From: Argopecten irradians
Lineage: Eukaryota; Mollusca; Bivalvia; Pectinida; Pectinidae
DNA length: 64,000 nt
Assembly (NCBI RefSeq): GCF_041381155.1
Contig: NC_091136.1
Coordinates: forward strand, 46,552,284-46,616,283
Reading direction: 5' to 3'
Made by a program: the position numbers and the translations under genes. Shown one piece after another: positions 1-64,000 of the stretch. The notes beneath the pieces are model-generated. The model was not told where the DNA came from. It saw only the letters and a list, made by a program, of their open reading frames with translations, and did not search any database. How positions within the stretch are numbered: the stretch's first letter is position 1; each line of letters begins with the position of its first letter.

Positions 1-543
1 TCAGTTAAACAACTCAGTTTGCCTCACTATGAGTTAAACAAACTGATGAAATAAACTTTAATATACATAAAATAAACAATAAAGAAAGATATTATGTTTC
101 TAGATCTCTTACTTTTCAACGGCGCTCTATCTTAGGTAACTAAGTAACAGGTTTCTATACTCATGTTCCAATGCAAGATTTAGTATCATATAATACATTA
201 TACTATGTTTTCCCTGTGCAATGGATCACTACCTTCATCACGAAACAGTCATACATACATTGGTCCATATTGACATTGTCTAGTCACATGCAATTAACCA
301 ATTACTGAACACAATGTTTGTTTTAATTGACAGAGGAGACAGCAAAGAAAAGATTACGTCTTTATAGAAGCAATTTTAGCACGTTTTGTCATTAAAACAA
401 CCTACGCCAGTGACAGCTCTATGACACCATTGATCGATTTGCTAGATTAGTTTAATGTCCTTCTGATCATGATATGTTATGCAGTTATGTATCGCAACAG
501 GCCAACAACCATGTGTACTATATAATTCAATCGTGATTTTCTT
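1..543. other. No gene seen
   Basis: AT-rich sequence downstream of the CENP-C-like gene's stop codon. I see no coding potential, tandem repeat or recognisable element. It may hold the 3' UTR of that gene, but I could not place a polyadenylation signal with confidence. Confidence 0.5.
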
Positions 544-3500
544 TTACACTACCACCGGTTTCCAGTCTGCAGGTTCAAGGGAATGCTGAGGAGTAAGTAA
601 TCGCTCTGCCGGCTTCTCCTCGGGTTTATCTGCCTCCTTGTGGTCGGCATCATTGGTATTCTGTTCTTGGTCAATTTTCTGGTTCGGTTCGAGATCCCTC
701 GGGCGTGGTGTATTTTCCACAACATTATCCTTGAGTGCGTCCCCGACTGTTGGTCGCTGTAAAGATTCGTCTTTTTGTCTAGGTGTGTCCGTAACGAACG
801 TGCCTTCACGCGCGGTCACTTGACCCATTTTGCTCTCTCTTTCTTTCCGTTCCATTATCTCCTTATCCGATGCTTCTTTCTCGGGAGGTACTTCTTTGAC
901 TACTGTGTAACTAAACTTTGCCTCCTCATTCCGCAGATTCTTTATACTGTACGTATTACCTAAAATGTATTTTTTGGATAGAACAATGCTAAATAAATGC
1001 TTCGTTAAAACGGAATAAGTTCCTTTAAAACTAGTTTCATTGCAAGAGTAAAATGTTTATGATTTCCTATTTTCGTCTTTGAAATTTTAATCACTTTATT
1101 GAGTGAAGTCAGTCGTGATAAAGCGTCAATTTGATAATAATGATATTCATAGCTAACAATGCAAGTAATAAAATGTTGAATTGAGATAATACAAAAAACA
1201 ATTTGATGTTATTCACGAGATAATATAAACCAGTATGTCAATCATTTGCAGATTAAAATATATTTGAATGTTTTGTTATCTACCTTATCAAGAGTATGCA
1301 TATTGCCAGTTAAATGTTGATTTACCTCTAGGGACAAAGAAGAAATCCCCGGATACAATAACGGAAGTGCTTTCGTGGATAGTCAGTGATACCCGTCCGT
1401 ACCACAACTGGAAAATCTTTATAAAAGGAAAATAGGTGATGTTTTTACTATACTCTTTGTGATATCGATAATTAATTATTTTTATACTTATACTACTGGT
1501 AGATGAGCATACTCCACCAGGTAAACCTGAGTTAGTGTGGATATGATTAGTATACTAAGGTGTCGTTTCATATTAAGGAGTTATCAGCCCCTGATGAGTC
1601 TTTGACTGTTGTAGCATAAGTATGTATGCGGACATTTCGCACACAAAACGGTATTTATTTCCTTAAACATGTTATAACACTCAATAACAATCCAAAAGAG
1701 CATAAACTGAAGTCAAATACAGAAAAGTAACACGTAACTGGCATTTCCTTTGTGATGCTTGCAGGGATTGATGTTTTAACCGGAAGATGCCTTTGCTGTA
1801 AGGGTGATTACAAGGTCATTCAGATTTACAGGCTGAGTTAAGTGTACTTACCAGGTCACCCCTAGTAACGAGTTGTGTAGGTTTCATTTCCATAGGTCTT
1901 AGTAGTAAAACGCCGCTCCCAAATCTTTTCTGGATTAAGCACCGTGACAATACATAGGGATCCGTAGGTTTGGGCTCAGCCCCTGACGGTCCCACGAATA
2001 CAGAGTCTTCCCTTCCTGCTATGCATTCTGTAAGATGATAAAATATGTTAAGGATGATGCAGTGAATACCAGATTGTTTTCTATAACAAAGTTTACCATG
2101 TGTAAGTTAAATGAACGGTAACCATCTTGACAGATAAGAACGCGATTTTATCATATTTTGTCCAGAACTTAAGTAAGATTCGAAACCATAGATTCGGGGC
2201 TCCCCAATTAGCCAGCTATGTTGTTATTATTTGTGTATCTAGTCTTTCATTATTTCCATTTATATAATTGAAATATTTAATAGTATTGTGAAAACTAAAC
2301 ATTTTTCGGTGAAAAGTAAAATCATTATATTGATGTAAACAAATCTTTGGTTATTGATCTTCCCATTAGTACATTTCTATCTCTTACATTATTTATCCTT
2401 TTTTAATTATGGAATTCTTCAATTTACAAAATGTAGTTCCTGTGATTACTAGTTTTGTTTGATTTTATTATGCCTAAAATCCAACCCAGGTCATTTAAGG
2501 ATGGTGTGCCGTACGTACAATGTAGTGAGTGTATGAATGGCCGTACGATATTCAGTTTGTCTCTTTGTCATAGTGGAACTCATGCCTTTATATAGTGCTA
2601 TCGCCCTAAATCATGTCGCCACAGACACCGAACAAAACCTCCATCAAGTCACATTACAAGTACAGAGGGCAAACCAGTTGCCCCACTACCTTTATGCTGA
2701 GCCCTAAGCAGGAGCAGAAACTACCAGTTTTATATTGTATTAGTACATCACATGATAATTACTAGGAATGCGATTGGATAACAGCCATGGTCTATTTTTT
2801 GATAGTTCCCTGTCCTTCTTGACTACGGGAGACTTTACCTGACCACGGGAATTATACCAAAATATATTCCCCCGGGAATGAGCACGCGAACAAATACGTC
2901 ATAATGAACAGTTCTCCTATAGCATGTCTGGTGAGGTAGAGTGCCCTCGTCTTCGACTCGTGGACTATACCTTGCCAGACAACACCAGACAACATAATAT
3001 AGGAGAACAGTTCCCCCGGAAAGGGTCATAATAGAATATGTGTATCGGTCAGGGAACATAATCCAAAGTCTTACCGCATATGGATGAACGTTCAACTCGA
3101 AGCAAGCAAGAAGGCGGTGTCAAGGGAAGAAGAACTTAATTCAGAAAGAAGAGAAAATATGATATATACGATATTATACAATGCAGGTACTATTCTAACT
3201 TCAGGATCATCTGAGCACTAAGACCATTAAAGAACTCTTAAATGACAAAACTGCTGTGTGTTGAGGCAAGTGTTTAAGGTGCAAATATCTTGCATCCTTT
3301 ATACAATCAGCCATGTTTAAATGAATCTTAAAAATATACCTAGTCAAGAAACCAGAATCATTTTGCTTAGCCTAGAACTGTTTTAAGTAGAGACCATTCC
3401 AAAAATCGCAAGTCTTTAGCCAAGGACAGTCTTAAATTTGGTCAAAATCGTAAGTCTTAAGCCTAGAGAATAGTCCTTAAATTTGGTCAAAATCGTAAGT

Positions 3501-6339
3501 CTTAATAATATACAGTCTTAAATTTTGTCAAAATCGTAAGTCTTCAGCTTAAAACAGTCTTAATTTGGTCAAAACTTACCGATTTCAAAAATAGTTTATC
3601 TGTTTTGATACAAACCCTTAACTTAGAGATTGCTCATTGTTCCTGGAACATGTTATGTTGTGCCATCGTGAAGAATGGATAATGAAACTTTTACTGTTGA
3701 AAATCTCTTTGCGTTACGCGATGATTTAACAGAAAATAATCAAAAATCGTTATGAAGCATACATTGTTTCTAAAACAGCCCAGCCACAAATTGACAGACA
3801 CATTGTCTTCCTTAAAAACCGAGATAGTTTTATCAGTGTTCCGGTAGAACTAACATTGTTTCCAATAACACACATTCAAATACTTTTAAAAATGAAATTA
3901 CCGTAATACAATTGGACTGTTTTAATTTTACGCTGCAAGATAAAATCAAAGCGATGTTTGGCTCCGTAATAAAAGATCAATAAGTGGAGGTGTCACTAAC
4001 AACGTGACATTGGATCCATCCTATTGTATTCTATAGCCACTGAAACTAATATTTGATTCTCTAATAGGTTTCTATTTAAACTGTTAAGCGAAAATGTCAC
4101 ACAATTTCAAATAAAAAACATTTACTAATATTAGCATATTTTTATATATCTGGCATAGTTGACATATACTAAGAACACTATCTAGAAACAGGCATCTGTT
4201 ACGATAAGTCAAATAGGAAACACATTAATATAGGACTGTTTACGTGGTGGTAAATCGGTGTATTTATTGTGACTACAACGGACCAATGCTGTCTAACTTC
4301 TATACACTTATTGTTCTACAACACATTAGTTGTAGATGTCCATGTGGTGATTGCTCCTCTAAGTATATTGATTATGTTCGAGACCATCAATAGACGAGTA
4401 ATTGGCTCGGTTTGGTAACAATTGCCTCCCCACATTCTTTTGTCAAAGTTCATTGCATTATGGCATCACCTTTGACAATATTAGGTCCAAAGTTTTCAAT
4501 TTCTATTATTTCGACTGGTGTTCATATGCCAATAATTTATCATAAAAGGTTTTACCACGATTGACTTTTTCGTAACAAGTCCTTGCTTTTTATTCAATTA
4601 ATCATCCTAGTAGAAAAAGCAGGAGGATATAATGTGCAATAGAAAGTTCTAATGAAAAATATATATATATGTATATATATTTATCATTATTATCCCCCCC
4701 CCCCCCCCCTAATTTCTTACTTGTAGTAACGGTTTCTTTTGAATCCGGATCTTTAACGAGGACCTGGTTCCTGTCGGTCGGGTCGTAAGACATGGGAACT
4801 TCATTCGGGGTGGTTATATCCAATGGCGGGTCCTCGCCCACAGACTCCAAATTGTCCGCCTCGTTCTGGGCTTCATTCTCGGCGATACTCATAGCCACCA
4901 GATGTTCCGAGGGAAAGAGAGTGTCGACAAAGACGCCATTCTCCTTAATTATAGAGGAAGGAGATTGTAGGTTTATCTTGCTGCTGCTTCGCTTTTTTTC
5001 TGAATTTGGGACTTTGTACGCTGTGTCTTGGTAGGGCGAATCGTAATTCTGTTCGGACGCCGCAATACTTATCGCAGCGCTAGCTCGTCTACCTGTTGTT
5101 TCAAACAAATGGATAATATTTGAATGATGAACGTTATCAAAATCATTCTCCAAAATAGTCTTACAGACTCAAAAACTTTCAATCATCATTGCTTGAGTGA
5201 CAGGAGTACTACCAAGTAAAATATAAATAACATGGTTAAACTGATAAATGACTGCTTGATACTACCTAAACATTTGAACTTGACACCATTACCACTTTAT
5301 GACAGACGTAGCATACTGAAAGACAAATCAACAACATCAGGTTTTGAATCGTCGAGTTGTGCGTGTTGATAAAGGCTTTTTAGGTTCTTCTGGATTGGTC
5401 GATATAATTGAGGACGCCTACTCGCCTGAAACCCAATGTTGACATCTTTCTCTATATTATAGTTATTGTGCTTTTAACTAGGTGCCCTGGTTGAATATTT
5501 TAAGGTAGATATGGTTTGGGTATGATACTGGCTTTAAATGTTTAGTATGACTGTGTAAGAAATCAATCATAATCTGTCGTGTGTTACCATAATATCGATC
5601 TGAATATATATATATATTCTACTCTTTACAGTTATATATGGGGATCAATAATTCCTGTTAACTAAATAATCGACTTAATTAATAAGAATTGATAACATTC
5701 CACCTTAAACACTATAGCTTTTGTCCGATTGATATTAATGTTCACGAGTAATAGCTCGATCTTATGTGAACAGAAAATGTTACAACGCACTTATCAAGAT
5801 GTAATTAACTTTAGAGTAACGTCATTGTAAGTTCCAGTAATGTAGCTCAAAAGACCTTTAGACAGATAATGGTGTCGTCTTTAGGCCTAAAGGTATAGTA
5901 GGCCGGATTCGTTTATTTGTTCTATGACATTGTTGGTCTGTTAAATAAATCTGCATATCATCATTATAATACTTTGTCATCATCGCGATTCATAGCGTAT
6001 TAAAGTCTACAGTTGTGCGTGTAGAAATGTGGTGAAGGGACTGTAAAACCCTGTAAACGCCATATAACAATGTTGTTGTTAGGTCAGCCATTTTGTTTTA
6101 TTGATTATAAACAATAATTATCAATAGCTGCCTCAGTCCGGTCATTTTCCTCGATAAATTTATAATCAATCTGTTCAACGCTAAATCCAAAAAAGACATT
6201 TCTAAAAGTTCTTATTGTCTGAAAGTTTGAGATAGTTTAAATGTAAGATAATTACAATACCGTTATACTGTGGTCTACTTACGTTTTTCTTTCCGTTTTG
6301 GTGTTCGTTTCTTTTTGTCTTCTGTTGAGTCTTTCATGG
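544..6339 (-). CDS. CENP-C/Mif2-type cupin protein, five coding exons
   Basis: Exons read right to left: about 6339-6285 (start), 5092-4721, 2027-1852, 1407-1326, 959-544 (stop). All junctions are GT-AG and the phases join (1,1,0,1) to give 366 residues. The ATG follows an in-frame TGA with no earlier ATG between. Residues 1-22 are strongly basic (KKKRTPKRKEKRRR), a probable nuclear signal. Residues about 23-140 are Ser/Glu-rich and end near VLVKDPDSKE, which resembles the stretch before the CENP-C cupin. Residues about 165-250 form the cupin: LTIHES, SGDFFFVPRGN and YSIKNLRNEE match the C-terminal homodimerisation fold of CENP-C as I remember it. In CENP-C this fold dimerises at the inner kinetochore. 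Two features are odd: residues 252-366 form a long charged tail, whereas CENP-C normally ends with the cupin, and I find no CENP-C motif (R-x-S-x-R-x-x-x-x-P-x-x-[YF]-W). It may be a CENP-C paralogue rather than CENP-C itself. The exon model is firm; the function is inferred from the fold. Confidence 0.8.
2465..2730 (-). repeat. SINE copy (3' part) in intron 2 of the CENP-C-like gene
   Basis: Read on the minus strand, it begins with GGTAGTTTCTGCTCCTGC, continues through GGTGTCTGTGGCGACATG and GATAGCACTATATAAAGGC, and ends with CCTTAAATGACCTGGG. The same blocks recur at 43809-43960 (5' half) and flanking the 22-bp array at 57866-58960 (3' half), so this is an interspersed family. The order of blocks and the tRNA-like head in the 43.8-kb copy fit a bivalve tRNA-derived SINE that I recognise from memory. 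The copy lies antisense to the + strand and in the same orientation as the host gene. Confidence 0.6.
3388..3580. repeat. Short tandem array, about 43-bp unit, 4-5 copies
   Basis: The block TTTGGTCAAAATCGTAAGTC recurs at roughly 42-45 bp spacing, separated by variable spacers. It lies in intron 2 of the CENP-C-like gene. The copies differ by several substitutions and small indels, so the array is not recent. No coding role is suggested. Confidence 0.65.
4655..4709. repeat. AT dinucleotide tract followed by poly-C run
   Basis: A short (AT)n/(TATATG) tract is followed by about 16 consecutive C. It sits just inside the intron, 7 bp past the donor of exon 2 (4721) of the CENP-C-like gene. On the transcript strand this is a G-run right after the donor, which could affect splicing. 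Poly-C length is prone to assembly error. Confidence 0.7.
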
Positions 6340-6341
6340 CG

Positions 6342-9001
6342 ATGAACTTTTGTTGCACTTTATAACAAAGTGTCACATCAAATCCAAATTCATCAGCTCA
6401 TCTTCACCTCAAATCCAATTTATTTAGACACAAACATAGTGTTTGCGTTCTAGCACAGGCCTTCCGAAAATAATCCTCTGTTCGAGTCACATATGTGACA
6501 ATGGAATTAAACTCTCAAATATTGTTCGATACAATGCATTTAAAAAGAGTATTTGAATACAAATTTAAAGTTTCCATTGTTTAAAACCCCATACTTTAAT
6601 ATCATGTACTTATAAACTACATATTCACAATCCTGAGGATTACCAAAGTAAAACTACCCGCACTAATCCATGGCCTGACGTATTAGTGGTCCTATACATT
6701 CGACTTCCTAAATCCCAATTCCAGTCTTAGCTTGACACATGGAGTGCCCGGACGGTGGTTAGCCGTGAGAGCTGGGAGTACTTATAAAGGTTATAAATAG
6801 TGGTAAACGTTATATGTGAAATCAACAATATTCTTCATTATTATCCTTCATTCAATTTAATAAAAGATACTAAAATGAAGCAACGTTCTTTTTATTATTG
6901 TCTATGTCAATATGTCAAAGGATGTTACATGTATGTTTCAACTAATAATTGCTTTATGATTATAGAAATAGCCTTGTAGACATTAAGAAAAATACTAACT
7001 GAAAACAGGCATATAAATGTTAGGTTCCCGATTGATGAAGAAGTGGCGATAAAGATATAGGTACATTAAGTTGAGTATCAAAAGATTTATGTGTTCAAAT
7101 AACAATTAGAGGGATATTTAGAATATCAGTCAGTTTAGAATACATATGGAAATATATATTATTTTCTCTCATAACTACGGGAGTAATGATGTTTTATCTC
7201 ATGCATTACACTCATGTAAACTGAGGCTGTGTGACTACCCATTCAATACAAACTCGCGACGTCACGGCGTCAACAAATGGTTGTTTGCTCAGTAAAATTT
7301 GATCATCCATTTCAAAACAAAGGCTAGTATTGTTGTAAAAGACGCAAATGATGATATTTACGTTTAAAATATTGGTTGGATACTAGTAATTGATTTGCAG
7401 TCGCCGCTCGCGTTTTTTGTTGTTGTTGTTGTGGGGTTTTTTTTCACTTAAACCAAAAAAATCAAATGGCGCAATATCTGCAAAATACTAATACATTTGT
7501 ACAGAAAAGATAAGGATAGTCTACCTTAGGGATTACGAAATGTTGTAAAACCCTCGGTAAGTCTTAGGTAAGTCTCGGGTAAAACCATCCATTGACACTC
7601 AATGTATCATCGAGAAGGGAACAACACATGTAACTTGTTCCGCCATTATGTAAAACACAATGTTTGTTGTTGGTTTGCTTTGTTTGTTTGTTTATTATTG
7701 GATTTTTTTTACACATTTTTTAATTTTCCGTATATAAAACAATTGTTCCTTTAAGATCTAGGAACTCCGTAGTGAAAGCACTATTATTCAGGCGTTTTTT
7801 CAGCAACTACAATTGCAATGAAATGAACATTATGTATGAAAATCTTATGGTGTGGCAAGAATTTTCCTAGAGTAAGCTTGGATAACGACGTTATCATGAA
7901 CGTTGTTTCTTTTTAGATTTTAGTTTCACGCTGATATTTTTGTCCGACTATCAATGTAATTACTTAAACCATCAATTTAGACGTAACACGTACCCCTTTA
8001 CAATTACCAATACATGTTGTTAGATAACACATTTGATTCTGATAAATGGTGTTATAATGTTACAAGTTATGTGTTCTGTCAATCAGTAAATGTATCGGTA
8101 GCGAAATATGTCAATACCAGAAAATGCCATCACCCTATAACGGGATCTAGCAATCCTTTGATCTTCTTGTCATCACCAGGAAACAACTATATTGGTTAAT
8201 ATTGTCGTCATTTCCGGTCACAGAAGACAACTCTATTTCTAAATATATGAACCACTTTCCAAACTCAATTCTTTGAGCTATTCGCATCGTGTTTGATATG
8301 AACTCCCGCTTGGTTAAGCCATTTGTAGTCAATCAATCACCAGGCTTTGGATTAAATGGGTGATGATGCACATATTCATTAAAGACCGATGCATCATGTT
8401 AAATATCGCGCTTATTTTAAAAGTGAAACAGTTATGTAATTTATCATTCTTTAGGTATTTTTCACTAACCGCCTGCATGCACCAATAAACCATAATAAGT
8501 AGTGCCGGCGCAAATAAGGATCTACGTTACGACTACACCAATAGCTTAATGATCATTTTTCTTAACCCTTGGGAAGATTACGAAATCAACAGGTAAAACT
8601 GTATTAACTAAGAATTAACTGGGATAAACACTGAGAATATCACATTATTGAATTGGCCGCCAAAATCACGATCGTAATAGATAAACATATTATTACAACT
8701 ATTGAGTTGAAAAAATAGAGAACTGTTTCGACATATTGGTAGGAAAATGACATATCAAATTATTATCAATGGAAAGGAATCGAATGCCCATAAACTCAAA
8801 ACCAGAAAGTAATTAAGCACTTCATGAAGTAATTCGGATAACCACTGTATTCACTTTGGGTAAATTTTATTTTAAAATCCTTACCGATGTTGTTTCGTAA
8901 TTGTTTTCTGACGTGATGGAAAGAGAAAGGATGAAAAGTTAACATTCAGTCGATCTCCCGCACTCTTTATTCCTAGCAGAATTTAGTTAAAATCTCTGAT
9001 G
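6342..9001. other. No gene; one dispersed repeat recognised
   Basis: Upstream flank of the CENP-C-like gene. Apart from the repeat at about 7150-7420 and a (TTG)n stretch near 7417, I see only AT-rich sequence with short chance reading frames. No promoter element could be supported. Confidence 0.5.
7150..7420 (+). repeat. Dispersed MITE-like repeat, relative of 26241-26576
   Basis: It shares ordered blocks with the element at 26241-26576: TCTCATAACTACGGGAGTAA-like start, CTGAGGCTGTGTGACTACCC, CGACGTCACGGCGTCAACAAA, TGTAAAAGACGCAAA and TTGATTTGCAGTCG. The left end resembles the TTTTCTTTCATACC terminus of the other copy, but I could not find a matching right terminus. It is non-coding. Confidence 0.5.
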
Positions 9002-9150
9002 TACTGTAAACCAACTACTTTACGTTTTGATGTCGATTTTATTTCAAGAGTTACATTATAATCGTTTTACTGTACTTTCGAAGCGATTTATTTTCGAACT
9101 TTATTTTACACAAACGTTAATCGCAGTCGAAAATAAGTTGGATTACAGTA
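9002..9150. mobile_element. MITE, TACTGTAAACCAACT family, copy 1
   Basis: It begins with TACTGTAAACCAACT and ends with AGTTGGATTACAGTA, an imperfect 15-bp terminal inverted repeat enclosing about 150 bp without coding potential. Two more elements with the same termini lie at 21755-21942 and 34915-35121. The right end runs directly into the 16-bp minisatellite, whose unit contains the last bases of this MITE. Confidence 0.65.
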
Positions 9151-9400
9151 ATTAGGAGTTACAGTAGTTAGGGGTAACAGTAGTAAGGGATTACAGTAAT
9201 TAGGAGTTACAGTAGTTAGGGGTAACAGTAGTTAGGGATTACAGTAATTAGGAGTTACAGTAGTTAGGGGTAACAGTAGTTAGGGATTACAGTAATTAGG
9301 AGTTACAGTAGTTAGGGGTAACAGTAGTTAGGGATTACAGTAATTAGGAGTTACAGTAGTTAGGGGTAACAGTAGTTAGGGATTGCAGTTATTAGAGTTA
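9151..9400. repeat. 16-bp minisatellite, left block
   Basis: About 15 head-to-tail copies of a 16-bp unit close to TTACAGTAGTTAGGGA. The variants (attaggag, gttagggg, gttaggga) repeat in threes, giving a higher-order period near 48 bp. The same unit resumes after the LINE fragment at about 10052. Confidence 0.9.
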
Positions 9401-10050
9401 CATTTCATTTCAGAATATTTTATTGTCAGATGTTACAGACAATCGGAATTGGGCAACTGGCAACATGCCTATACACGCCCTCTCCTTATATATTAACAGT
9501 AGATACAAATTAATATTGATATATATACATAAATAATCTTAATTGCTATATTTATTTAATGATGATGATATCCTAAAACATCAAGCTAGATATTGATAAA
9601 CATCATATACAAAATATCTAATAGTTCATATCATTACAAATAGAAAAAAATGATTTTACAAGATATTCAACGAATTCAACGAAATCTATTCAACAAAATC
9701 AGCGAAAGCACCGAACTTTATCTAATATAGCTTTATTAATGTTAATATCGTGTCTTTCAGAGCCTTGCAAAAATGTTTGTGTTGTCAGTGGTATATCATT
9801 GTCAAGTTCCAAGATAGAGTTAAAAAGGAGCCGTCTAGGGTTGACGTATAAAGGATAGTATAGGAAATAGTGTTCACAATCTTCGTTTTGAAATCCACAC
9901 AGTCAGGCTGGACTGTCACTGAGATGAGAATTAAAGAGATCCGTATTAAGGTTACTAGCAAAATTTCTCAACTGAGATAATAAAGTATTTGACATACGAT
10001 CACCATTATATTTGAATATATCGGAACATTGAGCTCTATTATCAAAGATA
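9401..10050 (-). mobile_element. 5'-truncated LINE (ORF2 C-terminus and 3' end)
   Basis: On the minus strand from about 9990 the reading frame gives a typical LINE ORF2 C-terminus: QLRNFASNLNTDLFNSHLSD, a zinc-knuckle-like CGFQNEDCEHYF, then PLYVNPRRLLF, ending at a stop near 9696. One stop lies in the knuckle at the position of an expected Cys (TGA for TGT/TGC), so the copy is dead. The 3' end near 9405 reads CAATAAAATATTCTGAAATG, like the tail at 22226. No reverse transcriptase core is present because the 5' part is missing. The fragment splits a 16-bp minisatellite, which points to insertion into the array or array growth on both sides. The clade is probably Jockey/CR1-like, which I cannot confirm. 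Confidence 0.65.
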
Positions 10051-10684
10051 TATGTATTTACTGTAGTTAGGGATAACAGCAGTTAGGGATTACAATAGTT
10101 ATGGGTTACAGTAGTTAGAGTTACAGTAGTAAGGGGTTACAGTAGTAAGGGATTATAGTGGTAAGGAGTTACAGTAATTAGGGGTAACAGTAGTTAGGGA
10201 TTACAGTAGTTAGGGGTTACAGTAGTTAGGGATTACAGTAGTTAAGGGTTACAGTAGTTAGGGTTACAGTAGTTAGGGATTACAGTAGTAAGAGTTACAG
10301 TAGTTAGGGATTACAGTAGTTAGAGTTACAGTAGTTAGGGATTACAGTAGTTAGTGTTACAGTAGTTAGGGTTACAGTAGTTAGGGGTTACAGTAGTTAG
10401 AGTTACAGTAGTTAGGGATTACAGTAGTTAGAGTTACAGTAGTAAGGGGTTACAGTAGTTAGGGATTACAGTAGTAAGAGTTACAGTAGTTAGGGATTAC
10501 GGTAGTTAGGGATTACAGTAGCTAGGGATTACAGTAGTAAGGGGTTACAGTAGTTAGGGATTACAGTAGTAAGAGTTACAGTAGTTAGGGATTACGGTAG
10601 TTAGAGTTACAGTAGTTAGGGATTTTAGTAGTTAGGGGTTACAGTAGTTAGAGTTACAGTAGTTAAGGGTTACAGTAGTAAGGG
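10051..10684. repeat. 16-bp minisatellite, right block
   Basis: About 40 copies of a 15-16-bp unit (TTACAGTAGTTAGGG) with frequent one-base variants (gtaagggg, gttagag). It is the same unit as 9151-9400, with less regular higher-order structure. Confidence 0.9.
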
Positions 10685-10782
10685 TGACAGTATCTATTTC
10701 AAGATCATATTTTGAGTTGGATTACAGTATCTATTTCAAGGTCATTTTTGAGTTGGATTACAGTATCTATTTCAAGGTAAAA
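10685..10782. repeat. 36-bp tandem repeat, 2.7 copies
   Basis: The unit contains CAGTATCTATTTCAAGGTC and GAGTTGGATTACAGTA. The second block is the right terminus of the MITE at 9002-9150, so this small array and the 16-bp array share that origin. Confidence 0.75.
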
Positions 10783-12400
10783 AGAGAGAAATGGCATGGA
10801 AATAAAAAAGGAAGTGGGGTTTTATGTCAATTATTTTCCAATTACTATTTTTAGTATCCGGCCTTCGGCTGCTACTTGCCGAAGGGTAAAATGCGCTCCA
10901 CTGTGCTATATAGTTTAATATTTGTCTACTTTGTCCCGCATTACTGTTCGTATCCTATTAAGTAATCTTGTTCGTTGATAAAGGGGCAGATCGACTCGAA
11001 AATTTGACAATTTTGTTTGTCCACGCGGTTGGAATTACTTCCTTGTCCCATATTTACCATTTGAAGTAATTCGTATCCAACAGATTTACGTTTGATTGGA
11101 TCCCGTGTCATCTAGAAAATCCTGTTGATATTATTTCTTTGACCCTTATGTTTTAGTATCGCATCACTCGACACATCTCTCAAAATATTGTTCTGGTCAG
11201 ATAAGTTCATCTATCATATAATTTGGATGTTATTTAATTCTACTTAATAAATACACTGGTGATACCGGTGGATACTTTCCACTCAAGTCGGCAGCAAGTA
11301 GTTATCAGAATACATCGATATTTACTTACATGCACTCCCAGGCCTACATCATTAGAAGCAGGTTTCTTTAAAACATCCATAATCGTGAGACTCCTGATTA
11401 AAGCCGCTTGTTTGTGACCTTTCTATACCCATTAACAGTATATGTAAAGCTATAAACAAAGTCAGACGGATATTTGTTATGCTTCGTTTGACGTGACAAG
11501 AGTACTACGCGTGGAGCATCAAGCCGCTTCCTGATCAGAGAAAGTTGCAATACAACCGTGTTTCATTCTTTAGCTATAATCAATTCTGAGAATGTGTCCC
11601 CAAACAGAAATTCTATGTCATGTCTTATTTTTATTTGCAGTAAATGTAAGTTATTTTTTCACTTGATTGGTTCAATGTATAATTTATAAAATGGATTATT
11701 TGACCTTTGTAAGCATAATATTTGCTTAAGATTCCGTTGAATACTAAATATGTCGGCGTCCATAAAAGATTCATCGTCATTTAATGTTAAAGTATACAGA
11801 TATAGCCTTAAAAAGTTCCGACATCAAAACAACCTCATCTATTGATTAAACTATATCTTAGTTCATAGAAAGTACATGTATCATTAATTCATACAAATAC
11901 ATCCTACTGGTGATAATTTTCTTTACTATTCCCAATCAACAGGTTTAAATGCATTACCTTATAGCTTGAACGACGTTTGATAAGAGGGAGCTAATGTTTA
12001 AGAAATAATTTTACTTTTGAATATGGTTTACTGATTTATGAACAATATTTCGTTTAAGAATGATTAAGGTTTCCTACTAAATTTTTGTATGTACAGTTTA
12101 AACGTCATCGTCGTCTAAACATTTTGTTGAATCAATAAACATGGCATGTTAGACCAAGAAAGATGTGATTTATGCATCTCTTTTACAGTATTCAAGTGTA
12201 TTGCAAGTTTTATTTTATAATATATTTCCAACCATAGTCATATCGAGGACATCCTAGATTTTCTAGGGGTTATCATTACTTTCGCTTTATGCACCCATAA
12301 ATATGTCGTAGCAAAACAGAAGGTTCAGCGTGCGACAAAAGGGGAGTAAAATGGTTTGGTTCTATGATGTACATCAAACGAATCCGAAAACGGTACACCA
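10783..12400. other. No gene seen
   Basis: AT-rich unique-looking sequence. I checked both strands for splice-bounded open frames and known repeat termini and found none worth reporting. Confidence 0.45.
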
Positions 12401-12572
12401 TGGTTGACTGTGTGACTTTAAGGTAGGACGTCGCTCTCTCTCTGTAGTCTTCAAATGAAGTCTATGAAGACTTTTGTTTGATCAGCGTTTTTCTCTTAAA
12501 CTGCCCCAGTTTTACTATTATATAGGGTGGATATAAAGACAGTGATAGTAACACCTTGAGTATCGAGGATGT
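12401..12572 (+). repeat. Dispersed repeat family R1, copy 1
   Basis: It starts with TGGTTGACTGTGTGACTTTA, contains GGACGTCGCTCTCTCTCTG and ends with CTTGAGTATCGAGGATG. Three other copies share these blocks in the same order: 24994-25174, 57669-57848 and an inverted partial copy at 57531-57610. No terminal inverted repeat was found and it is non-coding, so it may be a SINE or a solo piece of a larger element. Confidence 0.6.
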
Positions 12573-12860
12573 AGTTAGAGATACAAAAACTAAAGGGTGA
12601 CGACAAACTCTCTATTTACACACAATACAATAAGGTAAGATTATAGTTAAAATGTTTATTACTACTAATACATCCATGATGCATCTAATTCAAAAAGCAA
12701 TTAATCATATCGATAGATGTACAAAATAAAGAACCTACAACCTAAACTAAGACTAAATAACCTAACATGTGGCTTCTTGGGAGTTACTCGTACGACTACA
12801 AATATACTTATTATATAGGTAGACTTCTACCCTTAATTTAATTTTGATCTGTTATTTATA

Positions 12861-13216
12861 ACCTTATTTACCAGGGATGACCCATCTGGTATCAGGTTTA
12901 TAATTTAGAAACATTGGAGGTTGACTTCTACCATGCATTTGGGGTGACCTTATTTACCAGGGGCGTACCCATCTGGTATCAAGTCATATTTCTTTTATTT
13001 TTTATATCGGGAACCTTATTTACCGGGGGTGTCCCCACCGGTATCAGGTAAATAATTTTTTCTACCAGGGACAACCTTATTTACCAGGGGTATCACCTCA
13101 GCCGGTATCAAGTTTAAATCCTCTGGTTTAATTGATAGATCTTATATATAGGTATAACTTTTATTTCAGGGACAACCTTATTTACCAGGGGTACAACCTC
13201 AACCGGTATCAAGTTT
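12861..13216. repeat. Irregular tandem repeat, five copies
   Basis: The block ACCTTATTTACCAGGGG followed by CCGGTATCA recurs five times at spacings of about 62-100 bp. The last two copies also share a downstream block (AAGTTTAAATCCTCTG). The unit length varies, so this may be an old array with insertions. Confidence 0.7.
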
Positions 13217-14572
13217 AAATCCTCTGAGTACCTATTCATTTCAGAAAATAATTTAATTGATCTATCAATTATCTGAATTGGGGGTAAAAATTGTTGTTTG
13301 CAACCATTTGATTGGCCATTGTTGTCTGCAATTCGTTGAGTAACTCCAAAACATATTAAAATATGTTATTTGTATTTTCAGAAAACATATCAAAAATAAA
13401 ATATAATTAAAAGCATGTAATCAACAAAACAACATATACTTAGGAGCAGACACTGGGGATGGTGGGAGGGTTGGTAAATTCTGGGATGGGATAATAACAC
13501 CAACTGACTCTGTTCAAAGAATTATGAAACAGACCAGAGCCCAGTTACCTAGAACCTGGTATCCCTGTCTTGTAAATTTTGCACAATCCTAATTGGCTGC
13601 CTTCGTCATGTGACTAATCAGCTCAAAGCTAAATAATAAAACTGCTGAAGCAAGTGTCCTTCAAACTCTACTGATTGACTAAAGGCTAGATCCTCTAAAC
13701 TACGCACACACACCCCCCCCCCGCACCCCACGTGCATTAACCCCTTCCCTTTCTGACATAACTGCCCTTCCTTATCCAAAACCTATAGATATTAATCACA
13801 GCCCCAGGCTTAATAACATCCCCCTGTATAAACACCCCTTCCTTAGAAGTTCCGGAACATATTAATGACATTACTATGCATATGACTGTTTGACCTAAAC
13901 CTTAAAGGACCTGCCAAACTCCCTTAGATAAAGGTATTACCTGACACCCTCATCCAATTATACTCCCTGGCCCCGTCGGGACCCCCCTCCCTCGTGTGTC
14001 TGCATTAATGCCCTGATTACAACACCAGGCAACTTAGTACAACATGTAAATCACAAGACTAAAAAGCTTGTTACAGAACAAATATGAATATAAGCATATG
14101 TATTGTGTATAAACAAAAATTAAACAAATTTACATATAAACCAATCCATCAAAACAGTGGCGCCTGGCCTCATGTTTATCAGGACAGTATGGCGTTGCTT
14201 TCGCTCATCTTCAGTTGCTAAAATGTTTCAAGAAATTTTAAATAATAATATTTCTTGAATCATAAATAATAAATCATTCCAAATAAACGGCTTCCTTTCT
14301 TTATCAGGCATATTCCAAGAATTAAGAGCCATCATACTGTTTAGTGTTTATTTCATGTAAAAATGAGCAAACAAAGCTCGAAGTATGACCCAAGAAGCCT
14401 TGCTGGATAAGATAGTGATAGTCTTTAAAAGGACAAAAAAGAAATGTACAATTCGCATATGAATCAACAGTATTAGTAATGATAATTTGTACACATATCA
14501 TTTTGCAAATATACATCTACATGAAATATTGGTGCTTAATGCGATATTTCCATTCTAGTCTTCGGTTTACTC
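13217..14572. other. No gene; C-rich stretch
   Basis: Contains a C-rich stretch at about 13708-14000 with a (CA)n/poly-C core near 13708-13722. The rest is AT-rich. There are no reading frames with splice signals or motifs. Confidence 0.45.
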
Positions 14573-15290
14573 TATGTAAACCAAATGAGAGTATATTAGG
14601 CGATGTGACCAGATGGGAGTATATTAGGCTATGTAAACCAAATGAGAGTATATAAGGCGATGTGACCAGATGGGAGTATATTAGGCTATGTAAACCAAAT
14701 GAGAATATATAAGGCGATGTGACCAGATGGGAGTATATTAGGCTATGTAAACCAAATGAGTATATAGGCGATGTGCAGATTATGTAAACCAGATGGGAGT
14801 ATATTAATGTAAACCAATGAGAGTATATAAGGCGATGTGACCAGATGGGAGTATATTAGGCTATGTAAACCAAATGAGAGTATATTAGGCGATGTGACCA
14901 GATGGGAGTATATTAGGCTATGTAAACCAAATGAGAGTATATAAGGCGATGTGACCAGATGGGAGTATATTAGGCTATGTAAACCAAATGAGAGTATATA
15001 AGGCGATGTGACCAGATGGGAGTATATTAGGCTATGTAAACCAAATGAGAGTATATAAGGCGATGTGGCCAGATGGGAGTATATTAGGCTATGTAAACCA
15101 AATGAGAATATATAAGGCGATGTGACCAGATGGGAGTGTATTAGGCTATGTAAACCAAATGGGAATATATTAGGCGATGTGACCAGATTGGAGTATATTA
15201 GGCTATGTAAACCAAATGGAAATATATTAGGCTATGTGGCCAAATGGTAATATATTAAGCTATGTGGCCAGATGGGAGTATATTAGGCTG
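14573..15290. repeat. 57-bp dimeric minisatellite, about 12 copies
   Basis: The 57-bp unit is made of two related halves: one contains TATGTAAACCAAATGAGAGT, the other GATGTGACCAGATGGGAGTA, and both end in TATATTAGGC or TATATAAGGC. The dimers alternate strictly over most of the array. Near 14760-14810 some halves are shortened, and at the right end the halves become mixed (CTATGTGGCC). Confidence 0.9.
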
Positions 15291-16615
15291 TATAATCCCA
15301 TGTAGATTCCCAACATTCTCAGATCGTATCCGCATATAGCAAACTAGGGATTTTCCAAATTGTATGTGGCGTCCGTAGAATCTATTTGATGTAATTTATA
15401 AATGAGAAATGCGGAACGGCAGCAGACTCCTGACTGGCTGAAAATCTACACTTCTCCGCTTTGCTGACAAATCATGCATTATGAAGTTATACCAGGTTGA
15501 TATTCGATTTCGAATTCCAAATGTTAAACCAAGGTATAAAAGCTAGCATGTTGATTATTAACGATAAATTATGGTATGAAGGGGAGTAACTCCGGTAAAC
15601 GTAATATCAGAAAATATCTATAATACTAAAATAATAGATGTAAATTTTGTCTAAACTATACTTCATAATGAAAAATTAAATGTTTTAAACTTTATTATTA
15701 CAAAATATTATATATGTATTAACACAGCCTTAAAATATCCCATTAAAATATGTCGCAGATATTGGTTCAATTATTTTTTTATATTTATATGAATTTAACT
15801 CAATTGTAACATATTTATGTACTGATTTGCATGATTTTCCGTGCATGTTGCCTGTAATTAAATATGCTTATAAAGTCTTGATATGCGTGGAAACAATGAA
15901 GAGGATACTATTGAAATCCAAATGATTTCCAAGGCAAGCTGTTACACTTGTCCGTGTTTTGTTTTAATATATTATACATATCTCCGTATGTGTCTTAATG
16001 GTAACCACAAACTACCAACAAGAGACGTTTAAAACATTCAGATACTCTTTCGCCTTTGTCGTTTGATAAACCTGTCTTCATGTAATTGAATGGCATCATA
16101 AACATTATCGATTAGTAACCGCTCACACAAGATTGAACTTGCACCAGAGAAAATATTGTCACACATACGTACGGCATGCATCTGTTATTCGAATTATAGC
16201 TTTATCACCGTGTCATTGGATGTCTACTGGAAACAGTAACGTATCGAATCAACTCATTCTGTAATCAGTTAGACGTGAGAAATCCACAATAACATATACC
16301 CGGATGATCAGTTGTAAATAATTCATTATAGTGTCATATGAGTTTATGTTTAAAACCAAAACACCAGGATCACAAGAGTACGTATTCGCGTTGTCCTTAA
16401 TGAATTGATAACAAAAACGTCATTGCGTGAAGCAAGTGTGTATTTATTGTCATAGCAACGTGTCATTAGGCATTCAGGTGGAGGTAAGAACTCTTAATGA
16501 CGCAGAGAGACTTCTTACTGATCACTAGGTAAATATATCAAAAGGACAACTGCCGAGTCAATAATTTCAAATGCATTTCAGATAGAACACCAAGGAACTT
16601 AGTTAATACGATTCC
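15291..16615. other. Upstream flank of the first claudin-like gene
   Basis: AT-rich, with no recognisable repeat or open frame. It should contain the promoter and any 5' UTR of the gene at 16616, but I see no convincing core promoter. Confidence 0.4.
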
Positions 16616-19084
16616 ATGGCGAAGACACCTATTATCGTTGCCTCGGCGGCTATAGGTACAATGCTGCCATTGGAGATCATCGGTCTGGCCACCCCGCACT
16701 GGATGGACATCAAAGGCCTCAAACTTCATTTCGGGGTCTTCCAGATATGTTTGTCCGACGTCTGTTTTACCTTTACCGGCTACCTTGGCTTTTCAGGTGA
16801 GTGATCATCAGTTGATTTATTATTTGACAGCACTATAATTTTTGTATCGATTTATCGATTTCTTTGTAGCAATTATAAAGCATGACAGGGAACATGTATT
16901 TGCGGTAATTCCGATCGTAACTAGATTTGAATAATTTGATATTCATTCTGATATTGATTTGTGCTATTTTTTAAGATATGTTTCCTTTGACATGACAAAT
17001 GTACCGTTTCAAAACACGTAAAGCAAGTAAGTATTGGAACTCTCCTGATGCTGGCAACAATATTATCGGGCATAGTCGGCGCCATAAATGGAAAGCTACC
17101 TGAAAAATTCATCAATAGAAAACCTAGCGGTTCTTTATCGCGATAATCCTCATTTATTTGTTGACAAATTACACGGTCATCGAACGTTGACTTGACATAG
17201 AAATCTTCTGTCTTTACAAGGTATACCGGGTACAACATGCTTCAGAAGACTATTCCTAGTTCAGACGATTGCATTAATCATATATATATATGAATTGAAA
17301 AATAAAAGAACGCACATATTGCACTAATTGTTGAACTTTAAAGAAGAACATCATGCTTTAATTGTCATGAATTATGATGAAACAATTGAATGAAATGTAT
17401 TGTATGATGTGGATTAAAAAAAACGAGTAAACCACATTTCTGGTTCCTTTATAAAACCAAAGACACCGAATGTTTACATGAACCTCCTGTTAATCACAGT
17501 ACTCTCGTACTCTCTCATATGTGACCAACACATTATTTGATGAATGAAATTCTGCAAAGAACAGATTGATATAATATGATAGCTCTGTCAATAGCCATTC
17601 TCTGATTCAATACCATTGTGCATTTCAGTGCATTACCTAGGATTCGCCGCTTGTCAGAGTATTGGAACTATCCTAATGCTGGCAACAACAATATCGGGCT
17701 TAGTCGGGGCAACAAATGGAAAACGACCTGAAAAATTTATCATCAAAAACCTGGCGGTTCTGTCTTTTTGCGCAGGTACATAATTTAAGCATACCTGAAT
17801 TCATATTTTCTAAAATTGGTTGAAAATAGACATAACTTTTGCATCAAATGTTTATTTGTAAAAGTAACACATGTGCCCTTCAATACAAAAGAAATGTTGT
17901 TTTTTTCGGATCGTGATGAATCAATACATTACAGGCGACACAGTACACAAATGCACCCATCAGGAAATCACAGGTGAAAAACAACGTTCACCATAATTCA
18001 TTTAGTCCCAGCAAATTTGGTGTTATAATAGCGTGATCATAAAATGCTTTGTACAGAAAGGTGTATTACTATGACTATGCACAGATCATTAAGAAATAGA
18101 GCTGTTATTGTAATATTTAATACTTCTTTGTCGATTCTGACAGACACTACTTTAAAATATCAAGCAAATAAATATCTTAATTATTTTTCGTATATTTATG
18201 TTTATGTTAACATTTTAATTTTTAACAAACAAATGAAGCTTTGAATAAACATTGCACTTTTATGTACAAATAGTCCTATTTTTAACAAATATCTTTTGTT
18301 GAATAAATATGTTTTTCATTTCTAAGAATAATGATTTTATTTTGGGAATTTTGCGATGTTGCACATGGCATATAATCTTTTCTTCTTTTATTCGTTACGT
18401 GGACTTATATCCTATAGTCGTGAATGAGAAGGAAACTGCCTGACGTCATTTGAAACAGACCGATCTGTTTCCTTAAACTTAAATCCTTTGTTTTTCACAG
18501 CCTTCTTCATCCTCACGTCAGTGACCTGGTTTGCTTTGTCGTTCTACAATAACATCGATGCGCTGTAGAGCCTGTACACATCAGAGCGTGTAACCCTTGG
18601 TTACTCCTTCGTCCTTTCCACTGTCAGTGGCATCGGTATGCTAGTCATAGCCATCACGTGCTGTGTGATCGGCCAGAACATGGCTGCCCCTCCTACGGTC
18701 ACACAAGCCCCCAATGCAGGTGGACAGCCAATGATTGTAATGACAACTACTAATCAACAATTCATGTATCAGAATGCTGACGGCCAGCAGTCAATGCCAG
18801 GACAAGCTCAGGGACTACATGGCCAGCAGCCAATGCCGGGGCAGACCCTGGGACTTCATGGCCAACAGCCGATTGCTCCTCATCCGCCTGGCTATATACA
18901 GGACAATCTAGCTGTGCACCCTGCCTACCCTCCAAATCAATCGATTGTCCACCCAGGAGCTCCTCCGGGATACATGCCGCCCCCTAGTTACGGTGTCCAG
19001 CTACCTTCGGCTAGTGGGGGAGACTTCCCATCTCAGCATGATCCTTACTCTCACGGGGGAATGAGTGAAAAGCCGCCATTGTAA
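16616..19084 (+). pseudogene. Claudin-like tetraspan gene 1, in-frame stop in exon 3
   Basis: Exons are 16616-16796, 17629-17775 and 18501-19084, with both introns in phase 1. Exon 1 gives TM1 (about residues 6-27), then W29 and F-G-V-F-x-x-C45-x4-C50, the claudin-like first-loop signature with the same Cys spacing as the other members. Exon 2 gives TM2 (SIGTILMLATTISGLVGA). Exon 3 gives TM3 (FFILTSVTWFALSF), TM4 (YSFVLSTVSGIGMLVIAI) and a Gln/Pro/Gly-rich tail with repeated GLHGQQPM/I blocks and PPGY and PPSY, possible WW-domain ligands. Codon 132 (18566-18568) is TAG, in the second extracellular loop, although the frame is otherwise open to 19084. It is therefore a young pseudogene, a nonsense allele or a sequence error. 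Exon 2 here lacks the Cys-rich loop seen downstream. An AATAAA (19083-19088) overlaps the stop codon. Confidence 0.7.
17022..17143 (+). pseudogene. Decayed duplicate of exon 2 inside intron 1
   Basis: It matches the functional exon 2 (17629-17775): SIGTLLMLATILSG, IVGAINGKLPEKFI against SIGTILMLATTISG, LVGATNGKRPEKFI. Relative to exon 2 it has a short deletion at the 5' end, loss of the acceptor AG, a one-base insertion after EKFI and no donor at the 3' end. It cannot be used as an alternative exon in this state. It is most simply a tandem exon duplication followed by decay. Confidence 0.8.
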
Positions 19085-19255
19085 TAAAATATCCCAGTAT
19101 CGAATGTACCAGTTGGTCAGCTATACATGTTGCTTTATTTTTAAGCATTTGAACTTTTGACTACGTCTGTTTTAGAGGGATATGAAAAGGTAGATTGCGA
19201 GCTTTCAAAATGGAAACATTACGACTTGCGAGACATGTCCATTGACGCTTCACCT

Positions 19256-21436
19256 ACAGGCAATATGTCTTGTGTCAATATGCCTGAATTTCATATGAAA
19301 TTGACCTGAAATTGACCTAAATTTCACATGAAGAATTTTTCAGGTCAATTTCACCTGGAATTGACCTGAATTCAGGTGAAGAATTTGACCAAAATTCACA
19401 TGAAGATTTTTTCAGGTCAATTTCAAGTCAATTTCACCTTAAATTGACCTGAATTTCACCTGAAATTGACCTGACGAAATCTTGTGAATTCACGTCAAAG
19501 TCTGCATATGTAAATCAGGGGTTATTCCTGTCAGTTTTCTCTGTAAATCATTTACATGCATCGGTACACTCTCCATGATAGGAAATGAATACACTAGTGC
19601 TGTCTGACACAATGAAGGATGCCTGCAGAATAAGAAAAAGAAAGATAACATTAAATTAGTGACAAATTTATTAATAAACATCAAATGCACTCCAATACCA
19701 TATACCAAAATCATTCTGTGATGGTACATATTCAAGTTACACTTATACCACTCACTATTAAAATATTACAGTATACTCTGTATGTACATGTTCTTCATTG
19801 TCAGGAGTCTGGACTAACATTTGTATATCATTAGGGCCAAAGGAACATAGTCATCAGAACACAGTTCATCGCCATTACAAGTTTGATGATACCAGACTAG
19901 GTATTGTTTTAAATTGCACACGAGAAATTGTTTCTTTGGCAAATCAAATTGTAAATGTTTCTGAACTGCATTCATTTATCCAATATCCATTGATTCTTTC
20001 AATTCCTGCATCTCTGGTTAGCATTTCTTTGTACCTGTAAAAGGATGTGAAAAAACAATTACCTGTATGTTAAATTGTTAACTAAAGTAGTTTATCAAGT
20101 TTAATTTAAGTACTGAATGTGTCTAGTGGGTCCAGCAAGTAATTAGAACTCAAGACACATATAAATAAATATTACATGTTATTTATAACTTTCAATGTAA
20201 TTGCACAATATGTTTATCATCTCCTTCACTAAATTCCACATCTTATATATATATCACATAAACATAGATTACCTTCTGGCTTCTTAGTATTCATGTTGTC
20301 CTGTTGACTAACGTTGGACACATGTACAGTATAGTAGCCTCTGCAAAGTCTCCTGTAGTCCATGGTTTAGGTTCTGAACTTCACAAGCACCAGATCCAGA
20401 TCCAAACTGTTGAATATGAACAAAAAATATAATTAAAAGCAGTGGACTTTGCCTCTTCTTTTACCACGAGATATATAGTACAGGGTTGGATATAACATCA
20501 CTGTGCCAGTAATTGATATTAACCCCTGCAGTTTTGGGGATGATTATAAGGTTACCGAGCCCGTGATACTCTGGTCCCGACACCAGACTTAACAGTTTAG
20601 ACATTACAAGGACGCAAATGACGCTTATAAATCCTTGGAGATTATGACATATACATGCTGTAGATGTCATAATGTCTAAGTCTGGTGTCAGGGCTAGGGT
20701 ATCTCGGGCTAAGACTAGGGACGCCATATTAGTTTGAAAAATCCTTTTAGACTTCATCCATTTTAAGATACATGTATAACTCACTGTAAAACAGGCCTAT
20801 AACTGGCTTTACATAAACATGTATACTCAATGTAAAACAGACCAAAACACACTCGTAATATAAAATACAGGTGAGTTAACGTAAACGTTCACTTTGTAAA
20901 CGTGTTCGTTATAAACGAGTTTGATTGCATAAACATGGAACAGTGGACTCGTACTGTAAAACAGGCCTATACGTGTAGGTCATAATATATTGTAAATTAT
21001 GTACAAGTTACGCATTGTAAAAATCATGTATTCTCATTGTAAAACCGGCCAAATCTTGAATCATAATGCTTCAATATGTCGCAATGTGTAGTCCTATATA
21101 TGCTACTAGAAAATTTGAAACACGGGCCGTTTTCCGTTGACTGATTGGACCTACTGTAGACCTAAGCTTACATGTACAGTAGCCTGGCTAGTTGTTCGTG
21201 TTTTAAATTAATTGTTTTTTTATTAAAATATGATTTCATTTCACATGGAAAAATTTTCAGGTGAAATTGACCTGAAGCTTTTTTCAGGTCAATTTGACCT
21301 AAAATTGACCTAAATTTCACCTGAAGAAATTTTCAGGTGAAATTGACATGAAATTGACCTGAACCTCAATTTCAATTCAGGTCAATTTCAGGTCAAGATT
21401 TTTCAGGTCCAATTGACCTGAAGACATATTGCCTGT
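19256..21436. mobile_element. Foldback-like element with long subrepetitive inverted arms
   Basis: The ends are a perfect 16-bp inverted pair, ACAGGCAATATGTCTT at 19256-19271 and its complement at 21421-21436. Each is followed inward by an arm of about 200 bp (19272-19490 and 21232-21420) built from many copies of TTCAGGTCAATTTCA and its complement. This architecture is typical of foldback DNA transposons. The 1.7-kb interior has only short open frames, for example minus-strand 19490-19623 with a good acceptor, and a secondary inverted repeat at 20558-20718. I could not link these into a transposase. No target-site duplication was evident, so the element is probably non-autonomous. Confidence 0.65.
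20558..20718. repeat. Imperfect hairpin inside the foldback-like element
   Basis: Arms at about 20558-20608 and 20670-20718 pair imperfectly over about 45 bp, with the blocks GACACCAGACTTA and TAAGTCTGGTGTC complementary. It could be an old nested MITE. Confidence 0.5.
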
Positions 21437-21754
21437 GTATATGCTACGTTAATTGTAGCATTATCTTGAATTCTTTATAAGAATGAGGGGGATATTGAAA
21501 CATATTGTTTCTAACACCATTAATATATGTATATGTTATGTCTCAAAAGATGATATTTTGATAAATTTGATTGTACACACTATTTAAAAAACCTTGGATA
21601 TACGAATAGGAAATGGTGGCTTTGTTTAAATGAGTCGATATTTTAATAAACTAAGAAATAGTAATTAGAAACTGGCTGTATCTGTTAAAATTGAAGTACA
21701 TGATAGATTAGCGTATCATTGTTTTTATCTTCTATCGTCTATTTTGTATCAATA

Positions 21755-21942
21755 TACTGTGAACCAAATTTCTTTTGCAATTTGCATGTCTATACCAGTT
21801 CGCGAAGATTGACTGTCGTGGATTGAGGGGAAATGCATATTGGTATAAGTGATATTTATATCCAATGGAACATTCGCTAATTAACTTGGACGGCGAAATT
21901 CACGAACGTATTTTACCTGCGAAAGAGAGTTGGTTTACAGTA
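21755..21942. mobile_element. MITE, TACTGTAAACCAACT family, copy 2
   Basis: Left end TACTGTGAACCAAATTTCTT and right end AAAGAGAGTTGGTTTACAGT(A) are imperfect inverted repeats matching 9002-9150 and 34915-35121. The interior contains short pieces resembling TTCGCGAA and AATTCACGAA, and it is non-coding. Confidence 0.6.
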
Positions 21943-22084
21943 CTCAAATGTGGGCACGGATGTATCCCTGGTATAGTAGATATAAAACACGCGAATCTCC
22001 TTATAAAATATAGGCATTGTAGTAAGTAATATTATTCAAATCCTAATTTAAATATGGTGTCATATTTTATATCCGTCCATATAC

Positions 22085-22226
22085 ATGTACAAGACCAATA
22101 GTTGCCTTATTGCTTACATTGTATCATGAGCTGCTGTGGAGAGAGCATATCTAGGCTTCGTCTGCTGCCCGATCCAAATTCGAATGTTTTTGGTCTAATA
22201 AAACCTTTTGAAATGAAATGAAATTA
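22085..22226 (+). mobile_element. LINE 3' end fragment
   Basis: It ends with GTCTAATAAAACCTTTTG and a (GAAAT)n-type tail (GAAATGAAATGAAATT). That resembles the tail of the LINE fragment at 9401 and LINE 3' ends common in molluscs. The upstream CTGCTGTGGAGAGAGC fits such a 3' UTR from memory. No coding part remains. Confidence 0.45.
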
Positions 22227-24993
22227 GCTGTTGTAAGAAGTATCAAGCTTCCTCACAGAGGATATATTTATGTCTCAGATCATCCGCTCCACGAGTAAGT
22301 GTATATAATGTGTTCCCTTGTGTTTAATTTTTTATAAGTTTTCGTTTAAAGTTGAGTCTTGGTTCCGTATATAGGATGTTTACTCCATGATTCTCTGACT
22401 TAGTCATTAGAGCTATAATGTTGTTTTTTTGTTGAAATAAAATTAATGAATGCAACATTTTTAATTGTTATTGAAAATGCAATATGAAAGCTATATTTTA
22501 AAATATGCTTAACTGAATTAATCTAATATATTTTCTATATTCTTTTCAAACTCCAGCCGTCTCTCGTCTTTTTCATTGCTTTCATGTAATTGAAAAATGT
22601 TAGCATTAAGACTTTTAAGATATATGTATTAATACAAGTACATTGATATGTGACTGACTCACAAATAATGTTGTATTGTAAACTTGCTTGTTCAAACCAT
22701 TGTTTCATAATGTAAACAAGTTGTTTTAGGAGTTTCAATCACTCTTTGATATTATACTGGGTAAGCTATTCAAAATATTTGATATCTTTGTTCTAATACA
22801 AAAAATCGTTAATTTTATTTCATATATACTTAAAAGATATGGTTGTGAAGTTTATATATATATTATATCTCTATCTACAAAGAAGACCAAATCCTCTATT
22901 ACAATGTAAAATTTAACTCCTATACTAAATTTACATCGTCACACCTCAACGACTCAAATTACACATAATAAGGAATAAAAGACCTGATAGTAGTGTGTTA
23001 GTATTCTAGTACATATTAAAATGCCAACACTGAATAACAAGTAATTGTACTAAATCACATCCATTACTTCACAAAATTAAATTGTATAATTACTAGTATC
23101 AATGTTGTATTGAAGCCGACGTCAGCAATGGACATGGGTGATATAATTTATATACAATGTATATCATACTGTATAGTGCTGTAGTTGTTCACGCCATGTT
23201 CACACAATGTGCTTCTCAACAGTTTTATTACGAAATATAGCACTCTATATTTGAAAATTAACACTGGTCCAATACAGATAAATAAGGGTCAAATTTGGCC
23301 CAAACACGGATTTCTTTATTTTGATACCATATTTACATAACTATATGGGATTAATAATAAAAAAAACCAGTTTCGATACATATTGTTATGCTGCTGCCAG
23401 TATACAGCATTCAAACTAAAAAAGCAAATTTAATCACTTTGAGATTTTCTACAATTTCTATTGGCAATGAGACCAATGAAAATAGCGTGAGTTTACGATA
23501 TTTTTATAGTTTTTATTATTAATTTTCCCTGATACTGTATTTTACTTCTAAGATATTTTCCTAAATTGATCATGATACGATAATGACAGGAAAGCCTACT
23601 TCAAAATGACTATAGACATAGGTTTAGGAGCACTGTAGGGAAGTTTCATGGTCAGTTGTATAACTTGCTTTATGAATAGCTTTTTCCGCTGGAAAAATGG
23701 CATTGGAATTTTCCTTGCTCCAAAAGAAGTCGTGTCCATTTGTTATCAGCTGTTTGGCGTTATAGATCTGGCTTAAACTTAAGGATGTACTCCTCTGAGA
23801 AGTCAAAATTTTCTTGTATTAAACTTTTTTTTCTCATATAGATTTTTGGAAATAGGAGTTCATACCATAAAAGAAAACGGAAGAAAAAACATACATTATG
23901 TATGTAAATCGTCGACGAAATGTATCTTCTCTATTGAAAATGGCAGTAGATGAATTCGTTGCATCTCGAATAAATCCTTGACACTATATCATATATGGAA
24001 TGAGGTACTGATTTTCTAGACAACAAAAGCAAAAAAAGTTATTTAAATGTATTTTTGTGTTAATTACACATAGTATTTATATGGCATGTATCGATATTTT
24101 TTTAGAAAAAAAAGAAAAGAAAAAAAGAAAATGCTCACAAAATTTGATATTCTCAACTCTGAGTGAAAAAAGAATAAACATATACGTACACGATTTAACA
24201 TCAAAACAAATTATTATTATTGACCAAATGCTAAATTTGACTTTTTTTCTCTGTCGGCGGTGGAGCATCTATATGTATGTAAGTTGTGATGATATTACCA
24301 CAGAACAGCATTGAAATAACAAACCTGTCTTAATGAACTATAAATCCAATTAAGTTTTAGAATGACGACACAATGCTATTATATTTTCCAGGTACTACTA
24401 AATAGTAAAGCGACCGCTCCATGTTATTAGTAGAAGTATTTGTACAGTAACGTGTTTTTTTTTTTTCAAACTCCAGTATGTAAATCTTACAAATATTTGA
24501 TTCAAAGCACATGTCTACAGTGAGAACCAGAAGATGATGCAGTGTTAAATTTAACGTAAACAATTTACACATTAAAATTGTATTTCTTGTAATTGTCACC
24601 TTCACAAACTCTCATAAAACATACAATGTGTGGACATGGATGCTTATATATGATGGTTCAGATCCATGAAAGCACCAAAATACTATTGACATAGCGGTAA
24701 ATGTCGCATGAAGTATCCCACGTTTTGAAAGAACCACCAAAGTCAACGCCATGTTTCAAACTTTTGGGTAATATCGGAAAATCGAGTTGCATCACGTGAC
24801 AGACATCGGTGATAATACCCGTATAGATTGGAACCTCCCGAGCCATATCACGTGGTAAATATCGGCAATACCCGTACAGATCTGAATAGATCGGAACAGT
24901 TCGGATATTTCCGAGCTATTTTAAACGTGTACACGTTCTAAATCAATATTTCAATTTAATTGTTTAACAACTTTGCGAATGCGAACTGGCGAA
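22227..24993. other. No gene; one orphan MITE terminus
   Basis: Intergenic, between the first and second claudin-like genes. The only recognised piece is GTCGGCGGTGGAGCATCT at about 24254-24272, matching the terminus of the element at 30888-31250 without an obvious partner. There is a poly-T run near 24454. No splice-bounded coding sequence was found. Confidence 0.45.
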
Positions 24994-25174
24994 TGGTTGG
25001 CTGTGTGGATTTTAAGTTGGGCGTCGCTCTCTCTATAATCTTCAAAGGAAATCTTTGCAGGCCTGTGATTTGTTCAGATGTTTTCCGCTGAGCTGCATCC
25101 AATTTTACTATAAGATAGTGTAGGGATGTAGAGATCGTAAGTAGTGATCGGAACCTCTGGAGTATCGAGGATGA
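24994..25174 (+). repeat. Dispersed repeat family R1, copy 2
   Basis: Blocks TGGTTGGCTGTGTGGAT, GGGCGTCGCTCTCTCTATA, CTTCAAAGGAAATCTTTG and CTGGAGTATCGAGGATGA are in the same order and spacing as in the copies at 12401 and 57669. Confidence 0.65.
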
Positions 25175-25880
25175 GCATTAGTATGCGGGCAAAACATGAC
25201 AGACTTATAGAATCTTAAGAACGACAATAAAAGTAAGACGCGTCGAATGTAGGGGTTTCATCGACGGCTTGTAATGCAAATATCAGTCGAAAAAGTAGCA
25301 AAAGTTGAAATGAGCGTCTGACTGGGGAGTCAACATTGTGCCTTCTGTGGTCCTGATATGAATAACCGTAGGGACTCACGATTGATCCTCCTAACTCACT
25401 GATTCACAGTACACTAGGACTAAGAACCCTTAATTTTTTTTTAAACTATTTCAATAGATGTCTCCGTGTCTCACTATTGTATTATTTCAATGAAACATAC
25501 ACCTTGGTCTCAGATCGCATGTTGTTGTTTATATAATACTTCTACAGATAATATTTTTTACGTTTTTTAGAAATATTCATTGTCATGCAAATTTTTATAT
25601 CAGTAAATGCTTGGGCATGTAACTTCACATTTTGCCAGTCATTTCTGTTGGTTAGGGGTGTACATGTATTATTTCGCAATGCAAGGAAAGATTTCCGTAA
25701 AATGATCAGGCTGTACCTATACCTAGTGTAAACGTGACAGTTCATAAACATATAAGAATTATATATTTAAGAATCACTGCTTGGAAATTAAATACTCATT
25801 TGAAATATGCATAGACCTGCGCTTCTTTATATTTATGCGACGTGCTGATAGTTGAGCCGACAGATGAAATTATCTTTACA

Positions 25881-26236
25881 TTATTATTTAAATTTTACCC
25901 TCCCTATAAAGGTTATGGGTTTAATGCTTGACGTCGGCATTATTATTTAAATATTACCCTCCCTATAAAGGTTATGGGTTTAATGCTTGACGTCGGCATT
26001 ATTATTTAAATTTTACCCTCCCTATAAAGGTTGCGGGTTGAATTCTTCACGTCGGCAATATTATTTATATTTACCCTCCCTATAAAGGTTGGGGGGGTTG
26101 ATTCTTGACGTCGGCATTATTATTTAAATTTTACCCTCCCTATAAAGGTTGCGGGTTGAATTCTTCACGTCGGCAATATTATTTATATTTACCCTCCCTA
26201 TAAAGGTTGGAGGTTTAATGCTTGACGTCGGCATAA
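25881..26236. repeat. 58-bp minisatellite, left block, six copies
   Basis: The unit contains TTTACCCTCCCTATAAAGGT and TTGACGTCGGCATTATTATT. Six copies are present here, and two more follow at 26701-26800 after a MITE block. Confidence 0.9.
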
Positions 26237-26240
26237 TAAC

Positions 26241-26576
26241 TTTTCTTTCATACCTAAGGGTGTAATACTGGCTGGTCTAGGGCAATACACTCATCTCGCC
26301 TGAGGCTGTATTGCATGGCTACCCATACAATAAAGCCTCGTGACGTAACGGCGTCAACAAAATTTGTATTTTCTGGGTAAAATTTTAGCATTTTTTCACA
26401 ATTTTGACTGAGTTTATTATAAAAGATGCAAACAACGGAATTTTTGTTGAAAATATCACGTAATCTTTCATGTATGGAAATTGACTTTCAGTCGTGGATT
26501 TCTTTGAACTTATTTCAAAATGGTGGGATATTATAGTTGTAAAATTGCAAAAAAAACGTTGAGGTATGAAAGAAAA
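26241..26576. mobile_element. MITE interrupting the 58-bp minisatellite
   Basis: The terminal inverted repeats TTTTCTTTCATACCTAA (from 26241) and TTGAGGTATGAAAGAAAA (to about 26576) differ at one position over 16 bp. The interior shares CTGAGGCTGTATTGCATGG and CGTGACGTAACGGCGTCAAC with the repeat at 7150-7420. It is non-coding. Confidence 0.7.
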
Positions 26577-26578
26577 AT

Positions 26579-26697
26579 ACTCTTTCATAAGTGGATATGA
26601 AGGATATGGATATTCTATCGGCAAACCTCGAGTTTTACTACATTTTGTGACCCTCGGGTAGAATATCCCTATCCTTCATATCCACATATGAAAGAGT
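26579..26697. repeat. Long hairpin abutting the MITE
   Basis: Arms of about 40 bp (26579-26619 and 26658-26697; ACTCTTTCATAAGTGGATAT against ATATCCACATATGAAAGAGT) pair with few mismatches around a 38-nt loop. It sits between the MITE end and the return of the 58-bp array, so it may be part of the same insertion. Confidence 0.7.
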
Positions 26698-26700
26698 CTT

Positions 26701-26800
26701 ATAATATTTACCTATAGGGGGTTTGATTCTTGACGTCGGCATTATTATTTATAGTTACCCTCCCTATAAAGGTGGGGTGTTTGATTCTTGACGTCTACAT
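26701..26800. repeat. 58-bp minisatellite, right block, two copies
   Basis: It continues the unit of 25881-26236 (TTGACGTCGGCATTATTATT, TACCCTCCCTATAAAGGTG), confirming that the MITE and hairpin block split one array. Confidence 0.85.
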
Positions 26801-27376
26801 TAAAACGTCCTCTTTATCAACTAAAACAATAGATGAGACATAACTATATTTTTGTTAAACTATTTTATTTCCTGCCTTTTTCTAATGTAGTATCGAGTAA
26901 ACGTGTAATAAAAAATAGACAATGCAATGGTCCCAATTTTAAGCAAAATTTATTTTTCTTGCATTCTACTGAAAACATTCATCAATTTTATAAACCGGTC
27001 TTCCAATGATATATATATACGTGTAATAAAAAATAGTGTGTGTGTGTGTGTATCATGCATAAAAGGTATGTATATTAGTCTTTTCTGGAAAATGACCGAT
27101 TAACATAGTTTGTGACCAACTGAGTCGAGAAAACCGACAAATTTACTGAAGGATGAAGTGAAAAATATGTAAACGATATACCGAAGAACTACACACGTAC
27201 GACAAATAGGACTACAAATACAGACTCAATTATGTAGCCTACACGCTCTGGTGACATGGGTAGCGTAAAACACAATTTGATCAGAAAATAAAGAATGACA
27301 GGCAAATAGAGCGTGTAGTCCTTACCTGTGTGTTTGACACATGTGAAAATACAGATAGAGCTCGGCCATCAACAGC

Positions 27377-30300
27377 ATGCTGCAGGACAGTTCCTCCCGA
27401 TGGATGCTCCTCATCTGTCTGTTCATCGCCTTAGTATTGGCTGTAGTGGGGTTTGGTACTCCCAACTGGTACAAGGTACTGGTGGCTAACCAGATATCCT
27501 TCACTGCCGGCTTCTTTGATGCCTGTGTCCAATCAACATGCTTCACCTATTTGAAGTACTTTAATTTGGATCATTACAGCGGTAAGATTTTATTATTGAT
27601 AGTTTACATTTCCTTTCCCATCTTTTTTGGAATTAATAGCTAATTAACAGTATTGTGTTGTAAAATTAATTCTTTCATCAGGTACACCAGGAAATAGTTT
27701 GATATATGAACATGTTAGTATATCTAGCCTGATAGCATTATAAAGTATTAATACATAATCTGAAGTCTAGTTTATGGATTTCATTCAGTAAACATTTCTC
27801 TTGTAATACAGTTTTTCCATTGTATGTAAAAAATAAGGGACATCCAAAACATTTTCCCTATTTAACAATGACCAAATAAACGAGAACAAATTGTATTTGT
27901 ACTATTCTAAAGTAGCATTGTATCTAGAAAGATATGGTGGGTTGACTAAGGCATTTGATAGTAAGGTTTGTTCAGAAGTTGTATGTGTTATCACAGGATC
28001 TGAGATGACAGGCGTACCTTGAATATCTCTAATCCTACTACAATCTTAAAAAAGAAACTTTCACTCGTCATTTAGAACCTAGGAAGTGCAGTGTCATTCA
28101 CTGGCTAAAACTATACTAGTAACAGGATATACCTGTGAGTTGCTCTGTACAACAATTTGTAAGCGGAGTTGTTAAACAACTTTTGTCTAACCATCCAACC
28201 GTAACCTAAAGAATGGAATATAAATAGACAGGGTGTTAACATCCTGACGGGATTGTCTGGTATATATCCTTGTAGTTAGAGCTAACAAAATAATAGTATA
28301 CACATTTCCTATATAACTTAACTTCGTGTAGAATATATATAGATGTAATAAAAAACATACAACTTGTTTTACAACCAGTCACGTCGATACTGTACAGTTA
28401 TGTATTTCTGGTTAACAAAGGGGAACCACTCTGTTTCATTTCTGTAACATTATTTTCTTTTATTTATTTATTTATTTAAATATTTATTCTTAAAATAAAG
28501 TTTTAGTAGCATTTCCGTATGGTATCACTGTTACAAATAAAGAGCAATTCTAAAATAAATACACTTAAAATAAATCCTGTATCATAGTCATGTTCTATCT
28601 TAAACTGTTCGTATTAAAATTGAATAAATGGTAATAAAACAGTATAATCGGCCAGTTTCGCCAATCAAAAAGGTCGTGATCTTCGATAAAAACGAGACCA
28701 TCAAATGCTGGTGAATTGGAAAGGACCTCTTTCACGATTTACCCGATTTTTATAAGTAAAGGTAAAATTTTCATAAACATGTTGGTATCCCATGAAATAA
28801 CGAAAAATTACGGTTATTCCGTCTTTACAGGGTTATCTGTTCTTGCGGGAACGTATTTATTGTGACGCCATCAGTTTGCAGTGGTCACGTAATATTTTAC
28901 AGAGAAAACGGCGCGCGTTTTGCTCACAAAATAATGACGTCACAATGGATACTTACCCCCAAACACGGAATAAAGTAGTACATATAGAGATTGAACAGTG
29001 TTTTGATTGCGTTAAAGGTGGTATGAACGCAATGGGATACAGACATATTCAATGTAGCGCGTTAGCGCTACATGTAGAATACATGTATGTCTGTATCCCT
29101 TTGAGTTCATACCACCTTTAACGCAATCAAAACACTCTTCAATCTTTATATTTACATAAATAACTGTACTTTTACGTCAAATTTAAAACGGTGATGGTTG
29201 CTAAGTTGGGTAACTACGGTAGTCAGGATGACCGAAGCTATAGTTCCGATTATTGAATGTTATAGCTGCAGTTTGATTTGAAATATAAGAATGACACCTT
29301 TAAATTATTTTTAAACTATGTTTTTTTTCAATTTGATAATGTATCAATAATGTCCCTTTTGAATAAAAATTGAGATAACCGAGGCGAAACGACTACCGGT
29401 ATATTATCGTTGTCAGAGTAGTGATGCTGTCCGAAGTGGAGCGAGCCGGCATATTTGATTTTCAACCGAGGAAAGTAACTATGAAATAGCCTGTTTATCA
29501 AATGGTATGACTGTTGAGCTGCTGAATGTTTGTAATGTATGTATCGATCTACGTACGCGATATAGACTAAATTCTTCATAGTCACGACTTTTATTTTATT
29601 GTACGGATGATAGTGTTTGCATGGTGTGTGACTGACGTAACTATGGAATTCCTCGAACATTCCTGAGGAAAGCGCCCGGTTGTAGCCTCGACCAGCAATT
29701 CTTTTTGTTGTTTATTACCGTTACAATGCTTGAACACATATTCTGTTTTGATGTCAAATACATTTTAATTGGATCTAATAACAACTCTTATCATTATTTT
29801 GAATCCGACAACGAGGAAACTTTGTTTACACTTCATACCGTAGACAAACCGAGTAGGCTAATGACGAGCATGATATTGTCTGTGCCGCCTAAGGATCAGT
29901 CTAAGACAAATAGAAGACCGAAATCGTTTTTTAGTTTATTATTAATTCAAAGCAAATATGTCATCTGTGAAAAGGTAAAATATAAATTAAGTAATTAAAG
30001 TTTATTTAGATTATCATATGACGCAAAATCTTACCGAAGCGTTAACTAGAAGTATTTCAATCCTACTATGGGTTTGTACTCATACGTCGTTGCGTTTACG
30101 CTAATTTGAACGCAACTCCCCTCCCGTTGACTAAATAGGGGCATATGTAAATATATACTATTTAGACGCCACAAGCCTTTGCTATGATAAATATCAAATA
30201 ATCTTAAAGTATACACGAGTCAATCACTACTCAACATTGTTACTTTTTTACCGACAGGTGACCATGCCGGCTGTATTGTATTCCATGTGTTCGGCATTAT

Positions 30301-32745
30301 CCTGACAGCTGTGGCCGTCCTTCTACTGACGTGTGTGGTGTTTAAATGCGATGATGACTGTGTTGGACTCGGATGTTACTCCCTCCAACGCCGGTATATG
30401 TATATCATCGTCCTGACCTTATTAGCCGGTAAGATACGTAAATACTATTATAGATTTGGTTCTCTTATTTAAACAGCGTCTTTCATTTGATTTATCATTA
30501 GTCAGCCAGTAACATAGAAATCCTTTGTAACACTGCAAGAGCATCTTCCTGAGCCAAGGCTTCTGATTATGTTACAGAAAGCATGTGAAGGGGCTGTTAT
30601 AAATTAGAGAATCATCCAATACAAATACAAGGTAGTCAATAAAAATCAAACTATACTTTCATGATTGAGTTCAGACCATTAGAATAAAAACTTTTACAGT
30701 CCCCCATCCCCCATCATTTCCCCCACAAAATTTTCCATCTTAAATAACTTTAAAATATCGGTAGCATTAATTCCAATGTCGTAGATAAGAACCTCCATAT
30801 AAACAGCCATCAGTAACAAATAAGACTTTTAACCAACAGGATAACAACTACTATAAGACTGTAACATAAGTAAAACATAAGGTCAGTTAAAGATGCTCCA
30901 CCGCCGACAGACCATAAATGATACTCATCATTTAAATAACAATTGGTGTTTAATCGTGTATATATATATCTAATTAACACAAAAAATAATATGAAATAAT
31001 TTATTTTGCTTTTGGTGCATGCGCAGTCAAAACTTCATTCTATATAGAACATAGTGCCACGGAATTTTTTCGGGATGCAATTAATTATTTTTGATATTTT
31101 CATTTTGAAGTAAAATTAGAAGCTCAAACTTTTCAATGGTGGTAATGGTGTAAAGTAAGAAACTTTTGTAACTGAAGAAAAATACCAAATCGTCTGATCC
31201 TCTTTTTGATAGTGAAAAAATACCATTTGTCAGCGATGGAGCATCTTTATGTCACTATAAATAAATCTACAGCTATAATACAACGCTGGCTTCAAACAGA
31301 CACTTGACTTCTCGCATTCACATGTCATCTGAACAGTAAAGAGGATATTCGGTTTGAAAACGAAAAACTACACGTTATTTATGAGCAGATAAAGGCCCAT
31401 GATATTTTCTATTATTCTGTCTTTATTAATACCGTCGAAAACAAGGGTTTCTTTAAGGATACCTGTCAAATCTCTTAATATAGCAGGAAATCAGCCTGAC
31501 ATTCAAATTATTTGAAATATTTGAAATTGATAACTTATTGTATGATCTTGTTATTTATCTTATTTATCTAAAAATCCTTAGCATCTATGTTGATAGACTC
31601 GTTGCTGATAACAATGCAAAACGAGATTTCGAGATCCCAAAACGATGTGCGTAAAGTACAATTACCCAACTCTCCCATGGTTCATTGCGTCACCACATTC
31701 ACCTATGTCAACGGCTTACGGACTGGCCTTCTGTTGACCTCGGGTCACAGAATATTACGTCATTTTTGACGATTGATTATTACGCTGTGCTCACTTTATA
31801 TATGATGTCACAGTGATTGTTTTTAAACGGCGGACGTCGTATGCAAATCGTAACTTTTTGCGTACAAATGAATAAAATTATCCGCAAAAGAATAATTGTT
31901 CCGAAATTCGTTTTTCAAGAATATTCAAGAAATGTACGTTAGCTGTTGACAGGGGTGAAATGGGGACCGCAATACAACCTGGGAGAGATTGCAATTTACC
32001 GTCGGTTACACCCATCTTCCAGTGATCATGACGTCATCTTTTAACGATAATCACCAAAAGATGGGAGTAATCGACGGTAAATCACACTTGATCCACGTTA
32101 TTTTGGGATTTCGAAAACCATGTATTCATGGGTCTTAAAGAAAATGTATATCATCACAATATCAAATGAGTTTTTTTAAAGATTCCAAATGACTGATCTT
32201 GTACCAAATGTATTGACTGATGATAAATCATATCTCTTGAGACATGTTTCTGTTCTATAGGTATCTGTCTGCTGGTTACGGTGGTGTGGTTCTATGTGGC
32301 CTTTATACGAGATGGGCTTGGACGCGGAAACCTGCCCGGAACCTTGGACATGAGGGTCGACTACTCTTTCGGTCTCACCGCCGCAGCTGCCTCACTCCTC
32401 ATCGTCATTGGCCTTTTGCTTATTTTCTGTCGGTACCAACAATACGATTACGAAAGGCCATACAAGCCACGACCTAAAATGGTCCTGGAGCCAGTGTACC
32501 GTCCCTCTACCCCTGAACCCGTCCGGGTAGTGCAATATGAGAAGCCTGTTTACTCTAGAACCATGACACCAGAACCTGTCACGTATAGGGTGGAGCCGCC
32601 AAAGTCTCACTACACGATCGAACGACCAGCTCCTGTCCGGATCAGTTCGTCATACCGACCCCCGTCACCCAAAACCTACAGGTACACCACAGCCGAGGAG
32701 CCTGCCTACGCTTCTAGGAGTACATACATAGAACGCCGGTATTAG
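27377..32745 (+). CDS. Claudin-like tetraspan gene 2, three coding exons
   Basis: Exons are 27377-27581, 30258-30428 and 32261-32745. Both introns are phase 1 with good GT-AG sites, giving 286 residues. TM1 is residues about 10-30 (MLLICLFIALVLAVVGFGTP), followed by W31 and A-G-F-F-D-A-C50-x4-C55, a first extracellular loop of the claudin/PMP22 type in which GFF stands where claudins have GLW. Exon 2 encodes TM2 (GCIVFHVFGIILTAVAVLLL), a short cytosolic loop with three Cys (CDDDCVGLGC) and the start of TM3. Exon 3 encodes TM3, a second loop ending in VDYSFG, TM4 and a 100-residue tail rich in Pro, Tyr and Arg, with a TPEPV repeat and a YRYTT block near the terminal ERRY. AATAAA at 32808-32813 may be the polyadenylation signal. 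By family it should be a plasma-membrane protein of cell contacts or membrane organisation; the actual role is not known. Confidence 0.88.
28988..29145. repeat. Long near-perfect hairpin (about 72-bp arms)
   Basis: The left arm (ATTGAACAGTGTTTTGATTG onward) and right arm (29066-29145) are complementary over about 70 bp with few mismatches around a tiny loop. It lies in intron 1 of claudin-like gene 2. It is probably a MITE that is nearly all inverted repeat, and as RNA it would form a long double strand. Confidence 0.8.
30888..31250. mobile_element. MITE, TTAAAGATGCTCC family
   Basis: Left end TTAAAGATGCTCCACCGCCG and right end (GTCAGCGATGGAGCATCTTT) are inverted repeats of about 22 bp. The length is 363 bp and it is non-coding. 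It sits in intron 2 of claudin-like gene 2. A diverged relative in opposite orientation lies at 34412-34720, and an orphan terminus at 24254. Confidence 0.75.
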
Positions 32746-32813
32746 AGGAGATATTATACTATTTAGTGATCAGGTATCAACATTCATCTGGAGTGGTTAA
32801 TATAAGAAATAAA

Positions 32814-34411
32814 AGTGTTTTTAGAAGCAGACATTGGACCTGTATTCCAATGGGAAGAGTCTAGACATGAACTGTTATTCTAAATAGTGACTGTTTTGTA
32901 ATTTTTATTTAAGATTATTACATTATTCAGATGTTTTAAAACGAGAGTAAAAAAGATTATTGACAAAATCCTATCCTAAAAGTTTTATTTGAATAACATG
33001 GTCTCTTCATGAAAACTAGAGTTACATGTATCGTTGTATTGTTCAGGTGTAAGAATTTCACTTTCGTTTTCGCTTTTCGTGTCATCCCTAAACTAGTCGC
33101 TAACAGGTTTTCTACAGGTATTCGACCCGGTGATCTGATCAAATCAGAAACTCTGGTGAACTTGATATACTTGACACTAACGAAAGGTATCAGACTAGTT
33201 ACACCCGAATAATATTTATTTTTTTCGGATTTATTAAACTAGTCCGTTTATTCAGAAAGATGACATAATTTCGAAAAACATAAACTTACTGATTTTTTTT
33301 GGCAAGCATATCCAAACATAATCAATGTCACTCGCAGACAACATGTCATTTGCACCTACCAATTGAATGATCACCTTTTATCACTAGCTCATTCAATCAG
33401 GTTTTCCGTAACTGTAAAATAGTATACAGTACAAATTTCTCGATGTGGATCATCCATTCTATTTTGCTTAATAATAAATACTTATTTCATATACAATTTC
33501 GGGTTGTTCTTCCACAAATTGCTAACTAGTCAACTGACTAAAGCTCCAGAATAAACGTTTGGAGCTTCAACATATTCCATGTGACAATAATATTACTTTC
33601 TCTCAAGAAAACAATTCTAATAGTAATTTATGAAAATGTCTGCGATCTGATCAGTTAACAGAATAGGGATGATCTACCTAGGGATCGTTAAGTGTTGTGA
33701 AACACCAGACTTGCATAGATTTTTCAAAATTTTGATATTTCGATAGAATCTTCCCTATATACAAATAGAAAATATTTTCTCACCAGAAGCTTTTATTAAA
33801 ATATCATCTATTCCTACCACCTTTATAAAATATTTCACCTAATGAATGCATTACTTTAAAACAAACAAAAATGAAAATGCCAGGTTATGAAAAGTACTCC
33901 TTTAAAATTATACTCTTTGCATTTTTCATTATTACATTATAGTACGTCTTGGAGAAGTAATAGAACACAATTTAAGCTATATATTAACATCATATGCATA
34001 TACTTGTATGAAACCTCATACGGTCCTATGTACTATTACTGTATAAACATCGGTTATATTTTATGAGTAATAAATTTTGTAGTGTAATCTATTTTATAGA
34101 CACGACACTTATTTAAAATAAAAAACGAATATTTACTTTTATCTTTTGTTTATCTCTATCTGAAGGTGGCGCACAAGTATATACAATTCCTAATGCATAT
34201 TCTGGTTAAATGGGTTATCGCCCTTACATCAACGAGACGTACCTGTTCCCTGAATAGTATTTACTCAGCGCAAATTGAATCTCTAGACGTTTTGAACAAG
34301 GTACACAATATTTATGAATGGGGCTTTAATGCATGATGGTATCGTTTGTGTGTAGGTATTAACTATCCATAACTGAACGATTCATATAATTATGGATGGA
34401 TGATATTTTTC
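32814..34411. other. Intergenic, nothing recognised
   Basis: Sequence between the probable polyadenylation site of claudin-like gene 2 and the next MITE. It is AT-rich and I see no splice-bounded frame or repeat terminus. Confidence 0.45.
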
Positions 34412-34720
34412 TTAAAGGTGCTACACCGCCGACGAATGATTTTATCTATTAAAACAGGAGCACACCAATAAGTAATTTGTTTTCTTCAGTAACAAACGTT
34501 CATTATTTACACTTTTACCACCATTGAAATGTTTGAGCTTCTTATTTTACTTCAGAATAAAAATATAGCATTTAATTAATTGCATCACGATGCCCTATAT
34601 GGAATGTGCATCCACCAAAAATATATATATATTATTTTATATTATTTTTTATGTTAATTAGACATACATTTACATGAGTAAACACCAATAATTGCTCAGA
34701 TGATGATTATTGTTTCTGCT
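34412..34720. mobile_element. Diverged MITE, TTAAAGATGCTCC family
   Basis: The left end TTAAAGGTGCTACACCGCCG matches the family terminus. The interior is homologous to 30888-31250 in reverse orientation, sharing TTGAGCTTCTTATTTTACTT and TTAATTAATTGCATC. The expected right terminus is lost or too diverged to see. Confidence 0.65.
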
Positions 34721-34914
34721 CGGACCAATTTTGTTATCATTTGATTTCAACAAAGCTGCTTCAGATTAACATAAAAAAACTCAAACATCTGTAAGTATTT
34801 ATAAGACATGTAAAGCACCAGATATAATGTCTAACATTGCCAATCTACATACCGTAATGCACTCTATTATCGCGTATACAAACTATTTTTCGCGCCTTCC
34901 AAAATACCAGTGAA

Positions 34915-35121
34915 TACTGCAAACCAACTTTCTTTCGCTTCCGATTTATTTACGTGAATTTCGCGATCCAAGTGAATTCGGCTAAGTTTACATCTAAATA
35001 ATGACATTGATAGGAATTACCAGTCATATTTGTTAGATCCCCGAATGTTAACCTTCGCGAACTTGTTTTGAAAAGGATATCACAAAATTTAATAGCCGCG
35101 ACAGAAAGTTGGTTAACAGTA
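34915..35121. mobile_element. MITE, TACTGTAAACCAACT family, copy 3
   Basis: The ends TACTGCAAACCAACTTTCTT and AGAAAGTTGGTTAACAGTA form an inverted repeat of about 20 bp. It is 207 bp long, non-coding, and lies about 1 kb upstream of claudin-like gene 3. Confidence 0.7.
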
Positions 35122-36148
35122 CATAAATTCGCGTTCAATGGTTATGTTTTACCTTTTTTAAAATTAGGTTTTATACAATTATTTGCGAGACAATTGTATT
35201 CGCATTTGAGCATTCTCGAGAAATAATACGAAAATGTGTACCTCTCGAAAGTCCTTGTAAACACCCATTGGTCATGATAGAGAACTGGAGATAGATACAA
35301 GGGAAATAATTCACGGTGTAATGTAAAGTTGTATTTTTCCTGGAATATGTCGGTTAAACTAATGACGAAATGTTAATTATATCACTCCCAAAGAATCAAA
35401 CAACATTTTCTTCCCATCATTTATTGGATTATATGAGAATATCTTAACCCCCATTATCATTGCAATATACACAAAGAACATTGGTGTTATTGTGTAAGCC
35501 AAAGTTGTGTTTTATTGGAGATGACTTCTGCTCCAAGGTTAAGAACACTGTCTATTCCCACAAATAAATTATATATTGCAGAATTATTTGATATACGGGT
35601 TAATATAGAACCAACCTAGATAAAGTTTTTGATAAAACCAGTGATTATCATAGGGGTGAATTGTAAGTAATCTTATGAAAACTTATTTTAAATCTAAAAC
35701 ATTACAAAGGACCAAAGAATACACAGACGGACACGTTGAGACACTGCATTGTATATATACAACGTGAAGCTAGAACAGTGATATGGGTCTCTGGCTACCA
35801 CGCCCTCTCTCTGATTAAGAATGGGTACCACGTGACAGGGTGAATAGCCATTACATCAATGGAAGTTAACAGAAACTGGTTTTTGACGAAGTATTTTAAC
35901 ACACGCCACCCATATATATAATACACACGCCCGTTTAACAATCCTTTTTTAATGTTTTGTAATGCTTCAATGAATTTGTATAGATGGGACTAGTTGTTAT
36001 TGGTGGTGATTAGGGCGAGTGTGTATATACCCGAGTAGACAGCAAGCAATAAAACAGGGCAAGTAAGTCTAGTAATAACATCTACCACTGGGAACAGATA
36101 AATAGTGACGTCATCACACCACAATACGCCGGGAATGCAATACAAACC

Positions 36149-39100
36149 ATGAGGGGCTATTCTGACCATCCACAACGGTCCGAACGTGGACGTCGCGACC
36201 TTATGATGGCCAACGCTCCTTGCCAGTGGCTGGTACTGTTCCTCCTACTAGCGGTGCTAGTATTGGCCATAGTGGCATTTGCCACACCTAACTGGGCCCA
36301 TATTTCGTTGACCGGCAACAATGTAGCCTTCAATTTTGGCTTTTTCGATGCATGCCAATCTGGATCATGTTCCACATATCTGAGTTTCTTCCGCCTTGAA
36401 CGATACAGTGGTAAGTAAATTATTTGGAGAAATCAAACAGTGCCCTCCAGTCAAGCGCTAGGTTTAATCAACATTATACATACTGTATTGTAGTTTGTGA
36501 TCAATTGTTTGTATTTATTTCCAATGAAATATTTATGTATAAACAGGAGTCATTCTAAATATATGAAGTCTCAGGGAGCATCAGATATCATTGTAATGAA
36601 GTTTAAATGAAACATCCGGCTTTGCAAAATTTATAGGGAAATATTTCAACCAAGTCAAATCAGCGAGTTTAATTTCCTTTCTTATCAACACATGTTTGTT
36701 TACAGGTAATTTAAAGACTATGACATTTGGTGAACGTATACAATTTACTGCAAATTATAAAATGAGATAGAACATTGCTGTGGATTTGTATTGTATATAA
36801 ATGAAGTGAAAATAGTGGTCGAAAACAAGGTCTAATAAAACTAGGTTTAGGCAAGAAATCTGCGTAGTCATCCGTGGAAGCGAAGCTAGATAGGGCGACA
36901 CGGCATTCCTTACCTCAGAATTTCTATTGTTATTCATGTCATGACAGTGAGATACGGTGTCTCCTTTACCGTCAAACATAGAACTTATCACACAATGTAT
37001 ACAAATAGACAAAAGTTATACGAAATGGCAGTGGTTTCAAAATATCTATAAACATTATCTCTCTGTGTTGATGTACCATTATCTATATTCATACTGTCGA
37101 GAAAACTGTCAAGATTATTTCATGGTGGATACAAATGCATGGTGGTATGGTGGGTTAGGCTTAAAAGCTTAAGGGAATTACATCAATTCAACCTGTATAT
37201 AATCCAACTGTTGTTCAAACGGTCCTTTTACTAAACATTTTCACAATAATTCGTTACAAACAGTTTGATGACCCGTAGCTACAATCGTCAAATTCTACGT
37301 AAACCTTGATACAAACCTCCCTGAAAACAAACCGTTTATCACTTTCTTCACATAGACCAACTCTTTTATTATAGACACCAATCCTGTCCTATTTACCAAC
37401 TGTATCACATATATCCAAAACTATAATTAGAATGTAAAAACATTCACTCGTCACAACTACTATAATATAAGCCAAGCAAATCTAAGTAAGGTATATAGTT
37501 ATATGAATGTAGTTGATATTTAAAGCGTGACCATTATGACGTCACAATCTTGACGTAGACACGTCAACTGATCACCGTCGAAATCTTCGATAAACGGTTT
37601 TCTTTGTCTAACCCTAACAACTTTAAAGTAGAGACCTCCAATAATATTAGCATTAAACTTTGAAGATTGTCTGCAAAGCTCTGGCATCAATATAGACCAT
37701 AGATATGTATGTGCTATTGGAACAATGTATGCCTTTATGACACCCTCGCTATACTGACAACTTTGTGTTTATCATTAGGTGTGATGGTCGGCCTGATTCT
37801 GTTCATGCTGTTGGCTATACTAAGTTTCACCTTGGCATTCTTCTTCTGTTTTTCGTCCGTTTGTGTAAATGTACTCAGAGAGTGTTGCCGAGGAGGATGC
37901 GGCACGGACAAACAGAAGATCCTTGCATGCGCATTCTTCACTTTACTTGGAGGTTGGTATAACGCCAAATTATGTCCTTAAAATGTTAATAGCACATCAT
38001 AAGTATCTTATAACATGTCATTTTAGTCGGTAACATATCATGTTCTTTGTGCGAGATGAGCTTTACTGTCTCATGAAAGCCTCGATGTATTTTATTTTAG
38101 GCTTGTAGACCTAGATAGTATAATACATGAAATCAGATCGTTAATAAGGTTCAGCCATTGTTTACTTATCATATTCCATAGATTGCCAGATTGAAAAAAT
38201 ATGTCTGAAACAAGAGACGTTACAACCTATACATATGTGAAATTAACGTTTACATTTTATTATTAGGATTATAATAAAACCAATTATTCATTATTACTGT
38301 ATTCGTTGTCAACGTAAAACTGATATCACAACGTAAATGATACAGAGCTTAAAAATTTTCAGCTTTAAAAGAAAAAAGTAAAAAAAAATATAATAATGAA
38401 ACGGACATATATTATATAAATATATTATTATGATATATTTTTATACCACATAGATATACATTAATATGTGTATTTTTTAACCTGAGTTGGTTTGTTAAAA
38501 GGATAGAATACCTTCGCTTTATGCTTACTTTTACGCATTTTATCCAGACAAATGTACCAAATTATAAGATCAACAACGCTAGATAATTTTTAAACATTAA
38601 AGCATTCCAATAACAATGAAATATAGGAGATTTTAGTTTGTTATTTTCATTCTTAATACCATTTTTCAATTCTTTATTTTATTGGAAAACTAAGAAGGAT
38701 ATCGCAACAATCTTAATTTAGATCATATAACATAACAATGAAGTGTTAATCTTATTGTTCTACAATAACGTCTATGTGGAATAACACGAATGGACTATTT
38801 ACTATGTCCAGTTGGTATTATACCGTGATGTAACCTAAACCCTACCTGGCGGGATTGACCATAGGTGGAGCGATTAAAACAGGGATATTTCTTTATACCT
38901 AAAATCAATTCACATTCTCTGGATTTCTAGATCCCTGGATAAAAGAATCCGATTTTATGCTAACAAAGAAGGTGTAGGTGGTGTGGGGGTGTATTATCTC
39001 ACAGGAGTACAAGCTATTTATATCCATTGTTGTCCTCTGTTCAAGATTCATCTTGTCTAGCAAAGAGTAACAGCATTGATATTTTCATGAGCAATTTGTA

Positions 39101-39995
39101 AGTCAAAAGTTTATTTCGGAAACCCCCAGACTGGTAAATTACCCACTAGTACCCCCTCTCTTATTTCTTATTTCGGTAATCGTGTAGACCAAGGAATGAT
39201 AAGATGATGCTGGAAATAGCTTGAAATTTCATAACATAGAAATATAAAAGATTTTTTTTATGAAATACTTTCTGAATTTCCATTCTAAATTATATGAAAA
39301 TATTCGGATGATACCGGTATTTATTGGAACAATATTTCACGTTAAATGTCAATGTTCTTTCAACTGTTCCCTGTGTTGTCTATAAAAAATAACAGTTAAT
39401 GTTTTATGTTTAATATTATGATTGTTTATATACGATATTATCTCACATTAACATGTCTAAGTAACACAATAATCATCATCTTAGTTTCAAATTGCCTGAT
39501 TTCTATGTTCCAGGTGCCTGTGAACTTGTCAGCGTTATTTGGTTTGCCGTCAATACCCTTCAGCATAAGAATGATATAAACACCTATAGATACCTAACAT
39601 CATCTACAAGAGCGGAATATTCCCTCATACTGGCCTCGATCAGCTGTGGAATCGCAATCATCGTCGCACTCCTCTTATTTGTATACCGAATGATGATGTA
39701 TGATGACGACGAGGAATTCTTCGATGATTACCCGAGAAAGCCCGCTAGGTATTCCCCTGAGCCCGTCCGTAGATATGCCCCGCCTCCTCCCCCTCCTGCT
39801 CCTCGCCCCCAGCCAAAGAGTGGAGCGTCGTACCTAATGCCAGATCCGGTCCGTCTGCCGGACCAACCTATAAGTAACGCACCTGTCGAATATCGTCAGA
39901 AATACGGAGACCAGCCTCCTCAAGTATATAGGTATAGCTTTAAGAATGATGACAGTTTCTGGCGTTACGAGTCGGATCGTGGGAACCGCTACTAG
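36149..39995 (+). CDS. Claudin-like tetraspan gene 3, three coding exons
   Basis: Exons are 36149-36410, 37779-37952 and 39514-39995, with both introns in phase 1, giving 305 residues from the first ATG. The ATG at 36206 (residue 20) is the better start by homology: it puts the conserved W at residue 8, as in genes 4 and 5, and its context ATGG is good. TM1 is about residues 28-46, followed by W49 and F-G-F-F-D-A-C69-x4-C74. Exon 2 gives TM2, then a Cys-rich cytosolic segment (CVNVLRECCRGGCG, four Cys), then TM3. Exon 3 has a second loop ending RAEYSL, TM4 (residues in ILASISCGIAIIVALLLFVY), an acidic patch (YDDDEEFFDDY), a run of six prolines and a tail with VYRYSF and a terminal GNRY. The donor of exon 2 is GTTGGT, weaker than the others, but phase and homology support it. 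Confidence 0.87.
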
Positions 39996-40589
39996 GATCA
40001 GACTAAAAGCAAAAACAGTATAGACTTAATGCTAAAAACACTGCAGAGGGATGTTATTTCAGAACTTTGACAAATTAATGGAGAATAAGTGAGGTAAATG
40101 GCAGTGTATAATTAGCTTATAATTACACGGGTCATCATAAACAAATCTACTTAAGGGTGAATGTCGTCCAACAAGGTCAACGCTCCCAACGAAGGATTAC
40201 TGCTTGCAAACATGAACTCTAACAATATTCCAATAATACGAATCGGAAAGAGGTTCAACACAAGCAGTGTTGCCTTCATGACTTTCATAATAACTACTTT
40301 CGGCGCATTTTATGACGCTTATGAAGCTTAAAGAATAGTTCAGACATTGCTTACATGCTAGAAACATATTTAAGGGCATTATCATATTGGTCATTCGGCG
40401 GGATAGAAGTAACCATTACAGTCCTCAAATACTGTCATTACGTCACGACTTCAATCACACCCGTCCGGCGAATGAGAGCTGGCTAGCTATAGCTAGTCTG
40501 TGATGTCCGTTGTGCATCCCGGAATTTGCTTTGATTAACAAATAGTCCTTGAACATTTGATGAACAGATAATATGATTATCACTATTAA

Positions 40590-40934
40590 CTTTAAAGTGA
40601 ACAGTCGGGCAAGGATGGCTAAAGTCGGTAAAATGGTGTGAATGTATCCAGTACAATTTCTTATGAAATGGAAAAATAAAATCTCTCCTCAAAATCTGTC
40701 TGCGTACGAAGTTAATTTAAAGTATAGAAATTCTAAAACGTCCTCCCGGCTCACTATGTCCGTGGTTACTTTTCCACGCAGTCTCGCTTTCAATGCTTTC
40801 AACTTTTCTTTACTTTAATGGTCAGAACTGGGAAACTAAGCAGAACTTGACCGTCGTATTAATATGTGAGAACTTCTGGAAGGCCAATGAACGCATTTAG
40901 ACTGGTTTTCTTTGCCCGACTATTCACTTTAAAG
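40590..40934. mobile_element. MITE, CTTTAAAGTGAACAGTCGGG family
   Basis: Left end CTTTAAAGTGAACAGTCGGG and right end CCCGACTATTCACTTTAAAG are inverted repeats with one mismatch over about 23 bp. The element is 345 bp and non-coding. The family is familiar from bivalve genomes. A TTAA adjoins the left end, but I see no clear target duplication. Confidence 0.75.
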
Positions 40935-43553
40935 ATGCTTTTGGTGTTACGGTAGTACCTTATACAAATATTCGGAATATAAAATAATAGTTTTTTTTGG
41001 TGTCAGATTGTATGCGTTTCTATGGCGTTGCTTACCGATGAATGAAACAATATGTAATCGTATAACTAACTTAGTAATTATACTGCGTCAAACTTTATAG
41101 TGGTAATTGAAATAACCGTGTCCTTTGCCCGGTTCATTTACATATACAGTTTACATATGTCTCAATTTCATGTAACATATTGTAGCTATACCTCACTATA
41201 TCATATACTACTTGTCTCGATTGTTAATTGATAGTTAAGGAGAATATGAAACGAAGATGTAACGTTAGAATATATATATATTAAAATATTATCAATCTCA
41301 ACAAACGTGCTGTAATAATTTATGCAAAGAGTCATTTGATATAATGGTAAAGGAAATTAAGACCTTTCGATCTATGAAAAGTATTTGATCCTATCATATC
41401 CAAAATTTCAGAATAAGATTTTTGAAGTTTTAGCATATATATGACCCCTTTGATAACCGCTGATGTAGCAATTAATGTTATAACCTAAACCACATGTCAT
41501 TATTATTTTGCTAAACGTTTCTGTCATTGTATTTGTGAATAAAAAAGAGCCTAGGTCGACGTCAAATGATAAAAGATGGTTACCTTTGAACTATAGTTCT
41601 TTGAGGATAAAAATGAATGAGACCAGGGACTGGAAGAGTAACCGAGCCGTCATGCAGATATTGATTGCCTTCACCATGAAACCAGATTTTCACCCGCGTT
41701 AGTTTTAAATGTGTAACAGAGATAAAGTATATTACAGACTACCAACTTACAAAAGACGACACACACAAAACCGGAAATCGAAAATTGGTTTAAAGAAAGC
41801 ACCATAAGGAAGTGTTCCAGTTACACCAAAGTGTTTATTTCAAGATTTATATAACGAGATAATATAATGCCTTAAGTTAAAATTATATTTACACTTTGTC
41901 TTTACACCTTGCGACTGCTACTCACATTCATGTGAGTTTATACCCTTTATTTTTTCGAGTTTTGAAAAGCAAAAATGCTAACTTTAATGTACTTGGAATC
42001 TTAACTTTGTTATAGTATTGTAAATAACTACTGAAAATCAAACAAGCCCAGACGCTTTTTTAAAATATAACTTACCCCTGAGACAAAGAAACATATGAAT
42101 ATCTTTCGAATATCCATCTTAGATATATAAAATCTTAAATGGATGATAATTTCATATAAGATTTTATTACTAAAAAAGTAAACGGGTCTTTATCATTTTA
42201 GTGAGCACTGGCGACAAGATTTTCATGAAATCTCATATGAAATAAACACTTTAGATACTTGTATCACATAGCTACAAAAACCTGCATTTCGAAGAATCTC
42301 ACGTTTATATACGAATTCAAATTTGCAATGTTTTATAAAGTGTCCAATTATTGATCTCGCTCCTTGTGTAGATATATTTATGAGATAAAGAGAGGTCAAT
42401 CAATCTTGACTGAAGGATATGTGCTCTTAACAAGTCAGACATGGACACTGGCCATGGTCTTGACCTTGACCTAACTGGTCGTGTTTCTTTTTGAATACCA
42501 GACCCAAACACGCATGTCAATATATTAATTATACATGTATATATGGCTATATTATTGACTATGGCTACGGAACAAGATAGACAGATACTAGAACTTTTGA
42601 AAATGAAAAATTTTCAGCAATTTGTTCAGGCAGGAAACTCATACACAAACAAATCTCTATGTTGTTGATGGGGAGATATTACTAAAATGTTGAGGATGAT
42701 GGTATACAAATCATTATTTCAAAATTCGTATGTGTGTATCTTTGAAGGCTTTGCACAAAACTTTTGAAAAGTTGCAATTGGTACTACTAAATTAGGGTTT
42801 TTATCTCATCACTTTCTTTATTCTAATTTGATTTAAAATTATTGTAAAAACACACAATTGAGAACTATTCACGTTCAACCGATTCCGAGGTTTACAAACA
42901 CAGCAAATGAAGGACATTACATGTCTTTCCGTCTGGATTTTAAAGAACCAAGTGGTTGCTAACTAGGTTGCATTCCGGATCCAACTAGTGTGTAGGACAA
43001 CGGCTTTACTTGGTTTCATGCAAAGACCTTTCAGATTGACTAGATGAAGAAATGTTGTAATGGGGGTGTTATACTGACTATCAATGCGAAAGGTGTACTT
43101 ACCAAAAAAAAAATCTCTGTACGAATGTGTTATCAGTGACTCGTCTGAAAACAAAACCAGCATTAAGCTTAGACATCGGAGTTTCAAATGAACCATTGAT
43201 AACACAACACCAAATAAGACCGATGGACCAGGAGCAGTTCAGAACACGCGATGAAACATCTTATTACCTATTGTTAATACGATGGCTAAAAGTCTCATAT
43301 CAGCGATAGAGGTTTTATTATTTACTGTTCCCATTAGTTTTTATAAGCCCTGATTGCAAACTACAAACAGTTTTTATGTTATATATATATATATATAATT
43401 CAATTTTCAATGACGTCGCCATTTGTAGCGTCGCTTCAGATTGGCTGTTATGACAACGTAATGATTTCATCGATGAATTTTGAAGGGACTGTATATGACA
43501 GATTGTATATTATAGATTAAATTTTAAGGATTAACTTGAATAACTTTTAATGA
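40935..43553. other. Intergenic; one possible diverged inverted-repeat element
   Basis: AAAGTGTTTATTTCA at 41828 and TGAAATAAACACTTT ending at 42252 are perfect 15-bp inverted repeats 425 bp apart and may bound a MITE. The remainder is AT-rich with (AT)n near 41270 and 43380. No coding exon was found. Confidence 0.4.
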
Positions 43554-43625
43554 GATATAACACAAAAATTTGAGTGTACTCTCCTCAGTTTAATTTAAAG
43601 TACACTCAGATGTTTGTGTTATATC
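43554..43625. repeat. 72-nt hairpin, precursor-microRNA-sized
   Basis: Two 27-nt arms (GATATAACACAAAAATTTGA onward, and its complement from 43599) match at 25 of 27 positions around an 18-nt loop. Its size and shape resemble a precursor microRNA, but a tiny MITE is equally possible. The sequence alone gives no evidence of expression. Confidence 0.7.
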
Positions 43626-43659
43626 GCCATGCCACAAAGATCAAGCTTATCTTTAATAA

Positions 43660-43960
43660 TGTACCCATTCTCTCCCAAGAATTGTACCTGCTGCCTCAAA
43701 TGCATGATCGTAAAAGGTGACTCAATTTAGGATCTAATCTTTTCTCTTCTTCTTAACTAACTTTGCGTTCTTCCTATCGTCTCCATTGACTCTGCCTCAC
43801 GTTTGGCCTTCTGTTGAGTGCTCGCCTCTGTAAGGTAGGCTCAGTGTTCTGTCCTCTGGCCGAGACACACCATAGTCTAAAAAAGTGGTAGTTTCTGCTC
43901 TTGCTTAGCGCTCACCATACCTACATGGAGCAGAATAATGTGACAGGCAGGGATTTGGCT
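43660..43960 (+). repeat. tRNA-derived SINE copy, 5' half
   Basis: Ordered blocks: GCATGATCGTAAAAGGTGAC, a TC-rich stretch, a tRNA-like region (GGCCTTCTGTTGAGTGCTCG as box A side; box B degraded), GGCCGAGACACACCATAGTC, then GTGGTAGTTTCTGCTCTTGC, shared with the copy at 2465-2730. The 3' half (GGTGTC...GATAGCACTATA) is missing here. Confidence 0.6.
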
Positions 43961-44971
43961 TGAAATATACATGTACGTTTTGCGTTTATATCTAGTAAAG
44001 AGGTCTTCCTGTAATTTTGTGTTTCGTATCAAACTGTTGTCGTGTGACAATGAACCACGCGATCTAGACCTATTGTTGGGTAGGCGTTAAACATTAGCAC
44101 GAACGACGCAATTATCTATTATCAGATTACCGAAAGTTACTATATATATCCAGTACCATATGAAAAAAACGCCCTATTGCTCTTTACTTTTTTATTTAAA
44201 CTTTCCTGAACTCATGTATTAATTGCTTTCAACTAGAATTAGTAGTATTTTGGCATGTTGTATGATCAACAAAATCAATGCATGTCATTGTGTAAGGTTT
44301 CTCGTAACTATGAACATTATGAATATAAGGTTTTCTTTTCGATTTAAAGCCGTTTCTAAAATGAAGATGCACTGGGTACTTGTTCAATGAACCTCATTAA
44401 ACCGGTAGTTTACTAATATTGAAACGATTGATCGCCCAGTGAGGTGTATGTTTGCTCGTATATACGTAATGTGTGGGAAGAGAGCAAATAACTGCGTGCT
44501 TTAGAAGGCTCGACACACCCGGTAGTACAATGGTTAAATTACAACACTTACACCTCGGCATTAATGCTCTGTTCTCCTTCAGGACAGGACACGATTCGCA
44601 CTTAAAGATCACCTTTACTTATTCTACATAAAATAAATCGTAAAACCAGTTTCGTGTAACACCTTGACCAATACTGACCTATACTGACTAGTTCCTGATA
44701 TATTGGCCTTGTTTTGTTGTATTGGTTTTGTTTCGATATGCCGTGGACAAACAATAGCCAGTATGATGTTGATGTAAACGATTTTTCTCTCCACTTTATG
44801 AAAAGTATGTAGTATTTGTTGGCTGTCCAAATAAACCAGAAGGTGAGTGAAGTACGGGGTCTACAGTAATCAGGGGTCGATCTACCATTAATACCAAGTG
44901 TTTGCAAACTACAATGTATAATAACCAGTGGTCAAGTCTTCGGTATGAGGAAATACCGAGCACAGTCCAAC

Positions 44972-45132
44972 TTTGACCACAGGGTCTTGGCACGAATTTC
45001 CAACCAACGGTCAATATATACACTATAATACAATATATATGTGATATGTATAATAAAATACACACATATGAATTATATACACGATGTATATTAACCGTTG
45101 GTTGAAAATTCGTACCAAGCCCCTGTGTCCTT
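44972..45132. repeat. Inverted-repeat element (about 47-bp arms)
   Basis: The arms 44972-45020 and 45086-45132 are complementary (CGAATTTCCAACCAACGGT against ACCGTTGGTTGAAAATTCG) around an AT-rich 65-bp centre. It is a probable small MITE about 0.8 kb upstream of claudin-like gene 4. Confidence 0.7.
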
Positions 45133-45932
45133 TGCTGTCAATGTTGAAACCGGGCCCTAAATCGTTGTATTTCAATACGCGCTAAAAGTTCCGTTGCTTT
45201 TAGAAATATCTTACAATCAAATAAACGCTCAAACTTGTGAAGGGTACTGGTTAATTGTCTCGTTCAGTTGGGGTTAATTGATTCAGCTAACAGCTCTTAT
45301 TGCGACATCTTAAATGTGTCGGATAAGTATTTTTATCTGGTGACATATCCAACATTGTAGTATTTCAGCGATTTCTGTCTTTTGAAAATAATACCCATGT
45401 GATTTGTACATCATTTATTTTAATGTCTCGAATCGTGACTTATCTGAAACATTAATAGTGCACGTTGGTAAAACTCACACGTCGAGCTTGTGCAATAATT
45501 CAAAGGGAATAAGATACATCAGTGATGTACAAATGTAATTCATATATAGTATGTGGCCTACATTGTGACGCAATACAGTAACGAATGTTTGGATTACTCG
45601 CCCCTTTTCGTGAATCAACCAACCGTGTAAAATGTCCAGGTCATGAATAGGGTAACGTCTCGGTTAATTATATGAGTTTCGGTTGAGTGGACACAAATAT
45701 GTAGTAAAATTTCCTTAGGTCGACATTCTGAAGGAATGGTATTGATGCGGTTTGGATTACTTTTAACCTTGCCTTATCATATTTACTGGTGCTCAGGCTA
45801 GCGTGACGAGACTCATTCGGGTGACAGTGGATTTGTTGATCATACAAATAGAGGAGATCGAGCCACGGGACGGACTAGTAGGAACAGTTCACAGGTGGAC
45901 AATTACAGAGGAATAGTGGACAGAGGGACACC

Positions 45933-48900
45933 ATGGCTCGGGAGGAGACGAAATGGTTCATACTTCTCGTGTTGTTGATTGCGTTTGTCCTGGCCCTGGT
46001 GGGGTTTGCCACGCCCAGTTGGTACAAAATCACGACTAACTCCACAACTGTTCCTACAATCACAGCAGGATTTTTCGACGTGTGCGAGTCCAGCACGTGT
46101 AGAAGATATATCGACTACTTCAACCGCGATCGTTACAGCGGTGAGTTATAAAATTTCTTTCTCCTATCGGGTACGGTATCGGGGCAATCATTGTTCTGTG
46201 TGCTTTCCAAATTATCTTATATTTACAATCGTTGATACGGAAAGCCGTCTTTTCACTTGTCAACTTGAAATTGGGACTTGCCAAATGTGAGAACATATCA
46301 TCGGTGTCTGAGAAACTCTTTCTAAGTTAAAGTATCATTGACAAAAAGTTGATTGTATACGCCTCGAGGTAAACCTTGAAATGGGTTTAGGTGTGTTTTA
46401 ATTAAACGTAGATGTGACCATTTGGTTAGGTTTTTCTCAGACTCGCTCTATTGCGCCTCAATATGGTTGACTTATCAAGCGGTGTGATTAACCTTTTTAT
46501 TCGCCATTACCTACAATATGTATGTATCATCTGTACCTAAAACTATTCACGCATTGCTCCTTAATTGTATCACTCAATTTAATGTATAATCTACACTGCA
46601 TGATTTGTTTCAAGTAGTTACTTATTGGTTTACCGTTTACATGACTCCGCCTAATGGAAATTATATATGAAGAAAGTCACGTACATGATTTGAATGAAGC
46701 ATCATACAAATGCCTGTACATCAGAGCAACGTGTGAATTATACAATATGTAGAACTCTCATCTCTATCTTAGCCCCTTAAAACCATCCTTTCTTCATCCG
46801 ATACAATGACGATCATATCAGTTTATGAACCGTAAAGAAATGTAGAATATGACAAGTATTTGTAATACTACAAGAAGTGTTCTGGGGTGGAGAATTTGGA
46901 ATGGCGTGTAGGACCACAATCTACCCGCGTGCTCTAGTTACATATAAAGTATAAAGTGTCCTATTTCTGTTATAGTAGCCGAGTTTAGTCAAAATACACA
47001 TAATTAAGTAGGTCACGACTTTAGAGTTATTTTAAGGGAAGGGCTGGGTACATGGATCCGCTGTATAGGATATTAAGTTTCCCTGTGAGAGATCTTTTGT
47101 ATATGTATAGGGCGTTACCCTTTCGGTACATCACACTCCCACATTGATTGAATGGTTGTGTCGGTAAATTTCAGTATTTTTACGAATACACAGAGATCTG
47201 AAGTATCATCTAAAATTATATATAGGGTTTATATTTAGGAAAATACGCACATCATTTTCTATGCTCGGATGAGTGAGCATATGAACCGAAACTGTTCAAC
47301 AATCCACCTAAGTACTAAAAGCGGATCATATGGTCAAATGTGATGTACCCAGATTGAGATAAACTGCTTGGGACGTCCCTATTCAGGAATTAAATCTATT
47401 GACTGTGTCGACTTAAAAAATAGGTCACGTCGAAAAGCTGATTTGATTAATACACACGATGCTGCACTATGCAGTTGTTGCGATAATTGTAAACAGTTAG
47501 AACGAACCATTTATAGCTGCCCCGCACGAAATAGTTAACATTCACGTAATTAGCATTTGGCGTGGATAATAAGTGGAGAAAAACGTTCTGAATTCATTAA
47601 TCAAAGCAGATTGAAGACCTTTGAAATAAGAAATCGGTTTCGATGTGTACCAATCGTGTATTGGACGACTATGTCGATATACTTGTTCAGACAACAAAAG
47701 GCGCTATTCATTGAACACGTAGAGGTTTGTCCCAATATTTATACTTCTATAGATTCCGTCTCTGCAAGACACTGCGGACAGAACACCGCCTATGGTCATA
47801 TCTGTATATTGTTATAGGTCGTAATTCACGTTAAATTCATGTGAAAATGTTTTCAAATTCAGATATTGTTCATTACTCCCGATAAAGATATGCACAAGAC
47901 GTAACTGATGAAAATGGAGTCGTTGGAGAAAAACCAGGGCACTGCCCCCATATATTGGCCGAATCAAGCTAATGAGACTGATTCCTCGTAATATCCACTA
48001 TGTGAATGTGTCATTATCCAGTAACGATTCTCGTCTTAAGGCAAATTTCCTTTTTCTGTTGTATTTAACGTTTGATCCCGTCTTAGTGACATTAAATAGC
48101 TATAGAACGGTATTTACCTAAATACCAACGAACATATAACGCAACCCAGAAATAGGGCTCTGTTCGTCAGGTTGTCCAGAATGTGCTGGATCTCCCAAGC
48201 ACTGTACGCGTTGCTATGGTAACTGTTTGACGTATAAATAACCTACACATAACTTAGCGACTCAACCGGAACATGGTTTTGTCCCGACACTCCATGAACA
48301 ACAATGGCGGGCCATAGGTTAGATGTGCATTTGATGTCGCTGTATTCAGTCATGCCTTGAAGTAAACCGTATCACCTTCCAGGGGTGTTAGTGTTACGAA
48401 GTATGTAAAGTTTTAGCTGGTTTGTGTAACAGCTCTCCACTCCTATACCAAACCGTCGGTTCCCAACCAAAGCCCACCCCTGTACGAACAACTCCCAGGT
48501 CTATATGTCTACAAACGCCCATTTATAGTTGTACGAGGTACATAATACATTGTGTTTCAGTGCTTTGTCAAAAGTAACTAACACACATATTCATTTATAC
48601 TTGCCTCAAGAACAAACTTTTTTCAAGATAACAGCCTTTCCCGCAAAGAGCTAGCAATCTAGCCTAGCATCCTGCATCAACACTTAGATCTAGGTTACAG
48701 GTAGCAGAGCTAGATACTCTTCAGTGGTTTCAATATCCACGGTTTAAAACACGCATGTCTATATCGGAGAGAAACTTTCTTTGATTAATGACGTGTTACG
48801 TTTTATATCTAAATCAGAGACATTTTTACAACAATAAATATCCCAGTGACTGATCAGTGTTACTCTGGAACCGGAAGTGGGTACTATAGTCAAGATGACG

Positions 48901-50245
48901 TGAGTTTCTAGGCGGGGTTTATGCTGACGAGGCGGGCTTATGCTGACGAGGCGGGCTTATGCTGACGAGGCGTCATTTTATTCAGTAAAGAAACCAGCAA
49001 GACAGTTATCAAACTTATCATATCAAAAACAATGCATTCGCCGATATTACGATTTCAGCCGCCAAAAAAAGTCTTTCTGACAGCTTTTGATTTAAACGAA
49101 TTTCTACGCGTCTTTCCTGTGATCCAATGAGTCCATAATAACATATAAAGTCGATTAGTTACCAAAACGATTTCATATAGATTTAAATCGAAAGGGACAT
49201 CCGTACGCCTAGACTTTGTACAGAAGCTCAAATGGGTATGGTATTAGAAGTTAGCTTTAAAAGGTTTTTTTTTTTTTTTTTTTAAAGTGTTTGAATTAAA
49301 GACTGAGACTTGTATTAGATTTTCTGGCATTGTTTTAATATGAATGTTGTCTCATTTCTGTTTTAGATGACCTCATTGGCTGTATCGTATTTTGTGTTTT
49401 CGGAATCTTCTTCCTGGGCCTCGCTCTTCTCTTCACGTTCTGTTCGGTCTGCCGTTGTGACGAGTTCCAGGGAGACTGTGGGGGATGTCGCACCGACAGG
49501 AGGCGCTACATGTATGTGGCATGGTTCACCTTGATCGGAGGTAGGTCATACGCTTTAGGACAGGTGTCATACTGTACACATAATGAATATTGGAATTTTC
49601 TGCTTATTTTCCATCAAGTTGTCTCCTCGTGAGGGTAGATCATTATTGCTACATCACATGACGCGACAAGCGCAAATACAAAGTAGACACTTAAACCACA
49701 AGTGAGTACGAAATAAATTATTAAAAAAAACAGTTTTACTAGTGTTTAAGTCATGCAGAGCAATTATAAACATCTACGTACAACACATTACACTATTAGT
49801 ACCACTAATAATGATATTGTTGTTTTCAGGCCTGCTGCTGATAACGACTGTCATCTGGTTCTATATCAGCCAGATACGTAACCAAGGAGGTCTCTTCAGC
49901 ATCAACAACTCCGTCAGTAATAAGGCCGACTACTCTTTGGCCTTGGTCTCCGCAGCTGGAGGATTGGCCGTTATCCTTGCTGTTATCATTTTCCTCATCC
50001 GTCTTAGAATGTATGATTACTATGATGATGATGAATATGAACGCCGTCCACGAAAAAGGGCACCGCCCCCAGTTATGTACATGCAGGAACCTCCCAGGAT
50101 GCCCCGCGCAGAACCACCACCATACGTTGTGGCGCCCCCTAGCAACTATAGGTATACCTACAAGTCTGAACCACAGTACATTGAGTATGGCAGCAGGAGA
50201 GCATACCCCGAGAAGAAGAAATATAGCCATTACGGAGAGTACTAG
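45933..50245 (+). CDS. Claudin-like tetraspan gene 4, three coding exons
   Basis: Exons are 45933-46140, 49367-49540 and 49830-50245, with both introns in phase 1, giving 265 residues. The start has W at residue 8 as in gene 5. TM1 is about residues 9-28, followed by W30, a possible N-glycosylation site (N36-S-T) and A-G-F-F-D-V-C51-x4-C56. Exon 2 has TM2 (LIGCIVFCVFGIFFLGLALL), a cytosolic loop with five Cys (CSVCRCDEFQGDCGGC) and basic RRRYMY before TM3. Exon 3 has a second loop ending KADYSL, TM4 (LAVILAVIIFLI), an acidic patch (YDYYDDDEYE), then a basic and Pro-rich tail with EPPPYVV (a PPxY motif), NYRYTY and a terminal GEY. Intron 2 is only 289 bp, much shorter than in the paralogues. 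This is the cleanest member of the array. Confidence 0.9.
46141..49366 (+). other. Intron 1 of claudin-like gene 4
   Basis: A 3.2-kb intron. It holds a 19-20-bp tandem repeat of three copies at about 48909-48970 (GGCGGGCTTATGCTGACGA) and a 19-base T run near 49266. No other coding exon was seen. Confidence 0.6.
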
Positions 50246-51206
50246 AACTATTTAGTCACAGGAGAAACAGAAATTCAATTGATATATTTCTTGGAATAGA
50301 ACACATTTGGCAAAGCGGTTTTGAGCCAAGAGAAAATAGGCAATTGATTTCCCCATCACAAGAAATGGATGTATGAATGTTCCTGTATTCAAACATTTCT
50401 TGTTGATCTCTTAAATACTTTCATTAAGATGGGGTTGAAATTATCTGCAGCAATAAGTACGATGATCTCCCTTGTATAAAAAAATGATCTTCAATAATTT
50501 AGAAAGAGAAATGGCCAAAACTGAGTGTCAAATGTGACGTAAGCATGTAAAGGATGTGACGTAACGCCAATATGAACTATGGTGTGTGTTGAATGTGTCC
50601 ACGTGGACTTGACATGACCTAGAATACAAAAAGGAGGGTTCAGGGTCGAACCCTAGATAGCTAATCTTTTACATTGGTTTAGGGTGACCTCATGGGAACA
50701 TGTCGAGTCACTCGTGTGTCGGGTGCACATGCTTCCTTACACATACATACACGTTTTGTTACACGTGTGTAAAACGTGTGGTAACATGTCGTGTGTTCTC
50801 TTGCACACATAGATAGGATACTGGTATACAATGTTGTCCATAAGAGATTAGCACATTGGACAATAGAACAACAATCAAAGATACTTTATATTTAATATTT
50901 ACCATCTGCTATTGAACTCAGAGCTCTGTTTATACTAACTACATCCATTCTATCCATATCCCCATTTACATTTGTATACATCTATATTATGCATGTTGAT
51001 TCAGAAAGAACCTATATTTTCTCTCATTACATTGAAATGATTAAACGTTTAAAATGATATAGCGGGCGTTTATTTTGTGTCTTTTTAACTGCATATTAAA
51101 TGTAAAAAGACAAAAGATAATTGTCAGAAGCTAGAATCATCAAGACAAAATCTTTTACTCTAGATGGAACCATCTCCATCAGTCAGAATCGTAAGGGCGG
51201 TGTATA
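50246..51206. other. 3' flank of claudin-like gene 4
   Basis: No AATAAA close to the stop codon. A short palindromic GT/AC-rich stretch (50740-50800, ACACGTGTGTAAAACGTGTG) is present. No gene was seen. Confidence 0.4.
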
Positions 51207-51505
51207 TATGGTGGCTGATTTCGGCCATGTCACATTTGCGTCCCTGCCATTTGACATTGTGCCATGCGAAGAGCGACAAAGCGACCTTTCAAACTTTCAA
51301 ATTTTATTAGTTTCTGTACAAAATACATTGTGTAGAGAAACATTTACAACATTCAACAAATGCAACATAGAAGGCAGACAAATTATATAACTTTTAAGTA
51401 TACACGTAACTTTGATTTTACATGAATATATACTCGTAGAGTTCACGAAACACACTGTTGCATGGCGGAATTGCCAACGCGACATGGCCGAAATCAGCCA
51501 CCATA
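51207..51505. mobile_element. MITE with perfect 24-bp inverted termini
   Basis: The left terminus TATGGTGGCTGATTTCGGCC(ATGT) at 51207-51230 is exactly complementary to 51482-51505. The element is 299 bp and non-coding. Perfect termini suggest that it is relatively young. CGGT occurs just outside both ends, but not flush with them, so the target duplication is uncertain. Confidence 0.8.
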
Positions 51506-51816
51506 CGGTTAGGACACTTTGTAAAAAATACGTCATTTTCCTTGAACATTTTTAACCCTCGTTAAACATGACATTACAATATGTATTTACCCGCAAGGAT
51601 AGATCATTAAACACAAACAAGGGATCCGATGGCTTTTTTTCTGGCGAAGGCGATGTTTTGTGTTTGGCTATGTTTCTGTCAAATTGTTAATACTAGATCA
51701 ATTTAACTTCAGTAATGCAAAACAGGAGGATTCTTTTTTCTTTGTTTGGGTAAAATGAACCTTTTGAACATTGAAAACGGTGTTTATTTTCACAATGTCT
51801 ACTTAATTGTCCTTGA

Positions 51817-51960
51817 TATGAACATTCCTTAACTTTAAGGAATTCATTAACTTATATTTTCCCACAGAAAAGCATTACAAAAGTTAAGGCAAAAATCGCT
51901 TGTTGCTTTCCTATGGAGAATTTTAAGTTAAGGGATTCCTTAAAGTTAAGGAATGTTCAT
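51817..51960. repeat. Inverted repeat (about 26-bp arms)
   Basis: ATGAACATTCCTTAACTTTA at the left and TAAAGTTAAGGAATGTTCAT at the right are complementary, with about 90 bp between. It is a likely small MITE. Confidence 0.65.
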
Positions 51961-53565
51961 GAAACTGGGCCCATTTCTTTCAGATAGGAAATACGCGTTT
52001 GCCGCTTTTTGCGCTGTCTGAAATACAAAACTATTAACAAATACTGTACAGACAACCTAAATGGCCACGCATAACTTGTTTGTAGGGTTTTATTAAGAGC
52101 GATAACTCTTATTCTTTTAACAACGGACTTCTCAAAAATATATGTAATAATCTAAGGTCTGCGTCAACAGTAGGGAGCAAATATCTTCACAGCGACAACT
52201 GTAATTATATAGGTTTAGATTTATTTTTGCATAGCATCATACAACAATAACGGCCATTTTAGATGGCAACTGTATTGGTTTGAGTTTACTTTTTATTAGC
52301 GTCATAAAACAATTATACGGCCATTTTAGATGACATCTGGAAAAGTTTAAAGTCCCATTATGCTTTCACCAAACTTTGCTAAAATATACATTAACATCCC
52401 TTATGAAAGGTTCTTCATTTGGTTTCTTTACAATGAAGATAATTAAGCAATAATCAATTAGTAAAGAATTCTTAAAATAGAACGGGTTGATTTGCATAGT
52501 TAAAAATACCTCGTGTATACGTATGTTCGATACCCGGATATAGTAAACAAAACACGCATGGCCGAGACAGAGGGCAGTTTTGAGGAAACGGTGAGCAATA
52601 CAATGTTCTATAATTGTTTAGTATATGATACATATTAGATTCCACAGATTATAAATGTGTCCTGTCAAAGGTTACATATAGTTTATATAAAGCTTAATAC
52701 AAAATACGTATTAATCGAAAAATAGTGGATGTAAATAGTGAAATACATACATGGGGCACTATATGGGGTATTTTATCGTACAAATATAAACACGTGGCCG
52801 TGTCATTTAATTTTGGTGATGATTGGTTGATTTTCTTTCCTCTCGTGTAATAATTTGAGATAAATACAGTATTAATCCAAAACTATATATAGATAAATAA
52901 ATACCATGATGCTACTAATCTATTCATAATTTGAGAGTAAGGAGAGCACAGTATATCTAAATACTTAGAACATACGTAAAGAGGTGGACTAATAGCTTAC
53001 TATATACATGTATTATAACTGCTTTCTATTTATTCTTTGGGTATTTTATAACGATATTCGTCTATGAAATATGTGATAGTATCACTGGAATCGACGCTAG
53101 TCGAGATACATCAATCTGTATGTTGTATCTATATCTCGATTACGTTTCGTGTATTTAGAAAAGGATCATTATATACATCAAGTAGTGATTACCAGGTGCA
53201 TGAGTCCTAATTATCGTATGGGCATTTTTAAATATAGGCCTACAATTTTATGTACACGGAGCGAATTAAACTAATCAAAGACTCGCATTTATATTAGTAC
53301 AAACGTCAGTATATATTAGAGTGAACTAAGGGGATATAAATATTGTCAGACTATTGGAGTTTCGTCATTAAAAAGACACAACGTATATTATCTTGACCCT
53401 TGATACTACATGGTGGACTATTATTTGCCGTCGGTACGTAATTCTTACATGTACGTAGTAAAAAGGAAAAGGAAATCGAAACTGAAATTTCTCTAATTTC
53501 ACGAGTGTGCATTCCATTTTACGCTGAACGTGAATTATGTTTATTAGCATTCAGCCCATTTGTTT

Positions 53566-55461
53566 TCATAGGAAAAGTTCGATTTGTATAAAATATGTGA
53601 GAAAAAATAAGTTCGTGATGCCTGCTAGGACTTTACCAGTCTTATTTAAACGGATATTTTCCCCATTTTCTCTGCTTTTAATCAAGGACTGATCCAGGTT
53701 TTCTTTAGCTGTTTTGGTATACTTTTCCATCAGATCTTCTTCACTTGATGAACTGTATAGAAATCATTAACGGACTGTTTTTATACTCCATTTTTTAATT
53801 AGTACTATTCAATCAAACCAAACTATTCTACATTTTGTAAATGCAATGAATTATGAGATAAAATGAATCACATTGGCCTACATATGTGGTTCATGCACTG
53901 GTGTTTGGCTCTATAGACATTTTTTCTCTCTTTATATATTGACACAGTATTACATATACATTTGTACATGTATATATCATATATAAAGAAAAAAAAGTCT
54001 ATAGAGCCAAACACCTGTGATTCATATACATGTATCTTTATATGTAGCATAAACATATATTATGTATATATGTTTTTGCATGTAGTAATTACAAAGTTCA
54101 TAATAATGATCTTATGCTACAATGTGGATTGTACTCAGTTAGTAATTCATGATCATGATCACTTGTCATTGATATATCCGATAATGCCGATATCGTCGTT
54201 GACCCTACATGTTGTCTCAAACACTGGTCGAAGTTTCATGTACATGCTCGCGATCGGTCTGCGATGGAGTAGAACATGTAGGTTTTCCAGACTTCGTATG
54301 TATGTATGTATATCTATATAGCAGGTAACGACATGGCGTGTTTGTGTTTACTTTCATTTGTTTACGAGTTTGGCGAGTCATCCCGTGGGAGGCCTCATCA
54401 GGTAACACAAACGTACGTGTGTTCGGTTTCGATGTACACAAACGTGTGTTCGGTTTCCATGTACATTTCAACAAAGCTAGATTAGACCCTATAGGCATCT
54501 ATAAATCTTTATTACAAAATACATAAGATCAGCAAATACCATTGCAATTATAATTTTGTTAATTGCTTGCTTTCCATTCAAGAACAAACACTTTTTGAAT
54601 AGTTTTAGCCTAGTTTTATATAGAAACTACATGTAAATACATGCATGTACAACATGTATTTGTAGGTCTACGCGTGGAATGCGTGGGATCGTAACGTGCA
54701 GTCGATCGCGATCGAGCAATGCAACTTGACCGCTAAATTGTCGTTGTTTGAAGGAACGTGCACGTGGTGAAGAACGGACCCATGTGTGTTCGCTGACACG
54801 TATTTGGCGAGTCTTCAGTGCGTTCGCCATGCACGATGTTGAAGTTTGTTAGGGAAATTCCACTTTTTTGTGCCTACGCATGCGTACTAGATTGTTTTGG
54901 CTCTGGGGCGGAACTACGGATTTCCCCCTCTCCGAAGAGGGGTTTTCTATTGTTTTTTAAAAACATGGAAATGTTGGGCATTTTTTATTAGCAGATATTT
55001 TCATAAGGATATATGCTCTACTATTCAGCAAAGTTTGGTACTTTATGACGATATTTTTTCACCCCAAAACATAATGGGGCTTTAAGTTATTTTTTAGTGT
55101 TCTACCTATAAATAGTTAAGTCCATGTAACAATAGCAACATTAAACCCTTCAGTTCTTGACAAACAATCTAAAAATTGCAAACATGAATGTTTAGATAAT
55201 GATTTAGTACTTACTATGCGGAGTAACAGTATCCAGACAAGAAAAGTTCCCGAAGCTCCTTGTTTATTTTAGCCAGAGAGTTCTGAATACAAAACAGAAA
55301 AAATCAATAACGAATCCATGGTTTTATGCCGCTATGTTTAGTTGAGTCCAAGACAAGTGTCATTTCAATTGAGTTCGTAGAAATTGGTAAGACTTCAACA
55401 AGGTAAGTAAATTGTATTTTATTTACCGTCAATGCATAAATAGTATTGTACAACGCTCTCT
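53566..55461 (-). CDS. Possible unassigned spliced gene, 3' exons only
   Basis: Three minus-strand segments join with good splice sites and compatible phase: 55461-55427 (acceptor after CTTACTGCAG), 55282-55215 (acceptor TGTATTCAG, donor GTAAGT) and 53752 down to a stop at 53566-53568 (acceptor CTATACAG). They read RALYNTIYALT, NSLAKINKELRELFLSGYC, then SSSEEDLMEKYTKTAKENLD and QSLIKSRENGENIRLNKTG. The middle is helical and Glu/Lys-rich, so a short coiled coil is possible. I do not recognise the family and could not find a start; an open minus-strand stretch at 55633-55790 might be an upstream exon but lacks a good donor. The model rests on splice sites and frame only. Confidence 0.35.
53888..54027. 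repeat. Inverted-repeat element (about 48-bp arms)
   Basis: GTGTTTGGCTCTATAGAC (from 53901) and its complement GTCTATAGAGCCAAACAC (to 54015) lie within arms of nearly 50 bp around a 40-bp AT-rich centre. It is a probable MITE. If the minus-strand gene at 53566-55461 is real, it lies in an intron of that gene. Confidence 0.75.
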
Positions 55462-56164
55462 CTGCAGTAAGGACAACACAATTGCCATATGGGCAAAGTA
55501 TAAATTCTATATAATTTGCCTTTTGCCAGTTCACATTTTTCATGCTCAAACTTCATGTTCAAGCTTAATGTGTTCAGTTGACATCTATCACCCAAGAAGA
55601 TCAATGTTTAAATATGTTGGCAGCATCCAGCATCACACCAGTAAATGTTTAGCCCGGGCGATCGCATCAAAGTGGGACGCCAATTTTTCGTACTTCGGCT
55701 TGTACACAAAAATGGCGCAGAAAACAATAGACAAACTAAAGTGGTCAGTAAAACAATGCCCCATGTCCTTAAATCTTATGTAGAAGTCTAAACAAAATAA
55801 TATACCAAGGAAAAAATAGCATGGAACTGGAAAACTGGAGTCTTTGCTTCTTAGAAGAGCTACCGGGGATGTTCTCATTGCTTGTCGGATTTACAATAAT
55901 AAACACCTATTTACGCCAGTAAGTACAAAACATACATGTACATATACGTGTGTAATACCAAATAGTTTTCGCGTGCAGTTGGCTTTTGCTTTTTGCCAAA
56001 TCTCAGGCGCTCGTTTTATTTCTTTTTTATTCTTTTATGTGGAGAGCGGTATTGATGCAAGCGTTAACAATGCAAAAAGTGTTGTTTACAAAGAAATCAA
56101 CCCGAAACAAAAGTATGATTATTGAAGATATAATTAGATATATTTTATTTAAATTTTTAAATAC

Positions 56165-56755
56165 ATGCATACATCAACACAAACATATAGAGTGTATAAA
56201 AAAATATCCAGCCTAAAACGACTTATGAGACGCTAAGCTTTGCAATAAGCATCGGTATCGCCATAAAAAGAATGCTTTTGCTAAATGTTTACGCAAAAAG
56301 ATTGAATAAGTAAAAATTGGCAACTTCTATTCTAATGTTATCATTATTGCAATATGACATTATCAGTATTGCCACAGACTTCAGTAATCGCTTGGAATAT
56401 ATGCCATTATTATGGTATGAATATTTATCATGAATATATCAACACAACAAATTAAAATGTCCAGTCTTAAATATTTATGAGACACAAAGTTTTATCCAAT
56501 AAGCATCAGTATCACTATAAAAAGAATGCTTTTGCTAAATGTTATTTCAAAAAGATTCAATAAGTAAAATTTGGCAACTTGAATGTTATCATTATATCTG
56601 TATTGCCATAAACTTCAGTAACTACATGGGCCATATGCCATCATTATCGTCTTACCATAACAATAAGGTAATCAGGGCTATGAATATATCAACACAACAA
56701 ATAAAAATGTCAAGCCTAAAAAGACTTATGAGACACGAGGTTTGCGATAAGCAAA
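56165..56755. repeat. Tandem duplication, about 250-265-bp unit, 2.3 copies
   Basis: Copies begin near 56172, 56437 and 56686 (ATCAACACAACAAATTAAAA). The first two share TAAAAAGAATGCTTTTGCTA and AGTATTGCCA...CTTCAGTAA; the third shares only the opening block GACTTATGAGACAC. Divergence between copies is modest. Confidence 0.75.
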
Positions 56756-57477
56756 GCGTTGAACTGCATTCAGTTGACAATTATGGGAGTATGAATACTA
56801 AATGGACAACAAATTTATGATGCGCGCTTGCGCTTTGTGTTGAATTGGTATTTTATCACTGTATTTGGTAACAACTTTATACTGAAATCTCGGGAAATTT
56901 TGCATCCATAACAAATAAAAAAATAATTATCATCAAGAACGAAACATCCATTTCCACAGCCATCTTCCCGTGATCGCTGGGACGACAATTGTGACGTCAT
57001 AATTATAATGATGTCAAAATAAGCGTATGACAATTCATGCGCTGAACAACGCCAACTGTCTTTGGTAAGGTTATAAAGTGGGATTGCAGTGAAAATGCAA
57101 ATCCACTGTGTATTGCAATATAAGTAGTAACCTGATTTCTGTCATGTTAGACATATGTTTGCTACCTTCCACACTCCGTAACAGTATTCCCGATTTTAGA
57201 ATAAGTCTACTTCTACATTTCTTTTACTTACGCTACCTCAAGTTCCTATTGTTATCTATGACATCTTATGTACAGTCCAAAGTTTGATTACGCGCCCAAG
57301 TTAAATCTTACAAACTATAACAACGCCAAATATCAGCAGCGTATATCTTTTATTCTCGTGCTTTTCTTCATCCATGCCACAATACGTATTCCTTTCCAAT
57401 CCGAGTCGACATCCAATTTCAATTGACAAATCGATGGATTATCATCCATAACCAAAAGGAATGTTAAAAAGTATACC

Positions 57478-57610
57478 CTAGACGAGACACATCATAGTCT
57501 ATACATGTATCAACATAAGTATAAATGGAGTCATCCTCGATACTCTAACGGTTACGATCACTTACGATCTCTACACCCCTGGACTATCTCGTAGTAAAAC
57601 TGGAGGCAAT
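57478..57610 (-). repeat. R1 partial copy (inverted) next to a SINE fragment
   Basis: On the minus strand, 57610-57531 carries the 3' part of repeat R1 (CAGTTTTACTACGAGATAGT and GAGTATCGAGGATGA). Just left, 57480-57507 on the plus strand (GACGAGACACATCATAGTCT) matches the GGCCGAGACACACCATAGTC block of the SINE at 43660-43960. Confidence 0.5.
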
Positions 57611-57668
57611 ATAACATAACAGGTAATTTAGTCATTTAATGTACATAAAAAGAGTCGTATAACAGTAA

Positions 57669-57848
57669 ACTGTGGTTGACTGTGTGGCTTTGAAGTTTGG
57701 CGTCGCTCTCTTTAGAGTCTTCAAAGGAAATCTTTGTAGGCCTGTGATTGGTGAGATGTTTTCCGTTGAGCTGCTTTCAGTTTTACTATGAGATAGTCCA
57801 ATGGCGTAGAGATCGTAAGTGATCGGAACTCCTGGAGTATCGAGCATG
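57669..57848 (+). repeat. Dispersed repeat family R1, copy 3
   Basis: Blocks TGTGGTTGACTGTGTGGCTT, TGGCGTCGCTCTCTTTAG, CTTCAAAGGAAATCTTTG and CCTGGAGTATCGAGCATGA are in order. Together with the inverted partial copy 60 bp to the left, it forms a hairpin-capable pair. Confidence 0.65.
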
Positions 57849-57865
57849 AAAGGGAGTGGGACTAT

Positions 57866-58880
57866 TGATTCGGGGTGTGCTGTTAGGTGTCGTTGGTCGT
57901 GCTGTTAGGTGTCGTTGGTCGTGCTGTTAGATGTCGTTGGTCGTGCTGTTAGGTGTCGTTGGTCGTGCTGTTAGGTGTCGTTGGTCGTGCTGTTAGGTGT
58001 CGTTGGTCGTGCTGTTAGGTGTCGTTGGTCGTGCTGTTAGGTGTCGTTGGTCGTGCTGTTAGGTGTCGTTGGTCGTGCTGTTAGGTGTCGTTGGTCGTGC
58101 TGTTAGGTGTCGTTGGTCGTGCTGTTAGATGTCGTTGGTCGTGCTGTTAGTGTCGTTGGTCGTGCTGTTAGGTGTCGTTGGTCGTGCTGTTAGTGTCGTG
58201 GTCGTGCTGTTAGGTGTCGTTGGTCGTGCTGTTAGGTGTCGTTGGTCGTGCTGTTAGGTGTCGTTGGTCGTGCTGTTAGGTGTCGTTGGTCGTGCTGTTA
58301 GGTGTCGTTGGTCGTGCTGTTAGGTGTCGTTGGTCGTGCTGTTAGGTGTCGTTGGTCGTGCTGTTAGGTGTCGTTGGTCGTGCTGTTAGGTGTCGTTGGT
58401 CGTGCTGTTAGGTGTCGTTGGTCGTGCTGTTAGGTGTCGTTGGTCGTGCTGTTAGGTGTCGTTGGTCGTGCTGTTAGGTGTCGTTGGTCGTGCTGTTAGG
58501 TGTCGTTGGTCGTGCTGTTAGGTGTCGTTGGTCGTGCTGTTAGGTGTGTTGGTCGTGCGTGGTTAGGTGTCGTTGGTCGTGCTGTTAGGTGTCGTTGGTC
58601 GTGCTGTTAGTGTCGTTGGTCGTGCTGTTAGGTGTCGTTGGTCGTGCTGTTAGGTGTCGTTGGTCGTGCTGTTAGGTGTCGTTGGTCGTGCTGTTAGTGT
58701 CGTTGGTCGTGCTGTTAGGTGTCGTTGGTCGTGCTGTTAGGTGTCGTTGGTCGTGCTGTTAGGTGTCGTTGGTCGTGCTGTTAGGTGTCGTTGGTCGTGC
58801 TGTTAGGTGTCGTTGGTCGTGCTGTTAGGTGTCGTTGGTCGTGCTGTTAGGTGTCGTTGGTCGTGCTGTTAGGTGTCATT
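57866..58880 (+). repeat. 22-bp minisatellite, about 45 copies
   Basis: Unit GTGCTGTTAGGTGTCGTTGG(TC), nearly homogeneous, with a few one-base deletions (TTAGTGTCG) and rare T/A or G/A variants. Its first and last units merge into SINE sequence: the right edge reads GGTGTCATTGGCAGTATGCT, then AGATAGCATTATAAAACG, matching the 3' half of the SINE at 2465-2730. The true copy number may differ in the genome because such arrays assemble poorly. Confidence 0.95.
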
Positions 58881-58960
58881 GGCAGTATGCTTCAGTAAGA
58901 TAGCATTATAAAACGAGAAGAGTTTCATAATTACAGAGAAACAACACAAAGATGATAATA
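58881..58960 (+). repeat. SINE 3' remnant adjoining the 22-bp array
   Basis: CAGTATGCTTCAGTAAGATA then AGCATTATAAAACGAGAAG aligns with the minus-strand SINE at 2465-2730 (ACATGATTTAGGGCGATAG, CACTATATAAAGGC). Confidence 0.6.
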
Positions 58961-60329
58961 AAACCTTTTGAAAATATATCTACTTACTGTCTACATCCCC
59001 ACGTGTAGCTTTTTATCCAGGAGCATTAGCAGAAATACCATGATAACGAAAACAAATTCAAAAATAACACTGTAGGTTGTAGTTCGAATTATTCTGACGT
59101 TCTATCATCTTCATATCGGCCTTCCCCGATTTCGTTGTATTTAGACCACTACAGTACAATGTTTGTAATGGAGGGGGAGTAACTCCAGCGAGTTACTTAA
59201 AAGGTAAGTGTCACATTCTAAAAATAAACCTTGCAGAACCTGTTATATCGCTTAAAAGAAAGAAAACAAAAATCGAACCCTACACAAAAGATGGTCAAAT
59301 ACCAAGTCACCAAACCAGTATTATATAGTGTCCTCACTGTGGACGGTTAGGCATTGACTGAAATCACTGGGGCGTGGAGATTTTACAACATTCACTGGCC
59401 AATTCGGCCAATGTGAAGACTTATTTACTCTACTGTGTGTAGGCGAGCTTTTCCAAACAGGTATGTATATACGAGGAATTATTATTTCTACAATGACAGG
59501 AGTAAGTGGGGTGGTAGGGAACGCACATGTGTCTAGAGTAGCGGTGTACACGGGGTGTGTCCATGTCGGAGAGTTCAAGACGGGTGTAACAACTCTATAG
59601 ACAGGTGAGCTGTTATTGTTTATCGTCTAATCAATAGTGCATTTTGTTCTTTTTGTAGTGTTAATTACATAATAAACCGGATTATATGGTCGGAATAAAC
59701 ACGCGATATGATTGATCAGAGATAGCGGTCATCGTACGTGTTACACACGTGTAACCATATTCCTATAAATGTATCAGAAGTCGACGCTAATGTCGTGAGC
59801 TGATGAATGTAGTCGATGAATGACGTCCATCGGCTAACGGTCTGGATTATTTGGAGTACATGACACACTGCACGGTTGTGTACCTGGACACATCCACAAT
59901 TGGATTGCCAACACGAGAGCATATTGTGACGATTTATATTATCCATATTTGTTGAGAATGGTGGGTGACAATATGGGGTTCAGTTTTCAGTCTGGACATT
60001 ATCAAAAATAGACAAGCTCTGGAAAAACCACGCCACGAAACTTTTACCATCAACCTAGGAACAATAGTATATTATACACAAACCTAGAACTTACTATTAA
60101 GGATTTTAAGAAATCATATTTACCATTACTGTAAATATTACTATATATATAATCTCTACAAGCCTTTTTTGGCTTTTCAATGATGTTGGGCTGATGAGAA
60201 ACCTATGAGAAAAGTTTCAGCCAATAAAGAGACAATATGTAATGTAAACTGTAGTTATGTGAAGTAGTGAATCAAATTACACAATTCCATGATGCAATTC
60301 AACTAAGAACAGAAGGGCTTAAGATGTAC
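58961..60329. other. Intergenic, nothing recognised
   Basis: AT-rich sequence between the 22-bp array and the next SINE. The longest open frames lack splice context or recognisable motifs. Confidence 0.45.
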
Positions 60330-60485
60330 AGACGTATCATTATAAGTCATATCCACCTCTGGGTTATGAGTTCAAATCCTCTGACCGCAGGTCGGTGGTT
60401 TTTCTGCGAATAATCCTGTTTTTATGCTCTTTAAATCTGGCGCGTCATTGACTGACCCTGGCTATTACAAGAATAACGTAATTGA
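60330..60485 (+). repeat. tRNA-like SINE fragment
   Basis: GGGTTATGAGTTCAAATCC resembles a tRNA box B and is followed by TGACCGCAGGTCGGTGGTTT and by CATTGACTGACCCTGGCTAT, an order I recognise from mollusc tRNA-derived SINEs. The box A half is not clear. Confidence 0.5.
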
Positions 60486-60530
60486 TTATAGTGCTGCTGT
60501 ACAGTTATATCAGTCATATGGGTAACTGCC

Positions 60531-60941
60531 TTAAAGGCCCATTACCTTTCCGGAGCAAAATATATAGATTTCTTAAAAACAGTAATAACCTCAGAAAATA
60601 CGTATCGATGGCCTAAGATGATGTTACAACACCAAACATATTCAAGATTTCCTCCGTAAGATATGATAACAGTGGAGAGTCACTTCGCTGTTTTGACCTC
60701 TGGCGCAGTGATAGCCATGCAACTACCGCGCGGTATTTAGGACGACGGCGGGAAACATAAGACGACCCGCGTTATGAAAATTAACATTTTATTTATTATA
60801 ATTAAATTGTTTAGGAGGTGATCATAAGTGTTGTATTAACGTTAAGTTAATAACTTTTGAAACTCTACAAAATTACCATTCTCGTTTTACATTCCCATTT
60901 TAAAAATCAAAAACCGTTCCGGATAGGTAGTGGGCCTTTAA
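60531..60941. mobile_element. MITE, TTAAAGGCCCA family
   Basis: Ends TTAAAGGCCCATTACCTTTC and TAGGTAGTGGGCCTTTAA are inverted repeats of about 25 bp extending to TCCGGA with few mismatches. The element is 411 bp with a GC-rich centre (ACCGCGCGGTA) and is non-coding. Confidence 0.75.
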
Positions 60942-61871
60942 ATATAAGCTTTCGCACGTTGACTTTTATTCACATTCCTGAATCTTTTTTCTTACATTAG
61001 GTATAATGTTGTAGAAAATGAATTCTACTTGTATGCAGTCAATGCACACATAGTGCCCTTTTTAAAATGCAGCGCATGGGATGGATGATTGTTTAACCAT
61101 TGTTTAGTTGGTGGCATAGCAATTGGGACTGAATTTTATGTTGATGCTTTTTCAATGTCTCTTCATGTTCAGTGTCTTAAGATCCACTATGCTGCTTGGA
61201 AGACTATTTTAGTCATCTAAAATTTGATTAGAAATTAGACTGTAACTGCACTATATGTAGTAATCATGTTGAGAACGACATCGCACTAGAGGATTCATAA
61301 CTAGAAGTCTCATCTACGTTCTTGTCGCAATTAACAGGCCATCCACTGGTGATCTATACAGTTTAAATCCTAAAAAGTGCGTACATACAATTGTATACAT
61401 ACTGGTATGTAAAATAAGATGGTTGAGTGATGAGTTTTGGTTGAGAGATAATCCTAGTGTAGTATATAGTATTACGGTGGGAAAACTGTCTCGGTGAAAC
61501 CTATATACATTTTCAATTGATATACTTTTGCCTTTAATCTGGGCCATTTTCTTATCTTAATTTTGTAATGTTTAATTTATCTATTTTTTAGTCTGTACGT
61601 AAACTTGTATTGTAGTCGATGTTCGGGTAGGACATGGCCACTATTTCCGTATTAATTTACCACAGGTATAATCAATAATTGAATTGACACAACTAGACTA
61701 CAGGTTGTCCGCATCATATGTGCTTGTTCATATTTTAGAGAATGGGCTCTGTGGATTGTTAGGTTTCTCATGCTCGGTTTAAGTTTGACGTCATTTTACC
61801 CCATTGTTCTGACGTTACAGGTGGACCTAGTGTGACGTCATTACCAGGGTCGGCTAGGACACGGAACCAAT

Positions 61872-62079
61872 ATGTCACAGACGATACAGAAGTGGTGTGT
61901 GTTATGTATACTTCTGGTGATTCTGGCCCTGGCTGTGGTCGGATTCGGAACTCCAGGATGGTATCGACTCCGGACGTCTAGCGTTACTCCAGTGGAGTAC
62001 ACGGCTGGGTATTTCGAGGCCTGCACATCGTCACAATGCACCGACTACCTGTCTTACACGGGACTCAACGCTTACGACA
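61872..62079 (+). CDS. Claudin-like tetraspan gene 5, exon 1 (partial gene)
   Basis: Only the first coding exon lies in the window: 69 codons plus one base, then GTAAGT, the same length and phase as exon 1 of gene 4. It reads W8, TM1 (about residues 9-28, CVLCILLVILALAVVGFGTP), W30, then A-G-Y-F-E-A-C51-x4-C56, in register with gene 4. Exons 2 and 3 are expected beyond 64000, as intron 1 in the paralogues reaches 3.2 kb. I searched to the end of the window and found no exon-2-like sequence. The start ATG context (AATATGTCA) is acceptable. Confidence 0.82.
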
Positions 62080-62399
62080 GTAAGTTTGCAGTTTCTACTC
62101 CCAATGTAGATCTATCCCAATGGAAAATAGCAGAGGTGTGAATAAAATCTTGGCGTATTGGCATATTATAATTCCGTTCAAACGATTGTCCATTACACGT
62201 ATATTCTCCACTAACCTTGTTTAAATATTAGTTTACACACGTTTAGTATTCCTATTTAAGGTAAACCAGTTAGACGGGTAAGTTTTGCTGGCATTTAAAG
62301 TCTTTGACTAATTATATTATACAGTAGAAATCACATGTGAATCTGAAATTTTCACAAAGTATCAGTACATGCATTCCTCTAGTCCACAATCCACCAACC

Positions 62400-62645
62400 A
62401 ACATGATGACCTTCACCTAGTTACCACATTGTGTGACCTTTATATTTACTATGACCTCTACCTCCCAACACCTGATCTTGTGACCTTCACCTCGTTACCA
62501 TATTGTGTGACCTTCACATTTACTATGACTTCTACCTCTCAACATGTGATCTTGTGACCTTCACCTCTTTACCGTATTGTGTGACCTTTATATTAACTAT
62601 GACCTCAACCTCTCCATACCTGATGCTGTGATCTTCACCTCCGAT
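62400..62645 (+). repeat. Tandem repeat, about 74-bp unit, 3 copies
   Basis: The unit contains TTGTGACCTTCACCTCGTTA, TATTGTGTGACCTT and ACTATGACCTCTACCTC. It lies in intron 1 of claudin-like gene 5. Copies differ by several substitutions. Within it, GTGACCTT-type blocks recur at half spacing. Confidence 0.85.
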
Positions 62646-64000
62646 TGTTGTCGCTCGATTAATTCATTGCACAATGTGATGTAGGTTTTTCGCTTCAGAA
62701 ACTTGCCCAACTAGATTAACACACAGGTCTTATGCAGGTGGAATGTTGAATTTGTCTTTCGTGGAATGAACCATAATTGTTAATAAAAATATTTTCTGCA
62801 AGTTAGCATAGATACATAATGTACATGACATACGAGAGGAATATGTACAGCGTGAATAGCAATGTCGAGAAACAGGTTTTACTTGTTACAGCCTTATAAA
62901 GGTCTCTATTGTCAACACTAGTGTATACGGTGACCTTGGTGAAAGATATATACCACTAACACGACTATACGATAGACTCATCTAACAATTGGACGTAAAA
63001 GGAAATCTGATAATTCGCACATTCAATAACTTATAGAACGGGAATGAACGTATTGGCAAAAAATCTTTATTCCGGTAATTTTGACGTTTACGTTATTTCC
63101 ATTTCTAACTGATATCGCACAGCCTTTCTGATTTCTGTATTACCGTTAATTGATACTGTATTTGGACTTTTTGGACAATTTTGAAATCGTTATTATAAAA
63201 CGCAAGTGTTGCAATGAAGTCATAAAAAATACAAACGTGTCGTTTTAATTACAGTCCTATGATCTGGTTGAAGTGTTAGATATTTACAAATATACTTAAT
63301 CTATGGGGAAAAAGGGAGACAAAAATTCAATAATGTACTTTGATATATATGCTGGCAGTCTGAATCGTATCAGAGGACTACTTGTTGCTCTCCGGGTATC
63401 GTCTGTAATTGGTCTAACCCCACCGAACAAGGACCTGAGTTGTCAGGCGTAATTACCTCTCCATTACCACGAACCTTGTAGAGCCAGCGACCTTAGCCTG
63501 AGTAGCAGGACTGGCCGGGTACTATAACCAGTTACCATGACAACCATGTACTTTTTAAATGCCTTTTAAATCTATTGTTAAAGGCTGTGGATCAGTTCCT
63601 CTATTATAAAACACAAGTACAATCCGGCTTAGACAGCATGCTGAGTTTTGTCCGAACGTTCTTAGTTTGATAGGTTTGTGATATAGAATATGACAACTGG
63701 AAGTAATATCGCAGTATGTTGCGGTGATTTTACATGTAGGAAAACAATAAATCTCAAACTATTAAGTACATAATTCTCTTACGCGTGTGAACAACCAGTG
63801 AAGCGCGCGAAATTATTCGTCTCGCAGCACATAGAAACGCATACAATGCACATTTATGACTAGACAGCATTAATATGCAATAGGCTGTCCTACATATATT
63901 CCCTTATCATCACTTATTACGTTTTGACGGAGTTTTAGGCGATCTATGTACCAAATAGCTTATACTTTTCACAACTGCCACCACTTTTTGTGAAGAGAGG
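62646..64000. other. Intron 1 of claudin-like gene 5, continues past the window
   Basis: AT-rich; no exon, repeat array or MITE termini recognised. Confidence 0.45.

Follow-up and report, generated by a model that had tools for sequence, protein, structure and literature searches.

A predicted CENP-C paralogue of Argopecten irradians with a CENP-C-type cupin, a charged tail and no CENP-C motif found

The DNA analysed here—the window, a stretch of 64,000 nucleotides from Argopecten irradians (C3:46552284-46616283, in a genome of 846 Mb and 1508 contigs)—contains a predicted gene derived from an old duplication, introns included, of the 3' end of CENP-C, the part that encodes the pre-cupin segment and the cupin. 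The features read from the DNA itself are a CENP-C-type cupin, a gene structure in common with another CENP-C gene on C6, an intact frame under constraint, and a CENP-C motif that was looked for and not found. By a small measure, we favour a functional partial duplicate: the motif-less oligomerisation end of CENP-C, which would modify the clustering of centromeric chromatin or the docking of a partner.

Five exons on the minus strand (6337-544; Table 1) fuse in frame to encode 369 residues, and all four introns have GT/AG borders. The original prediction had the same five-exon in-frame join, which stands, and a length of 366 residues, which does not. The shorter version takes an exon-4 acceptor 9 bases further on, directly after ...ATTTTCCAG, and loses the residues IFQ—these are also present in the C6 paralogue, where the same acceptor ambiguity exists, and human CENP-C has hydrophobic residues at this site, which makes the 369-residue product the better model. 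VPRGN and YSIKNLRNEE, both named in that prediction, are in the protein, and the charged stretch of about 115 residues that it placed after the cupin measures 116, with 28 D/E and 19 K/R. When the bases of the tail are shuffled, its frame stays open in 18 of 5000 cases, and exon 2 in 14 of 5000; we consider it highly probable that this is a real protein-coding gene. Exon 1 as the putative gene start is the least certain part of the model, placed solely by splice signals and phase; the phase at its end is that of the C6 exon preceding the pre-cupin exon.

Table 1. Features of the predicted gene, with positions counted from the first letter of the window
Feature	Position	Strand	Description
Exon 1	6283..6337	-	55 nt; MKDSTEDKKKRTPKRKEK(R); basic, NLS-like by eye; putative start codon; donor gtaagt; end phase 1
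Exon 2	4721..5092	-	variable linker; 3' end is the pre-cupin segment QVLVKDPDSKETV
Exon 3	1852..2027	-	cupin start; 176 nt
Exon 4	1326..1416	-	mid-cupin (IFQLWYGRVSLTI...FVPRG); 91 nt
Exon 5	544..959	-	cupin end (NTYSIKNLRNEEAKFSYTVVK), 116-aa charged tail, stop codon included
CENP-C_C (cupin) match	910..1947	-	residues 170-248, spans exons 3-5; profile 4-82 of 85
C-terminal charged tail	547..894	-	residues 254-369

Elsewhere in the window, a row of exons for tetraspan-like membrane proteins runs along the plus strand (18569-62138), several of them with proline/tyrosine-rich ends; this is perhaps an array of a claudin/PMP22-like family, and one of four pieces run against Pfam has a weak Claudin_2 match, under the cut-off (E 0.01). 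A 22-bp tandem array of some 46 copies with 97% matches (57877-58882) lies in or beside 58001-60000, where GC is raised and the GC skew strong.

Residues 170-248 match Pfam PF11699, CENP-C_C, with 59.9 bits (cut-off 29; E 2.9e-16), the top family in the profile check that had been proposed with the original prediction, and the general Cupin_2 family stays under its cut-off for this protein (15.4 vs 27.2). When the PDB was searched with the window cupin, CENP-C chains led (7x85, 7xhn, 7by0), followed by Cnp3 and Mif2, the best at 1.1e-13; we take 7xhn to be human CENP-C and 7x85 to be chicken CENP-C. The 7xhn match reaches into the pre-cupin region, where VKDPDSKE aligns with human CENP-C from residue 827, and exon 2, compared with 60 kb of C6, best matches the CENP-C pre-cupin exon (E 0.002); a pre-cupin segment is present ahead of the cupin in the window protein. 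The cupin family, a KNLRNEE core as in human and the pre-cupin VKDP segment are thus its likenesses to metazoan CENP-C (human CENPC, chicken). As far as the sequence alone can tell, the dimerisation fold is kept; a single-sequence AlphaFold2 prediction of the window protein has a mean pLDDT of 43.4, too poor for use, and nine strands, compatible with a cupin.

A protein search of the genome with the window protein gave six matches at E <= 10, divided between the window gene and C6:3518307-3521982, and a search in the other direction, from the C6 cupin, gave six matches at E <= 10 in the same two loci; a more diverged third copy could escape both searches. The PF11699 profile returned zero matches over the whole genome at E <= 0.001 despite the two genes there, a result that we disregard because introns cut up the profile. 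The C6 locus is a separate, motif-bearing CENP-C (the original prediction had suggested a search of the genome for a full-length one) and was read from motif to stop: a motif exon of 111 nt, a GGFVIAGII exon of 105 nt, a pre-cupin exon of 129 nt, two cupin exons (176 and 91 nt), and a final exon with its stop 8 residues past the shared ...KE. The product of this part, which spans just 6.2 kb, is colinear with human CENP-C 731-942 (E 2.1e-28). Upstream, the same strand carries long reading frames that are charged and repetitive; one frame upstream of the motif exon, at C6:3529085-3530221 (minus strand), encodes units of DSKQKTVRGSKKSNTEQSVTDNEKE and of PVGECHIT repeated in tandem, and is possibly part of the N-terminal region of the C6 CENP-C.

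The window gene is almost certainly a CENP-C paralogue, as had been proposed, and sequence, exon lengths and intron phases agree on this. Exons 3 and 4 have lengths identical to those of their C6 counterparts, and four exon-end phases are equal in the two genes (1,1,0,1); therefore the duplication took place at the DNA level, not via a spliced transcript. The alignment of the full exon 2 with C6 is significant (0 of 500 shuffles score as high), its pre-cupin end driving at least part of the score. Over 105 gapless codons the two cupins are identical at 66 of 105 residues, with pN 0.25 and a pS of 0.89 that is saturated, beyond correction, and neither a stop nor a frameshift. A frame and splice sites intact at such an age indicate long purifying selection. 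In 77 aligned columns the window and C6 cupins share 49 identities, the human cupin matching them at 33 (window) and 32 (C6) and the chicken cupin at 29 (window) and 34 (C6); the two are closer to each other than to human or chicken, and the duplication therefore probably took place after the lineage had parted from vertebrates. This dating uses the identities alone, a five-cupin tree being small, with one long branch and no inner branch at the support mark.

A decaying pseudogene or an assembly artefact would suit a partial copy known from sequence alone; however, the frame and splice borders are intact at saturated synonymous divergence, and we regard this as extremely improbable. An allele or haplotig is opposed by the separate large contigs that hold the two genes (C3, 71 Mb; C6, 48 Mb) and by their 37% protein divergence.

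The vertebrate CENP-C motif is given as RxxRxxxxPLxYWxGERxxY (PMC4830207, excerpt). Five motif patterns, run over six frames of the window, gave no match to the CENP-C motif on its minus strand, and their three rows of weak partial matches fall in two places, on the plus strand only; tblastn of the C6 motif exon against the window found no motif (best E 2.6), and against the window protein this exon does no better than shuffles, 724 of 1000 of which reach its score. The original claim that there is no CENP-C motif thus held for the window protein and the 57 kb upstream, by patterns and tblastn, in searches that an intron-split motif, or one beyond 57 kb, would escape. At E <= 10 the sole match of the C6 motif exon in the whole genome is itself; a consensus of the motif, searched for in the rest of the genome, gave no match, a result that carries no information. 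A supposed remnant of the post-motif segment in exon 2 (ENGVFVDTLFPSE vs SGGFVIAGIIPSQ) was dropped: the chosen sub-segment has p about 0.01-0.02, and the test with the N-terminal part of exon 2 fails, with 235 of 2000 shuffles and 5 of 177 window ORF pieces reaching the score.

The window gene differs from CENP-C in this missing motif and, in the present model, which starts at the 55-nt exon 1, in having none of the long N-terminal part; motif-less exons may lie further upstream. In CENP-C the long N-terminal part binds the Mis12 complex. It might be asked whether this is a second full-length CENP-C, comparable to fly Cenp-C1/Cenp-C2, whose upstream motif exons were overlooked—exon 1 is a putative start, no stop interrupts its frame upstream as far as 6397, and a motif exon can be short, as the one on C6 is. 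We judge this very unlikely: although an intron-split motif would go unseen, neither patterns nor tblastn turned up anything motif-like in the 57 kb upstream, the C6 gene needs just its 6.2 kb from motif to stop, and the C6 motif exon has no match in the genome at E <= 10 but itself.

A further difference from the C6 CENP-C, with its stop soon after KE, is the tail that the window cupin carries. In searches of the genome exon 2 matched only itself, as did the tail at E <= 10; the exon-2 search overlooked the C6 pre-cupin exon that the 60-kb search found, and weak relatives of linker or tail may escape in the same way. A linker and tail unmatched in the genome, together with the lack of a nucleosome motif and the large divergence from C6, could be expected of a paralogue with a job outside the centromere, where its barrel would have lost contact with CENP-C and would be a dimeric scaffold in another part of the nucleus. 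Such a job is unlikely, however, for a protein that has kept the pre-cupin VKDP segment in common with human CENP-C, and the FVPRGNTYS and KNLR.EEAK blocks in common with the C6 cupin.

For the reading that we favour, a partial duplicate acting at centromeres, we propose a free oligomerisation module made up of pre-cupin and cupin, to which the gene adds its own charged tail and a basic N-terminus. The protein would be nuclear, and its cupin would pair with itself, with full CENP-C, or with both, forming homodimers or heterodimers; it would reach the centromere mainly through pairing with CENP-C, and would there limit or modify the CENP-C-driven clustering of centromeric chromatin. Alternatively, a partner may be docked via the tail or the cupin pocket, and the role may perhaps be confined to a single tissue, the germ line for instance. 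In vertebrate CENP-C, cupin and pre-cupin are needed for homodimerisation and multimerisation (PMC11266386, excerpt), and human CENP-C 760-943 self-associates (PMC2688085, excerpt). Cupin dimer modes vary among species (PMC7110144, excerpt); because of this and of the 37% protein divergence heterodimerisation is not assured, and we consider the case for a hetero-oligomer mechanism evenly balanced.

Human CENP-C is also credited with CENP-A and H3 interaction through its cupin end (PMC2688085, excerpt), so the window protein might reach chromatin without CENP-C. For this reason the original interpretation—a CENP-C paralogue that kept the dimerisation fold and lost, or never had, nucleosome binding—is just partly supported: the paralogy and the absence of a motif within 57 kb stand, the kept fold is a prediction from sequence, and the interaction credited to the human cupin end runs contrary to an absence of nucleosome binding. 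The fly cupin dimer, for its part, binds the CENP-A chaperone CAL1 directly (PMC7110144, excerpt), and a motif-less cupin could hold such a partner away from chromatin. The window protein might then be a dominant-negative competitor that blocks CENP-C dimers or occupies a Mis18/CAL1-like partner, a brake on CENP-A loading; this overlaps our best explanation, its binding partner is putative, and we think it decidedly unlikely.

The C6 motif has changes of its own. Compared with the human motif (RRTKRTRLKPLEYWRGERIDY), the C6 motif (RRSRRTRVRTLEGHKNERVNY) has GH in place of YW, the arginines before the pair being kept, barring K/R swaps, and three tryptophan-containing motif patterns gave zero matches on the minus strand of 60 kb of C6. 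The YW pair of the CENP-C motif meets the CENP-A tail. A CENP-A candidate, in three exon pieces at C4:28267402-28277624 (minus strand), carries W at the CENP-A position and ends in ...LARKIRGGQ, without a hydrophobic tail. The loss of YW from the C6 motif and the apparent loss of the tail from the CENP-A candidate would fit each other, a fit from which a single genome cannot show co-evolution. The R, Y and W of the motif matter for nucleosome binding (PMC4830207, excerpt). A second diverged H3, at C5:24614372 (minus strand), starts with an N-terminus like that of H3, ends in RRIRGDW and has KISKFNYMFKVAALAALQ as its loop 1, which is unusual. We also considered a two-gene CENP-C system, in which the C6 gene, with its YW->GH motif, and a tail-less CENP-A would make the nucleosome contact, and the cupin module from the window would cluster centromeric chromatin in trans. 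This is quite unlikely; if true, CENP-A recognition and CENP-C self-assembly, elsewhere the work of one protein, would be separable and rewirable.

CENP-C duplicates are already known. As with the Drosophila pair Cenp-C1/Cenp-C2 (Teixeira et al. 2018, cited in PMC12724597, excerpt), an animal has here kept two CENP-C genes, the second of them diverged; unlike that pair, which is described as keeping key motifs (PMC12724597, excerpt), the window gene has no CENP-C motif that we could find. Duplicates, some of them truncated, also occur in maize (Cenpc copies) and in Sorghum (a truncated Cenpc); however, the maize product has an altered C-terminal end owing to an unspliced intron, and the Sorghum gene is a pseudogene with a 5' deletion (PMC549713, excerpt), whereas the window gene is intact, its cupin end included. 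Putative fish CENP-C proteins resemble it in having a cupin that is clearly of CENP-C type and a motif that is hard to recognise—the shark motif site is without the tryptophans—but these are candidates for CENP-C itself (PMC4830207, excerpt), and the window gene coexists with a motif-bearing CENP-C.

As far as the available parts of these sources go, then, the known duplicates keep key motifs or are fragments, altered products or pseudogenes, and a constrained gene for the oligomerisation end only differs from them. The open-licence literature searched, in the parts available, names no cupin-only CENP-C paralogue; one may still be in print. The window gene would be a natural separation-of-function CENP-C: cupin-driven clustering, apart from motif-based nucleosome binding, could be asked about in a living animal, a question that otherwise requires engineered mutants.
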